Source of the DNA: Chitinophagaceae bacterium
GTDB taxonomy: Bacteria > Bacteroidota > Bacteroidia > Chitinophagales > Chitinophagaceae
Reading direction: 5' to 3'
DNA: 39,543 nt
Assembly (NCBI GenBank): GCA_004299085.1
Contig: SCQV01000164.1
Span: 1 to 39,543 of the forward strand
Shown here: positions 1 through 39,543 of the stretch, piece after piece
Layout of the letters: each line of letters starts with the position of its first letter
Position numbering within the stretch: the stretch's first letter is position 1
Notes under the pieces: generated by a model
Seen by the model: only the letters and a program-made list of their open reading frames with translations
Told to the model about the DNA's origin: nothing
Databases searched by the model: none
Position numbers and translations under genes: made by a program

Positions 1-141
1 GCATTTGTAACATTTATTTCATTTCTTAACGCCATCCGCTTAAATTTTCTTAACGCATTTTTTATGATGCCGCAAAAACCAAGCATCGGATTAAAATACT
101 GTCATTTTCAAAGAACTTGTCCCGGTATCCCGGGAAATTAA

Positions 142-279
142 CTACTCAAAAGGACGATATGGTTTTGTTGACTTATTTCTTCCTTCGTTATGCTCTTTCA
201 GCCGTCTTTCAAGGCTGTTAGTCATACCTACATAGATATAATTTCTTGATAAACTTTTTAAGGCATATACGAAAAACAT
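142..279 (-). pseudogene. Truncated GIY-YIG endonuclease domain protein
   Basis: A 45-codon reading frame on the minus strand begins MFFVYALKSLSRNYIYVGMT and continues with NSLERRLKEHN. This matches the start of the small UvrC-like GIY-YIG proteins (UPF0213/YhbQ type) common in Bacteroidota. The paired FVYAL and YIYVGMT strands and the arginine in LERRLKEH are all present. Family members are usually 80-100 residues; this one stops right after KPYRPFE. The missing half should hold the conserved glutamate and a lysine-rich helix, and I cannot find it in any frame further left. I therefore call it a 3'-truncated remnant. It lies next to a tRNA gene and a tRNA fragment, so the locus may be a rearranged insertion site. 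Confidence 0.7.
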
Positions 280-361
280 AAATACTATTTTAAATCAACA
301 ATCTACTTATTCGTGGAACCCTAGCTTCCATCAAGCGTACTTTGAAACCGGTGAATATAAA

Positions 362-397
362 CTAAAAAGCCTCGTACCAAAGTATGAGGCTTTTTAG
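362..397 (-). terminator. Rho-independent terminator of tRNA-Leu(CAA)
   Basis: A near-perfect inverted repeat with arms AAAAAGCCTC and GAGGCTTTTT is separated by 12 bases. It starts at the base after the tRNA 3' end on the minus strand. The A/T ends let it act as a terminator in both directions. Confidence 0.85.
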
Positions 398-481
398 TGC
401 CCGAGGGGGGAATCGAACCCCCACTCCCTTGCGAGAACCAGATTTTGAGTCTGGCGCGTCTACCAGTTCCGCCACCCGGGC
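398..481 (-). tRNA. tRNA-Leu (anticodon CAA)
   Basis: The minus strand folds into a type II tRNA. The acceptor is GCCCGGG paired with CTCGGGC (one G-T pair), with discriminator A. The D-arm contains GGCGGAACTGGTAGA. The anticodon stem CCAGA/TCTGG encloses the loop CTCAAAA, giving anticodon CAA. The T-arm is GGGGG-TTCGATT-CCCCC. The extra arm is long, as expected for leucine. CCA is not encoded. A terminator hairpin follows directly. A degenerate copy of the same tRNA lies about 57 bases upstream at 538-650. Confidence 0.95.
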
Positions 482-569
482 AATGTTCCTGCTATCTCTT
501 AAAAGAATCTTTTTTCTAAAACTATTAAACTAATTTTATCGAATCTCGTACTCCCTTGTGAGAACCAGA

Positions 570-591
570 CCTGCCTGCCGGCAAAGACAGG
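570..591. repeat. Palindromic repeat unit inserted in tRNA anticodon loop
   Basis: A 22-bp imperfect palindrome (CCTGCCTGCCGGCA followed by AAGACAGG) sits precisely between the tRNA-derived segments AGAACCAGA and TTTTGAGTC. It is related to the units at 616-635, 34443-34461 and probably 38904-38925. Confidence 0.8.
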
Positions 592-615
592 TTTTGAGTC
601 TGGCGCATCTACCAG

Positions 616-635
616 CCTGCCTGTCGGCAGACGGG
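616..635. repeat. Palindromic repeat unit inserted in tRNA D-loop
   Basis: A 20-bp imperfect palindrome (CCTGCCTGTCGGCAGACGGG) interrupts the D-loop sequence between CTACCAG and TTCCGCC. Its orientation matches the copy at 570-591, and it too is followed directly by TT. Confidence 0.8.
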
Positions 636-797
636 TTCCGCCACCCGGGCAGTTATTTATAAGGCTTTTTAAAAGGCCTATTATGAACCCTTCACCCGAA
701 ACTTCAAAAGAGGCGCAAAAATAAAGAAACTTACTAAACTTTCAAACTTGATTTAGCCCTGACACATTATTGAACCCCGGGGTTTCTTCGTACAACG

Positions 798-805
798 TAT
801 ATTTG
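798..805 (+). promoter_or_regulatory. Bacteroidota -7 box (TATATTTG)
   Basis: TATATTTG fits the phylum's TAnnTTTG element and ends only five bases before the ATG at 811. The transcript should start at or beside the start codon. No clear -33 element is visible. Confidence 0.6.
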
Positions 806-810
806 CAACT

Positions 811-2031
811 ATGCCAGAAAAAATAAATATTGGACTCATTCGAGAGGAAAAGATACCGGAAGATAACCGCGTAGCCTTTACGCCACGCCAGTGTAAATGG
901 ATACAGGAACATTTTCCGCAGGTACGAATTACAGTACAGCCATCATTTAAACGTTGTTTTCATGATAGCGAATATATACGGGAAGGAATTGAATTGAGTG
1001 AGGATATGAATGGTTGTGATATGTTAATGGGAATTAAAGAAGTTCCTGTTGATAGGTTACTGCCTGAAAAAACTTATTTCATTTTTTCTCATACAAGAAA
1101 AAAACAACCTCACAACCGGAAATTGATGCAAGCCTTTATTGAAAAGAAGATTACGCTGATAGACTATGAATGCCTTACTCATGATGATGGTCAAAGGATA
1201 ATCGGTTTTGGCTTTTTTGCAGGCGTAGTAGGTGCGCATAATGGATTGCTGGCTTATGGGAAGAAAACAGGTTTGTTTAATTTTAAACCCGTTTATGAAT
1301 ATCACGATTTTAAAGAATTAGCAGAGTCTTATTTCGGAACTAAGTTGCCACCATTAAAGATTGTGGCCACTGGTTCTGGTCGCGTGGCGGCAGGTATCCT
1401 GGAAGTAATGGGCTTATTGGGTATTAAAGATGTGCCTGCAGAAGAGTTTTTAATTTCAAATTATAAATATCCGGTATATACCCAACTTAAAGCTGGTGAA
1501 TTATATTTACGAAAAGAGGATAAGGTGTATAACCGGGACGATTTTCACCGCCATCCGGAAGAGTATGAATGTAAGTTCTTGCCTTTTATTACGGCTGCAG
1601 ATATTTTAATGAATGGTATTTACTGGACTGAAAATATGTCCCCACTCTTCAACTGGGAAGATTTAGCGAAAAAGCAATTTCGCATCAAAGTGATTGCGGA
1701 TATTACGAACGATACACATGGTTCGGTTCCCTGTAATCTCGGTGATTCCACCATTAAGGATCCGGTGTATGGAGTGGATCGCTTTTCAAGAGAAAAAAAG
1801 CCTCCTTATTTGTCAGATACCTTAGATATGATGTGCGTAGGCAATTTGCCGAATGAGCTTCCCAGAGATGCATCCAGGTATTTTGGAGAACAAATCGTAA
1901 AATATGTATTGGATGATTTAGTAAAGGAAACCGCGTCACGAGATGATGCTATCATAGAACGTGCCACGATTGTAAAAGGAGGTAAACTAACAACACCCTT
2001 TGAATATCTGAAAGACTATGCATCCAAATAA
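811..2031 (+). CDS. LYS1-like saccharopine/alanine dehydrogenase-family oxidoreductase
   Basis: The 406-residue protein belongs to the alanine dehydrogenase / pyridine nucleotide transhydrogenase-alpha superfamily. Its conserved blocks most resemble yeast-type lysine-forming saccharopine dehydrogenase (LYS1). The N-terminal part has REEKIPEDNRVAFTP and the pattern FSHTRKKQPHNRKLM. The middle has LIDYECLTHDDGQR and GFGFFAGVVGAHN. The NAD-binding Rossmann loop ATGSGRVAAGILEVMG lies near residues 187-202, and ADITNDTHGSVPCNLGDST lies towards the C-terminus. Family knowledge suggests NAD(H)-dependent reductive condensation or cleavage of an amino acid with a keto acid. Bacteroidota normally make lysine by the diaminopimelate route, so the real substrate is uncertain. 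The start follows a -7 box directly. It is apparently a single-gene unit, convergent with trmN6. Confidence 0.8.
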   Translation: MPEKINIGLIREEKIPEDNRVAFTPRQCKWIQEHFPQVRITVQPSFKRCFHDSEYIREGIELSEDMNGCDMLMGIKEVPVDRLLPEKTYFIFSHTRKKQPHNRKLMQAFIEKKITLIDYECLTHDDGQRIIGFGFFAGVVGAHNGLLAYGKKTGLFNFKPVYEYHDFKELAESYFGTKLPPLKIVATGSGRVAAGILEVMGLLGIKDVPAEEFLISNYKYPVYTQLKAGELYLRKEDKVYNRDDFHRHPEEYECKFLPFITAADILMNGIYWTENMSPLFNWEDLAKKQFRIKVIADITNDTHGSVPCNLGDSTIKDPVYGVDRFSREKKPPYLSDTLDMMCVGNLPNELPRDASRYFGEQIVKYVLDDLVKETASRDDAIIERATIVKGGKLTTPFEYLKDYASK

Positions 2032-2747
2032 AGATAATAATCTTTTAAAAGCGATTTAAATTCCGGAGAATATTCCCATTTGCTTTCATAGATACACAGA
2101 TCCCCGGTAGTTACTGACTTCATTCCTTTATCAAAAAATCCAATTATCCTGAAACACGGATAGCCAGACGCTTGCCTTACTTTTAAAAGATGAGTAGCAT
2201 CATAATCATCTTTTTCCATCAACTGATTAAACCGGGAAAATTGTTTCTCCGGAAACATTATGCAGCTTGTACCATCTTCTGAAAGATTTTTATTGATGCA
2301 ATCCTTCAATTCCTGATGGCTTAAATCACGACTATGCTTTGATTGGTTTTTATGCGGCTTATTGCTTTTCATTTCATCTTCATAAAAAGGAGGATTGCAA
2401 ATGATAAAATCATACTTTTCAGATGAATGAATGTTTCTTATGTCTTCATGAATAATGGAAATATTTTTTGTCCATGGAGAACTGGAAAAATTTTCTTTTG
2501 CCTGCATATAGGCTGATTCATTTAATTCAATGGCATCAAAGTGAGATTTCGGATTTTTTTGAGCTAACATCAGCGTCAGCAGGCCGGTACCTGTGCCAAT
2601 ATCCAATATATTTTTAACATTATTCTCTTCTTTGGCTAAAAAATTGGCAGCATACGCCCCCTGTATGCAGGCATCTGTACACACTTTCATGGAGCAGCGA
2701 TCCTGCTCCATGCGGAATTGCTTAAATTGGAAATAAGAATTAGACAA
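2016..2747 (-). CDS. trmN6: tRNA1(Val) A37 N6-methyltransferase TrmN6
   Basis: This is a 243-residue class I SAM-dependent methyltransferase of the YfiC/TrmN6 family, which forms N6-methyladenosine at position 37 of tRNA-Val. It shows the family N-terminus SNSYFQFKQFRMEQDRCSMK and then KVCTDACIQGAYAA. The SAM loop is ILDIGTGTGLLTLMLA and the catalytic motif is NPPFYE. Homologues begin at the SNSYFQFKQF block, so I place the start at the TTG codon at 2747. Extending to the upstream ATG would run into the divergent Uma2 gene and add residues with no counterpart. The length then agrees with the E. coli protein (about 245). The 3' end overlaps the end of the dehydrogenase gene by 16 bases, tail to tail. 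An out-of-frame ATG just upstream (about 2757) should not be mistaken for the start. Confidence 0.88.
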   Translation of the reverse strand: MSNSYFQFKQFRMEQDRCSMKVCTDACIQGAYAANFLAKEENNVKNILDIGTGTGLLTLMLAQKNPKSHFDAIELNESAYMQAKENFSSSPWTKNISIIHEDIRNIHSSEKYDFIICNPPFYEDEMKSNKPHKNQSKHSRDLSHQELKDCINKNLSEDGTSCIMFPEKQFSRFNQLMEKDDYDATHLLKVRQASGYPCFRIIGFFDKGMKSVTTGDLCIYESKWEYSPEFKSLLKDYYLYLDA

Positions 2748-2774
2748 TTTTTTGGCATAAATATCCGAAAAACT

Positions 2775-2782
2775 TAACTTTA
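2775..2782 (+). promoter_or_regulatory. Variant -7 box (TAACTTTA) for the Uma2 gene
   Basis: TAACTTTA lies 17 bases before the ATG at 2800. It differs from TAnnTTTG only in the last base. The 52-bp divergent gap must hold the promoters of both trmN6 and this gene. Confidence 0.4.
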
Positions 2783-2799
2783 CACAAAACAATGGTAAC

Positions 2800-3333
2800 A
2801 TGACTCCTGAATATACTGTACACGTCCCCCGCACCATTGCCGAGGTTTTCAAAAGCCTGCCGGAAGGAACTCCTGCTCAGCTTATCGAAAATAATATTGT
2901 AATGGAGCCTGCACCGACTTATTATCATCAAGACATCTTGATGGAAATCAGTACTCAACTTTTTAATTATGTTAAAAAGTGCAGTTTAGGAAAAGTGTTG
3001 GTAGCGCCATTGGATGTATATTTGGGAAGGAGGAATGTTTTCCAACCCGATATTCTTTTCATTAGTAATGAGCGATTATCTTTTATACAGAAAGATGGTT
3101 TGCATGGAGCGCCTGATTTGGTCATTGAAATTCTTTCTCCTGCTACTGGAAAATATGACCTCGAAGAGAAAAAGGATGTGTATGAAAGATATGGAGTGAA
3201 AGAATACTTTATTATAGAGCAAGGCACTCATTCTGTCCAGAGTTATTATTTAGTCAATGATTATTTCAAAGAAATGGAAGATAAAAATGGAGAAATCAAT
3301 TCTCGCTTATTAAATATTTGTGTTCATTTTTAA
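2800..3333 (+). CDS. Uma2-family (DUF820) PD-(D/E)XK nuclease-like protein
   Basis: This 177-residue protein matches the Uma2/DUF820 restriction-endonuclease-like fold. The family pattern is clear: the N-terminal segment TPAQLIENNIVMEPAPTYYHQDI, then FQPDILFIS (first acidic residue), GAPDLVIEILSPATGKYD (the D...E-x-L core) and KKDVYERYGVKEYFII. These supply the D/E residues and lysines expected of a PD-(D/E)XK site. The family is widespread in Bacteroidota and Cyanobacteria, and its cellular role is not established; it could be a mobile or defence nuclease. It stands alone between divergent trmN6 and convergent tsaD. The ATG at 2800 is preferred; one at 2792 is followed by a stop within two codons. 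Confidence 0.85.
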   Translation: MTPEYTVHVPRTIAEVFKSLPEGTPAQLIENNIVMEPAPTYYHQDILMEISTQLFNYVKKCSLGKVLVAPLDVYLGRRNVFQPDILFISNERLSFIQKDGLHGAPDLVIEILSPATGKYDLEEKKDVYERYGVKEYFIIEQGTHSVQSYYLVNDYFKEMEDKNGEINSRLLNICVHF

Positions 3334-3405
3334 GTTTGAATGTACGTTAAGAAGAGATAGCAATTACTGATTACAGATTACTACTAACCATTTACATTTC
3401 TTTCG

Positions 3406-4419
3406 CTAATTCCGGTCCATGCTGCTTCTTGCACTCGGACTTACCGTTAGGTCCGCAAATTCTCCGGCGAGGTATTTATAATAAGCTGTTATTGAAATCA
3501 TGCCGGCATTATCTGTGCAATACTGAAATTCAGGAATATAATGATTCCACCCATATTTTTCACTGTACGCTTTCATAGCCTGCCTTAATCCCGAATTAGC
3601 GCTCACCCCTCCCGCAATACAAACTTCTTTAATGCCGGTTTCTTTAGCAGCCTTAACTAACTTATTCATTAAGATAGTAATAATACGATGTTGTACTGAA
3701 GCACAAATATCTGCCCTATTGTTTTGAATAAAATCAGGATCCTTTTTAGTCTGTTCCTGCACAAAATATAAAATGGCCGTTTTCAATCCGCTGAAGCTGA
3801 AATTCAATCCGGGGATCTGAGGCTCGGGAAAAGAAAATCTTTGGGGATTGCCTTCTTTCGCATATTTATCTATCAACGGTCCACCGGGATAAGGAAGCCC
3901 AAGTATTTTAGCCGTTTTGTCAAAAGCTTCTCCCGCTGCATCATCTAAAGTTTGCCCCATTACTTTCATCTTCAGATAATCTTCCACCAGCACAATCTGG
4001 GTATGACCACCCGAAACTGTCAGGCAGAGAAAAGGAAATGACGGTTTAGGATCGCCAATAAAATTGGCAAGCACATGAGCCTGCATGTGATGAACAGCTA
4101 TCAAAGGCAGGTCTAATCCTAATGCAAGCGATTTCGCAAAGCAACATCCGACTAATAAGGAGCCAATCAACCCCGGCGATTGTGTAAATGCAATAGCCTT
4201 CAATTCTTCTTTAGAAACACCGCTCTTTTTTAAAGCGGCTTCTACCACCGGGATAATATTTTGCTGATGTGCCCTGGATGCCAGCTCGGGAACCACGCCG
4301 CCATATTGCTCGTGCACTTTTTGATTAGCAATAAAATTAGATAGCACTTCTCCGTCCCGGATTACTGCAGCGCTTGTTTCATCACACGAAGATTCTATAG
4401 CTAAAATATTGATATTCAT
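3406..4419 (-). CDS. tsaD: tRNA N6-adenosine threonylcarbamoyltransferase TsaD
   Basis: The 337-residue protein is the Kae1/Qri7/TsaD ASKHA-fold enzyme. With TsaB and TsaE it transfers the threonylcarbamoyl group from threonylcarbamoyl-AMP to A37 of ANN-decoding tRNAs. Motifs in order: LAIESSCDETSAAV (7-20), GGVVPELASRAH (40-51), metal ligands HMQAH (His111 and His115), SGGHTQIVLV (136-145), FSFSGLKTA (207-215), and CIAGGVSANSGLR with CTDNAGM carrying the third ligand Asp303. Length is normal. TsaC, which makes the donor, is encoded at 18779-19351; TsaB and TsaE are not in the window. It follows the ABC permease on the same strand after a 164-bp spacer of degenerate repeats, so it may or may not be cotranscribed. 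Confidence 0.97.
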   Translation of the reverse strand: MNINILAIESSCDETSAAVIRDGEVLSNFIANQKVHEQYGGVVPELASRAHQQNIIPVVEAALKKSGVSKEELKAIAFTQSPGLIGSLLVGCCFAKSLALGLDLPLIAVHHMQAHVLANFIGDPKPSFPFLCLTVSGGHTQIVLVEDYLKMKVMGQTLDDAAGEAFDKTAKILGLPYPGGPLIDKYAKEGNPQRFSFPEPQIPGLNFSFSGLKTAILYFVQEQTKKDPDFIQNNRADICASVQHRIITILMNKLVKAAKETGIKEVCIAGGVSANSGLRQAMKAYSEKYGWNHYIPEFQYCTDNAGMISITAYYKYLAGEFADLTVSPSARSSMDRN

Positions 4420-4430
4420 GGTTTAATGGC

Positions 4431-4555
4431 TAAATTGCTTTATGGTTGAATTGCTTTAAGGTTCATTTGATAATTGATAGTTGAATATTGAACATTGATA
4501 GTTGAGTATTGAGTATTGATTTAAGATTGATGATTTAAGAATTAAGAATTAAGAT
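4431..4555. repeat. Low-complexity direct repeats between permease and tsaD
   Basis: Two tandem copies of about 16 bases (AATTGCTTTA with AGGTT or TGGTT) are followed by several imperfect repeats built on TTGAATATTGA / TTGATAGTTGAG / TTGAGTATTGA, and then by AGAATTAAGAATTAAG. Similar TTGA-rich tracts occur at 17963-17990 and, inverted, at 34411-34443. No reading frame or promoter is evident. Confidence 0.6.
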
Positions 4556-4583
4556 TTAGGATTAAACACTAAACTCCAAACGT

Positions 4584-5834
4584 TCACGATCTTATCGCCA
4601 CTACCGGATTTAATTTGGATGCCGAGAAAGCAGGGATATAGCCGGCAATAATTCCCGTGATAATGGATATAGCGAGTCCCATGATAATTATTCCAGAGGT
4701 CATATATATTTTAAAAAAGACAAAAGAGGATATCAATTTAGTGACACCGAATACACAGAGCATGCCAAGAATACCACCAATGAGACAAAGTACAACCGAT
4801 TCTATCAGGAACTCCTGGAGAATAACCCGTCTTTTGGCACCGATAGCCTTCTTCAATCCTATAATATTAGTTCGCTCTTTGACTGTTACGAACATGATGT
4901 TAGCAATGCCAAATGCACCCACTATCAAAGCAAATATCCCGATTACTAATCCGCCGAAATTAATGCTGGAAAATATTTTATCCGTATCATTCGCGGTCAT
5001 GCTTAATTCATTCAGGGCAAAATTATCATCCTGAGCAGGTTTTAGCCTGCGGATGGCGCGCATCGCACCCCGTAATTCATCTTTCAATTCCTGCACATTC
5101 ACATTCGAAGCTGCCTTCACCATAATAAACGGTTCCACGAATATACTGCGGTCGTTGGCAATCTGCCGCGCAGAAGCATAAGAGACAAGCACACTGTTAT
5201 CGTAATCGAATGCGCCAACCAGACTCTCTCCATAAGTTTTTAAAACTCCAATAACGGTAAACACTCTTCCGGCAAATTGCACCTGACTGCCGATGGCTTG
5301 TTGTGCCGAGTTAAACAATCCCTGCCAGATGTTGGCACCGAGGATGATGGTCATGCTGCTGCTTCTGGATTCCACCGGAGTGAAGAAACGCCCGGCCTCT
5401 AAATTAATCTGCTGAATCCGGTCGAAGCCATCCGTTACTGCCAGCATGGTCACATTCTGCATGTAATTATCGCCCAGCGCAATCGTCTTATTATTCAAAT
5501 CGTACACGTAGGCAAATGCGCTTGCACTATGGATACGCTGCTTCAGCTCCTGGTATTCATCATAGTTGGTTTCGGGGCGTTGTATATATTTCCACCAATC
5601 ACTGCCGGTATTTCCCCATGGCCAGCGCTGCACATAGACCACATTGCTGCCTAAGGAGGACAGTTCGCTTTTGACATTCATTTCAAGGCTCTTGGTCAAT
5701 GTAAAAACTGCAATGATGCAAAAGATGCCGATAGTAATGCCCAGCAAAGAGAGGAAAGTGCGCAGCTTGTTCACCCGCAGCTCTTGCAAAGCCATCAGCA
5801 AACTGTGCCAGAATATTTTGAAGGATTTGAGCAT
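4584..5834 (-). CDS. MacB-type ABC transporter permease
   Basis: A 416-residue inner-membrane protein of the MacB/FtsX permease family. The N-terminus ALQELRVNKLRTFLSLLGITIGIFCIIAV is the usual cytoplasmic lead into the first membrane helix. A long periplasmic MacB_PCD domain follows (about residues 45-280). Three C-terminal helices then carry GLVIGIFALIVGAFGIANIM and the coupling sequence VKERTNIIGLKKAIGAKRR. These proteins work with a MacB/LolD-like ATPase and often an HlyD-type adaptor to move lipoproteins, peptides or antibiotics. No ATPase gene is adjacent here, so it is an orphan half. The ATG is preceded at four bases by TAAATTTG, so the mRNA is probably nearly leaderless. Confidence 0.92.
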   Translation of the reverse strand: MLKSFKIFWHSLLMALQELRVNKLRTFLSLLGITIGIFCIIAVFTLTKSLEMNVKSELSSLGSNVVYVQRWPWGNTGSDWWKYIQRPETNYDEYQELKQRIHSASAFAYVYDLNNKTIALGDNYMQNVTMLAVTDGFDRIQQINLEAGRFFTPVESRSSSMTIILGANIWQGLFNSAQQAIGSQVQFAGRVFTVIGVLKTYGESLVGAFDYDNSVLVSYASARQIANDRSIFVEPFIMVKAASNVNVQELKDELRGAMRAIRRLKPAQDDNFALNELSMTANDTDKIFSSINFGGLVIGIFALIVGAFGIANIMFVTVKERTNIIGLKKAIGAKRRVILQEFLIESVVLCLIGGILGMLCVFGVTKLISSFVFFKIYMTSGIIIMGLAISIITGIIAGYIPAFSASKLNPVVAIRS

Positions 5835-5838
5835 CGGA

Positions 5839-5846
5839 CAAATTTA
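5839..5846 (-). promoter_or_regulatory. -7 box (TAAATTTG) abutting ABC permease start
   Basis: On the minus strand TAAATTTG is followed by TCCG and then the ATG at 5834. The fit to TAnnTTTG is perfect, with a four-base gap. Confidence 0.6.
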
Positions 5847-6007
5847 CGGAAGGAATTGTGATTTTGGAAAAAGTTAACTAAATCATATTTTGAGATGCGG
5901 GTATTTCAAGTGAATCGGGAATTATTTATGTCTTTAAAAAATTAAAAATTCACATCTTTTTTTCATCCAGACCTCTTATTTCAATGAAAGGATTTAGACA
6001 GGATTTT

Positions 6008-6225
6008 CCGCTCCATAGGAGCGGGATGTTTGTAACAAGAGAACAATAAGAGGATTTTGGCTCCACCGGGGCCTCCTGCTTGGGAGTAAGATGGAGTGCA
6101 TTATATTCTCTATCAGTGTCTCCTAATGTTCAAAACGGAAGTATCGTCAATTCAGGAGGCCCCTTATGGAGCCTGTTTCTAATGGACCCGTCTTTTCTTT
6201 TACAATCAGGAAGCTCCTATGGAGC
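6008..6225. repeat. Nested palindromic repeat cluster (four GCTCC/GGAGC units)
   Basis: Four short hairpins occur in 218 bp. CCGCTCC-ATA-GGAGCGG is at 6008-6024, GGCTCC-ACC-GGGGCC at 6059-6073, GGCCCC-TTAT-GGAGCC at 6158-6173, and GCTCC-TAT-GGAGC at 6213-6225. The first two are each preceded by AGGATTTT. The last two match the first two in reverse complement with their flanks: unit 2 pairs with unit 3, and unit 1 with unit 4. The whole is therefore an inverted array like the REP/BIME elements of other bacteria. Confidence 0.7.
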
Positions 6226-6453
6226 AAAACTCAATCTATTAGAAATTTTCTGGAACCTCAAAATAAGATTTAGCCCAAAAAGTCCTTTCAATTTGGTCAA
6301 TCCTTTAAAAGAAAGCGGCTCTTATAGTCAAAAACGTACTTCTCCAGCATGAGTTTTCCCTTTTGGGGGAATTCAGAGAGGGTTTTTTAATTCTTGCTGT
6401 GATGCTCCCCTCCCTAAATATAGTGTAATCATAAACGTAATACTTCTCTTAAA

Positions 6454-6472
6454 CCCCCTCCGGGGAAGGGGG
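6454..6472. repeat. GC-rich hairpin (CCCCCT / AGGGGG)
   Basis: A six-base perfect stem around the loop CCGGGGA lies in AT-rich intergenic DNA. It has no adjacent gene to terminate and is probably another dispersed palindrome. Confidence 0.4.
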
Positions 6473-6716
6473 GCTTCTTAATCCTTATTATGATGGATGT
6501 TCTTCTCTGATCTATAGTGCCGGTAATAAACAGAGGTCTGCATTGTAGTGGCGTAAGGGTTAATTTTTAACGAATATACAAAATAAAAAAGCCAAAGTCA
6601 AGTCTTGTGTGACAAAATGGTCATAAGGGGCATTTTTTGCCTAAAATAGCAGTATTATCTTGGTAGTCCAACTTCGAAAAATCGGAAGAACACACCCGAA
6701 ACCTCATTCTCCAAAG

Positions 6717-6775
6717 CATGGATCAAGCATAGATGAAGCATGGGCCAAGCCTGTCAAAAGCGCACTTTATCCATG
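6717..6775 (-). repeat. Dispersed repeat, copy 1 (GCTTCATCTATGCTTGATC type)
   Basis: Read on the minus strand, this segment shares AGTGCGCTTT, CCATGCTTCATCTATGC and TTGATC, in the same order and spacing, with the plus strand near 39086-39135. It also has an internal period of about 10 bases built on ATGCTT. The two copies lie in opposite orientation about 32 kb apart. Confidence 0.6.
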
Positions 6776-6866
6776 TCAATATCATGGTATATCCATTAAA
6801 TCCTTGCCCTTTCCGGATAAGTCATAAGCATCCGTTTTTTCGTTTTTATTACAGGTTGTTTTTCCC

Positions 6867-6874
6867 TACCTTTG
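6867..6874 (+). promoter_or_regulatory. -7 box (TACCTTTG) for the cobalamin-riboswitch mRNA
   Basis: TACCTTTG is a perfect TAnnTTTG match. It ends four bases before the first P1 base of the riboswitch at 6878, so the transcript should begin at the riboswitch itself, leaving a leader of about 320 nt before btuB. Confidence 0.7.
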
Positions 6875-6877
6875 CGC

Positions 6878-7068
6878 CTGTTAAGGTTTTTTCTTTGCCA
6901 ACAGGCATAGAAGATGAAAAGGGAACCGGGTGCAAATCCCGGACATTACCCGATGCTGTAATCTCTATAAATGCTTTGGCTACCTCAGCCACTATTTTAA
7001 TGCTGTTTTCAGTAGGAAATGGGAAGGCGGGCCAAAGCAGGAGTAAGTCAGAAGACCTGCCTCAACAG
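6878..7068 (+). promoter_or_regulatory. Cobalamin (adenosylcobalamin) riboswitch
   Basis: The segment carries the conserved cobalamin riboswitch blocks in order: GATGAAAAGGGAA, CCGGGTGCAAATCCCGG, ACATTACCCGATGCTGTAA, GGAAGGCGGGCCAAAGCAGG, and the B12 box AGTAAGTCAGAAGACCTGCC. The outer P1 helix is supported by CTGTT (6878-6882) pairing with AACAG (7064-7068), plus GG/CC just inside. It lies upstream of a BtuB-type receptor, the standard target in this phylum, so cobalamin should repress uptake when plentiful. No clear intrinsic terminator follows. Positions 7069-7201 hold two CATCCATGTTTTT-like repeats and a small GAATTATAAATTC palindrome, so control may act on translation. Confidence 0.93.
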
Positions 7069-7201
7069 TTGATTATGCCATAGCTTCCGGGATCAGAAGC
7101 ATGCATGCAGCATCCATGTTTTTTATCCATGTTTTTCTGCATCGCTGTTACCTTTCCGGGGTTATGAATTATAAATTCATTAACCTCTTAATTGTTTTCA
7201 G

Positions 7202-9148
7202 ATGAAAAAAATCTTATTGCTCACAGGACTCCTTCTAAGCCCCGCATTACTCTTTGCTCAACAAAAAAAGTTATCTTTAAATGAAGTGGTGGTTACCGCC
7301 AACAAATTTGATCAGAAAGCTTCCCAGACAGGGAAAGTCGTAACAGTTATTACTCAAAAAGAACTGGAGCATAACAGTGGTAAAACACTAACGGCTATTC
7401 TCAATGAGCAGCCGGGCATTACTATTAACGGAACTCAGGAATCTCCCGGGACCAATCAAACCGTTTACATGCGGGGTGCCGATCCGAAATATACCCTGAT
7501 AATGATTAATGGGATTCCGGTCAATGATGTCTCGTATAATGATTACAAATTTGATTTGAATCTTATTCCCGTTTCTTCCATTGAACGGATTGAAATCATG
7601 AGGGGGGGGTATTCCACTTTATATGGCTCAGGTGCCACTGCAGGAGTTATTAATATCATCACTAAAAAGGGAGGAGATAATCCATTCAATGTTACTGCAG
7701 GTCTCAGTGGAGGAAGCTATGGTACTTTCCGCGAGCAGGCCGGCATTAATGGCAGCAAAAATCACGTTGACTATAATGTTCAGTTTCAGAATTTTGGCAG
7801 TAAAGGTTTCTCATCTGCGCTGGACACTACCGGCCATGCAGGATTTGACAAAGACGGCTTTCACCGGAAATCAGTATTTGCCAACATTGGTTTTCATCCT
7901 GATGAAAAATGGACTATCAGCCCTTATTTGAATTTTGCTTATGAAAAAGGAGATTTGGATGGTGGAGCTTTTACAGATGCGAAAGACTATACTTATAATA
8001 CTACTTTTTTTCAGACCGGCGTTCAGATAAAGCATGATTTTGAAAGGGGAGATTTAGCGATAAATTACAGCTACAATCCTACTGAACGTCATTATCTGGA
8101 AGATTCAGTAGAAGGCCAACCCTATCAGAAAGAATATTATCAAAGCCAGACACATTCCGTGGATGCGTATGCTCATTTCATCATGGACCCGCATATTTCA
8201 TTCTTAATCGGCAATGAATTCAGATTAGAAAAAACCACCCAAAGCAGCGATTATATGAGCGGTACTTATGTTTCAAAAAGCGCGCTTTCTGCTGATTCTG
8301 CGCAAACGGATGCCATGAATATCTACGGCTCACTCTTCCTTCATTCCAATAATGGATTTCATGTAGAAATAGGCGGCAGGTTAAATCAGGATAAGCTATA
8401 TGGTTTTCATCCGGTATTTTCTATCAATCCATCATGGCTTATTAATAATCGTGTAAAAGCATTTGCTAATTTTTCCTCTTCTTATGTGGCCCCGTCATTA
8501 TATCAGTTGTATTCAATTTATGGAAATCAAAATTTAAATCCCGAAACAGGATTAAATTATGAAGCAGGAATCCAAACTTTACTGGCTGATCAGAAATTAA
8601 AGCTGCGTTTAACCGGTTTTGACAGAAATATGCGCAAAGTAATTGCATTCCAGCTAATGAATGCTGCGACCGGTGCCTATCAGTATGTAAATTATGATCA
8701 TCAGCATGATGATGGCGGAGAATTTGAATTGAATTATGCAGTGAATGAGTATCTGCAATTTACAGCCTATTATGCTTATGTAGCCGGTCAGGTAACGGTG
8801 AGGAATGATAATACAAAATTAGATTCCACTTATAATAATTTATTCAAACGTCCCGAACATTCAGCAGGAATGACTGCTTCCTGGCAAATCACTCCTTCTT
8901 TTTATGTGGGATTAGATGGGAAATATACTGGATCACGCAACGACCTGACTTTTGCCGGCTACTCTCAGGAAGTATTAAAGTTGAAAGGTTATGCGTTGTT
9001 TAATTTTTACGCACAGTATATATGGAAAAAGAAATATAAAATATTTGTCAGCCTTCAGAACATCACTAACAGTCCCTATGTGGAGACTACCGGCTTCGCT
9101 ACTAAAGGATTCAATTTTGATGCAGGCATTCAATGGTCATTGTTTTAG
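7202..9148 (+). CDS. btuB: TonB-dependent vitamin B12 receptor, BtuB-like
   Basis: This 648-residue outer-membrane receptor takes up cobalamin using TonB energy. The signal peptide is MKKILLLTGLLLSPALLFAQ. The mature N-terminus has the TonB-box-like LSLNEVVVTANKFDQ. The plug domain (about 30-155) includes TVYMRGADPKYTLIMINGIP, DLNLIPVSSIERIEIMRGG and STLYGSGATAGVINIITKKG. The rest is a 22-strand barrel. It ends with NITNSPYVETTGFATKGFNF and a terminal aromatic (WSLF), as needed for barrel assembly. Length is normal for BtuB/CirA-type receptors. The riboswitch upstream makes cobalamin the likely ligand, though corrinoid specificity cannot be read from sequence. The leader is about 320 nt. Confidence 0.93.
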   Translation: MKKILLLTGLLLSPALLFAQQKKLSLNEVVVTANKFDQKASQTGKVVTVITQKELEHNSGKTLTAILNEQPGITINGTQESPGTNQTVYMRGADPKYTLIMINGIPVNDVSYNDYKFDLNLIPVSSIERIEIMRGGYSTLYGSGATAGVINIITKKGGDNPFNVTAGLSGGSYGTFREQAGINGSKNHVDYNVQFQNFGSKGFSSALDTTGHAGFDKDGFHRKSVFANIGFHPDEKWTISPYLNFAYEKGDLDGGAFTDAKDYTYNTTFFQTGVQIKHDFERGDLAINYSYNPTERHYLEDSVEGQPYQKEYYQSQTHSVDAYAHFIMDPHISFLIGNEFRLEKTTQSSDYMSGTYVSKSALSADSAQTDAMNIYGSLFLHSNNGFHVEIGGRLNQDKLYGFHPVFSINPSWLINNRVKAFANFSSSYVAPSLYQLYSIYGNQNLNPETGLNYEAGIQTLLADQKLKLRLTGFDRNMRKVIAFQLMNAATGAYQYVNYDHQHDDGGEFELNYAVNEYLQFTAYYAYVAGQVTVRNDNTKLDSTYNNLFKRPEHSAGMTASWQITPSFYVGLDGKYTGSRNDLTFAGYSQEVLKLKGYALFNFYAQYIWKKKYKIFVSLQNITNSPYVETTGFATKGFNFDAGIQWSLF

Positions 9149-9177
9149 ATATGGATTATTTTTAAGATGGGATGGAG

Positions 9178-9185
9178 TACCTTTG
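9178..9185 (+). promoter_or_regulatory. -7 box (TACCTTTG) abutting the start at 9190
   Basis: TACCTTTG followed by CGCG and ATG. The box lies inside the longer upstream reading frame that starts at 9172, which argues that 9190 is the true start and that the gene can be transcribed apart from btuB. Confidence 0.6.
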
Positions 9186-9189
9186 CGCG

Positions 9190-10125
9190 ATGTGTAAAAA
9201 AATAATCCTATTTGTTATTATCCTGGGGGTTTCCCGTTTGGCATATGCACAAGATACCGGTTATATTGCGCATCATTTAACCTTAGATTCCGTCGTTATC
9301 AGTGCCAGCCGGGTTAATTTTGATGTACCTGGATTCATTAAAATGGTGGAAGACGATACTACTTTTTATAAGGCATTTAAAAACCTGCGCATCCTGGCTT
9401 ATACGGCTGAAAATAATATTGACATTCTCAATAAAAGTAACAAAGTCAAAGCATCGCTGATAAGCACTACCCGCCAGCATCGCCATGACGGATGCCGCAC
9501 CATGAGCGTATTAACTGAAAAGACCACCGGTAATTTTTATAATCATAAAAAAGAATATAATTATTATACTGCAGAACTATATGCCAGCTTGTTTTTTACC
9601 AAAGGTCAGGTTTGTGGAGAAACAAATATTGTAAAAGGAGGACATGATGTAAAGACAGATAATGGCGAGATAGAAAAGCATAAAGAACAATTAAAGGAAT
9701 TGATTTTTAATCCGGGGCAACCCATTCCCGGCGTACCTTTGATTAGCAGGAAAGTAGCTATTTTCGACGATAAAGTAGCGCCCATGTATAATTTTTCTAT
9801 TACTTCTGCAGATTACGGAAATGTTCCCTGTTATGTCTTTACTGCACAAGCCAAACCTGAATATAGGAAAAACGTTGTAATTAATAAATTGGTAACTTAT
9901 TTCAGTAAAGATGATCTTGAAATCGTATACCGGGATTATTCGCTTTCATACAATGCATGGGTATTTGATTTTGATGTAGATATAAAAGTACAAATGACAC
10001 ACTTCAACAATCTGCTGGTTCCCGCTGTCATCAATTATGACGGCGACTGGAAAGTACCCTTTCATAAAAGAGAACATGCCTTATTTATGGCTAAATTTCA
10101 TGATTTTGCCCTGAATGGGGATTGA
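9190..10125 (+). CDS. Secreted conserved protein of unknown function
   Basis: A 311-residue protein with signal peptide MCKKIILFVIILGVSRLAYA, so exported. The mature start, GYIAHHLTLDSVVISASRVN, resembles the TonB-box/plug start of TonB receptors (compare LSLNEVVVTANKFD in the gene before). No barrel or plug motifs follow. The body is mixed alpha/beta with conserved-looking stretches VEDDTTFYKAFKNLRILAY, TTRQHRHDGCRTMSV, GGHDVKTDNGEIEKHKEQLKELIF and GDWKVPFHKREHALFMAKFH. I do not recognise a catalytic site. I have an impression of similar proteins in other Chitinophaga-like genomes, but assign no function. It lies 41 bp after btuB. The start is moved to 9190 because a -7 box sits just ahead. 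Confidence 0.8.
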   Translation: MCKKIILFVIILGVSRLAYAQDTGYIAHHLTLDSVVISASRVNFDVPGFIKMVEDDTTFYKAFKNLRILAYTAENNIDILNKSNKVKASLISTTRQHRHDGCRTMSVLTEKTTGNFYNHKKEYNYYTAELYASLFFTKGQVCGETNIVKGGHDVKTDNGEIEKHKEQLKELIFNPGQPIPGVPLISRKVAIFDDKVAPMYNFSITSADYGNVPCYVFTAQAKPEYRKNVVINKLVTYFSKDDLEIVYRDYSLSYNAWVFDFDVDIKVQMTHFNNLLVPAVINYDGDWKVPFHKREHALFMAKFHDFALNGD

Positions 10126-10127
10126 AG

Positions 10128-10300
10128 AATGTTTCAAAGTGGTTTCAGGATGGTTTCAGAGTCGTTTCAGGATGGTTTCAGAGTTGTTTAGAATTAATAG
10201 ATATGGAATTTGAAACGTGGAACTTTGGAACTTGGTTTCAGAATGGTTTCAGAGTTGTTTAATATTAATAGACTTGGAACTTGAACTTGAAACTTGGAAC
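10128..10300. repeat. Imperfect tandem repeats between convergent genes
   Basis: The 173-bp gap holds at least six copies of GGTTTCAG(A/G) or GTTTCAG. A longer unit of about 80 bases appears twice: GGTTTCAGAGTTGTTTA, then ATTAATAGA, then TGGAACTT-rich sequence (first near 10150-10240, second near 10236-10300). No gene or clean terminator is visible. Confidence 0.6.
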
Positions 10301-10301
10301 T

Positions 10302-11429
10302 TTAACACTTCTCCTTTACATAATTCCTCCATTTTTCAAGCACTTCCTTAAAATTATCAGGTAACTCACTTTCGAAATACATTTCTTTCCTTGATTGCGG
10401 ATGAATAAATCCTAATGATTTTGCGTGCAATGCATGATAAGGAAGGATAGTAAAACAATTCTCCACAAACTGTTTATACTTACTGAAAACAGTCCCTTTT
10501 ACAATATGATTTCCGCCGTAGGTTTCATCATTAAACAAAGGATGTCCTGCATGTTGCATGTGAACCCTTATCTGATGGGTGCGGCCTGTCTCTAATCTGC
10601 ATTCTATGAGTGTGACATAATGAAATCTTTCCAAGACTTTATAATGCGTGATGGCTTCTTTCCCATGTTCACCATCCGGAAAGGCATCCATTTTTTTCCG
10701 GTATCGCTGATGACGGCCTACGTGTGCAATGATTGTCCCCTCCTCATCTTCAAAATCACCCCAGACTAAAGCGATGTATCGGCGTTTAACAGTATGCTCA
10801 AAAAACTGTCTAGCTAAATCATTCATGGCCTTTTCACTCTTGGCAACAACTAATAAACCCGTAGTATTTTTATCAATGCGGTGCACCAGGCCAAAACGTG
10901 GGATAACAGGCTCAACAGCATCATGCTCATGGTTTCCTAAATACCATGCCAATCCGTTCACCAAAGTTCCGGTATAATTGCCGCTGCCCGGATGTACCAC
11001 CATCCCTGCAGGCTTATTAACTATCATCAGGTCTTCATCTTCATAAACAATATTTAATGGAATTTCTTCAGGAATAATCTCCGTTGTTTCAGGAGATTTA
11101 TAAGTATAAATTACAATATTATCTCCGGGCTTTATCTTATAATTAGATTTAACAGGTTGTTCATTTACTAAGACCAATCCGTTCTCGGCGGCCTGCTGTA
11201 CTTTGTTACGGGTCGCATTTTCAATGCGGTTTGTGAGGAATTTGTCAATGCGCAAAGGTTCCTGTTTTTTATCCACTATGATGTGGCATTTCTCAAATAA
11301 TTCTTCTCCTCGTTCCTCCGTTTCTTCCTCTGGAGTTGAACTGTCAGAGGTCGTAGCGGTCACCTCAGGATCGTTTTTTCCCTGATTATGAATCTTATGA
11401 CGAGTTGAAATGGCAGGCGCTTTTTTCAT
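10302..11429 (-). CDS. rluD: Ribosomal large-subunit pseudouridine synthase, RluD family
   Basis: The 375-residue protein has an acidic, probably disordered N-terminus (about 1-50). An S4 RNA-binding domain follows (RIDKFLTNRI...NGLVLVNEQPVKSNYKIKPGD, about 60-108), then the RluA-type catalytic domain. The active-site motif HRIDKNTTGLLVVAK contains the catalytic Asp186. GRTHQIRVHMQHAGHPLFND lies near the end. RluD isomerises uridines of 23S rRNA helix 69; RluC-type specificity cannot be excluded. The longer frame would start at 11486, but I choose ATG 11429 because TATTTTTG lies five bases upstream and the extra 19 residues carry no family features. It is convergent with the secreted protein gene. 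Confidence 0.92.
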   Translation of the reverse strand: MKKAPAISTRHKIHNQGKNDPEVTATTSDSSTPEEETEERGEELFEKCHIIVDKKQEPLRIDKFLTNRIENATRNKVQQAAENGLVLVNEQPVKSNYKIKPGDNIVIYTYKSPETTEIIPEEIPLNIVYEDEDLMIVNKPAGMVVHPGSGNYTGTLVNGLAWYLGNHEHDAVEPVIPRFGLVHRIDKNTTGLLVVAKSEKAMNDLARQFFEHTVKRRYIALVWGDFEDEEGTIIAHVGRHQRYRKKMDAFPDGEHGKEAITHYKVLERFHYVTLIECRLETGRTHQIRVHMQHAGHPLFNDETYGGNHIVKGTVFSKYKQFVENCFTILPYHALHAKSLGFIHPQSRKEMYFESELPDNFKEVLEKWRNYVKEKC

Positions 11430-11434
11430 CGGGA

Positions 11435-11442
11435 CAAAAATA
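11435..11442 (-). promoter_or_regulatory. -7 box (TATTTTTG) abutting rluD start
   Basis: The minus strand reads TATTTTTG, TCCCG, ATG, a perfect TAnnTTTG with a five-base gap. Confidence 0.55.
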
Positions 11443-11547
11443 ATGGTTTTACTACTTCGCTGAGCATACACTTGCCTATTGTGCAAAATTCTATTCTTCC
11501 TGCCAATCCTATTATTACCAACCCGATAATTAAAGTAGTTTTTCTTT

Positions 11548-12051
11548 CTACTGCCGCTGCGATAAAGTTTGCAATAGATTTTCCAGATAGTTCAATGTCA
11601 TGGTAAACCCTCCCTGGAAGCCCATTTCAATCATATTTTCCATACGTTCAATCGAATCATTGTAAATAGTGATACTCACTTTTGTAATTCCATTTTGCTC
11701 GCTGAAATCCAAATCCCATTCAGAGCTGGGTAAGTCAGGGTTCGCATCATTGTCTGCGAAAGCATTCAGCATTTTAAAATTGGTTTTTGGAGTAACAGAA
11801 GTGAATTCCTGAATTGACCAGTGCTCTTGTCCTTCCGGGCCTACCATAGCATAAAATCTTCGTCCACCAACCTTGAAATCCATAAATTTTGTTTTTGACA
11901 CCCAGGGTTTAGGCGCCCACCATTGGTCAAGAATTTCTTGTTTGGTAAAAGCATCCCATACGAGCGATAGGCCGGCAGCAAATTCCTTGCTTACAAATAC
12001 TGTTTTTGCCGCTTTATCAACGGTAAAATCAAATAGCAGATTGTTTTTCAT
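11548..12051 (-). CDS. AHSA1/SRPBCC-domain protein
   Basis: This 167-residue protein is a START/Bet v1-like AHSA1 domain. It shows the typical opening [20 protein letters not shown], then [21 protein letters not shown], and the C-terminal helix [20 protein letters not shown]. The fold forms a hydrophobic cavity for small molecules, and the ligand is unknown. It overlaps the upstream ArsR-type regulator gene by four bases (ATGA), so the two are translationally coupled. This regulator/AHSA1 pairing is very common in Bacteroidota and Firmicutes, and the pair is presumably autoregulated. Confidence 0.9.
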
Positions 12052-12368
12052 TTTTTATTGCTTTTAATTGTTGATAATACTTGGTCGAGTTGATTAAATC
12101 TGGTTTCCCAAATCTTCCGGTATTGATCTAACCATTTGTCTATCTCTTTCATTTTCTCAATTTCGAGAGAGTAGTAAATCTCTCTGCCCTGATGTTCTTG
12201 TTTTGCGAGTTCACATTCCGTGAGAATGCGCAAATGTTTTGACACTGCTTGTCTTGTCGTATGGAAGTTTTTGGCAATGGCGTTAGGAGTCATTGCCTGT
12301 AATGCAATTAAAGCGATGATAGCCCGTCTTGTCGGGTCTGCAATTGCTTGAAAAACGTCTCGTCTCAT
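12048..12368 (-). CDS. ArsR-family winged-helix transcriptional regulator
   Basis: A 106-residue ArsR/SmtB-type repressor. The helices [20 protein letters not shown] and the recognition region [20 protein letters not shown] are diagnostic, and the wing is [13 protein letters not shown]. There are no cysteines in the recognition helix, so it is not a classic metal sensor; it belongs to the subgroup that travels with AHSA1 proteins. Two near-identical 16-bp repeats flank its own -7 box, a likely autorepression operator. The start ATG 12368 leaves a leader of roughly 30 nt. Confidence 0.92.
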
Positions 12369-12387
12369 TTTTTGAATTGACTTATAT

Positions 12388-12429
12388 GAAACTAATCAGT
12401 TGCAAATATATGCGAAACTAATCGGTTTC
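12388..12429 (-). promoter_or_regulatory. Promoter with paired ArsR operators
   Basis: On the plus strand, GAAACTAATCAGTTGC (12388-12403) and GAAACTAATCGGTTTC (12414-12429) are 16-bp copies whose centres are 26 bp apart; the second is an inverted repeat (GAAAC/GTTTC). The minus-strand -7 box TATATTTG (12403-12410) lies between them. A third partial site, AATCAGTT, is at 12456-12463. A repressor bound at both copies would cover the promoter. Confidence 0.65.
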
Positions 12430-12543
12430 ACAAATTTTTTTTCTGATTATCAAAAAATCAGTTATAATTGTCTGTGTGGATATCGATCAACGATTGCCGG
12501 TAACAATTTAAAAGTTTCCTTTTCTTAAAAGAGAATTCCTTGT

Positions 12544-12551
12544 TACTTTTG
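12544..12551 (+). promoter_or_regulatory. -7 box (TACTTTTG) of tRNA-Leu(GAG)
   Basis: A perfect TAnnTTTG sits ten bases before the mature tRNA 5' end at 12562. Confidence 0.6.
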
Positions 12552-12561
12552 CGCCTCATCT

Positions 12562-12645
12562 GCGGCGGTGGCGAAACTGGTAGACGCGCTACTTTGAGGT
12601 GGTAGTGCCCGAAAGGGTTTGGGAGTTCGAATCTCCTCTGCCGCA
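12562..12645 (+). tRNA. tRNA-Leu (anticodon GAG)
   Basis: A type II tRNA with acceptor GCGGCGG pairing with CTGCCGC (one G-T), D-arm GGCGAAACTGGTAGA, anticodon stem CTACT/GGTAG around loop TTGAGGT (anticodon GAG), variable arm TGCCCGAAAGGGTTT, and T-arm GGGAG-TTCGAAT-CTCC. Discriminator A; CCA is not encoded. It lies head-on to the helicase gene, with only six bases between them. Confidence 0.95.
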
Positions 12646-12651
12646 CTTTTA

Positions 12652-15330
12652 TCAAGATAGTTCCTGTCCTTCCAGTATTTTCAGCTCGGGATTAACCTTA
12701 TACCATCCCCTCCCTGTACGCTTAAACAGTTTTTTGTTATACACAAAATCCCGGTCTATCTCATTATTAGCCAAGATTGAATTTATATATTGTCGTTTAC
12801 GACGATATTCAGGCAATACCCCTTCCGGCAAAAGATCAATGATTTGTATAAAGTTTTCCATGCTAAAATCTTTCTGCCCTGCAATCCTTTCCTTCTGTAT
12901 AGCCACCATATATTGCAACAGGAAACTACCCATAGATTGGTTATTCAGCTTGATTATTCTATCTTCTATCTGCAGGCGAATAGCAGGTTGCTTTACTCTG
13001 TCATATAACTTTTTAAATCCACCGGCATCCATTGCCTGCTGGACTTTTTTCATCTCGTGCAGATAGTAGCTTCTTAAAAGAATCTGAGCTGCATTCATCT
13101 CGTCAGAAGACGATAGCTTCATATTGGCGCCTCTGTTTATAAAATAGAAAACAACTTCCGGATTGCCGTAATGTAAGCCGAGCATGAGACCGGTCATCCC
13201 GTTTTCATTGCTACGAAAATCCGGGCCGAACTTTTTAACAATAAGTCCTATTTCCCCCGTGCGGTTTAGCCTGCAGCTTTTGGCGAATTCTTTCCGGTCT
13301 TTATTTACGGCAGACATATAAACCATAGCACGTTTAAAATTCAGCGCAGCCAGCTTTTCTATTACCTCAATATAATGATGTGCTTCGGAATAAGCGAATA
13401 GTTGTTTCCGTTCGCGTTTCACTTCCTGTTCTGTTTTGGAGGGATCTAATGCCACCAGTTTTAAAGTCTCCAGGTCCTCCAGTGAAATATGCTGTATGCC
13501 CAACAGGCGGTCACGAATTTCCTGCGCCTGCTCATGTTTTCCCTGCAATTCCAACCTTCTCGCCTCTGCCAGCCAGTCTTCCGTGTTGGATTTCTGTGTT
13601 TCTATTTGTATTTGTTCGCTGCCCGTGCGTAATTTTAAAAGACTGAACAAACGATGACTGTGTTCTTTTTCAATCAGGTAAAGATTTTTGACTGCCCTTG
13701 TAAAAGCCACATACAGAGAATTGATAAAGAACTTATATACTTCCAAGTCCTTATCTTCTTTATTGGAAGCACGCATATAACGCAATTCCTTTTCAAAAAC
13801 GCTTTCATCTACACCGCGGGTTATTTCCGTAAACTCTTTCTGATAAGCAGAAACAAAATTGTAGAGAATAATATTTTCATATTCAAGCCCTTTAGCTTCC
13901 TGTATGGAAAATATCAGCGGTGTTTTGAAGAATTTCTTAGCTTCCTGCTTGTCCTGGTTATTCATCACCAATACAGCAAACCGGGTGGACTGTTGTGTCT
14001 TGTCATTCAATTCCTTCTTCGGCTTGTCTTTATCAGCAAGCAAATTCACCTCGCCTTTTAACGGAGATTTGGTATCCACAAGATAAGTACTTTCTTTATC
14101 CACAGAACCAAATCTTGCATTTTTTATTAGTAGTAATTTATTGGATAAATCCGTTACCCATTGGGAATTGCGATAATTGGTGGTCAGGATACGATAAATA
14201 TTGTAATCCGCCTGCTTGTCTTTATAAAAGAGTGATTTTATTTTTGACCAGGAAAAAAAGTTTGGATGAACAATTTGATTTGCATCTCCGCTAAGCAAAA
14301 AATTACCCGGGATTTTTAATGATGATAACACCAGCTTAAGCTGAATGTTGGTCATATCCTGCACTTCATCTATAACCACATAATCATAAAACTGCTTTAC
14401 TTTGGGTAAATATTGATAAGACAGGATATTGGTATCGTAGTATCCGTCCTGTTGCAGAAAAGACAGATATTTTTCAAAAATATGATAGACTTCTTCCCGT
14501 TGTTCCCGTGCGAAAATAGATTGTTTAATTCCCAGGCTTAGATATTCTTCTTTACCCAGATAAGCATCGTGCACAACGGAACCTGTGAGCACGCCTTTCA
14601 TTTCTTCAAAAAGGCGATATGGCTCTTTGATCTTTGTATTAGGAAAATGGCGAAAATACCATTGTTCAAAAGGCTTAAAAGTCAGCTCTTTCCCTTCGGG
14701 CTTTCCAAGACTTTCAATATACTCCCGGAAAGAAAGGAAATCCATTTCCTGATGCGGGTTATCGTAATGGTATTTAAAATAAATATTCTGTGCATTTTCT
14801 ATCAGGTAAGGCGATAAAGAAACATAAGCAATATTTCCGGAAAGCGTTTTTAGTTTTTCCAGTGATAAGGCCGTTTTTCCGCTTCCGGCAGAACCGATAA
14901 TAATTAATGGAAGTGGAAGATGATAGATTGCTGATTGTGCCTCGTCAAAAGAAATAAACTTGTCGAGCAGGTGTAGCCGGTTTTGTTTGGAGTTGCAATA
15001 AACTAATGGTTGCTTATCCTCAATTTCCTTTTCGGAAGTAATGGGAAGGAATTTATTCTCATCCACATTTGTTCCACGAAGAAATTTTGATTTATCGTAG
15101 GCGTGATTCAGGATCACTTCCAATAACAACAGATATGTCTTATTATCATACTCTGCGAATTTGAACAGGAGTCTGTTAGTATCATCCAACTTAGCCCGGT
15201 AATAAGGTGTGTTTTGAATCTTTTTTACATCTGCTGATTTAAAATCAAGTTCAACCAGTGCTTTTTCTACCTTTTTAAATTGCTTCTCAACCGGTTTAAA
15301 ATCCAGTTCATTGTAATATAATAATTCCAT
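12652..15330 (-). CDS. RelE-like / SF1 (UvrD-like) helicase / ankyrin fusion protein
   Basis: This 892-residue protein has three parts. Residues 1-87 resemble a RelE/ParE toxin fold: a helical hairpin, then NTPYYRAKLDDTNRLLFKF, KTYLLLLEVILNHAYDK and FLRG. Residues about 125-560 are a superfamily 1 helicase core: Walker A GSAGSGKT (146-153), DEVQD (321-325) preceded by YVVI, motif III LLSGDANQ (345-352), NYRN (385-388), motif V AKGLEYENIIL (479-489) and motif VI VAFTRA (541-546). Residues about 575-890 contain helical sequence and at least one ankyrin-like repeat (NENGMTGLMLGLHYGNPEVV, about 708-727, then INRGANMKLS). The helicase is of the UvrD/PcrA group. Substrate and role are unknown; DNA repair, RNA surveillance and phage defence are all possible. 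It is monocistronic. Confidence 0.85.
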   Translation of the reverse strand: MELLYYNELDFKPVEKQFKKVEKALVELDFKSADVKKIQNTPYYRAKLDDTNRLLFKFAEYDNKTYLLLLEVILNHAYDKSKFLRGTNVDENKFLPITSEKEIEDKQPLVYCNSKQNRLHLLDKFISFDEAQSAIYHLPLPLIIIGSAGSGKTALSLEKLKTLSGNIAYVSLSPYLIENAQNIYFKYHYDNPHQEMDFLSFREYIESLGKPEGKELTFKPFEQWYFRHFPNTKIKEPYRLFEEMKGVLTGSVVHDAYLGKEEYLSLGIKQSIFAREQREEVYHIFEKYLSFLQQDGYYDTNILSYQYLPKVKQFYDYVVIDEVQDMTNIQLKLVLSSLKIPGNFLLSGDANQIVHPNFFSWSKIKSLFYKDKQADYNIYRILTTNYRNSQWVTDLSNKLLLIKNARFGSVDKESTYLVDTKSPLKGEVNLLADKDKPKKELNDKTQQSTRFAVLVMNNQDKQEAKKFFKTPLIFSIQEAKGLEYENIILYNFVSAYQKEFTEITRGVDESVFEKELRYMRASNKEDKDLEVYKFFINSLYVAFTRAVKNLYLIEKEHSHRLFSLLKLRTGSEQIQIETQKSNTEDWLAEARRLELQGKHEQAQEIRDRLLGIQHISLEDLETLKLVALDPSKTEQEVKRERKQLFAYSEAHHYIEVIEKLAALNFKRAMVYMSAVNKDRKEFAKSCRLNRTGEIGLIVKKFGPDFRSNENGMTGLMLGLHYGNPEVVFYFINRGANMKLSSSDEMNAAQILLRSYYLHEMKKVQQAMDAGGFKKLYDRVKQPAIRLQIEDRIIKLNNQSMGSFLLQYMVAIQKERIAGQKDFSMENFIQIIDLLPEGVLPEYRRKRQYINSILANNEIDRDFVYNKKLFKRTGRGWYKVNPELKILEGQELS

Positions 15331-15833
15331 TTTAGGGTTATTTTCCTCAAATTCTCTTATGGAGTTCGGGCGGCTAAATTACCGGAAATTGTCTAAAATG
15401 TTACCATAAAAAAATTTACCTCCTGCCAGCCGTAAAGTAATTGAACAATCAGCTTAAGAAATCATGGAATCCTATGATGACCTCTCCTTTATTTTTTTAA
15501 AGTGTATAATATACATCCTTTTATTTTGGAAAATCGTTAAATACAAACAGTCTTAGTTAAAAATTTATCTTTATTTGAATTAATAATTAACAAAATTATT
15601 ATTTAAAAAATTTCGGATGTATTTAAATTCGATTACTTTTATGCGAACTTCTATATACATATAGTGATGTTATATCTTGTTTTTAATGATCAACGTACTC
15701 ATTATTATTTCCTGATGAGCACACTCGCCATGGATTCTGCCAAAGCATAATTTATTTTACCTTCTCTTGTTTTATTTTCAAACGAAATGGTTTGAAAAGT
15801 GTTTCAATTTAATAAACATTAAAAACTGATACC
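15331..15833. other. 500-bp AT-rich divergent intergenic region
   Basis: Lies between the divergent helicase and hppD starts and must contain both promoters. The segment 15480-15660 is strongly AT-rich. I see no gene and no exact TAnnTTTG close to either start. A TATATCTTG-like sequence near 15672 and TTACCTTCT near 15757 are weak candidates on the hppD side. Confidence 0.6.
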
Positions 15834-16958
15834 ATGGAAACAATGACTGCAACGAAAAAGAATATAACGAAGGATTTTCTTCCGATCAACGGTACAGATT
15901 ATATCGAATTTTATGTTGGAAATTCCAGACAGGCAGCACATTATTACCAGTCTGCTTTCGGTTTTCAACCGTTAGCTTATGCAGGCCCTGAAACGGGCGT
16001 TCGGGATCGGGCATCTTATGTACTTCGGCAGAATAAAATAAGATTTGTACTCACTTCGCCTTTACAGCCTGAAGGAAATATTTCCGCACATATTTTAAAA
16101 CACGGTGATGGAGTAAAAGTGCTGGCTTTATGGGTGGACGATGCAGAAAAAGCTTTTGATGAAACTGTCAAACGCGGAGCAAAGCCGTATTTAAAACCTC
16201 AGTCAGAAAAAGACGATTTTGGAGAAGTAAAGCGGAGTGGCATTTGCCTCTATGGTGATACCGTGCACATCTTTGTAGAAAGAAAAAATTATGATGGTAT
16301 ATTTCTCCCTGGTTACAAAACGTGGACTCCTCATTTCAAAACTAAGAATACAGGGTTATTGCATGTGGATCATTGTGTGGCTAATGTAGGCTGGAATGAA
16401 ATGAATCAATGGGTCAATTTTTATGAAGAGGTGATGGGCTTTCGCAATCTGATTTCCTTTGATGATAAAACCATTACAACAGAATATTCCGCATTGATGA
16501 GCAAAGTGATGAGCAATGGCAATGGAAGGATTAAATTCCCCATCAATGAACCTGCTGAAGGGAAAAAGAAATCACAAATAGAAGAATACCTGGATTATTA
16601 CCGCAGCCAGGGTATTCAGCATGTGGCGATGGCAACTAACAATATAATTGAAACAGTAACCAATTTGCAGGACAGAGGAGTCGAATTTCTGAAAGTCCCC
16701 GCCACTTATTACGATCATGTACTGGAGAGAGTTGGAAAGATAGAGGAAGATTTGGCACCTTTAAGAAAACTTGGAATATTAATTGACAGGGATGATGAAG
16801 GCTATCTTCTGCAGATATTTACCAAACCTGTCCAAGTTCGACCTACACTCTTCTTTGAAATTATTGAAAGGAAAGGCGCTCAGTCTTTCGGTGCAGGAAA
16901 TTTTAAAGCGCTGTTTGAAGCTATTGAACGCGAACAGGCTTTACGCGGAAATCTTTAA
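15834..16958 (+). CDS. hppD: 4-hydroxyphenylpyruvate dioxygenase
   Basis: The 374-residue non-haem Fe(II) enzyme converts 4-hydroxyphenylpyruvate to homogentisate in tyrosine catabolism. Both vicinal-oxygen-chelate domains are present. The iron ligands are intact: His180 in HVDHCVANV, His263 in GIQHVAMATNN, and Glu342 in LFFEIIERKG. The C-terminal signature GAGNFKALFEAIEREQALRG closes the active site. Length is normal. METMTATKK and MTATKK are both possible starts (15834 or 15843). The next pathway genes (homogentisate dioxygenase and fumarylacetoacetase) are not in the window, so it stands alone. A terminator follows within 32 bases. Confidence 0.97.
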   Translation: METMTATKKNITKDFLPINGTDYIEFYVGNSRQAAHYYQSAFGFQPLAYAGPETGVRDRASYVLRQNKIRFVLTSPLQPEGNISAHILKHGDGVKVLALWVDDAEKAFDETVKRGAKPYLKPQSEKDDFGEVKRSGICLYGDTVHIFVERKNYDGIFLPGYKTWTPHFKTKNTGLLHVDHCVANVGWNEMNQWVNFYEEVMGFRNLISFDDKTITTEYSALMSKVMSNGNGRIKFPINEPAEGKKKSQIEEYLDYYRSQGIQHVAMATNNIIETVTNLQDRGVEFLKVPATYYDHVLERVGKIEEDLAPLRKLGILIDRDDEGYLLQIFTKPVQVRPTLFFEIIERKGAQSFGAGNFKALFEAIEREQALRGNL

Positions 16959-16987
16959 AGGGGTCCTTTTCACCAAAACCGACAGCA

Positions 16988-17022
16988 AGCGCTCTGAATT
17001 CTTCAGGGCGTTTTGTTTTTTT
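16988..17022 (+). terminator. Terminator of hppD, overlapping the 3' end of queG
   Basis: Stem CGCTCTGAA / TTCAGGGCG (one G-T pair) with loop TTC at 16990-17010 is followed by TTTTGTTTTTTTG. The T-run and half of the stem also encode the last residues of convergent queG. Confidence 0.85.
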
Positions 17023-17962
17023 GTTGTAGAAACTTCAAATTTCTTCTGATTCCCTCATACTTACTTCGTTTAATGGGTGAATGTTGAAATATCTCTTTAA
17101 ACTTTTCCTCTGTTAATGCTTCCCAATTGCCCGTAGTAAAGTTTAATATTTCAGGTATTGGCTTAAAAGCTTCTTCCCGCCTGGCTACAGCAAAACGATT
17201 CCATGGGCATACATCCTGACAGATATCACATCCAAACATCCAATCCTGAAATTTCCCCTTCATTTCATCAGGGATTAATTGTTCCTTCAATTCAATAGTA
17301 AAATAAGAAATACACCTGCTGCCGTCAATCACTTTGTTTTCCTGAATGGCATCTGTCGGGCAGGCATCTATGCATCGTCTGCAGCTTCCGCAATAATCTT
17401 TGGCAAAAGGATCATCACAATCCAAAACTAAGTCTGTAATTAAAGTAGCTATAAAATAAAAAGATCCGTGCTGTTTGGTGATGAGATTCCCGTTTTTGCC
17501 AATCCAGCCTAATCCGCTCCGTTGTGCCCAGCTTCGCTCCAATACGGGCGCCGAATCCACAAAGCCGCGTCCCTGCACTTCACCAATATTTTCTCTGATA
17601 AACTGCAGAAAAAGCTTTAATTTTTTTCGGATTACATGATGATAATCATTCCCATAAGCATATTTAGAAATTTTTGGAGCATCATGCGATTGACGTTCTT
17701 CAGGGAAATAATTCATCAATAATGTAATCACTGACCTGGCACCGGGAACTAATTTCGTAGGATCAGTCCGCAGGTCAAAATAATTCTCCATATACTGCAT
17801 CGTTCCCTGCATGCCTTTATTCAGCCATTGTTCTAATCGCCGGGCATCATCATCTAATCGAATCGCTTTTGCAATTCCGCAATAATCAAAACCCAGGCGG
17901 GCAGATTCTGATTTAATTAGGGCAGTATGTGAAGTGGTATTCAAGATAAAAGGCACGAACAA
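17003..17962 (-). CDS. queG: Epoxyqueuosine reductase QueG
   Basis: The enzyme reduces epoxyqueuosine to queuosine in tRNA, using cobalamin and two [4Fe-4S] clusters. Visible features are [11 protein letters not shown] (23-33), the acid [20 protein letters not shown] (Asp136), and two ferredoxin-type motifs: [12 protein letters not shown] (Cys191/194/197/201) and [12 protein letters not shown] (Cys245/248/252), with Cys217 between. It ends soon after RRNLKFLQQ, like shorter family members that lack the C-terminal repeat domain. The frame has no ATG before residue 51, which is too late. Start candidates are TTG 17962, GTG 17956 or TTG 17944; I give the longest. It lies downstream of msrA (33-bp gap), probably in the same transcript. 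Confidence 0.93.
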
Positions 17963-17995
17963 TCAAATCATTGAACATTGAAACAATCTTTAGTA

Positions 17996-18664
17996 TTAAT
18001 TCTTCTTCAACTCATCCTTAAACACTTTTCTGAATTTTGCCAATTTCGGCCTGATCACAATCTGGCAATAAGGCTGATTAGGATTATTCTCGTAATAATC
18101 CTGATGATAATTTTCTGCTACATAAAAGTTATCATAAGGCTCTATGGCGGTTACAATAGGTCTGTCATAAGCACCTTCCGCATTGAGTTTTTGCTTATAC
18201 ATTTCCGCTTTTTCTTTTTGCATTTCATTATGATAAAAAACCACAGAACGGTATTGGGTTCCAATATCATTGCCCTGCCTGTTCAATGTGGTTGGATCAT
18301 GGCTTTCCCAAAATGCTTCCAGCAACATATCATAGCTTATTTCTTTCGGATCATAAATAATATTGCAGGTTTCTGCATAGCCGGTAGTTCCGGTGCATAC
18401 TGCTTCATAAGTCGGATTAGGAGTAAAGCCTCCCGAATAGCCAGAGATCACTTTTTTAACTCCTTTTAATTGCTGAAAAAAGGATTCTGTACACCAGAAA
18501 CATCCTTCAGCAAAGGTGGCGGTGTCTAAACTCCCATCACCTTCCTTGATCGTGTTGGCAACAATTTGATTACTGTTTTCTTTCATAACTCTTTTTTTCT
18601 TTTGAGCGCAGGAGGCAAAGGTAACGAACGCTAAACTTCCCAATAAAAAATATCTGGCTAACAT
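17996..18664 (-). CDS. msrA: Peptide methionine (S)-S-oxide reductase MsrA, lipoprotein form
   Basis: A 222-residue protein with a lipoprotein signal (MLARYFLLGSLAFVTFASC, lipobox cysteine 19), then a short linker and the MsrA domain. The catalytic motif GCFWC (54-58, nucleophile Cys55) is followed by SGYSGGFTPNPTYEAVCTGTTGYAE and ending motifs NFYVAENYHQDYYE. It repairs S-methionine sulfoxide in proteins. The lipid anchor places it in the periplasm rather than the cytosol. No resolving cysteine is obvious at the C-terminus. A variant -7 box (TAACTTTA, 18681-18688) lies 16 bases upstream. Confidence 0.95.
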   Translation of the reverse strand: MLARYFLLGSLAFVTFASCAQKKKRVMKENSNQIVANTIKEGDGSLDTATFAEGCFWCTESFFQQLKGVKKVISGYSGGFTPNPTYEAVCTGTTGYAETCNIIYDPKEISYDMLLEAFWESHDPTTLNRQGNDIGTQYRSVVFYHNEMQKEKAEMYKQKLNAEGAYDRPIVTAIEPYDNFYVAENYHQDYYENNPNQPYCQIVIRPKLAKFRKVFKDELKKN

Positions 18665-18680
18665 AGTAAATATGTTTTCC

Positions 18681-18688
18681 TAAAGTTA
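18681..18688 (-). promoter_or_regulatory. Variant -7 box (TAACTTTA) of msrA
   Basis: The minus strand reads TAACTTTAGG, 16 bases before the msrA ATG. It is the same variant as at 2775-2782. Confidence 0.4.
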
Positions 18689-18778
18689 CGAAAGATTTTG
18701 GGGAAGGGTTTGGAGTCAGCGTACGACTTTAACAAATCGTTATGAATACTTAAACTGTTTTGAACCGGTTGTGAAAAC

Positions 18779-19351
18779 TTATCCCCTGATAATATGAATA
18801 GTTTCGTCAGGATTGATTTTGATAATTCGGGAAGGTGCAGCTTCTGTTTCATCATCCTGCCGGTAGTCCACGACATAATCCACCCATTGAATGATTTCCA
18901 CTGAAATACCCTTAAAATTCTTCGGAGAAGGGTGTCCACTGATGTTAGCAGACGTGGATACAATAGGTTTTCCAAGGCGCTTGATCAATGTTTTGCAAAA
19001 GGAATCTTTGGTGATCCTGATAGCAATACTACCATCCGGACCAATTAAATTATCAGGTAATCCGATCGCATTCTCATAAATGACGGTAGTGGGACGATCC
19101 GAGTTCCTAATGAAATCAGACACGTCAGGGTCAGGATTAGCTGTATATTTTAGGATATCCTTTTCCTCAGCCACGAGTATAATCATGCTTTTGATATCAT
19201 CCCGTTGCTTTAATTTGAAAATCCGCGAAATAGCTTTTTCATCGGTCGCATCGCAACCAATTCCCCATACAGTATCTGTGGGATATAGAATAATACCACC
19301 GGTTCTTAATATATTTAAGGCCTGTTCTACAGAATAATGAAGTAAATCCAT
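18779..19351 (-). CDS. tsaC: L-threonylcarbamoyladenylate synthase TsaC/Sua5
   Basis: This 190-residue YrdC-domain enzyme makes threonylcarbamoyl-AMP from threonine, bicarbonate and ATP, the donor for t6A37 in tRNA. The YrdC signatures are GGIILYPTDTVWGIGCDATD (18-37), IFKLKQRDD (43-51), GPDGSIAIRI and the end motif KPIVSTSANISGHPSP. The separate Sua5 C-terminal domain is absent, so it is the short TsaC type. TACATTTA followed by CGGT precedes the ATG, a nearly leaderless arrangement. The partner TsaD is at 3406-4419. msrA and queG follow in the same direction (114- and 33-bp gaps). Confidence 0.95.
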   Translation of the reverse strand: MDLLHYSVEQALNILRTGGIILYPTDTVWGIGCDATDEKAISRIFKLKQRDDIKSMIILVAEEKDILKYTANPDPDVSDFIRNSDRPTTVIYENAIGLPDNLIGPDGSIAIRITKDSFCKTLIKRLGKPIVSTSANISGHPSPKNFKGISVEIIQWVDYVVDYRQDDETEAAPSRIIKINPDETIHIIRG

Positions 19352-19738
19352 ACCGTAAATGTACGATGAACCGGAAAGATTCTCAACGATAATTTCACCG
19401 TTTTATTCCTCCTCATAGACATCGCGTAAATTCTTATCAGGAGCAATATTCAAGAAATAGGTTTGTTAAAAGTAGATATTGAAGCCGCAGAAAAATTACT
19501 CGCCGGGCAATTCAATAATATTAACATAGTTCGCCGCTCTACCATTACCTGCCATGATTCCCCGGAAAGAAAATTTAATAATGGAACTTATATCACCATA
19601 AAAATCATTCAAGGATCTCTGATCAAAAATGATTTTAAAACTTATTCACGAAATACCGACACTGATTATAAAGAGGGTTGGGTATATGGAACCAACAAAA
19701 AATTCGGGAATTAACCCGGATATCCCCGGCCGTTTATC
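19352..19738. other. 387-bp intergenic region with a doubtful small frame
   Basis: A plus-strand frame is open from about 19430 to 19714. It has only a TTG start (19463) and would give 83 residues (begins LLKVDIEAAEKLLAGQFNNI). I do not recognise it. TAGGTTTG at 19458-19465 fits the -7 box, but no ATG follows. It may be a decayed gene. Nothing else is evident. Confidence 0.4.
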
Positions 19739-21790
19739 TTATTTTATCACTGAATCATTTTTATTGTTAAAGATTAAATACCAGGTACTCTGATAGAATC
19801 CATTAGTAAGCGCATTCAAATATCTTGCTGTATCAGGATATAAATTTGCTACATTTTTTAGTGGGTTTTTAGAAAGATCATATAAGCTCGAATCCTTATG
19901 ATCTACACTAATTTCATACAAAAACCGAGATCCAATCATCCCATAATAGACTTTCGAATTCTTTATAAAAAATAGAAAGTTATACGTTTGTTTCCTGGTC
20001 GAATCGAACAGATTAACCCCCAAAGTATAATTTTTGAATGGCATTCCAATGTAATGTGCGAAGGTGGGGAAAAGGTCTAAAAGGCTCGCAGGCTTCGTAA
20101 TACGGGCCGGTTTAAAATAATATGGGCTGTATATAAAAGCAGTTACATGTAATTGCCCTGTCCCCATTTCATACTCCGGTATAGGCATAAAATGGTATGG
20201 ATTTAAAATGGCATTATGGTCGCCAAAGAACACAAAAATAGTATTATCAAGATAGCCTGATTCTTTGGCTAATTTAATCAGTTGTCCCACATTATAATCT
20301 TCATATCGTAAGGCATTCAACTCACCCAAAGAAGAAAATCCGGATGAATCAAATTTGCTTTTACTGATGTCTGCTTTCGTCAATAGCTTAAAATCACCTG
20401 CACCTGGCGTGGTGGAAAAGGGTTCATGATTATCCGCTAATTGGAGAAACGCAACAAATGGCTTATGATTGCGCCACGTAGCATCAAAGACCTTATTGGC
20501 CTCGTGTACCAAATCATAATCAGAAATACCCCATACATCTAATCTTTTATCTGAAAAATCTTTTTCTTCGAACAGGCGTACACCTCTAATATTTGTAGTA
20601 AATAATGCGCGAATATTTTCCCAATTCATATTTCCACCTAAGAAATAATATTTTTCATACCCGTTAAATTCATTCATGATAACCCGTTGATTAATCATAC
20701 TGGAATGGCTGGCAGCAGGCCGGTCCAATGTGATATCTGGCAATCCGGTAATAAGAGCATATACTGTTTTTGCAGTACTATGTGCCGGCACGTAAAAATT
20801 TTCGAAAAGAACACCACTATCGGCTAGCCTCTGCATATTGGGTGTTGGGTGCATCGGATTATTAAACATACTACTGACTGCAGCGCCTGTTGATTCAAGC
20901 ATCACAAAGACAATATTTGGTTTAGGCCTGGAAGTATCGCCCTCATAAGTACGCACAAAATTCAGATTTGCAGAATCGGGATGGGTAATATGAAGATACT
21001 TTGCGACATAAGGATAATATTTCCTGGTCAGGGCAGGATGATAGGTATCGCCGCCAAACTTTAGCTTATTATAAAAATTTAATACCGGGTTTAATCCGAG
21101 GCTGCTGATTCCATTATCCTGTGTAAAAAGCGCCTGGCCCCATTGTAAAGGATAATAATCAAAATTCCCATATATACCATAAGCCATCAGGAGGATTATT
21201 ATGGTAACATATATACCAAAATATCGTTTTCTATTTCCCGTAACATGATGTCTTTCTGTATTATTATTCTTTTGATAAAAATGAAGATATAATCTTTTAT
21301 GTAAGAAGTATAAAATAAACATAAGGATAATCACTCCTATCAAACCTCTCACTATCGGATAGCTTTCCCAAACCATTCCCAAATTTGTACCCGCATCCCG
21401 CCAGTTTACAAAATTTAGAATAGTAAGGTTTATTCTTTGCCCCATGTAAGCATAAAACCCCAGGTCCACTACATAAATAACCAATAACACGAGATAAACA
21501 ATAAAGAAATAAGTCATGAATATCCTGTGAAAGATACGTTTTGAAAATATTCGCTTTTGGAAAAAAAGTATGACTAAAAGAATAGGGATAGAAATTATCA
21601 GCGCAAGGCGCATATCAAACTTTATTCCTAAATGCCAGGCTTTCAAAATATCATGCAGATGATGATCATTGGTTTTAAAGAAAAATACATAAAAAATTAC
21701 CCGGAAAAGCAGCAGGAATAAATAGACAATCAATAAATTTCCCACCAGATATTTAATTTCATCCGGAATCTTGTGAAAGAGCTTTTTCAT
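19739..21790 (-). CDS. LtaS-like sulfatase-fold membrane transferase
   Basis: The 683-residue protein has about five N-terminal membrane helices (near 14-37, 60-77, 91-113, 146-164, 189-206). An extracytoplasmic alkaline-phosphatase/sulfatase-fold domain follows from about residue 285. Conserved positions resemble the lipoteichoic acid synthase family: PNIVFVMLES (metal ligand Glu299), the nucleophile loop HSTAKTVYAL (Thr342 likely), GGNMNW and FFGDHN (Asp524, His525). In Gram-positives LtaS polymerises glycerol phosphate. In Gram-negatives relatives transfer phosphoglycerol or phosphoethanolamine to glycans or lipid A. Lying 10 bp after two glycosyltransferase genes, it probably decorates the glycan they build. 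The exact donor is unknown. Confidence 0.85.
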   Translation of the reverse strand: MKKLFHKIPDEIKYLVGNLLIVYLFLLLFRVIFYVFFFKTNDHHLHDILKAWHLGIKFDMRLALIISIPILLVILFFQKRIFSKRIFHRIFMTYFFIVYLVLLVIYVVDLGFYAYMGQRINLTILNFVNWRDAGTNLGMVWESYPIVRGLIGVIILMFILYFLHKRLYLHFYQKNNNTERHHVTGNRKRYFGIYVTIIILLMAYGIYGNFDYYPLQWGQALFTQDNGISSLGLNPVLNFYNKLKFGGDTYHPALTRKYYPYVAKYLHITHPDSANLNFVRTYEGDTSRPKPNIVFVMLESTGAAVSSMFNNPMHPTPNMQRLADSGVLFENFYVPAHSTAKTVYALITGLPDITLDRPAASHSSMINQRVIMNEFNGYEKYYFLGGNMNWENIRALFTTNIRGVRLFEEKDFSDKRLDVWGISDYDLVHEANKVFDATWRNHKPFVAFLQLADNHEPFSTTPGAGDFKLLTKADISKSKFDSSGFSSLGELNALRYEDYNVGQLIKLAKESGYLDNTIFVFFGDHNAILNPYHFMPIPEYEMGTGQLHVTAFIYSPYYFKPARITKPASLLDLFPTFAHYIGMPFKNYTLGVNLFDSTRKQTYNFLFFIKNSKVYYGMIGSRFLYEISVDHKDSSLYDLSKNPLKNVANLYPDTARYLNALTNGFYQSTWYLIFNNKNDSVIK

Positions 21791-21800
21791 ACCTGTATTC

Positions 21801-22892
21801 TTATTTTAAATATTTTTTATAGACTGTGATGACCTTATCAGCCGTGACGCTAATATTATTATTTGAAACTACTTTTTGATAAGCCGCTTCCACTATTTTT
21901 AGGGTATCCACTTCTTTACCCAATATCCTATTAGCTTTCTTAACAAAACAATCAGTATCTTTCATTTCACAGGAAAAGCCTGTAACTCCCTCTTCAACTA
22001 TTTCTTTTATTCCACCGGCATTTGAAGCTAAAACCGGAATCCGTGCAAGAAAACATTCCAAGATCGCAGAAGGATAGCCTTCCGATACGGAAGTGAATAA
22101 TAATAAATCCAACTCTTTAATAACCGGATCAACAGGGTGAATAAATCCTGTAAATATAACTGAATCCTGGAGTTTCATTTTCCCTACCATTTCTGTCAGT
22201 TCGTTCTTCAAAGGTCCATCACCAATGATAAAAAAAGAAGTATCCGGATGAGAAGCATGGATTTCACCCGCGGCTTTTATAAATGTGATATGATCCTTCT
22301 CCTTCGTGAGAGCTGCTATATATCCAATTTTATAATGGCTTGCCGTTTTAGGAAAATGGGACTCTATATAAAAAGTGCTTTCAAAATGATCATATTTATG
22401 AATATCTATACAATCATTTATAACGAAAAAATTTTTTCGGGGAGCTACCGCTTTCACCACATTTTCCACCGCCACCGAAACACAAATAAATCCTTTTACA
22501 CAAGGGTGCCTGTATTTGTAACGGGAAAATAAATTCTTGCCTACAGGAAATAATACTTTCCTATGAATAATTACAGGCACCTTCATGCCACATAATATAT
22601 TTGACAAAACACAAACTGTATGAGATTTGGAATCGTGGGCATGGATAATGTCAAATTTTTCTTCTTTTATCAACCGGGCAACCCGGATAGCCCATTTTAA
22701 GCTAAAACCCGAAGCCCGGGGAAGGGTTTTATAAGGCAGTTTATTCTTTTTGCAATACTCTGATAAAACAGAATGCTCAGGGCATACTAATTGTGCAGAA
22801 ATATTTTTATCCAGGAGCCCTTCCAGAAGATAAGTTAGCTGTCTCTCTCCCCCTCTCCATGATATGGCAGAAGAAATATGTAAAATCTTCAT
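21801..22892 (-). CDS. GT4-family glycosyltransferase
   Basis: A 363-residue GT-B retaining glycosyltransferase. The N-terminal domain starts MKILHISSAISWRGGERQL with the glycine-rich acceptor loop, and FDIIHAHDSKSH follows near residue 85. The C-terminal domain has IIGDGPLKNELTEMV, VIFTGFIHP and the EX7E donor motif in SEGYPSAILECF, followed by LASNAGGIKEIVE. Donor and acceptor sugars cannot be assigned. Its start overlaps the end of the upstream GT gene by four bases, and the LtaS-like gene follows after 10 bp, so the three form one operon for an envelope glycan. Confidence 0.92.
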   Translation of the reverse strand: MKILHISSAISWRGGERQLTYLLEGLLDKNISAQLVCPEHSVLSEYCKKNKLPYKTLPRASGFSLKWAIRVARLIKEEKFDIIHAHDSKSHTVCVLSNILCGMKVPVIIHRKVLFPVGKNLFSRYKYRHPCVKGFICVSVAVENVVKAVAPRKNFFVINDCIDIHKYDHFESTFYIESHFPKTASHYKIGYIAALTKEKDHITFIKAAGEIHASHPDTSFFIIGDGPLKNELTEMVGKMKLQDSVIFTGFIHPVDPVIKELDLLLFTSVSEGYPSAILECFLARIPVLASNAGGIKEIVEEGVTGFSCEMKDTDCFVKKANRILGKEVDTLKIVEAAYQKVVSNNNISVTADKVITVYKKYLK

Positions 22893-24007
22893 GAATGAAT
22901 AAGTTTATTATACAACTCCATCATTGCAAAGGCAATATTTGGATCATTAAATCTTCGTACATAATCAAAACCTTTCTCTATCATATAATCATTCAATGAT
23001 TCATCATTTAACAGCCTATTAATTTTTTCACCCAAAGCTTTATCGTCCCAATAATCAATATAAATAGAATTTGGTCCTCCGGCTTCTATAAAGCAACCAC
23101 CTTTAGTAGCTATGACAGGAGTACGGCTATAAAGTGATTCAATAATGGGAATACCGAAGCCTTCAAAAACAGACATATAACAAAAGACAGTGGCTAACTG
23201 GTATATAATGGCAAGCTCCTGCATAGAAGATGGCCTGATAAAATGAATCCTTTCCCTAAGATGATTTGAGTCAATATATTTATGAATCCGATCAATATAT
23301 TTTGTCTCCTTCCCCACTACCACCAACGGCAATGAATGGTGATTCAAACTTTTAACCACTGTCAGCAAGTTTTTTCTTTCTTCAATTGTACCCACACTTA
23401 ACAGAAATTTCAAAGGCAGACAAAATTTTTCTTTGGTAAGGTTTATTTCCTTTTCTGTATAGGATTGTTTGAATGTGTGGTGGCAACCCTGATATATAAC
23501 TTCTATTTTTTCAGGAGGAACCTTCAAAAAATCAATGATATCATTTCGGGTTTGTTCACTAATGGCAATGATCTTATCAGCATTTTTTACAGCATTTTTC
23601 GCTTTTTGAACATAAATGTATCTGTCAACAGCATGATACCATTGAGGATATCGCATGAAGATTAAATCATGTATAGTGACTATCGCTTTAATTTTTGTCT
23701 TTCTTATTCCGTAGGGAAGCTCATTACTCAACCCATGATACAGGTTTATATTATCTTTTCGTAATTGACGGGTGATGCATTTACTGCGCCATATAGATGA
23801 AAACTTTTTATTCAGAAAAGAATCAGGATAAGAAACTATAACATCATTTCCCGGAAAGTATAAATCTGGTTTTCGGGGTTTCGGATTATACAATACATAA
23901 CTGTTTTCAGGAAAATAATGGCTTAATATGCGTATAATATCTCGACTGTAATTTCCTAATCCGGTAGTATTATGAAAGGCTCTCTTAGCATCAAATCCAA
24001 CTATCAT
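22889..24007 (-). CDS. GT4-family glycosyltransferase (first gene of operon)
   Basis: A 372-residue GT-B glycosyltransferase resembling mannosyl/rhamnosyl transferases of polysaccharide clusters. It begins MIVGFDAKRAFHNTTGLGNY, with the family's G-x-GNYSR loop. NLYHGLSNELPYG and VTIHDLIFMRYPQWY lie in the N-domain. The C-domain has FLLSVGTIEERKNLLTVVKS, then MSVFEGFGIPIIESL (EX7E) and PVIATKGG. A longer frame reaches 24091, but I choose ATG 24007: family homology starts there and a -7 box (24028-24035) lies inside the longer frame. It is coupled to the next GT by an ATGA overlap. Confidence 0.92.
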   Translation of the reverse strand: MIVGFDAKRAFHNTTGLGNYSRDIIRILSHYFPENSYVLYNPKPRKPDLYFPGNDVIVSYPDSFLNKKFSSIWRSKCITRQLRKDNINLYHGLSNELPYGIRKTKIKAIVTIHDLIFMRYPQWYHAVDRYIYVQKAKNAVKNADKIIAISEQTRNDIIDFLKVPPEKIEVIYQGCHHTFKQSYTEKEINLTKEKFCLPLKFLLSVGTIEERKNLLTVVKSLNHHSLPLVVVGKETKYIDRIHKYIDSNHLRERIHFIRPSSMQELAIIYQLATVFCYMSVFEGFGIPIIESLYSRTPVIATKGGCFIEAGGPNSIYIDYWDDKALGEKINRLLNDESLNDYMIEKGFDYVRRFNDPNIAFAMMELYNKLIHS

Positions 24008-24027
24008 TGATTTGAACGTATTTAGCA

Positions 24028-24035
24028 CAAAAGTA
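24028..24035 (-). promoter_or_regulatory. -7 box (TACTTTTG) of the GT/GT/LtaS-like operon
   Basis: A perfect TAnnTTTG on the minus strand, 20 bases before ATG 24007. Confidence 0.6.
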
Positions 24036-24153
24036 GAGTAACCCTTTAAATAATAAAAATATCGTTCAACTGACGTCTTTCCTGTTAACAATAAGTGATC
24101 TTAATCATACAAAATGATGAGCACGATCATATTTTTTTGCTCCTTCTCTATCT

Positions 24154-24190
24154 TAATTTTGTGCCAACAATGAGAGTTTAATTAAATTTG
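24154..24190 (+). promoter_or_regulatory. Two tandem -7 boxes upstream of the cytochrome c gene
   Basis: TAATTTTG (24154-24161) and TAAATTTG (24183-24190) both fit TAnnTTTG. They would give leaders of about 95 and 65 nt before ATG 24260. The second is followed at six bases by an ATG with an immediate TAA stop. Confidence 0.5.
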
Positions 24191-24259
24191 CGCTCCATGT
24201 AAGAGATCCTTATAGGAAGAAATTACCAAAGAAATAGAAAAATTAAAATGATATAAACC

Positions 24260-24829
24260 ATGAGAAATCTATTGATTGCGGGATTATTAGTTGCAGGCTT
24301 CACACTCTACTCCTGCCACGGCAGTAATTCTTCAGACAAATACAACGAGAACGAGGTAACAAGTAACGCGGAAACTCCTCCTCCGACTACCATAGAAGGC
24401 AAAGTTCTGACAAGAGAAAATTCAGGAAATACAGCTTCTGCGGCCACTTCAACCGGAATTGATGTAAACGCTAAAAGCGACAGCAAAGGTGTGGGAAAGT
24501 TTACAGATGCAAACATAAAAGTGGGTCCGGGTATTGATGCCGCTATGGCAGCTAAAGGAAAGGCAGTTTTTCAAACCAGTTGCACCGCCTGCCATACCGC
24601 GACCGCTCAAAAGCTAATAGGCCCGGGACTGAAAGGCATTACTGACATTCGCACGCCTCAATGGATTATGAACATGATTACCGATCCGGTAAAAATGACT
24701 CATAACGATCCGGTAGCTGAAGCACTGCTTCAGCAGGAAAATGGTGTGCAGATGACCAATCAAAATGTGGGTGATGAGGGAGCCAGAGAAATTCTGGAAT
24801 TCTTCCGGCAAAATGACGGTGCCAAATAA
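24260..24829 (+). CDS. Cytochrome c class I lipoprotein
   Basis: The 189-residue protein has a lipoprotein signal MRNLLIAGLLVAGFTLYSC (lipid cysteine 19). A 70-residue Ser/Thr/Pro-rich linker follows, then a single-haem cytochrome c domain. Haem attachment is CTACH (108-112). The axial methionine is probably Met165 in NGVQMTNQNV. The domain also has LIGPGLKGITDIRTPQW, typical of Bacteroidota cytochromes. It should carry electrons at the periplasmic side of a membrane, but its redox partners are not in the window. It stands alone and is convergent with the fuconate dehydratase gene. Confidence 0.93.
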   Translation: MRNLLIAGLLVAGFTLYSCHGSNSSDKYNENEVTSNAETPPPTTIEGKVLTRENSGNTASAATSTGIDVNAKSDSKGVGKFTDANIKVGPGIDAAMAAKGKAVFQTSCTACHTATAQKLIGPGLKGITDIRTPQWIMNMITDPVKMTHNDPVAEALLQQENGVQMTNQNVGDEGAREILEFFRQNDGAK

Positions 24830-24883
24830 CAAATGCAGCAGATATTCCGATTCAGTTATAAAAAAATAACGGCAGAAATTTCT

Positions 24884-26194
24884 TTACCTGTTTTTATCCT
24901 CCAGCCACACTTTCCCATCGGGGAATAAATAGGCGGCAATAGATTCTTCTTTCATCTCAACGCTGTATCCGGGCGCTGAAGATGGCATGTAACAACCGTG
25001 CTTTATGATAACGGGTGTTTTAAAATGTTCGTGAAGATGATCTATATATTCGATGATTCTGTTTTCCATGGTGCCGGAGACGCAAATAAAATCTATCATG
25101 GATAAATGCTGTACATATTCGCATAAACCCACCCCGCCTGCATGGGGGCATACCGGAACTTTAAGCTTTGCAGCCATCAGCAAAATACTCAATACCTCAT
25201 TTACTCCGCCTACACGGCAACTATCTATCTGGCAAATATCTATCGCTCCGCTTTTCAAAAATTGCTTAAACATGATATTGTTCTGACAATTTTCTCCTGT
25301 GGCAATTTTTATAGGAGCAATACTTTCTTTAATTGCAAGGTGTCCTAAAATATCATCAGGGCTGGTTGGCTCTTCAATCCACCAGGGATTAAACTTCGCC
25401 AACTGTTTCATGTTATCAATGGCTTCCTGTATCTCCCATTTCTGGTTAGCATCCATCATCAACTTCAGATCCCAGCCTATTTCGTCTCTGATGATTTGTG
25501 CCCGGCGAATATCTTCTTTTATATCTCCGCCTACTTTCATCTTCAGATGTGTCCAGCCTTCAGCTTTTGCTTCTTTACATAGCCGGCGTATTTTTCCTTC
25601 ACTGTATCCAAGCCATCCGGCAGAAGTGGTATAAGCAGGATACCCGTTTTTCAGCAAATAATCAATTCGCTCCTGTTTTGAATCTTCTAATTTGGAGAGC
25701 ATCTTAAGACCTTCTTCCGGCGTAATAACATCCGTCAAATAGGTAAAATCAATGCAGGATATTAATTCTTCCGGCGACATATCCGCAATAAGCTTCCAAA
25801 GCGGCTTCCCCATCATTTTTGCATACAGATCCCACACTGCATTGATCAGAGCGCCGGTAGCCATGTGGGTTACCCCCTTCCTTGGGCCCAGCCATCTTAA
25901 TTGCATTTCACCTATGATCGTTCTCCAAAAAGCCGCCATATCATTTGTAATCTCATCCATGGATTTTCCCTTCACCAGGAAAGAAAATGCCTCAATGGCC
26001 GCAATACATAATTCATTGCCCCGTCCTTCCGTAAAGGTGAGTCCATGTCCTTCTAAACCAGGTTTATTAGTTTTGAGAATAACATAAGCAGCAGAATAAT
26101 CAGGGCTTTTATTCACAGCGTCAGAACCTATCAGTTCTCTGCTTGTAGGGAACCTGACATCCCTCGTCTCAACAGATTCAATAATGACCGGCAT
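24884..26194 (-). CDS. L-fuconate dehydratase (enolase superfamily)
   Basis: This 436-residue mandelate-racemase-subgroup enzyme has the full L-fuconate dehydratase set. The base pair is Lys218/Lys220 in LKMKVGG. The metal ligands are Asp248 (DANQKW), Glu274 (IEEPTSPDD) and Glu301 (ATGENC). His351 in CPHAGGVGLCEY is the catalytic histidine. The opening VETRDVRFPTSRELIGSDA is typical of this family and of human ENOSF1. It removes water from L-fuconate to give 2-keto-3-deoxy-L-fuconate in the non-phosphorylated fucose route. Other genes of that route are absent here. It lies 133 bp downstream of the P5C dehydrogenase gene on the same strand, with no clear link in function. Confidence 0.93.
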   Translation of the reverse strand: MPVIIESVETRDVRFPTSRELIGSDAVNKSPDYSAAYVILKTNKPGLEGHGLTFTEGRGNELCIAAIEAFSFLVKGKSMDEITNDMAAFWRTIIGEMQLRWLGPRKGVTHMATGALINAVWDLYAKMMGKPLWKLIADMSPEELISCIDFTYLTDVITPEEGLKMLSKLEDSKQERIDYLLKNGYPAYTTSAGWLGYSEGKIRRLCKEAKAEGWTHLKMKVGGDIKEDIRRAQIIRDEIGWDLKLMMDANQKWEIQEAIDNMKQLAKFNPWWIEEPTSPDDILGHLAIKESIAPIKIATGENCQNNIMFKQFLKSGAIDICQIDSCRVGGVNEVLSILLMAAKLKVPVCPHAGGVGLCEYVQHLSMIDFICVSGTMENRIIEYIDHLHEHFKTPVIIKHGCYMPSSAPGYSVEMKEESIAAYLFPDGKVWLEDKNR

Positions 26195-26327
26195 AAATTA
26201 AAATATAATATATTTTGGAAGAAAGTTAGGAAATAAATCATAACAATTCTATATCAAAAAAGATCCGAGGTGTACCAATAGGGAAATGCAGTATTCGCAT
26301 CTTAGAAATAAAAACAAAAATCCAATC

Positions 26328-27959
26328 TTATTTTTCTTTTAAAAACGGGTATCTGTAATCTGTAACCGGAACAAAAGTCTCTTTGATTGTTCTTGCACTC
26401 AGCCAGCGATAAAGATTCATCATAGAGCCTGCTTTATCGTTAGTACCGGAGGCACGTGCACCACCGAAAGGTTGCTGTCCTACAACGGCTCCGGTAGGCT
26501 TATCATTGATATAAAAATTTCCTGAGCTATTTACTAATTTCCTCGTTGCAAGCTCAATGGCAGCCCTGTCCTGTGCAAAAACAGCGCCTGTCAAAGCATA
26601 TCCGGATGTGCTGTCCGTTAATTTCAAAGCCTCTTCAAACTTATTTTCATCATACACATATATCGTTAATACCGGACCGAATATTTCCTCGTATAAGGAA
26701 ACATATTTAGGATCCGTAGTTTCGATGATAGTGGGTTCAATGAAATATCCCTTGGTTTTATCGCACTTACCGCCTGTTAATATTTTAGCGTTTTTATCCT
26801 TTTTAGCATTAGCAATATAACCTGAAATTTTATCAAAGGCTTTTTCGTCAATGACGGCATTGATAAAATTACTGAAATCATCCGGCGCTCCCATTTTCAT
26901 AGTTTTCACTTCTGCCACTAACTTTTTCTTAATCTCTTCAGCCAGATTAGAAGGGAGATAGGCACGGGAAGCAGCAGAGCATTTTTGTCCCTGATACTCA
27001 AAGGCGCCTCTTGCCAAATTGGCTACTACGGCATCCACATCGGCGCTTTTATGCACCAGCACATAATCTTTTCCGCCGGTTTCACCCACTATTCGCGGAT
27101 AAGATTTATATTTTGAAATATTATTTCCGATTGTTTTCCATATATGTTGAAAAGTAGCCGTTGATCCTGTAAAATGAAGTCCGGCAAAATCCGGATGGCT
27201 GAAGCAAACGTCTCCTAATACAGATCCATCCACATAAACGAGGTTGATAACGCCATCCGGCAATCCGGCTTCCTTCAATATTTTCATCAGCAATTGTGCA
27301 GAATATACTTGTGTGTGGGCAGGTTTCCATACAACCACATTTCCGCAAATAGCAGGCGAGGTGGGTAAATTTCCACCAATAGAAGTAAAATTAAAAGGTG
27401 TAACAGCTAAGACAAAACCTTCCAAAGGACGGTACTCCAATCGGTTATTGACTCCCTGCGGAGAATAAGGCTGCTGCCGGTAAATTTCACTTAAAAAATG
27501 AACATTAAAACGGAAGAAATCCGCCAGCTCGCATACGGCATCTATCTCAGCCTGGAAAGCATTTTTACTCTGTCCGAGCATGGTGACAGCATTACTTTGT
27601 GCACGATATTTTGTAGTCAATAATTCAGCCGCTTTCAGAAAAATGGACGCCCGATGTTCCCAACTGGTAGCAGCCCATTGTTCATGCGCCTTTAGAGCGG
27701 CTTTAATAGCATCTTCCACCTGTTTCTTTTCTCCTTTATGGTAGTATCCTAACGTTTGTTCAAGATTATGCGGCGGATGCAATTCAATTCTTTTACCGGT
27801 GCGTACTTCTTCGCCGCCTATAAACATCGGAATATCCAATTTGTTTTTCAGAAAAACGGCTAATTGTTTCTTCAGAACTTCCCTTTCCGGCGTTCCGGGT
27901 GCATAACTCAAAACCGGTTCATTCTTAGGCTCCGGGAAATAAAAATATGCATTGTTCAT
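26328..27959 (-). CDS. pruA: L-glutamate gamma-semialdehyde (P5C) dehydrogenase
   Basis: The 543-residue aldehyde dehydrogenase of the monofunctional P5CDH group oxidises glutamate semialdehyde to glutamate, the second step of proline catabolism. Group-specific starts are PGTPEREVLKKQLA and IPMFIGGEEVRTG. The core has GFVLAVTPFNFTSIGGNL (cofactor), IVGETGGKDYVLV (general-base Glu) and GAFEYQGQKCSAASRAY (nucleophile Cys). The end has QPFGGARASGTNDKAG. A longer frame begins at 28064, but the extra 35 residues span a promoter with both elements (28002-28032), so ATG 27959 is chosen. Proline dehydrogenase is not adjacent. Confidence 0.96.
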   Translation of the reverse strand: MNNAYFYFPEPKNEPVLSYAPGTPEREVLKKQLAVFLKNKLDIPMFIGGEEVRTGKRIELHPPHNLEQTLGYYHKGEKKQVEDAIKAALKAHEQWAATSWEHRASIFLKAAELLTTKYRAQSNAVTMLGQSKNAFQAEIDAVCELADFFRFNVHFLSEIYRQQPYSPQGVNNRLEYRPLEGFVLAVTPFNFTSIGGNLPTSPAICGNVVVWKPAHTQVYSAQLLMKILKEAGLPDGVINLVYVDGSVLGDVCFSHPDFAGLHFTGSTATFQHIWKTIGNNISKYKSYPRIVGETGGKDYVLVHKSADVDAVVANLARGAFEYQGQKCSAASRAYLPSNLAEEIKKKLVAEVKTMKMGAPDDFSNFINAVIDEKAFDKISGYIANAKKDKNAKILTGGKCDKTKGYFIEPTIIETTDPKYVSLYEEIFGPVLTIYVYDENKFEEALKLTDSTSGYALTGAVFAQDRAAIELATRKLVNSSGNFYINDKPTGAVVGQQPFGGARASGTNDKAGSMMNLYRWLSARTIKETFVPVTDYRYPFLKEK

Positions 27960-28001
27960 GGTGTAAGAATTATTAAGATAAATATTGCTTATTTTGAGCC
28001 G

Positions 28002-28032
28002 CAAAGTTACTCGAAACAAGGCGTTTTTCAAA
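28002..28032 (-). promoter_or_regulatory. Complete Bacteroidota promoter of pruA
   Basis: The minus strand reads TTTG (28029-28032), 19 bases, then TAACTTTG (28002-28009). Both the -33 and -7 elements fit with consensus spacing; this is the best full promoter in the window. The predicted leader is about 40 nt. Confidence 0.75.
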
Positions 28033-28106
28033 AAGGACGAAAGTATCAGGGGATTAGCTGCCACAATATGATAACAGCATTGATTTTACTTCTTTGAATA
28101 TTTTAT

Positions 28107-29096
28107 ATGCGATATTTCTTTTGGTTTTGGTCCCGTGTTTTCAAGAATGCAAGTTTTATAATCCGCTCGCGGAAAAGAGAAACTAAGAGCGCTTATAGCT
28201 TATTGAATGCTATTGAGAAAGATTTCGGCGGGCAATTTAATCCCAAAACGAAAAGAAAAATTGCCGTCAGCTATGGTATTTATAATCCCATGATCTGCGA
28301 TGCATTTGCAGGCCTGCACGGAAGACAGACTAATAAGGCCGAGAAAAACAGATATATCCACTACTTTATATGCAGCTCTTTATTTGATGATTTTACGGAT
28401 TATGAATTGATAAATGATCAGCAATTACTGGATCTTTCATTTCAACCTGAGCAATATGTTGCCGAGACTTTTGATGAAAAAGTATTTCAGCAAAGTCATC
28501 TGCTGCTCCGGGATTTTGTAAAAGATAAACTCGCTTATAATCGTATTTCTTATGAACTCTATCATGCACAAATGCAGTCCAGAGAACAACAAGGGAACGA
28601 ACTGGATTACGAAGAAATCAGACAGATAACCTTCAATAAAGGCGGGAACTCTGTTTTATTATGCCGATATTATTTGGAATTATCCTCCGATACGGCAGAA
28701 GATGAATGTTGGTACACCATAGGAACTTTAATACAACTCACTAACGATTTATACGATATTTATAAAGATTTGAAAGATAACATTTCTACCTTACCCAACC
28801 GGATGACAAACGTTTATTCCTTTGAAGAATTTTTTACCGGAAGAATTCAGGAAATGAAAAAGTCCATTCTGGCATTGCCATATTCTTTTAAAATAAAAAA
28901 AGAATTCAGCTTATCCATGGCAGGCATATATGCTTTCGGATTGATTGCCATAGATAATCTCAAAAAAATACAGGGAAATAAGGAACAATTACCGGATATG
29001 AGAACCTTATCAAGAAAAGCGTTGATTATAGACATGGAAAAAGTCAGTAATCTCGCAAAATGGTTTAAATTTACCTATAGATATGCAAAAATATAA
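28107..29096 (+). CDS. Class I isoprenoid synthase-fold protein (terpene-synthase-like)
   Basis: The 329-residue, mostly helical protein has two motifs in the order and spacing of class I isoprenoid synthases. The aspartate-rich DDFTD is at 94-98 (in FICSSLFDDFTDYELI). NDLYDIYKD is at 213-221 (in GTLIQLTNDLYDIYKDLKD), close to the (N/D)DxxSxxxE metal motif, with Asp in the Ser position. FNKGGNSVLL (176-185) may be the kinked G-helix region. These would bind a prenyl diphosphate through Mg2+. No squalene, phytoene or polyprenyl synthase signature fits, so product and substrate are unknown; loss of activity is possible. It is not in an operon. The Rpn gene follows 41 bp later. Confidence 0.65.
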   Translation: MRYFFWFWSRVFKNASFIIRSRKRETKSAYSLLNAIEKDFGGQFNPKTKRKIAVSYGIYNPMICDAFAGLHGRQTNKAEKNRYIHYFICSSLFDDFTDYELINDQQLLDLSFQPEQYVAETFDEKVFQQSHLLLRDFVKDKLAYNRISYELYHAQMQSREQQGNELDYEEIRQITFNKGGNSVLLCRYYLELSSDTAEDECWYTIGTLIQLTNDLYDIYKDLKDNISTLPNRMTNVYSFEEFFTGRIQEMKKSILALPYSFKIKKEFSLSMAGIYAFGLIAIDNLKKIQGNKEQLPDMRTLSRKALIIDMEKVSNLAKWFKFTYRYAKI

Positions 29097-29137
29097 ACAA
29101 AACCCTTTAGCTTTCTGAGTTATAAATACTAAATTTT

Positions 29138-30079
29138 ATGACAAAAATTACTACTCAAAAGAAGATTACGATTGGCCGGTTTATTGACCCGCTTTCTGAT
29201 TTCGGCTTTAAACGGTTGTTTGGAACGGAGCCTAATAAGGATTTATTGATTGGTTTCCTGAATGAAATATTTCATGGCAAGAAAGTGATTGCCGACCTTA
29301 TTTATAATAAAAACGAACAGCAAGGTCCAAGAATGGGCAGTCGCAAGGCTATCTTTGACCTTACCTGTACCGGTAAAGACGGTGAGCAATTCATTATCGA
29401 AGTGCAACGTATTCGTCAAAAGTTTTTTAAGGATAGAGCAATTTATTACGCATCGAGACTTCTCCATGATCAGGCGCCAAGGGACAGGGATTGGGATTAT
29501 TCATTAAAAGAAGTTTACTTTATTGGTCTGATGGATTTCACGTTAGATGATTCGGATAGAGATAAATATATACATCATGTACACCTGACCTATAGCAATT
29601 CAAATAAAGTTTTTTATGAGAAGCTTGAATTTATCTTTATTGAAATTCCTAAATTTGTGAAGGCAGAGACGGAATTAAATACAGGAATGGACAAGTGGTT
29701 ATATGTCCTGAAAAATATGAGCAGTTTAAATAAAATTCCCGTAATTTTGAATTCAAGGCTTTTTATAAAGTTATTTAATATTGCATCTGTTTCTAATCTG
29801 AAAAAGGAGGAATTTATGAAATATGAAAAAGATTTGATGGCCGCATGGGATGAATATGCCATTAAGAAAACGTTGTTGGAGGAAGGCCGGGAAGAAGGCA
29901 GAGAGAAAGGTAGAGAAGAAGGTAGAGAAGAAGGCAGAGAGGAAGGCAGAGAAGAAGGTAAGGCCACAGTGGTAAAGAATCTTATTACTAAGATGGGTAT
30001 GACGGATGCTCAGGTAGCAGACATTGCAGAGGTATCTATAAGTTTTGTAAAGAAAGTACGTCAAAAGGTCAAAAAGTAA
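29138..30079 (+). CDS. Rpn-family (PD-(D/E)XK) recombination-promoting nuclease/putative transposase
   Basis: The 313-residue protein is the Rpn/TIGR01784 type. It begins with GRFIDPLSDFGFKRLFGTEPNKDLLIGFLNEIF. The nuclease core is RKAIFDLTCTGKDGEQFIIEVQR, with Asp74 and Glu88-x-Gln90, and RAIYYASRLLHDQA follows. The tail has seven four-residue EEGR/EKGR units (248-275) and a final helix-turn-helix-like segment (MGMTDAQVADIAEVSISFVKK). The E. coli relatives RpnA-E promote RecA-independent recombination and cut DNA. In Bacteroidota these genes are multicopy, though no insertion-sequence ends are visible here. The DNA of the tail is a 12-bp tandem repeat and so prone to length change. Confidence 0.9.
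   Translation: MTKITTQKKITIGRFIDPLSDFGFKRLFGTEPNKDLLIGFLNEIFHGKKVIADLIYNKNEQQGPRMGSRKAIFDLTCTGKDGEQFIIEVQRIRQKFFKDRAIYYASRLLHDQAPRDRDWDYSLKEVYFIGLMDFTLDDSDRDKYIHHVHLTYSNSNKVFYEKLEFIFIEIPKFVKAETELNTGMDKWLYVLKNMSSLNKIPVILNSRLFIKLFNIASVSNLKKEEFMKYEKDLMAAWDEYAIKKTLLEEGREEGREKGREEGREEGREEGREEGKATVVKNLITKMGMTDAQVADIAEVSISFVKKVRQKVKK
29879..29962 (+). repeat. 12-bp in-frame tandem repeat (seven units)
   Basis: Seven units of the type GAAGAAGGCAGA encode EEGR/EKGR within the Rpn gene. Gain or loss of units keeps the frame, so slippage would change tail length without breaking the protein. Confidence 0.8.
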
Positions 30080-30122
30080 GAGGCGTTAGTCCCATGTATT
30101 TTTATCTCAAATAAAGATGGAG

Positions 30123-32009
30123 CTAAGAAACTACTGCCCCATCTCCGTAGAGTTGATCCACATGCTTTAAAGAAGGTGATGGAATGAAATCTCCTAATCC
30201 AAGTTTATCCCATTTTCCGTCTATAACCTCTATGGTATTTTTATCCGAAACGATGATGTTTGGCCAGTCACGTTGAAAATCATCATATTCTTTAGTCTTG
30301 CGGGTTCCATCAAAAGCAATATGATCACCTGTGATGAAATGATCCCGTTTAGGATCGAGATTATTGCAAAAACGCCATAGGGTTGATGCTAAATCTTGTA
30401 CATCTACCGTATGTTCCACAAATAAAATCATCTTTACAGATTCCATTGCAGGCATGTCGAATAATTTTTTGCTTAATTCCTCCACCTGGTGTTTTTTATT
30501 TTTTTTAAATGAGATAAATAAGCAGGAGATGCCTTTGGACAAAAGAGATGTATTGATTCCTTTTATTTCAGGGAAAGCTTTCTCAATGGCTTCTGTAGCA
30601 ATAAAAGGCATTATTTTTCCCGGATAACCATTACTTTTTTCTTCATCAAACTTTTTAGTCCCATCTATACACATCTTTCCTCCAAAGCCTAATTTAGAAC
30701 AGGAATGATCCAGTACATCCATCGGACCCTGACTGAAATAAATATCGGTGGCGGGATTGATATTTTCAAAAACAAATTGAGCCAGCTTCTCATAATTCCT
30801 GATATCTGCTTCTTCATCCACTATCACCAATATTTTATTGAACATCATTTGCCCTGCTCCCCACATCGCATTCATCACCTTTAGCGCATGGCCCGGATAT
30901 TCTTTTTTTATTTTGGTAATGACCAGATTATGAAATACCCCTTCTACCGGCATTTCCATATCTATAATTTCGGGGACTAAGGTCATTTTAATAGGTGTCA
31001 GAAAAATACGTTCGGTGGCTTTTCCAATCCATGCGTCCTCCTGTGGAGGAATGCCCACAATGGTAGAAGGATATATAGCATTCTTTCTATGGGTAATGCA
31101 GGTGACATGAAAGCGTGGATACCAGTCGGGTAAAGAATAGTATCCGGTATGATCTCCAAACGGACCTTCCCAAATCATTTCTTCTTCAGGATCTACATAT
31201 CCTTCAACAACGAAATCTGTATCAGCCGGAACTTCTATTTCAGGCTGAGTAAGACAACGCACTAATTCCACTTTCTTTTTTCGCAGAAACCCGGCCAGCA
31301 TATATTCATCTACATTATCAGGTAACGGAGCTGTGGCTGCATAAGTATAGACCGGATCGCCTCCCAGGCTGACGGCGACCGGCATTCTCTTTTTCAGCTT
31401 TTTATATTCATTAAAATGCCTGGCAGATACTTTATGCCTGTGCCAATGCATTCCGGTCATGTTTTTGGTAAATACCTGCATACGATACATGCCTACATTG
31501 CGAATCCCCGTATTCGGGTCTTTTGTATGAATGACGGGAAGTGTAATAAAAGGGCCGCCATCCTGTGGCCAACATTGCATCACAGGTAACTTATATAAAT
31601 CAGGATAGTCCATCACGACCTGCTGACAATCTCCTCTTCCGTTCACCACTCTGGGCATCCAGGAGGCGAATTGATTTAATTTGGGTAGCAGAGATATTTT
31701 ATCCAACAGATTTTCTTTGGGTTTTGTGAGTATTCTGAATAATTGTTCTATTTCCCGAGCAATATCATTCAGGTCATTTACACCCAATGCCATACCCATA
31801 CGTTTATTGCTTCCTAAAGCATTAATCAGCAAGGGAAAATCATAGCCGGTATTTTCAAAAAGCAATGCTTTTCCGCCACCGGGGGATTTACTCATCCGGT
31901 CTGTAACCTCGGATATCTCCAGCTTTGGATTTACATAATACTTTATTCTGACTAATTCACCTGCGTTTTCCAATGCTTCAATAAAATGATGCATGTTTTT
32001 AAATGCCAT
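30123..32009 (-). CDS. UbiD-family prenylated-FMN decarboxylase
   Basis: The 628-residue protein is a long UbiD decarboxylase of the Bacteroidota/menaquinone-associated branch. It shows GIRNVGMYRMQVF (168-180), MHWHRHKVSARHF, WEGPFGDHTGYYSLPDWYP (280-298, with the conserved glutamate) and KIMPFIATEAIEKAFPEIKG. UbiD enzymes need prenylated FMN made by UbiX and decarboxylate aromatic or unsaturated acids in quinone pathways. The menaquinone futalosine route or another aromatic acid are both possible substrates. At 628 residues it is longer than E. coli UbiD (about 497), as often seen in this phylum. A -7 box lies 16 bases upstream. ubiX is not in the window. Confidence 0.93.
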   Translation of the reverse strand: MAFKNMHHFIEALENAGELVRIKYYVNPKLEISEVTDRMSKSPGGGKALLFENTGYDFPLLINALGSNKRMGMALGVNDLNDIAREIEQLFRILTKPKENLLDKISLLPKLNQFASWMPRVVNGRGDCQQVVMDYPDLYKLPVMQCWPQDGGPFITLPVIHTKDPNTGIRNVGMYRMQVFTKNMTGMHWHRHKVSARHFNEYKKLKKRMPVAVSLGGDPVYTYAATAPLPDNVDEYMLAGFLRKKKVELVRCLTQPEIEVPADTDFVVEGYVDPEEEMIWEGPFGDHTGYYSLPDWYPRFHVTCITHRKNAIYPSTIVGIPPQEDAWIGKATERIFLTPIKMTLVPEIIDMEMPVEGVFHNLVITKIKKEYPGHALKVMNAMWGAGQMMFNKILVIVDEEADIRNYEKLAQFVFENINPATDIYFSQGPMDVLDHSCSKLGFGGKMCIDGTKKFDEEKSNGYPGKIMPFIATEAIEKAFPEIKGINTSLLSKGISCLFISFKKNKKHQVEELSKKLFDMPAMESVKMILFVEHTVDVQDLASTLWRFCNNLDPKRDHFITGDHIAFDGTRKTKEYDDFQRDWPNIIVSDKNTIEVIDGKWDKLGLGDFIPSPSLKHVDQLYGDGAVVS

Positions 32010-32025
32010 GATGCGATGCTTTTCC

Positions 32026-32033
32026 CAAAGGTA
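32026..32033 (-). promoter_or_regulatory. -7 box (TACCTTTG) of the ubiD gene
   Basis: A perfect TAnnTTTG on the minus strand, 16 bases before ATG 32009. Confidence 0.6.
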
Positions 32034-32051
32034 ACCCTTTACAATTTAGCA

Positions 32052-32138
32052 TGGGGTGAGAAAGCATCCCCACCTGAAGCGGTGAACAATTTCCGGCACT
32101 TTTAATAGCAGGTATATAGGGAGTATATACGAAGTGCC
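32052..32138 (-). repeat. Cluster of hairpins between the barrel gene and ubiD
   Basis: Three inverted repeats follow each other: GGGG/CCCC around an 11-base loop (near 32053-32071), CACC-TGAAGC-GGTG, and a nested structure with outer arms GGCACTT (32095-32101) and AAGTGCC (32132-32138) and inner arms GTATATA-GGGAG-TATATAC (32112-32130). It may terminate the upstream barrel transcript or fold in its 3' end. There is no T-run. Confidence 0.5.
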
Positions 32139-32198
32139 CCAGGATGTCCCCTTGTCTGAAAGGAATCTTTTTAAATCATTTCATCATTTTCCTACTAC

Positions 32199-33080
32199 TT
32201 ATTTTTTCAATGGAGGACAACGAAGCTGACGGATACTTTTGCCAAAAAGCCCATTGCCGCCGCCATTCAGGTTGAATGTGAGCGTAACACCGGTAAAATA
32301 GTACCAGTCTTTATGTGTAGGAGAGCCTCGTTGTGCCCCGTCAGCGGGATAAGAATCTTTTGAATGTCCGGGCAATTCATTAGTCCTGAAGGAATAATAA
32401 ACAGCGCTGGGACCACGCGCAGCCAACAGCACGTTTTTATCAACGTAAGTAGTGCTAACATCGTCCAGATAATCGGTAAACGTTTTGTTGATCCTGAATT
32501 CAAAACCTAAATTAACGGTAGGACTAAGCGCATATTTCACGCCTACCCCAAAAGGAACGGAGATCTGGGTAAGCGCATAAGGCTTCCGGTCGGGGTATTG
32601 TGGCAATCCCTCCCCTTCCGTGCTCAACGGCGGCAAATATACTTTTAGTCCATTTGAATCTAAAGTATATGGATTAAAATGATAAACTGAAATACCCAAA
32701 AAGACATACGGTGTAAATCCTGTTTCAGCGTAATTAAAGAAATTATATTCTGCCAGCAGATGAACGTCCACCAGACTGGAGCGGAAATTCAGATTACGTA
32801 AACGCAGCGAGGTATCTGCATTCAGACTGTCTGCACCCGAAATTTTGCCAAAATCAACACCCAGCCTTAATCCAAAGTTCTTATAAATATTCTTGCGTAT
32901 TAAAAATCCGATAGTAGGATGAGATTGGCGAAAAGTGACTGTATGCTCCGTCATATCGCCACTATAAGTGCTTATCCCGGCGAAAATACCCACCTCGGGA
33001 GCGCTTTGGGCAAAAAGAATAACAGGAGCACCTATCAAAAATACGAACGCTAAAATTGACTTTTTCAAGGAATACGGCAT
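32199..33080 (-). CDS. DUF6089-type outer-membrane beta-barrel protein
   Basis: The 293-residue protein has a signal peptide (KKSILAFVFLIGAPVILFAQ) and opens with APEVGIFAGISTYSGDMTE, typical of the DUF6089/PorT-like small barrels of Bacteroidota. Alternating strands follow: PTIGFLIRKNIYKNFGLRLGV, LVDVHLLAEYNFFNY, TPYVFLGISVYHFNP, SVPFGVGVKYALSPTVNLGF and DWYYFTGVTLTFNL. A conserved loop near the end has KDSYPADGAQRGSPTHKDW. The protein should sit in the outer membrane. Some relatives belong to gliding or type IX secretion, but no specific role can be assigned. No partners are adjacent. Confidence 0.85.
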   Translation of the reverse strand: MPYSLKKSILAFVFLIGAPVILFAQSAPEVGIFAGISTYSGDMTEHTVTFRQSHPTIGFLIRKNIYKNFGLRLGVDFGKISGADSLNADTSLRLRNLNFRSSLVDVHLLAEYNFFNYAETGFTPYVFLGISVYHFNPYTLDSNGLKVYLPPLSTEGEGLPQYPDRKPYALTQISVPFGVGVKYALSPTVNLGFEFRINKTFTDYLDDVSTTYVDKNVLLAARGPSAVYYSFRTNELPGHSKDSYPADGAQRGSPTHKDWYYFTGVTLTFNLNGGGNGLFGKSIRQLRCPPLKK

Positions 33081-33176
33081 TTAAATAGAAACGCAAAAGC
33101 GCTGAAAAAATTTTATTAGCTCTTTTCCTGCAAAAATGATGCTCGAAATGAAGCCGAAGATAAAAAGCCGAAGATT

Positions 33177-33911
33177 CTACGGCAATAATCCATCATCTGC
33201 AAAGCTGAAAAAACCCAGAGAGGAAACAATCACATGATCTAACACCTTCATATCCAGCAACGCGGCAGCATCCGATATTTTCTGAGTCAATTTTTTATCT
33301 TCGCTGCTCGGCTCAAGGTTTCCCGAAGGGTGATTATGACATAAAATCATATTAACTGCCTGGTGCTCCAAGGCTTTTTTCATAATAATTTTCGGATCCA
33401 CAATGGTGCTGGTCATTCCTCCCGTACTAATTACCTCATAATGCAACAACCGGTTGCTCTGGCTCAGGAACATCACCGAAAATACCTCATGGGCATGATC
33501 GGCCAATAACGGTTGAAGAAATGCTGCTGCCTCTTTACTGGTGCGTATCCCTTTTTTCCTGGCCGGCATTTCCGAATGGCGGCGCCTTCCCAATTCGAGC
33601 GCCGCAATTACCGTAATGGCTTTTACTTTTCCAAGCCCTTTTATTTTCATAAAATCTTTTACGTTAAGCCGGCTAAGCAGTTGTAGATCATTATTCACGG
33701 ATGCAAGCAGGTGCTGAGCCAATCCCAGAGCAGAATGTTGCTTATTGCCAGTTCTGATTAAAATAGCTAATAATTCGGCATTGCTGAGCGCATCTATCCC
33801 TTTCAGTAATAATTTTTCCTGAGGCTGGTCATCCTTTGACCATGATTTAATCCCTGTAGCCACTGGCCGGGCATCCATGTTCCTATTTTCGTCAGTAATT
33901 TTTTCTTCCAT
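33177..33911 (-). CDS. radC: RadC-family JAB/MPN-domain protein
   Basis: A 244-residue protein with an N-terminal helix-hairpin-helix (LSRLNVKDFMKIKGLGKVKA, about 79-98) and a C-terminal JAB1/MPN metalloprotease-like domain. The zinc motif is intact: His192 and His194 in CHNHPSGNLEPSSED, with Asp205. The opening SKDDQPQEKLLLKGIDALSN is standard. RadC was named for a repair role now doubted; real function is unknown, possibly a deubiquitinase-like isopeptidase or nuclease. It is divergent from the DUF3467 gene, sharing a short AT-rich regulatory region. Confidence 0.95.
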   Translation of the reverse strand: MEEKITDENRNMDARPVATGIKSWSKDDQPQEKLLLKGIDALSNAELLAILIRTGNKQHSALGLAQHLLASVNNDLQLLSRLNVKDFMKIKGLGKVKAITVIAALELGRRRHSEMPARKKGIRTSKEAAAFLQPLLADHAHEVFSVMFLSQSNRLLHYEVISTGGMTSTIVDPKIIMKKALEHQAVNMILCHNHPSGNLEPSSEDKKLTQKISDAAALLDMKVLDHVIVSSLGFFSFADDGLLP

Positions 33912-33994
33912 GGGTTTAATTTTTAAAATTTTTCTAAAATTACGAATTCAGTTTTTATTTTTTGCACCGGGTTTTAAAAACATGGAAAGTCCAC

Positions 33995-34002
33995 TACCTT
34001 TG
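33995..34002 (+). promoter_or_regulatory. -7 box (TACCTTTG) of the DUF3467 gene
   Basis: A perfect TAnnTTTG. Transcription should start near 34007, which excludes the longer upstream reading frame beginning at 33877. Confidence 0.65.
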
Positions 34003-34009
34003 CGGCATG

Positions 34010-34028
34010 AATTCAGCAAAACTGAATT
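34010..34028 (+). promoter_or_regulatory. 5'-end hairpin and seven-codon leader frame
   Basis: Right after the predicted transcription start, AATTCAG-CAAAA-CTGAATT forms a perfect seven-pair hairpin. The same bases hold a small frame (ATG at 34007, MNSAKLN, stop) that ends eight bases before the DUF3467 start. Confidence 0.5.
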
Positions 34029-34038
34029 AATTTTTACC

Positions 34039-34356
34039 ATGGAGGAAAAGAAAAATAACGACCCGCATCAGTTAAACATTGAGTTGAGTGAAGAAATGGC
34101 AGAAGGGATCTATGCCAATTTAGCTATTATCACTCATTCCAACGCAGAATTTGTAGTGGATTTTGTAAATGTAATGCCCGGAATACCCAAAGCCAAGGTC
34201 AAATCCCGCATCATTCTTACTCCGCAACATGCAAAACGCTTTATGAAGGCATTAACGGACAACATCAAAAAGTATGAATCCATGAACGGTCCTATTCAGG
34301 ATCAGGAGCCTGTTAATATCCCCATGAATTTCGGAGGTCCCGCTGCACAGGCGTAA
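34039..34356 (+). CDS. DUF3467-family protein
   Basis: The 105-residue protein matches DUF3467. Its opening is LNIELSEEMAEGIYANLAII, then THSNAEFVVDFVNVMPGIPKAKVKSRIIL, TPQHAKRFMKALTDNIKKYE and a Gly/Pro/Ala-rich tail. The family is widespread in Bacteroidota and other bacteria, is small and cytoplasmic, and has no established role. The start ATG 34039 is chosen because the promoter's -7 box lies at 33995-34002. It is monocistronic and divergent from radC. Confidence 0.92.
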   Translation: MEEKKNNDPHQLNIELSEEMAEGIYANLAIITHSNAEFVVDFVNVMPGIPKAKVKSRIILTPQHAKRFMKALTDNIKKYESMNGPIQDQEPVNIPMNFGGPAAQA

Positions 34357-34410
34357 TTCCAATTACTAAACTATTAACACAGGTTCTTGAACGATATGAC
34401 TATGGTCGTT

Positions 34411-34461
34411 ACACGTCAATATTCAATGGTCAACGTTCAATACCTGCCTGCCGGTAGCAGG
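34411..34461. repeat. TTGA-type repeats plus palindromic repeat copy 3
   Basis: An inverted TTGA tract (CAATATTCAATGGTCAACG) ends at the palindrome CCTGCCTGCCGGTAGCAGG (34443-34461), related to the units inside the broken tRNA. GTTCAAT occurs on both sides of the palindrome, and it is again followed by TT. Confidence 0.7.
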
Positions 34462-34523
34462 TTCAATGAAACATCTTCGATGAATAATAATCAGTAACAA
34501 TCATAGTATATAAACATATTTTC

Positions 34524-35846
34524 ATGAAAATTTTAAAATTTGGCGGCACATCAGTTGGTAAACCGGAACGAATGCACTCAGTGGCAAAACTGATCATGTC
34601 GGGAGATGAAACCAAATTGGTTATTTTATCCGCACTTTCCGGGACAACCAATTCTTTAGTGGAAATAGGTCAATCATTAGCCTCCGGTCATAAGGAACTG
34701 GCAAAGTCGCAGATTGAAAAGCTCCGTAGTCATTATGATCAGTTTTATCAGGCGTTGGTACAAACTCCCGAAGCCAGAAAGGAAGCGCTTGCCATCATTG
34801 ATGAACATTTCGAATTTCTACATATCATTTTAAAAATATCATACAGTGAGGCGCTTAATAAAGACATTCTCGCACAGGGAGAATTGCTTTCGACTAAATT
34901 ATTTCGCACCTATTTAAAAGAACAGGGGGTTCAGGCTACTTTGATCCCTGCGTTGGATTTTATGAGCATTGATGAACAAAATGAGCCTGAAATACCGAAG
35001 ATTAAAAAGCGCCTGGTGACATTGTTAAATCAATATCCTAAAGAGAAACTCTTTATCACGCAAGGCTATATTTGTAAAAATGCCAAAGGAGAAGTAGATA
35101 ATCTGAAGAGGGGGGGAAGCGATTATACCGCTTCTTTAATAGGTGCTGCGCTTAATGCAACAGAGATACAGATTTGGACGGATATTGACGGTATGCATAA
35201 TAATGATCCCAGAATTGTAGAGCACACGGTTGCTATTCATCAGTTGTCCTTCGATGAAGCAGCGGAGTTAGCTTATTTCGGCGCTAAAATCCTCCACCCT
35301 GCCTCCATCTGGCCTGCCCAACATTTCAACATCCCCGTAAAGCTGCTGAACACCATGCAACCCGAAGCTAAAGGTACCGTGATAATGGAGCTTCCCGATG
35401 GCGATGGCGTAAAAGCTATTGCAGCCAAAGACGGCATCACTGCCATTAAAATAAAGTCGAGCCGCATGTTGCTGGCTTATGGCTTTCTAAGGAAAACATT
35501 TGAAGTATTTGAAAAATACAAAACTTCTATTGACATGATCACTACTTCAGAAGTGGCTGTCTCGCTTACCATTGATGATATCACGCATCTACAGGGAATT
35601 CAAAGTGATCTGGAGCCTTTCGGAAGCATCGAAATGGATTTTGATCAAACCATTATCAGCTTAGTTGGTAATGAAATAGCTGCTACGCCCGCCATTCTTA
35701 AAAAGGTATTTGATACCTTAGAGCCGGTTCCATTAAGGATGATTTCCTACGGCGGAAGCAGGCATAATATTTCCATTCTGATAAAAGGATCTCAAAAGAA
35801 AGAAGCGCTTCAATTATTGAATAAAGGCGTGTTTGGATTGGAGTAG
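34524..35846 (+). CDS. lysC: Aspartate kinase, monofunctional
   Basis: The 440-residue enzyme phosphorylates aspartate, the entry step to lysine, threonine, methionine and diaminopimelate. The kinase domain starts MKILKFGGTSVGKPERM (KFGGTSV at 5-11) and contains FITQGYICKN, NLKRGGSDYTASLIGAAL and IWTDIDGMHNNDPRIV. FDEAAELAYFGAKILHPASI marks the end of the kinase part. Two ACT-like domains follow (about 300-440), with TTSEVAVSLTIDD and PLRMISYGGSRHNIS. It resembles the AKIII/ThrA kinase class with a long insert, rather than the Bacillus two-subunit type. It is not fused to homoserine dehydrogenase and stands alone. Confidence 0.95.
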   Translation: MKILKFGGTSVGKPERMHSVAKLIMSGDETKLVILSALSGTTNSLVEIGQSLASGHKELAKSQIEKLRSHYDQFYQALVQTPEARKEALAIIDEHFEFLHIILKISYSEALNKDILAQGELLSTKLFRTYLKEQGVQATLIPALDFMSIDEQNEPEIPKIKKRLVTLLNQYPKEKLFITQGYICKNAKGEVDNLKRGGSDYTASLIGAALNATEIQIWTDIDGMHNNDPRIVEHTVAIHQLSFDEAAELAYFGAKILHPASIWPAQHFNIPVKLLNTMQPEAKGTVIMELPDGDGVKAIAAKDGITAIKIKSSRMLLAYGFLRKTFEVFEKYKTSIDMITTSEVAVSLTIDDITHLQGIQSDLEPFGSIEMDFDQTIISLVGNEIAATPAILKKVFDTLEPVPLRMISYGGSRHNISILIKGSQKKEALQLLNKGVFGLE

Positions 35847-35918
35847 GAGACAAAAGAATGTCAAATCCCAAATAGCAAGCATCCAAAGGGAAAAGTGATT
35901 TGCTAAAATTTCAAATCC

Positions 35919-37253
35919 TCAATTTCCAGGGAAAGATTTTCCATCTCGCACGAGTATGAAATATAAATGCATGTTTTCAAAATAAGCCGGTGCCTCACCG
36001 GCAGTATCATTTTTATAAACAGGCTGAATATTAAACTGAGTATATATTCTGCCTTGAGGATCGTTCATATTAGCATTAAAATAAGCTCCTTCTTTATGTA
36101 ATAAATGACCGAAATAAAATAAGGTCTCATATCCCTTTAATGCCATATCTGAAGGGCGTGAACGATATTTACCAAAGAACTGCCACATCATGCTTCTGAT
36201 AGCGTCGTTTTCGGAAGCATTATAATATGGATAGGGAGTGGAATAATATACATTAATGCCGTAATATTCATTTTTCTTTAAGTCCTGATCACCATCCAAG
36301 GTAGGCATTCCTATTATATTGATCGTATAGGTTTTCGTCAATGGTATTAATTGTCCGATAATGCTCAAAGCTACCTGCGGATAAAGGGCGGTAATGACAA
36401 TGACATTATTTTTATCTTTTTTCAAATAAGGCAAAAGATTATTGACAGTGGTATTATTCCCCCATTCAAAAGACTGCAAGGGTGATTTGAATTGATAGTT
36501 CATTTCCCTGTATGCCTGTTGCATATACTCCAGATTCTGCTTCTCCTGTGCATTGTCCTGATACACCACCAGTATATTTTTATTCCCGAACTTTTGTTGT
36601 GCAAAATCCTGTATAGCGCTACAATGAATGGCAAGCGTACTATTCAGGATAGTGAGGAAAGGATTGTCTGATATACCGGCATCATTAGGATAAATAGCCG
36701 ATACGAAATTAATCCGTTTCTCTTTTGCGAAATGTCCGATCTCTTTAAGCTCCTGCCCGTTCACATCTCCGATAATTAAATTAGCAGAGTCTAACTGCGA
36801 GCCACTTAAAATACCAGACAATGGTTTTGAGGTGGATTTGGTATCATACACAGTCAGTTTAACGGCAATGCCATCCTGCTGCAGGCTGTCCAATGCAAGC
36901 AGTGCCCCTTCATAAAACTCCAATCCCGAAAGGGTGGCGGAAGGAAGCGGCGTCCGGTTGCTCACAGAAAATCCCGTATCTGAAACAACCTGGTCTATGT
37001 TCAATGGAGTGAATAAAGCCACCTCATACACCGGCTTAAATATTTTTTTAGCAAATGCCGGCACATTGTATGGCACAATTACGGCTTCTTTTTTAGGCGG
37101 CAGCGTTTCCTTCTTCAAAGGAGGAGGGGGTGGAGCCGCCTGTGCAACCGGCGGAGGCGTTTGTGCTTTCCTGAATAAAAAGCAGGAGGAAAAGAGGAAT
37201 ACTATACCTGCAGGAAGCAGCAAAAAAGCAGTAAATCGTTTCATGTTAATCAT
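35919..37253 (-). CDS. Lipoprotein with periplasmic ligand-binding (PBP type I) fold
   Basis: About 444 residues with a lipoprotein signal peptide (MKRFTAFLLLPAGIVFLFSSC), then a Pro/Lys-rich linker (PPPVAQAAPPPPPLKKETLPP) and a domain resembling the leucine-binding/LpoA-type periplasmic fold. Support comes from YEVALFTPLNIDQV, GLEFYEGALLALDSLQQ, KLTVYDTKS, ANLIIGDVNGQELKEIGHFA, NILVVYQDNAQEKQNL and NVIVITALYPQVALSIIGQL. No transporter gene is adjacent, so a peptidoglycan-synthase activator (LpoA-like) or sensor role is as likely as transport. It begins just after guaA, so it is probably cotranscribed. ATG 37253 is given; ATG 37244 (MKRFTAF) also fits, whereas a TTG at 37262 is unlikely. Confidence 0.8.
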   Translation of the reverse strand: MINMKRFTAFLLLPAGIVFLFSSCFLFRKAQTPPPVAQAAPPPPPLKKETLPPKKEAVIVPYNVPAFAKKIFKPVYEVALFTPLNIDQVVSDTGFSVSNRTPLPSATLSGLEFYEGALLALDSLQQDGIAVKLTVYDTKSTSKPLSGILSGSQLDSANLIIGDVNGQELKEIGHFAKEKRINFVSAIYPNDAGISDNPFLTILNSTLAIHCSAIQDFAQQKFGNKNILVVYQDNAQEKQNLEYMQQAYREMNYQFKSPLQSFEWGNNTTVNNLLPYLKKDKNNVIVITALYPQVALSIIGQLIPLTKTYTINIIGMPTLDGDQDLKKNEYYGINVYYSTPYPYYNASENDAIRSMMWQFFGKYRSRPSDMALKGYETLFYFGHLLHKEGAYFNANMNDPQGRIYTQFNIQPVYKNDTAGEAPAYFENMHLYFILVRDGKSFPGN

Positions 37254-37265
37254 GAGTTGCAAAAA

Positions 37266-38801
37266 TTATTCCCATTCAATTGTCGCCGGTGGTTTGGAAC
37301 TGATGTCATACACCACACGGTTAATTCCTTCAACTTTATTGATAATGTCATTAGACACCTTAGCCAGAAAATCATACGGCAAATGTGCCCAGTCTGCTGT
37401 CATGCCATCGGTTGAGGTCACTGCTCTCAGTGCTGCAGTATATTCATAAGTGCGTTCATCACCCATCACCCCTACGCTTTGTACCGGTAATAAAATAGTT
37501 CCTGCCTGCCATACGTCGTTATATAAACCGGACTCCTTCAATGACTGAATATAAATAGCATCTGCATTCTGCAAAAGCGTCACTTTTTCGGCTGTTACTT
37601 CTCCCAATATACGAATACCTAAGCCCGGTCCTGGAAAAGGATGACGTTGTAAAAAGCTGTCTTCAATACCAATCTCTTTACCTATTTTTCTAACTTCATC
37701 TTTAAATAAGAAACGCAACGGCTCTATTAATTTCAAATGCATTTTTTCAGGTAACCCGCCTACGTTATGATGGGATTTAATGGTAGCAGAAGGTCCGTTC
37801 ACGGAAACAGATTCTATTACATCCGGATAAATCGTTCCTTGTCCTAAAAAAGAAACACCGGGGATTTTACCTGCTTCTTCCTGAAAAATATCAATAAATA
37901 AGCCCCCGATAATCTTTCGTTTTTGTTCAGGATTGATAACCCCTTTCAGCGCCGTATAAAAACGATCCTTCGCGTCCACACCTGTCACATTTAATCCGAT
38001 ATGCTGATACGCATCCAACACCTGCTTAAATTCATCTTTACGCAGCAAGCCGTTGTCAACAAACACACCTCTAAGTTTTTTACCGGCAGCTTTGTGAATT
38101 AAAGTAGCTGCCACCGTCGAATCTACTCCTCCACTCAATGCCATGATCACCCGGCTATCTCCCACCTGTTCCTGAATATTTTTGATGGTCTCGTGTACAA
38201 AGGCGGCGGGTGTCCAATCCTGTGTGCAATGACAAATATTCATTAAGAAATTCTTCAGTATTTGTAATCCTTCCGTGGAATGATATACCTCCGGATGGAA
38301 TTGCAATCCGTAAACAGCTTTTAATGCCTTATCGCTATATTTAAAAGCAGCCACCGGAATATCATCTGTAGTAGCCACTATCTGGCAATTTTCCGGAAGG
38401 CGGACAATGGTATCGGCATGGCTCATCCACACCTGGCTCTTAGCAGAAACAGCTTCGAGCAAAGGTTCGTTATCGGAATGCTTCAGTATAGCTCTGCCAT
38501 ATTCCCGGTGGCGGCTTTTGGCCACTTCTCCGCCTAACGTTTGCGCTATCAATTGAGCGCCATAACACACACCCAATACAGGCACTTTTTCCGCAAGCAT
38601 GCGGAAATCCGGCTTCGGCGCCTGTGAATCATTTACTGAAAAAGGGCTGCCGGAAAGGATAATGCCTTTCACCGAATCGTCTGTTGTAACTGGTTTCGTA
38701 CAGGGGTGTATTTCACCATACACGTTACATTCTCTAACTTTACGGGCAATAAGCTGGGTGTATTGCGAGCCGAAATCAATGATGAGGATCTTTTCTGTCA
38801 T
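37266..38801 (-). CDS. guaA: GMP synthase (glutamine-hydrolysing)
   Basis: The 511-residue enzyme makes GMP from XMP, ATP and glutamine. The glutaminase domain starts [20 protein letters not shown], has the nucleophile Cys in [11 protein letters not shown] and the His/Glu of [10 protein letters not shown]. The ATP-pyrophosphatase domain has the PP-loop [12 protein letters not shown], then [13 protein letters not shown], and the C-terminal dimerisation domain ends KPPATIEWE. Length is normal. The longer frame (from 38810) would start with a TTG inside the -7 box, so ATG 38801 is chosen. The lipoprotein gene follows almost immediately. Confidence 0.98.
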
Positions 38802-38807
38802 GGGGGA

Positions 38808-38815
38808 CAAAAGTA
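38808..38815 (-). promoter_or_regulatory. -7 box (TACTTTTG) abutting guaA start
   Basis: The minus strand reads TACTTTTG, TCCCCC, ATG: a perfect TAnnTTTG with a six-base gap. Confidence 0.6.
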
Positions 38816-39467
38816 CATAAAATGGATGTTATCAGGCTGCCTACTTGATAGGTCGCAGATAATAAAAGTGGGGGGATTACATTGAATCAGACATCGAAAA
38901 ACCCGCACGGCAGACAGGCCGGGCATAGTAATAACTCAAGTTCGACAATTTGTACCTTAATGACACCTCCTGCTTGTCTTTCCCACCGTTAGCATAGACG
39001 AAGTGATTTTTTTAGAAATACCGGTTTTTGCTATGCTTTATCATTCCCTGATCCTCCTCATCTTCTGTACTTATTCATACATCAAGTGCGCTTTAACTAC
39101 GCTTTATCCATACTTCATCTATGCTTGATCTACCGGGTATCCATGAAGTATCTATACCTGTCATCTTTGGGAGATTGTGCCGGGATTGTCTTCATTCAAA
39201 AGATACCCTTCTTTGCAGCTCATTGATAACCAGTCAATTACCATCCTGACTTCACGTAAGTTCAATCCATTTCACCTTGATAACCAAGGTCATATTGCCG
39301 GCTCGTTTATACCTTTAGTGCGCTTTTAATAGGGAGAAGGTAGGGAGTATCCTCCTTTTGTCAGCCTCTTTGATTGGGTTGAGGAGTGCTCCGTGATAAA
39401 ACATGAATCTCCGGTCATTCATAGAGGATTATTTAATTAGCTCCCGAACTCACGTTAAAATATCCCT
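38816..39467. other. Gene-free region at right end with dispersed repeats
   Basis: No gene is visible. It contains a diverged palindrome (CGGCAGACAGG core) at 38904-38925 and, near 39086-39135, the second copy of the ATGCTT-type repeat found inverted at 6717-6775. AGTGCGCTTTTAAT occurs again near 39317. Confidence 0.6.
39086..39135 (+). repeat. Dispersed repeat, copy 2
   Basis: Shares AGTGCGCTTT and CTTCATCTATGCTTGATC, at matching spacing, with the minus strand of 6717-6775. Confidence 0.6.
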
Positions 39468-39543
39468 TTATCTAACCGTAACCTTCACCAGCTTAACTGA
39501 TGATATTAGCTTACCATTTTGTTTCGGATCGCGGAAATACAGG
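39468..39543 (-). CDS. Possible 3' end of a gene cut by the window edge
   Basis: The minus-strand frame from the right edge reads LYFRDPKQNGKLISSVKLVK then VTVR and a stop at 39468. The strand-like, lysine-rich end could be the C-terminus of a secreted or sorting-domain protein, but 24 residues are too few for assignment and the open frame could be chance. Confidence 0.25.
   Translation of the reverse strand, partial: LYFRDPKQNGKLISSVKLVKVTVR

What the first reader, a model, noticed from the sequence alone, without database searches (positions are those of the whole stretch)
538..650. A tRNA-Leu copy split in its D-loop and anticodon loop by one palindromic repeat family
Aligning 538-650 with the intact tRNA-Leu at 398-481 shows a near-identical gene into which two related 20- and 22-bp palindromes have been placed. 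Both insertions are clean: deleting 570-591 and 616-635 restores the tRNA sequence at both joints. Both occupy single-stranded loops of the tRNA, both have the same orientation, and both are followed by TT on the plus strand. Independent insertion of one short element twice into one tRNA suggests a mobile mini-palindrome with site preference, perhaps for loop-like or CAG/TT sites (compare Rickettsia palindromic elements). Alternatively, because each palindrome would form a hairpin extending a loop, the RNA might still fold; but the missing 3' acceptor strand argues against function.
Basis: partly seen in the sequence, partly recalled or inferred. Interest (0 to 1): 0.75.

Follow-up and report, generated by a model that had tools for sequence, protein, structure and literature searches.

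The report
Homing-nuclease cassette splits tRNA genes
The broken tRNA gene with two hairpin inserts looks like the displaced half of a tRNA gene invaded by a tiny nuclease gene that brings its own spare copy of that tRNA, an arrangement seen beside many different tRNA genes in related bacteria.

Summary
In detail: 538-650 (minus strand) is the 5' part of a tRNA-Leu(CAA) with a 20-nt and a 22-nt palindrome in its D-loop and anticodon loop. Both belong to a dispersed family (31 and 77 places in this genome, 0 in reversed controls) with precise empty sites. The 3' part lies on another contig (G000:C463:7023-7144) with inserts at the same two positions. Between the parts lie the intact tRNA-Leu (397-481) and a broken GIY-YIG nuclease gene (start at 127-279, end on C463). 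The layout recurs: of 137 GIY-YIG loci, 108 have a tRNA within 300 nt and 101 carry pieces of it (87 counting only pieces of 20 nt or more). 5' pieces lie upstream of the intact tRNA (67 against 3), 3' pieces downstream (79 against 0). 45 loci have clean inserts in pieces; 54 of 62 touch a tRNA loop. GIY-YIG clades track tRNA identity. I read this as a tRNA-invading homing cassette carrying a replacement tRNA; hairpins in the pieces may destroy nuclease sites. Phage SegB is the closest known relative in action. Cutting, homing and the hairpins' role are inferred.

The parts
538..650 (-). Displaced 5' piece of a tRNA-Leu(CAA) gene (tRNA positions 1 to about 70), T-arm degenerate, 3' acceptor strand missing
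   Evidence: L181
616..635 (.). Palindrome in the D-loop (20 nt, CCTGCCTGTCGGCAGACGGG)
570..591 (.). Palindrome at the 3' edge of the anticodon loop (22 nt, CCTGCCTGCCGGCAAAGACAGG)
397..481 (-). Intact tRNA-Leu(CAA), read here as the replacement copy
364..395 (.). Terminator-like hairpin behind the intact tRNA; a near copy stands behind the 3' piece on contig C463
   Evidence: seen in the sequence
127..279 (-). 5' part (residues 1-51 of 79) of a GIY-YIG nuclease gene, ended by a stop; residues 37-79 lie on G000:C463:7178-7306 minus, followed there by the 3' tRNA piece (C463:7023-7144 minus)

Best explanation
538-650 is the displaced 5' piece of a tRNA-Leu(CAA) gene that was invaded by a small cassette: a free-standing GIY-YIG endonuclease gene together with a complete replacement copy of the same tRNA. 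Shown from sequence: the order 5' piece, intact tRNA, GIY-YIG gene, 3' piece (here over two contigs, with palindromes in both pieces); the same topology beside many different tRNA genes of related genomes; a conserved GIY-YIG active site; coupling of nuclease clade to tRNA identity; hairpins at D-, anticodon- and T-loop positions of displaced pieces. Inferred: the nuclease cuts uninvaded copies of its own tRNA gene, repair from a cassette-bearing chromosome copies the whole block in, and the intact tRNA keeps the cell alive while the old halves remain at the edges. Also inferred: the hairpins, recruited from dispersed mobile palindromes of the genome, persist in the displaced pieces because they break the nuclease's recognition sequence (for example just behind GTTC in the T-loop) and the homology to the intact tRNA, so that the block is neither re-cut nor looped out. 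I put about 0.8 on the invasion reading and about 0.45 on this role of the hairpins.
For: 137 GIY-YIG loci examined: 108 have a tRNA within 300 nt. 101 have same-strand partial copies of a tRNA near the nuclease gene; counting only matches of at least 16 or 20 nt within 700 nt, 98 and 87 of 137 loci. With the same rules 4 and 1 of 35 control tRNAs have them. 5' pieces upstream of the intact tRNA 67, downstream 3; 3' pieces downstream 79, upstream 0; nuclease on the tRNA strand 140 of 142, counted per tRNA. Controls: no GIY-YIG at 20 tRNA loci of this genome; 1 of 30 Y1-transposase loci has a tRNA. Phylum search with another query: 23 of 30 loci with a tRNA within 300 nt, 21 of 30 with partial copies. 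GIY-YIG tree of 101 rows: the tRNA label needs 43 changes, shuffled mean 73.5, 0 of 200 as low. Active-site columns in 101 proteins: Y 98, Y 101, G 99, R 100, H 101, E 101. 54 of 62 clean inserts touch a loop, 35.4 expected. Of 21 that touch the T-loop, 11 can be placed right behind GTTC; the phage GIY-YIG enzyme SegB cuts inside tRNA genes with motif RAWTSGAAC, whose reverse complement reads GTTCSAWTY (PMC13096335, passages; the comparison is mine).
Against: No cleavage or movement is shown. In this genome the block is split over two contigs and its join is inferred. The congener G001 has only the intact tRNA-Leu at this locus, which fits an uninvaded site but is one case. Only 45 of the 101 loci with pieces show a clean insert by my test (replaced arms as in tRNA-Met are not counted by it), and 32 of 62 inserts are not clearly more hairpin-like than their shuffles. 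8 of 62 touch no loop. Pieces also occur without a nuclease gene (tRNA-Thr, Gly and Leu(TAG) of this genome). The intact tRNA inside the block should itself be a target, so immunity of the block is unexplained. 29 of 137 loci have no tRNA within 300 nt. The loci share ancestry and were picked as best hits, so p values are too good.
Confidence: 0.7

Rival explanations
1. The displaced tRNA pieces are neutral junk. A loop-seeking mobile palindrome (moving through single-stranded DNA, like REP or IS200/IS605 elements) hits tRNA hairpin loops; in working tRNAs such hits are purged, in dead pieces they stay. The nuclease has nothing to do with the inserts.
For: The palindromes are dispersed (31 and 77 places), insert precisely without target duplication (29 of 109 with empty counterparts) and hit tRNA loops. 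Pieces without a nuclease gene nearby also carry hairpins.
Against: Outside tRNA pieces there is no loop preference (31 of 91 against 325 of 910). Density in the pieces (4 inserts in about 235 nt here, one of them degenerate) is far above the genome's roughly one per 45 kb (109 copies counted). Many tRNA-Met pieces of several families carry the same TCCGCC...GGCGGA stem with changing loops at one place, which fits inheritance or selection better than fresh random hits.
Confidence: 0.3
2. The hairpin-bearing pieces are the functional ends of the element: both edges carry tRNA flank, hairpin, tRNA flank, and the nuclease or a host enzyme acts on these ends to excise or insert the block at the same tRNA position; insertion into the inner intact tRNA gives nested arrays.
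For: 5' and 3' pieces overlap in 12 of 17 loci with both and can carry the same hairpin at the same place (own genome; G071). Numbers of 5' and 3' pieces are equal in 11 of these 17 loci, most of them 1 and 1, but 3 and 3 in G071 (L183) and 2 and 2 in L259, as nesting predicts.
Against: Unequal in 6 of 17 (L174 2 and 1, L213 2 and 1, L254 3 and 1, L275 2 and 4, L289 3 and 2, L302 4 and 3) and in L346 (1 and 5), so tandem duplication also acts. Many loci have pieces on one side only. No excision product seen.
Confidence: 0.2
3. A tandem duplication of tRNA-Leu gave a pseudogene that happened to catch two REP-like palindromes moved by a RAYT/Y1 transposase.
For: Y1 transposases are present (8 matches in this genome, 106 of 147 genomes) and the palindromes are REP-sized.
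Against: 0 of 109 copies have GTAG or CGTC within 8 nt on the 5' side of either arm, about 8.5 expected by chance. Some palindrome-bearing genomes have no or only marginal Y1 matches (G042 and G077 none, with 7 and 9 palindromes; G015 E 8.9e-5 with 30; G020 E 4e-6 with 33). It explains neither the nuclease nor the fixed order of pieces.
Confidence: 0.08
4. The interrupted tRNA is still a functional RNA with extended loops.
For: Each insert is palindromic and would lengthen a loop.
Against: The 3' acceptor strand is missing and the T-arm degenerate; neither ARAGORN nor Rfam at its gathering score calls it; the counterpart on C463 lacks the 5' end and is not called either.
Confidence: 0.03

Closest known systems
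Phage T4/T6 SegB, a free-standing GIY-YIG homing endonuclease of the phage tRNA region (PMC13096335, passages seen)
   Same: GIY-YIG nuclease gene next to tRNA genes; cuts inside tRNA genes; drives tandem amplification of a tRNA plus nuclease unit; its cut motif matches the T-arm where several of our hairpins sit.
   Different: SegB is in phages and its neighbourhood did not favour particular tRNA isotypes; here the genes are in bacterial genome assemblies, clade and tRNA identity are coupled, the tRNA gene itself is split with a replacement copy inside the block, and hairpins sit in displaced loops. The 79-aa query had no match in 50,697 phage or 72,556 plasmid records at E 1e-5.
Group I introns of bacterial tRNA genes with homing endonucleases (PMC3984707, passages and reference titles seen)
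   Same: Invade tRNA genes, also at the anticodon loop; mobility by homing.
   Different: No group I intron at Rfam gathering score in 13 loci; no splicing needed because an intact tRNA is supplied.
REP / GTAG- and CGTC-tagged palindromes (PMC3733652, passages seen)
   Same: Dispersed 20-40 bp hairpins in many copies.
   Different: No GTAG or CGTC tag (0 of 109); presence does not clearly follow Y1 transposases.
Rickettsia palindromic elements
   Same: Mobile palindromes that can land in genes (recalled).
   Different: Here 20-22 nt and untagged; RPE-4 and RPE-6 correspond to CGTC-tagged families (PMC3733652, passage). Their greater length and in-frame habit are recalled.
Integrative elements that restore a tRNA end at attachment sites (recalled)
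   Same: Insertion in a tRNA gene with restoration of a complete tRNA.
   Different: In the G354 block the only ORF of 50 codons or more that does not run through tRNA sequence is the 79-aa nuclease, so no integrase. A whole replacement tRNA stands inside the block.

Membership tests
Free-standing GIY-YIG homing endonuclease | GIY-YIG catalytic domain with conserved active-site residues | tested here: met
   PF01541 for 3 of 3 representatives, E 6.3e-16 to 2.5e-18; active-site columns 98-101 of 101; which columns are catalytic is recalled
Free-standing GIY-YIG homing endonuclease | Gene lies at or next to its cognate target gene | tested here: met
   108 of 137 loci with a tRNA within 300 nt; clade tracks tRNA identity
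Free-standing GIY-YIG homing endonuclease | Cuts nuclease-free alleles and is copied into them | not testable with these tools
   needs biochemistry or crosses
Mobile group I intron | Self-splicing intron fold in the interrupting DNA | tested here: not met
   13 loci, no intron at gathering score
REP (GTAG/CGTC-tagged palindromes) | Unpaired GTAG or CGTC tag at one end | tested here: not met
   0 of 109
REP (GTAG/CGTC-tagged palindromes) | Link to a RAYT/Y1 transposase | tested here: inconclusive
   Y1 in 106 of 147 genomes, but absent or marginal in some palindrome-bearing ones; flanks of Y1 genes not examined for palindromes
Rickettsia palindromic element | Longer palindrome with CGTC end, inserted in frame in genes | tested here: not met
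   20-22 nt; no tag; length and in-frame habit of the family are recalled
tRNA-integrating element with integrase | Integrase gene in the block | tested here: not met
   G354 block only; other blocks not listed ORF by ORF

The most novel reading that the evidence does not exclude
A phylum-wide class of minimal mobile elements in Bacteroidota that specialise on tRNA genes: an 80-residue GIY-YIG nuclease plus a spare copy of the very tRNA it targets, bounded by the two halves of the victim gene, whose loops are capped with hairpins. The hairpins are an integral part of the element (immunity marks or recognised ends), and repeated insertion into the inner tRNA builds nested arrays.
Probability: 0.35. 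Interest if true: 0.9.

Novelty: new variant of a known kind. Interest (0 to 1): 0.8.

Why it matters
If right, tRNA genes in a major bacterial phylum are repeatedly invaded by a tiny selfish gene that survives by supplying the tRNA it breaks. It gives a bacterial counterpart of phage SegB, a natural collection of dozens of small nucleases with readable target specificity (tRNA by tRNA), and a direct test of what short dispersed palindromes do: the loop positions where they sit predict cut sites. It also warns annotators that tRNA fragments beside small GIY-YIG genes may be element boundaries.

Tried and rejected
Chance or artefact: rejected by shuffles and reversed-pattern controls. In one search the reversed control had a match in 3 of 147 genomes against 74 of 147 for the pattern.

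General loop targeting by the palindrome: tested on 91 non-redundant joints of this genome and not supported. Flank motif: a first clustering of flanks was too loose to give a consensus; by eye the 3' flank is often TT. REP tags: none. Y1 transposase as mover: not supported by its distribution; flanks not examined. Group I intron: none in 13 loci. Named relatives of the window's neighbour gene (8 loci, Chitinophaga and Thermoflavifilum) gave no tRNA beside that gene and so no empty site. Phages and plasmids: no match to the nuclease. NCBIfam: no family for 3 of 3 representatives.

Literature: ten searches of open-licence PMC papers. I saw listings (titles, starts of abstracts), only 12 of 28 and 12 of 52 papers, and passages of three papers. 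None of what I saw describes bacterial GIY-YIG plus tRNA blocks with hairpin-bearing tRNA pieces; subscription papers and preprints were not searched. The T4 SegB paper was not held.

Dropped rows: inserts were kept only if 8-60 nt with a small gap in the tRNA, duplicates removed; loci L192 and L194 were dropped as overlapping windows of L180 and L183, and pieces spanning under 13 tRNA positions; partial copies overlapping an ARAGORN tRNA were ignored; nuclease fragments under 60 aa, with stops, identical, or without a tRNA within 300 nt were left out (101 rows kept). The 137 loci include two of this genome and some overlapping windows, and are best hits of two searches (17 chosen and 396 order genomes), not a random sample. 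Control tRNAs: 20 stretches chosen from the 39 places that one search lists for this genome (27 tRNAs lie in them) and 8 tRNA-Leu genes of relatives.

Full report
Observation. The minus strand of 538-650 reads as a tRNA-Leu(CAA) from its 5' end to about position 70, interrupted in the D-loop (616-635) and at the 3' edge of the anticodon loop (570-591). The intact gene is at 397-481. Leaving the inserts out gives the intact sequence with 1 and 2 mismatches in 32 nt.

The palindrome family. This genome (625 contigs, 4.98 Mb) belongs with Chitinophagaceae, Bacteroidota: the eight named relatives of its neighbour gene are Chitinophaga and Thermoflavifilum (placement by those relatives only). It has 31 places within 3 mismatches of CCTGCCTGCCGGCAGGCAGG and 77 within 3 mismatches of CCTGCCTGCCGGCAAAGRCAGG, with none for the reversed patterns. 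In the fetched loci I counted 109 copies with slightly looser limits. Of the 20-mer copies most lie outside open frames of 100 codons, a few inside; by eye many copies sit at fixed points of other dispersed repeats. For 29 of 109 the fetched DNA holds an empty counterpart within 5 mismatches of 32 nt, several exact, with no target duplication. The 20-mer occurs in 74 of 147 genomes, this one included.

The missing half. A DNA search of this genome found a second broken tRNA-Leu on contig C463 (7023-7144, minus): T-arm, 3' end and terminator-like hairpin present, 5' acceptor strand missing, with inserts at the same two positions, the D-loop one degenerate. The only congener in the searches, G001, has just an intact tRNA-Leu at the locus. 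In a different genus, G354, two tandem 5' pieces with D-loop palindromes are followed by the intact tRNA-Leu, a 79-aa GIY-YIG gene, and a 3' piece with the palindrome at the same point of the anticodon loop. The window has the start of a similar GIY-YIG gene at 127-279 (61% identity), and C463 has its end (60%), directly before the 3' piece. So this genome appears to have the same layout, broken by a contig gap and a damaged nuclease gene; the join is inferred.

Generality. I gathered 137 GIY-YIG loci: 30 from 17 chosen genomes, 27 new ones from a search of 396 genomes of the order (165 of 396 genomes match) and 80 further places of that search. 108 of 137 have a tRNA within 300 nt, of 23 anticodon types. 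101 of 137 have same-strand partial copies of such a tRNA; 98 with matches of 16 nt or more, 87 with 20 nt or more, against 4 and 1 of 35 control tRNAs. Order is nearly fixed: 5' pieces upstream 67, downstream 3 (two of these are one place in L187 counted for two tRNAs); 3' pieces downstream 79, upstream 0; 18 near-complete copies (15 downstream) and 16 middle pieces are not informative; nuclease on the tRNA strand in 140 of 142. That is what insertion of DNA with a full tRNA into a tRNA gene gives, not random duplication. A search over the phylum with another query gave 132 of 296 genomes; of 30 loci 23 have a tRNA within 300 nt and 21 have pieces. Other controls: no nuclease at 20 tRNA loci of this genome; 1 of 30 Y1 loci has a tRNA; 1 of 102 palindrome loci has a tRNA, the window itself.

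Hairpins in the pieces. 62 unique clean inserts were found in 45 loci; 54 touch a loop against 35.4 expected (p 3e-7, not corrected for shared ancestry; 29 of 36 against 20.7 with one per identity and position). Mean stem 6.8 bp against 4.6 in shuffles; for 30 of 62 at most 2 of 50 shuffles do as well, for 32 more do. Hairpins differ: CCTGCC...GGCAGG beside Leu and several Arg genes; CCCGCCCGGCTGACGCCAGTCGGACGGG beside Arg(CCG/CCT), in 6 of 14 genomes, in G029 also away from the tRNA; TCCGCC...GGCGGA replacing half of the anticodon arm in many, not all, tRNA-Met pieces of several families, also found elsewhere in G435 and G028. Of 21 inserts that touch the T-loop, 11 can be placed right behind GTTC.

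The nuclease. PF01541; active-site columns nearly invariant. On a tree of 101 proteins the tRNA label needs 43 changes against 73.5 shuffled, 0 of 200 as low; with 78 columns the tree is poorly resolved and near-copies contribute.

Mechanism. The best fit is a homing-type cassette with a replacement tRNA. Phage SegB gives the precedent: a GIY-YIG nuclease that cuts inside tRNA genes, with motif RAWTSGAAC at 23 of 83 sites, and drives tandem amplification of tRNA plus nuclease (PMC13096335, passages). The reverse complement of the motif reads like the T-arm sequence GTTCGAATC (my reading). Hairpins at such sites would make pieces uncuttable and less able to recombine with the intact tRNA. This is inference; neutral landing in dead tRNA copies, or hairpins as element ends, are not excluded. 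Of 17 loci with both kinds of piece, 11 have equal numbers, among them 3 and 3 in G071 (L183) and 2 and 2 in L259, as nested insertion predicts, and 6 do not. Pieces beside tRNA-Thr, Gly and Leu(TAG) of this genome without a nuclease may be relics or a second route.

Verdict. The finding is real and is one edge of a recurrent arrangement that I did not find described in the ten literature searches of open papers. I file it as a new variant of free-standing homing endonucleases; cutting and mobility remain to be shown.

Noticed in passing
window 14-45: The first bases of the window are an empty version (0 mismatches in 32 nt) of a repeat that carries the palindrome at G000:C439:16121 (L095).
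   Followed up: partly
L315:489-978 (G000:C607): Five 5' partial copies of tRNA-Thr(GGT), four of them in a tight tandem, with the anticodon arm changed to a palindromic hairpin, upstream of the intact gene and without a GIY-YIG gene in the locus.
   Followed up: partly
L319:918-966 and L327:828-930: tRNA-Gly(GCC) piece with a palindromic anticodon arm, and two 3' pieces of tRNA-Leu(TAG) with the T-loop replaced by another sequence seen in dispersed repeats; no nuclease gene in the loci.
   Followed up: partly
L010:723-763 (G000:C407): Two palindromes side by side inside an open frame of at least 650 codons that stays open.
   Followed up: no
L346 and L355 (other genomes of the phylum): Tandem arrays of five or more GIY-YIG units, in L346 alternating with tRNA-Leu 3' pieces.
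   Followed up: partly
window 6867-7078: Cobalamin riboswitch upstream of a 648-aa ORF that looks like a TonB-dependent receptor (name by eye, not searched).
   Followed up: no
window 29879-29974: 12-bp tandem repeat near the end of the ORF at 29138-30079.
   Followed up: no
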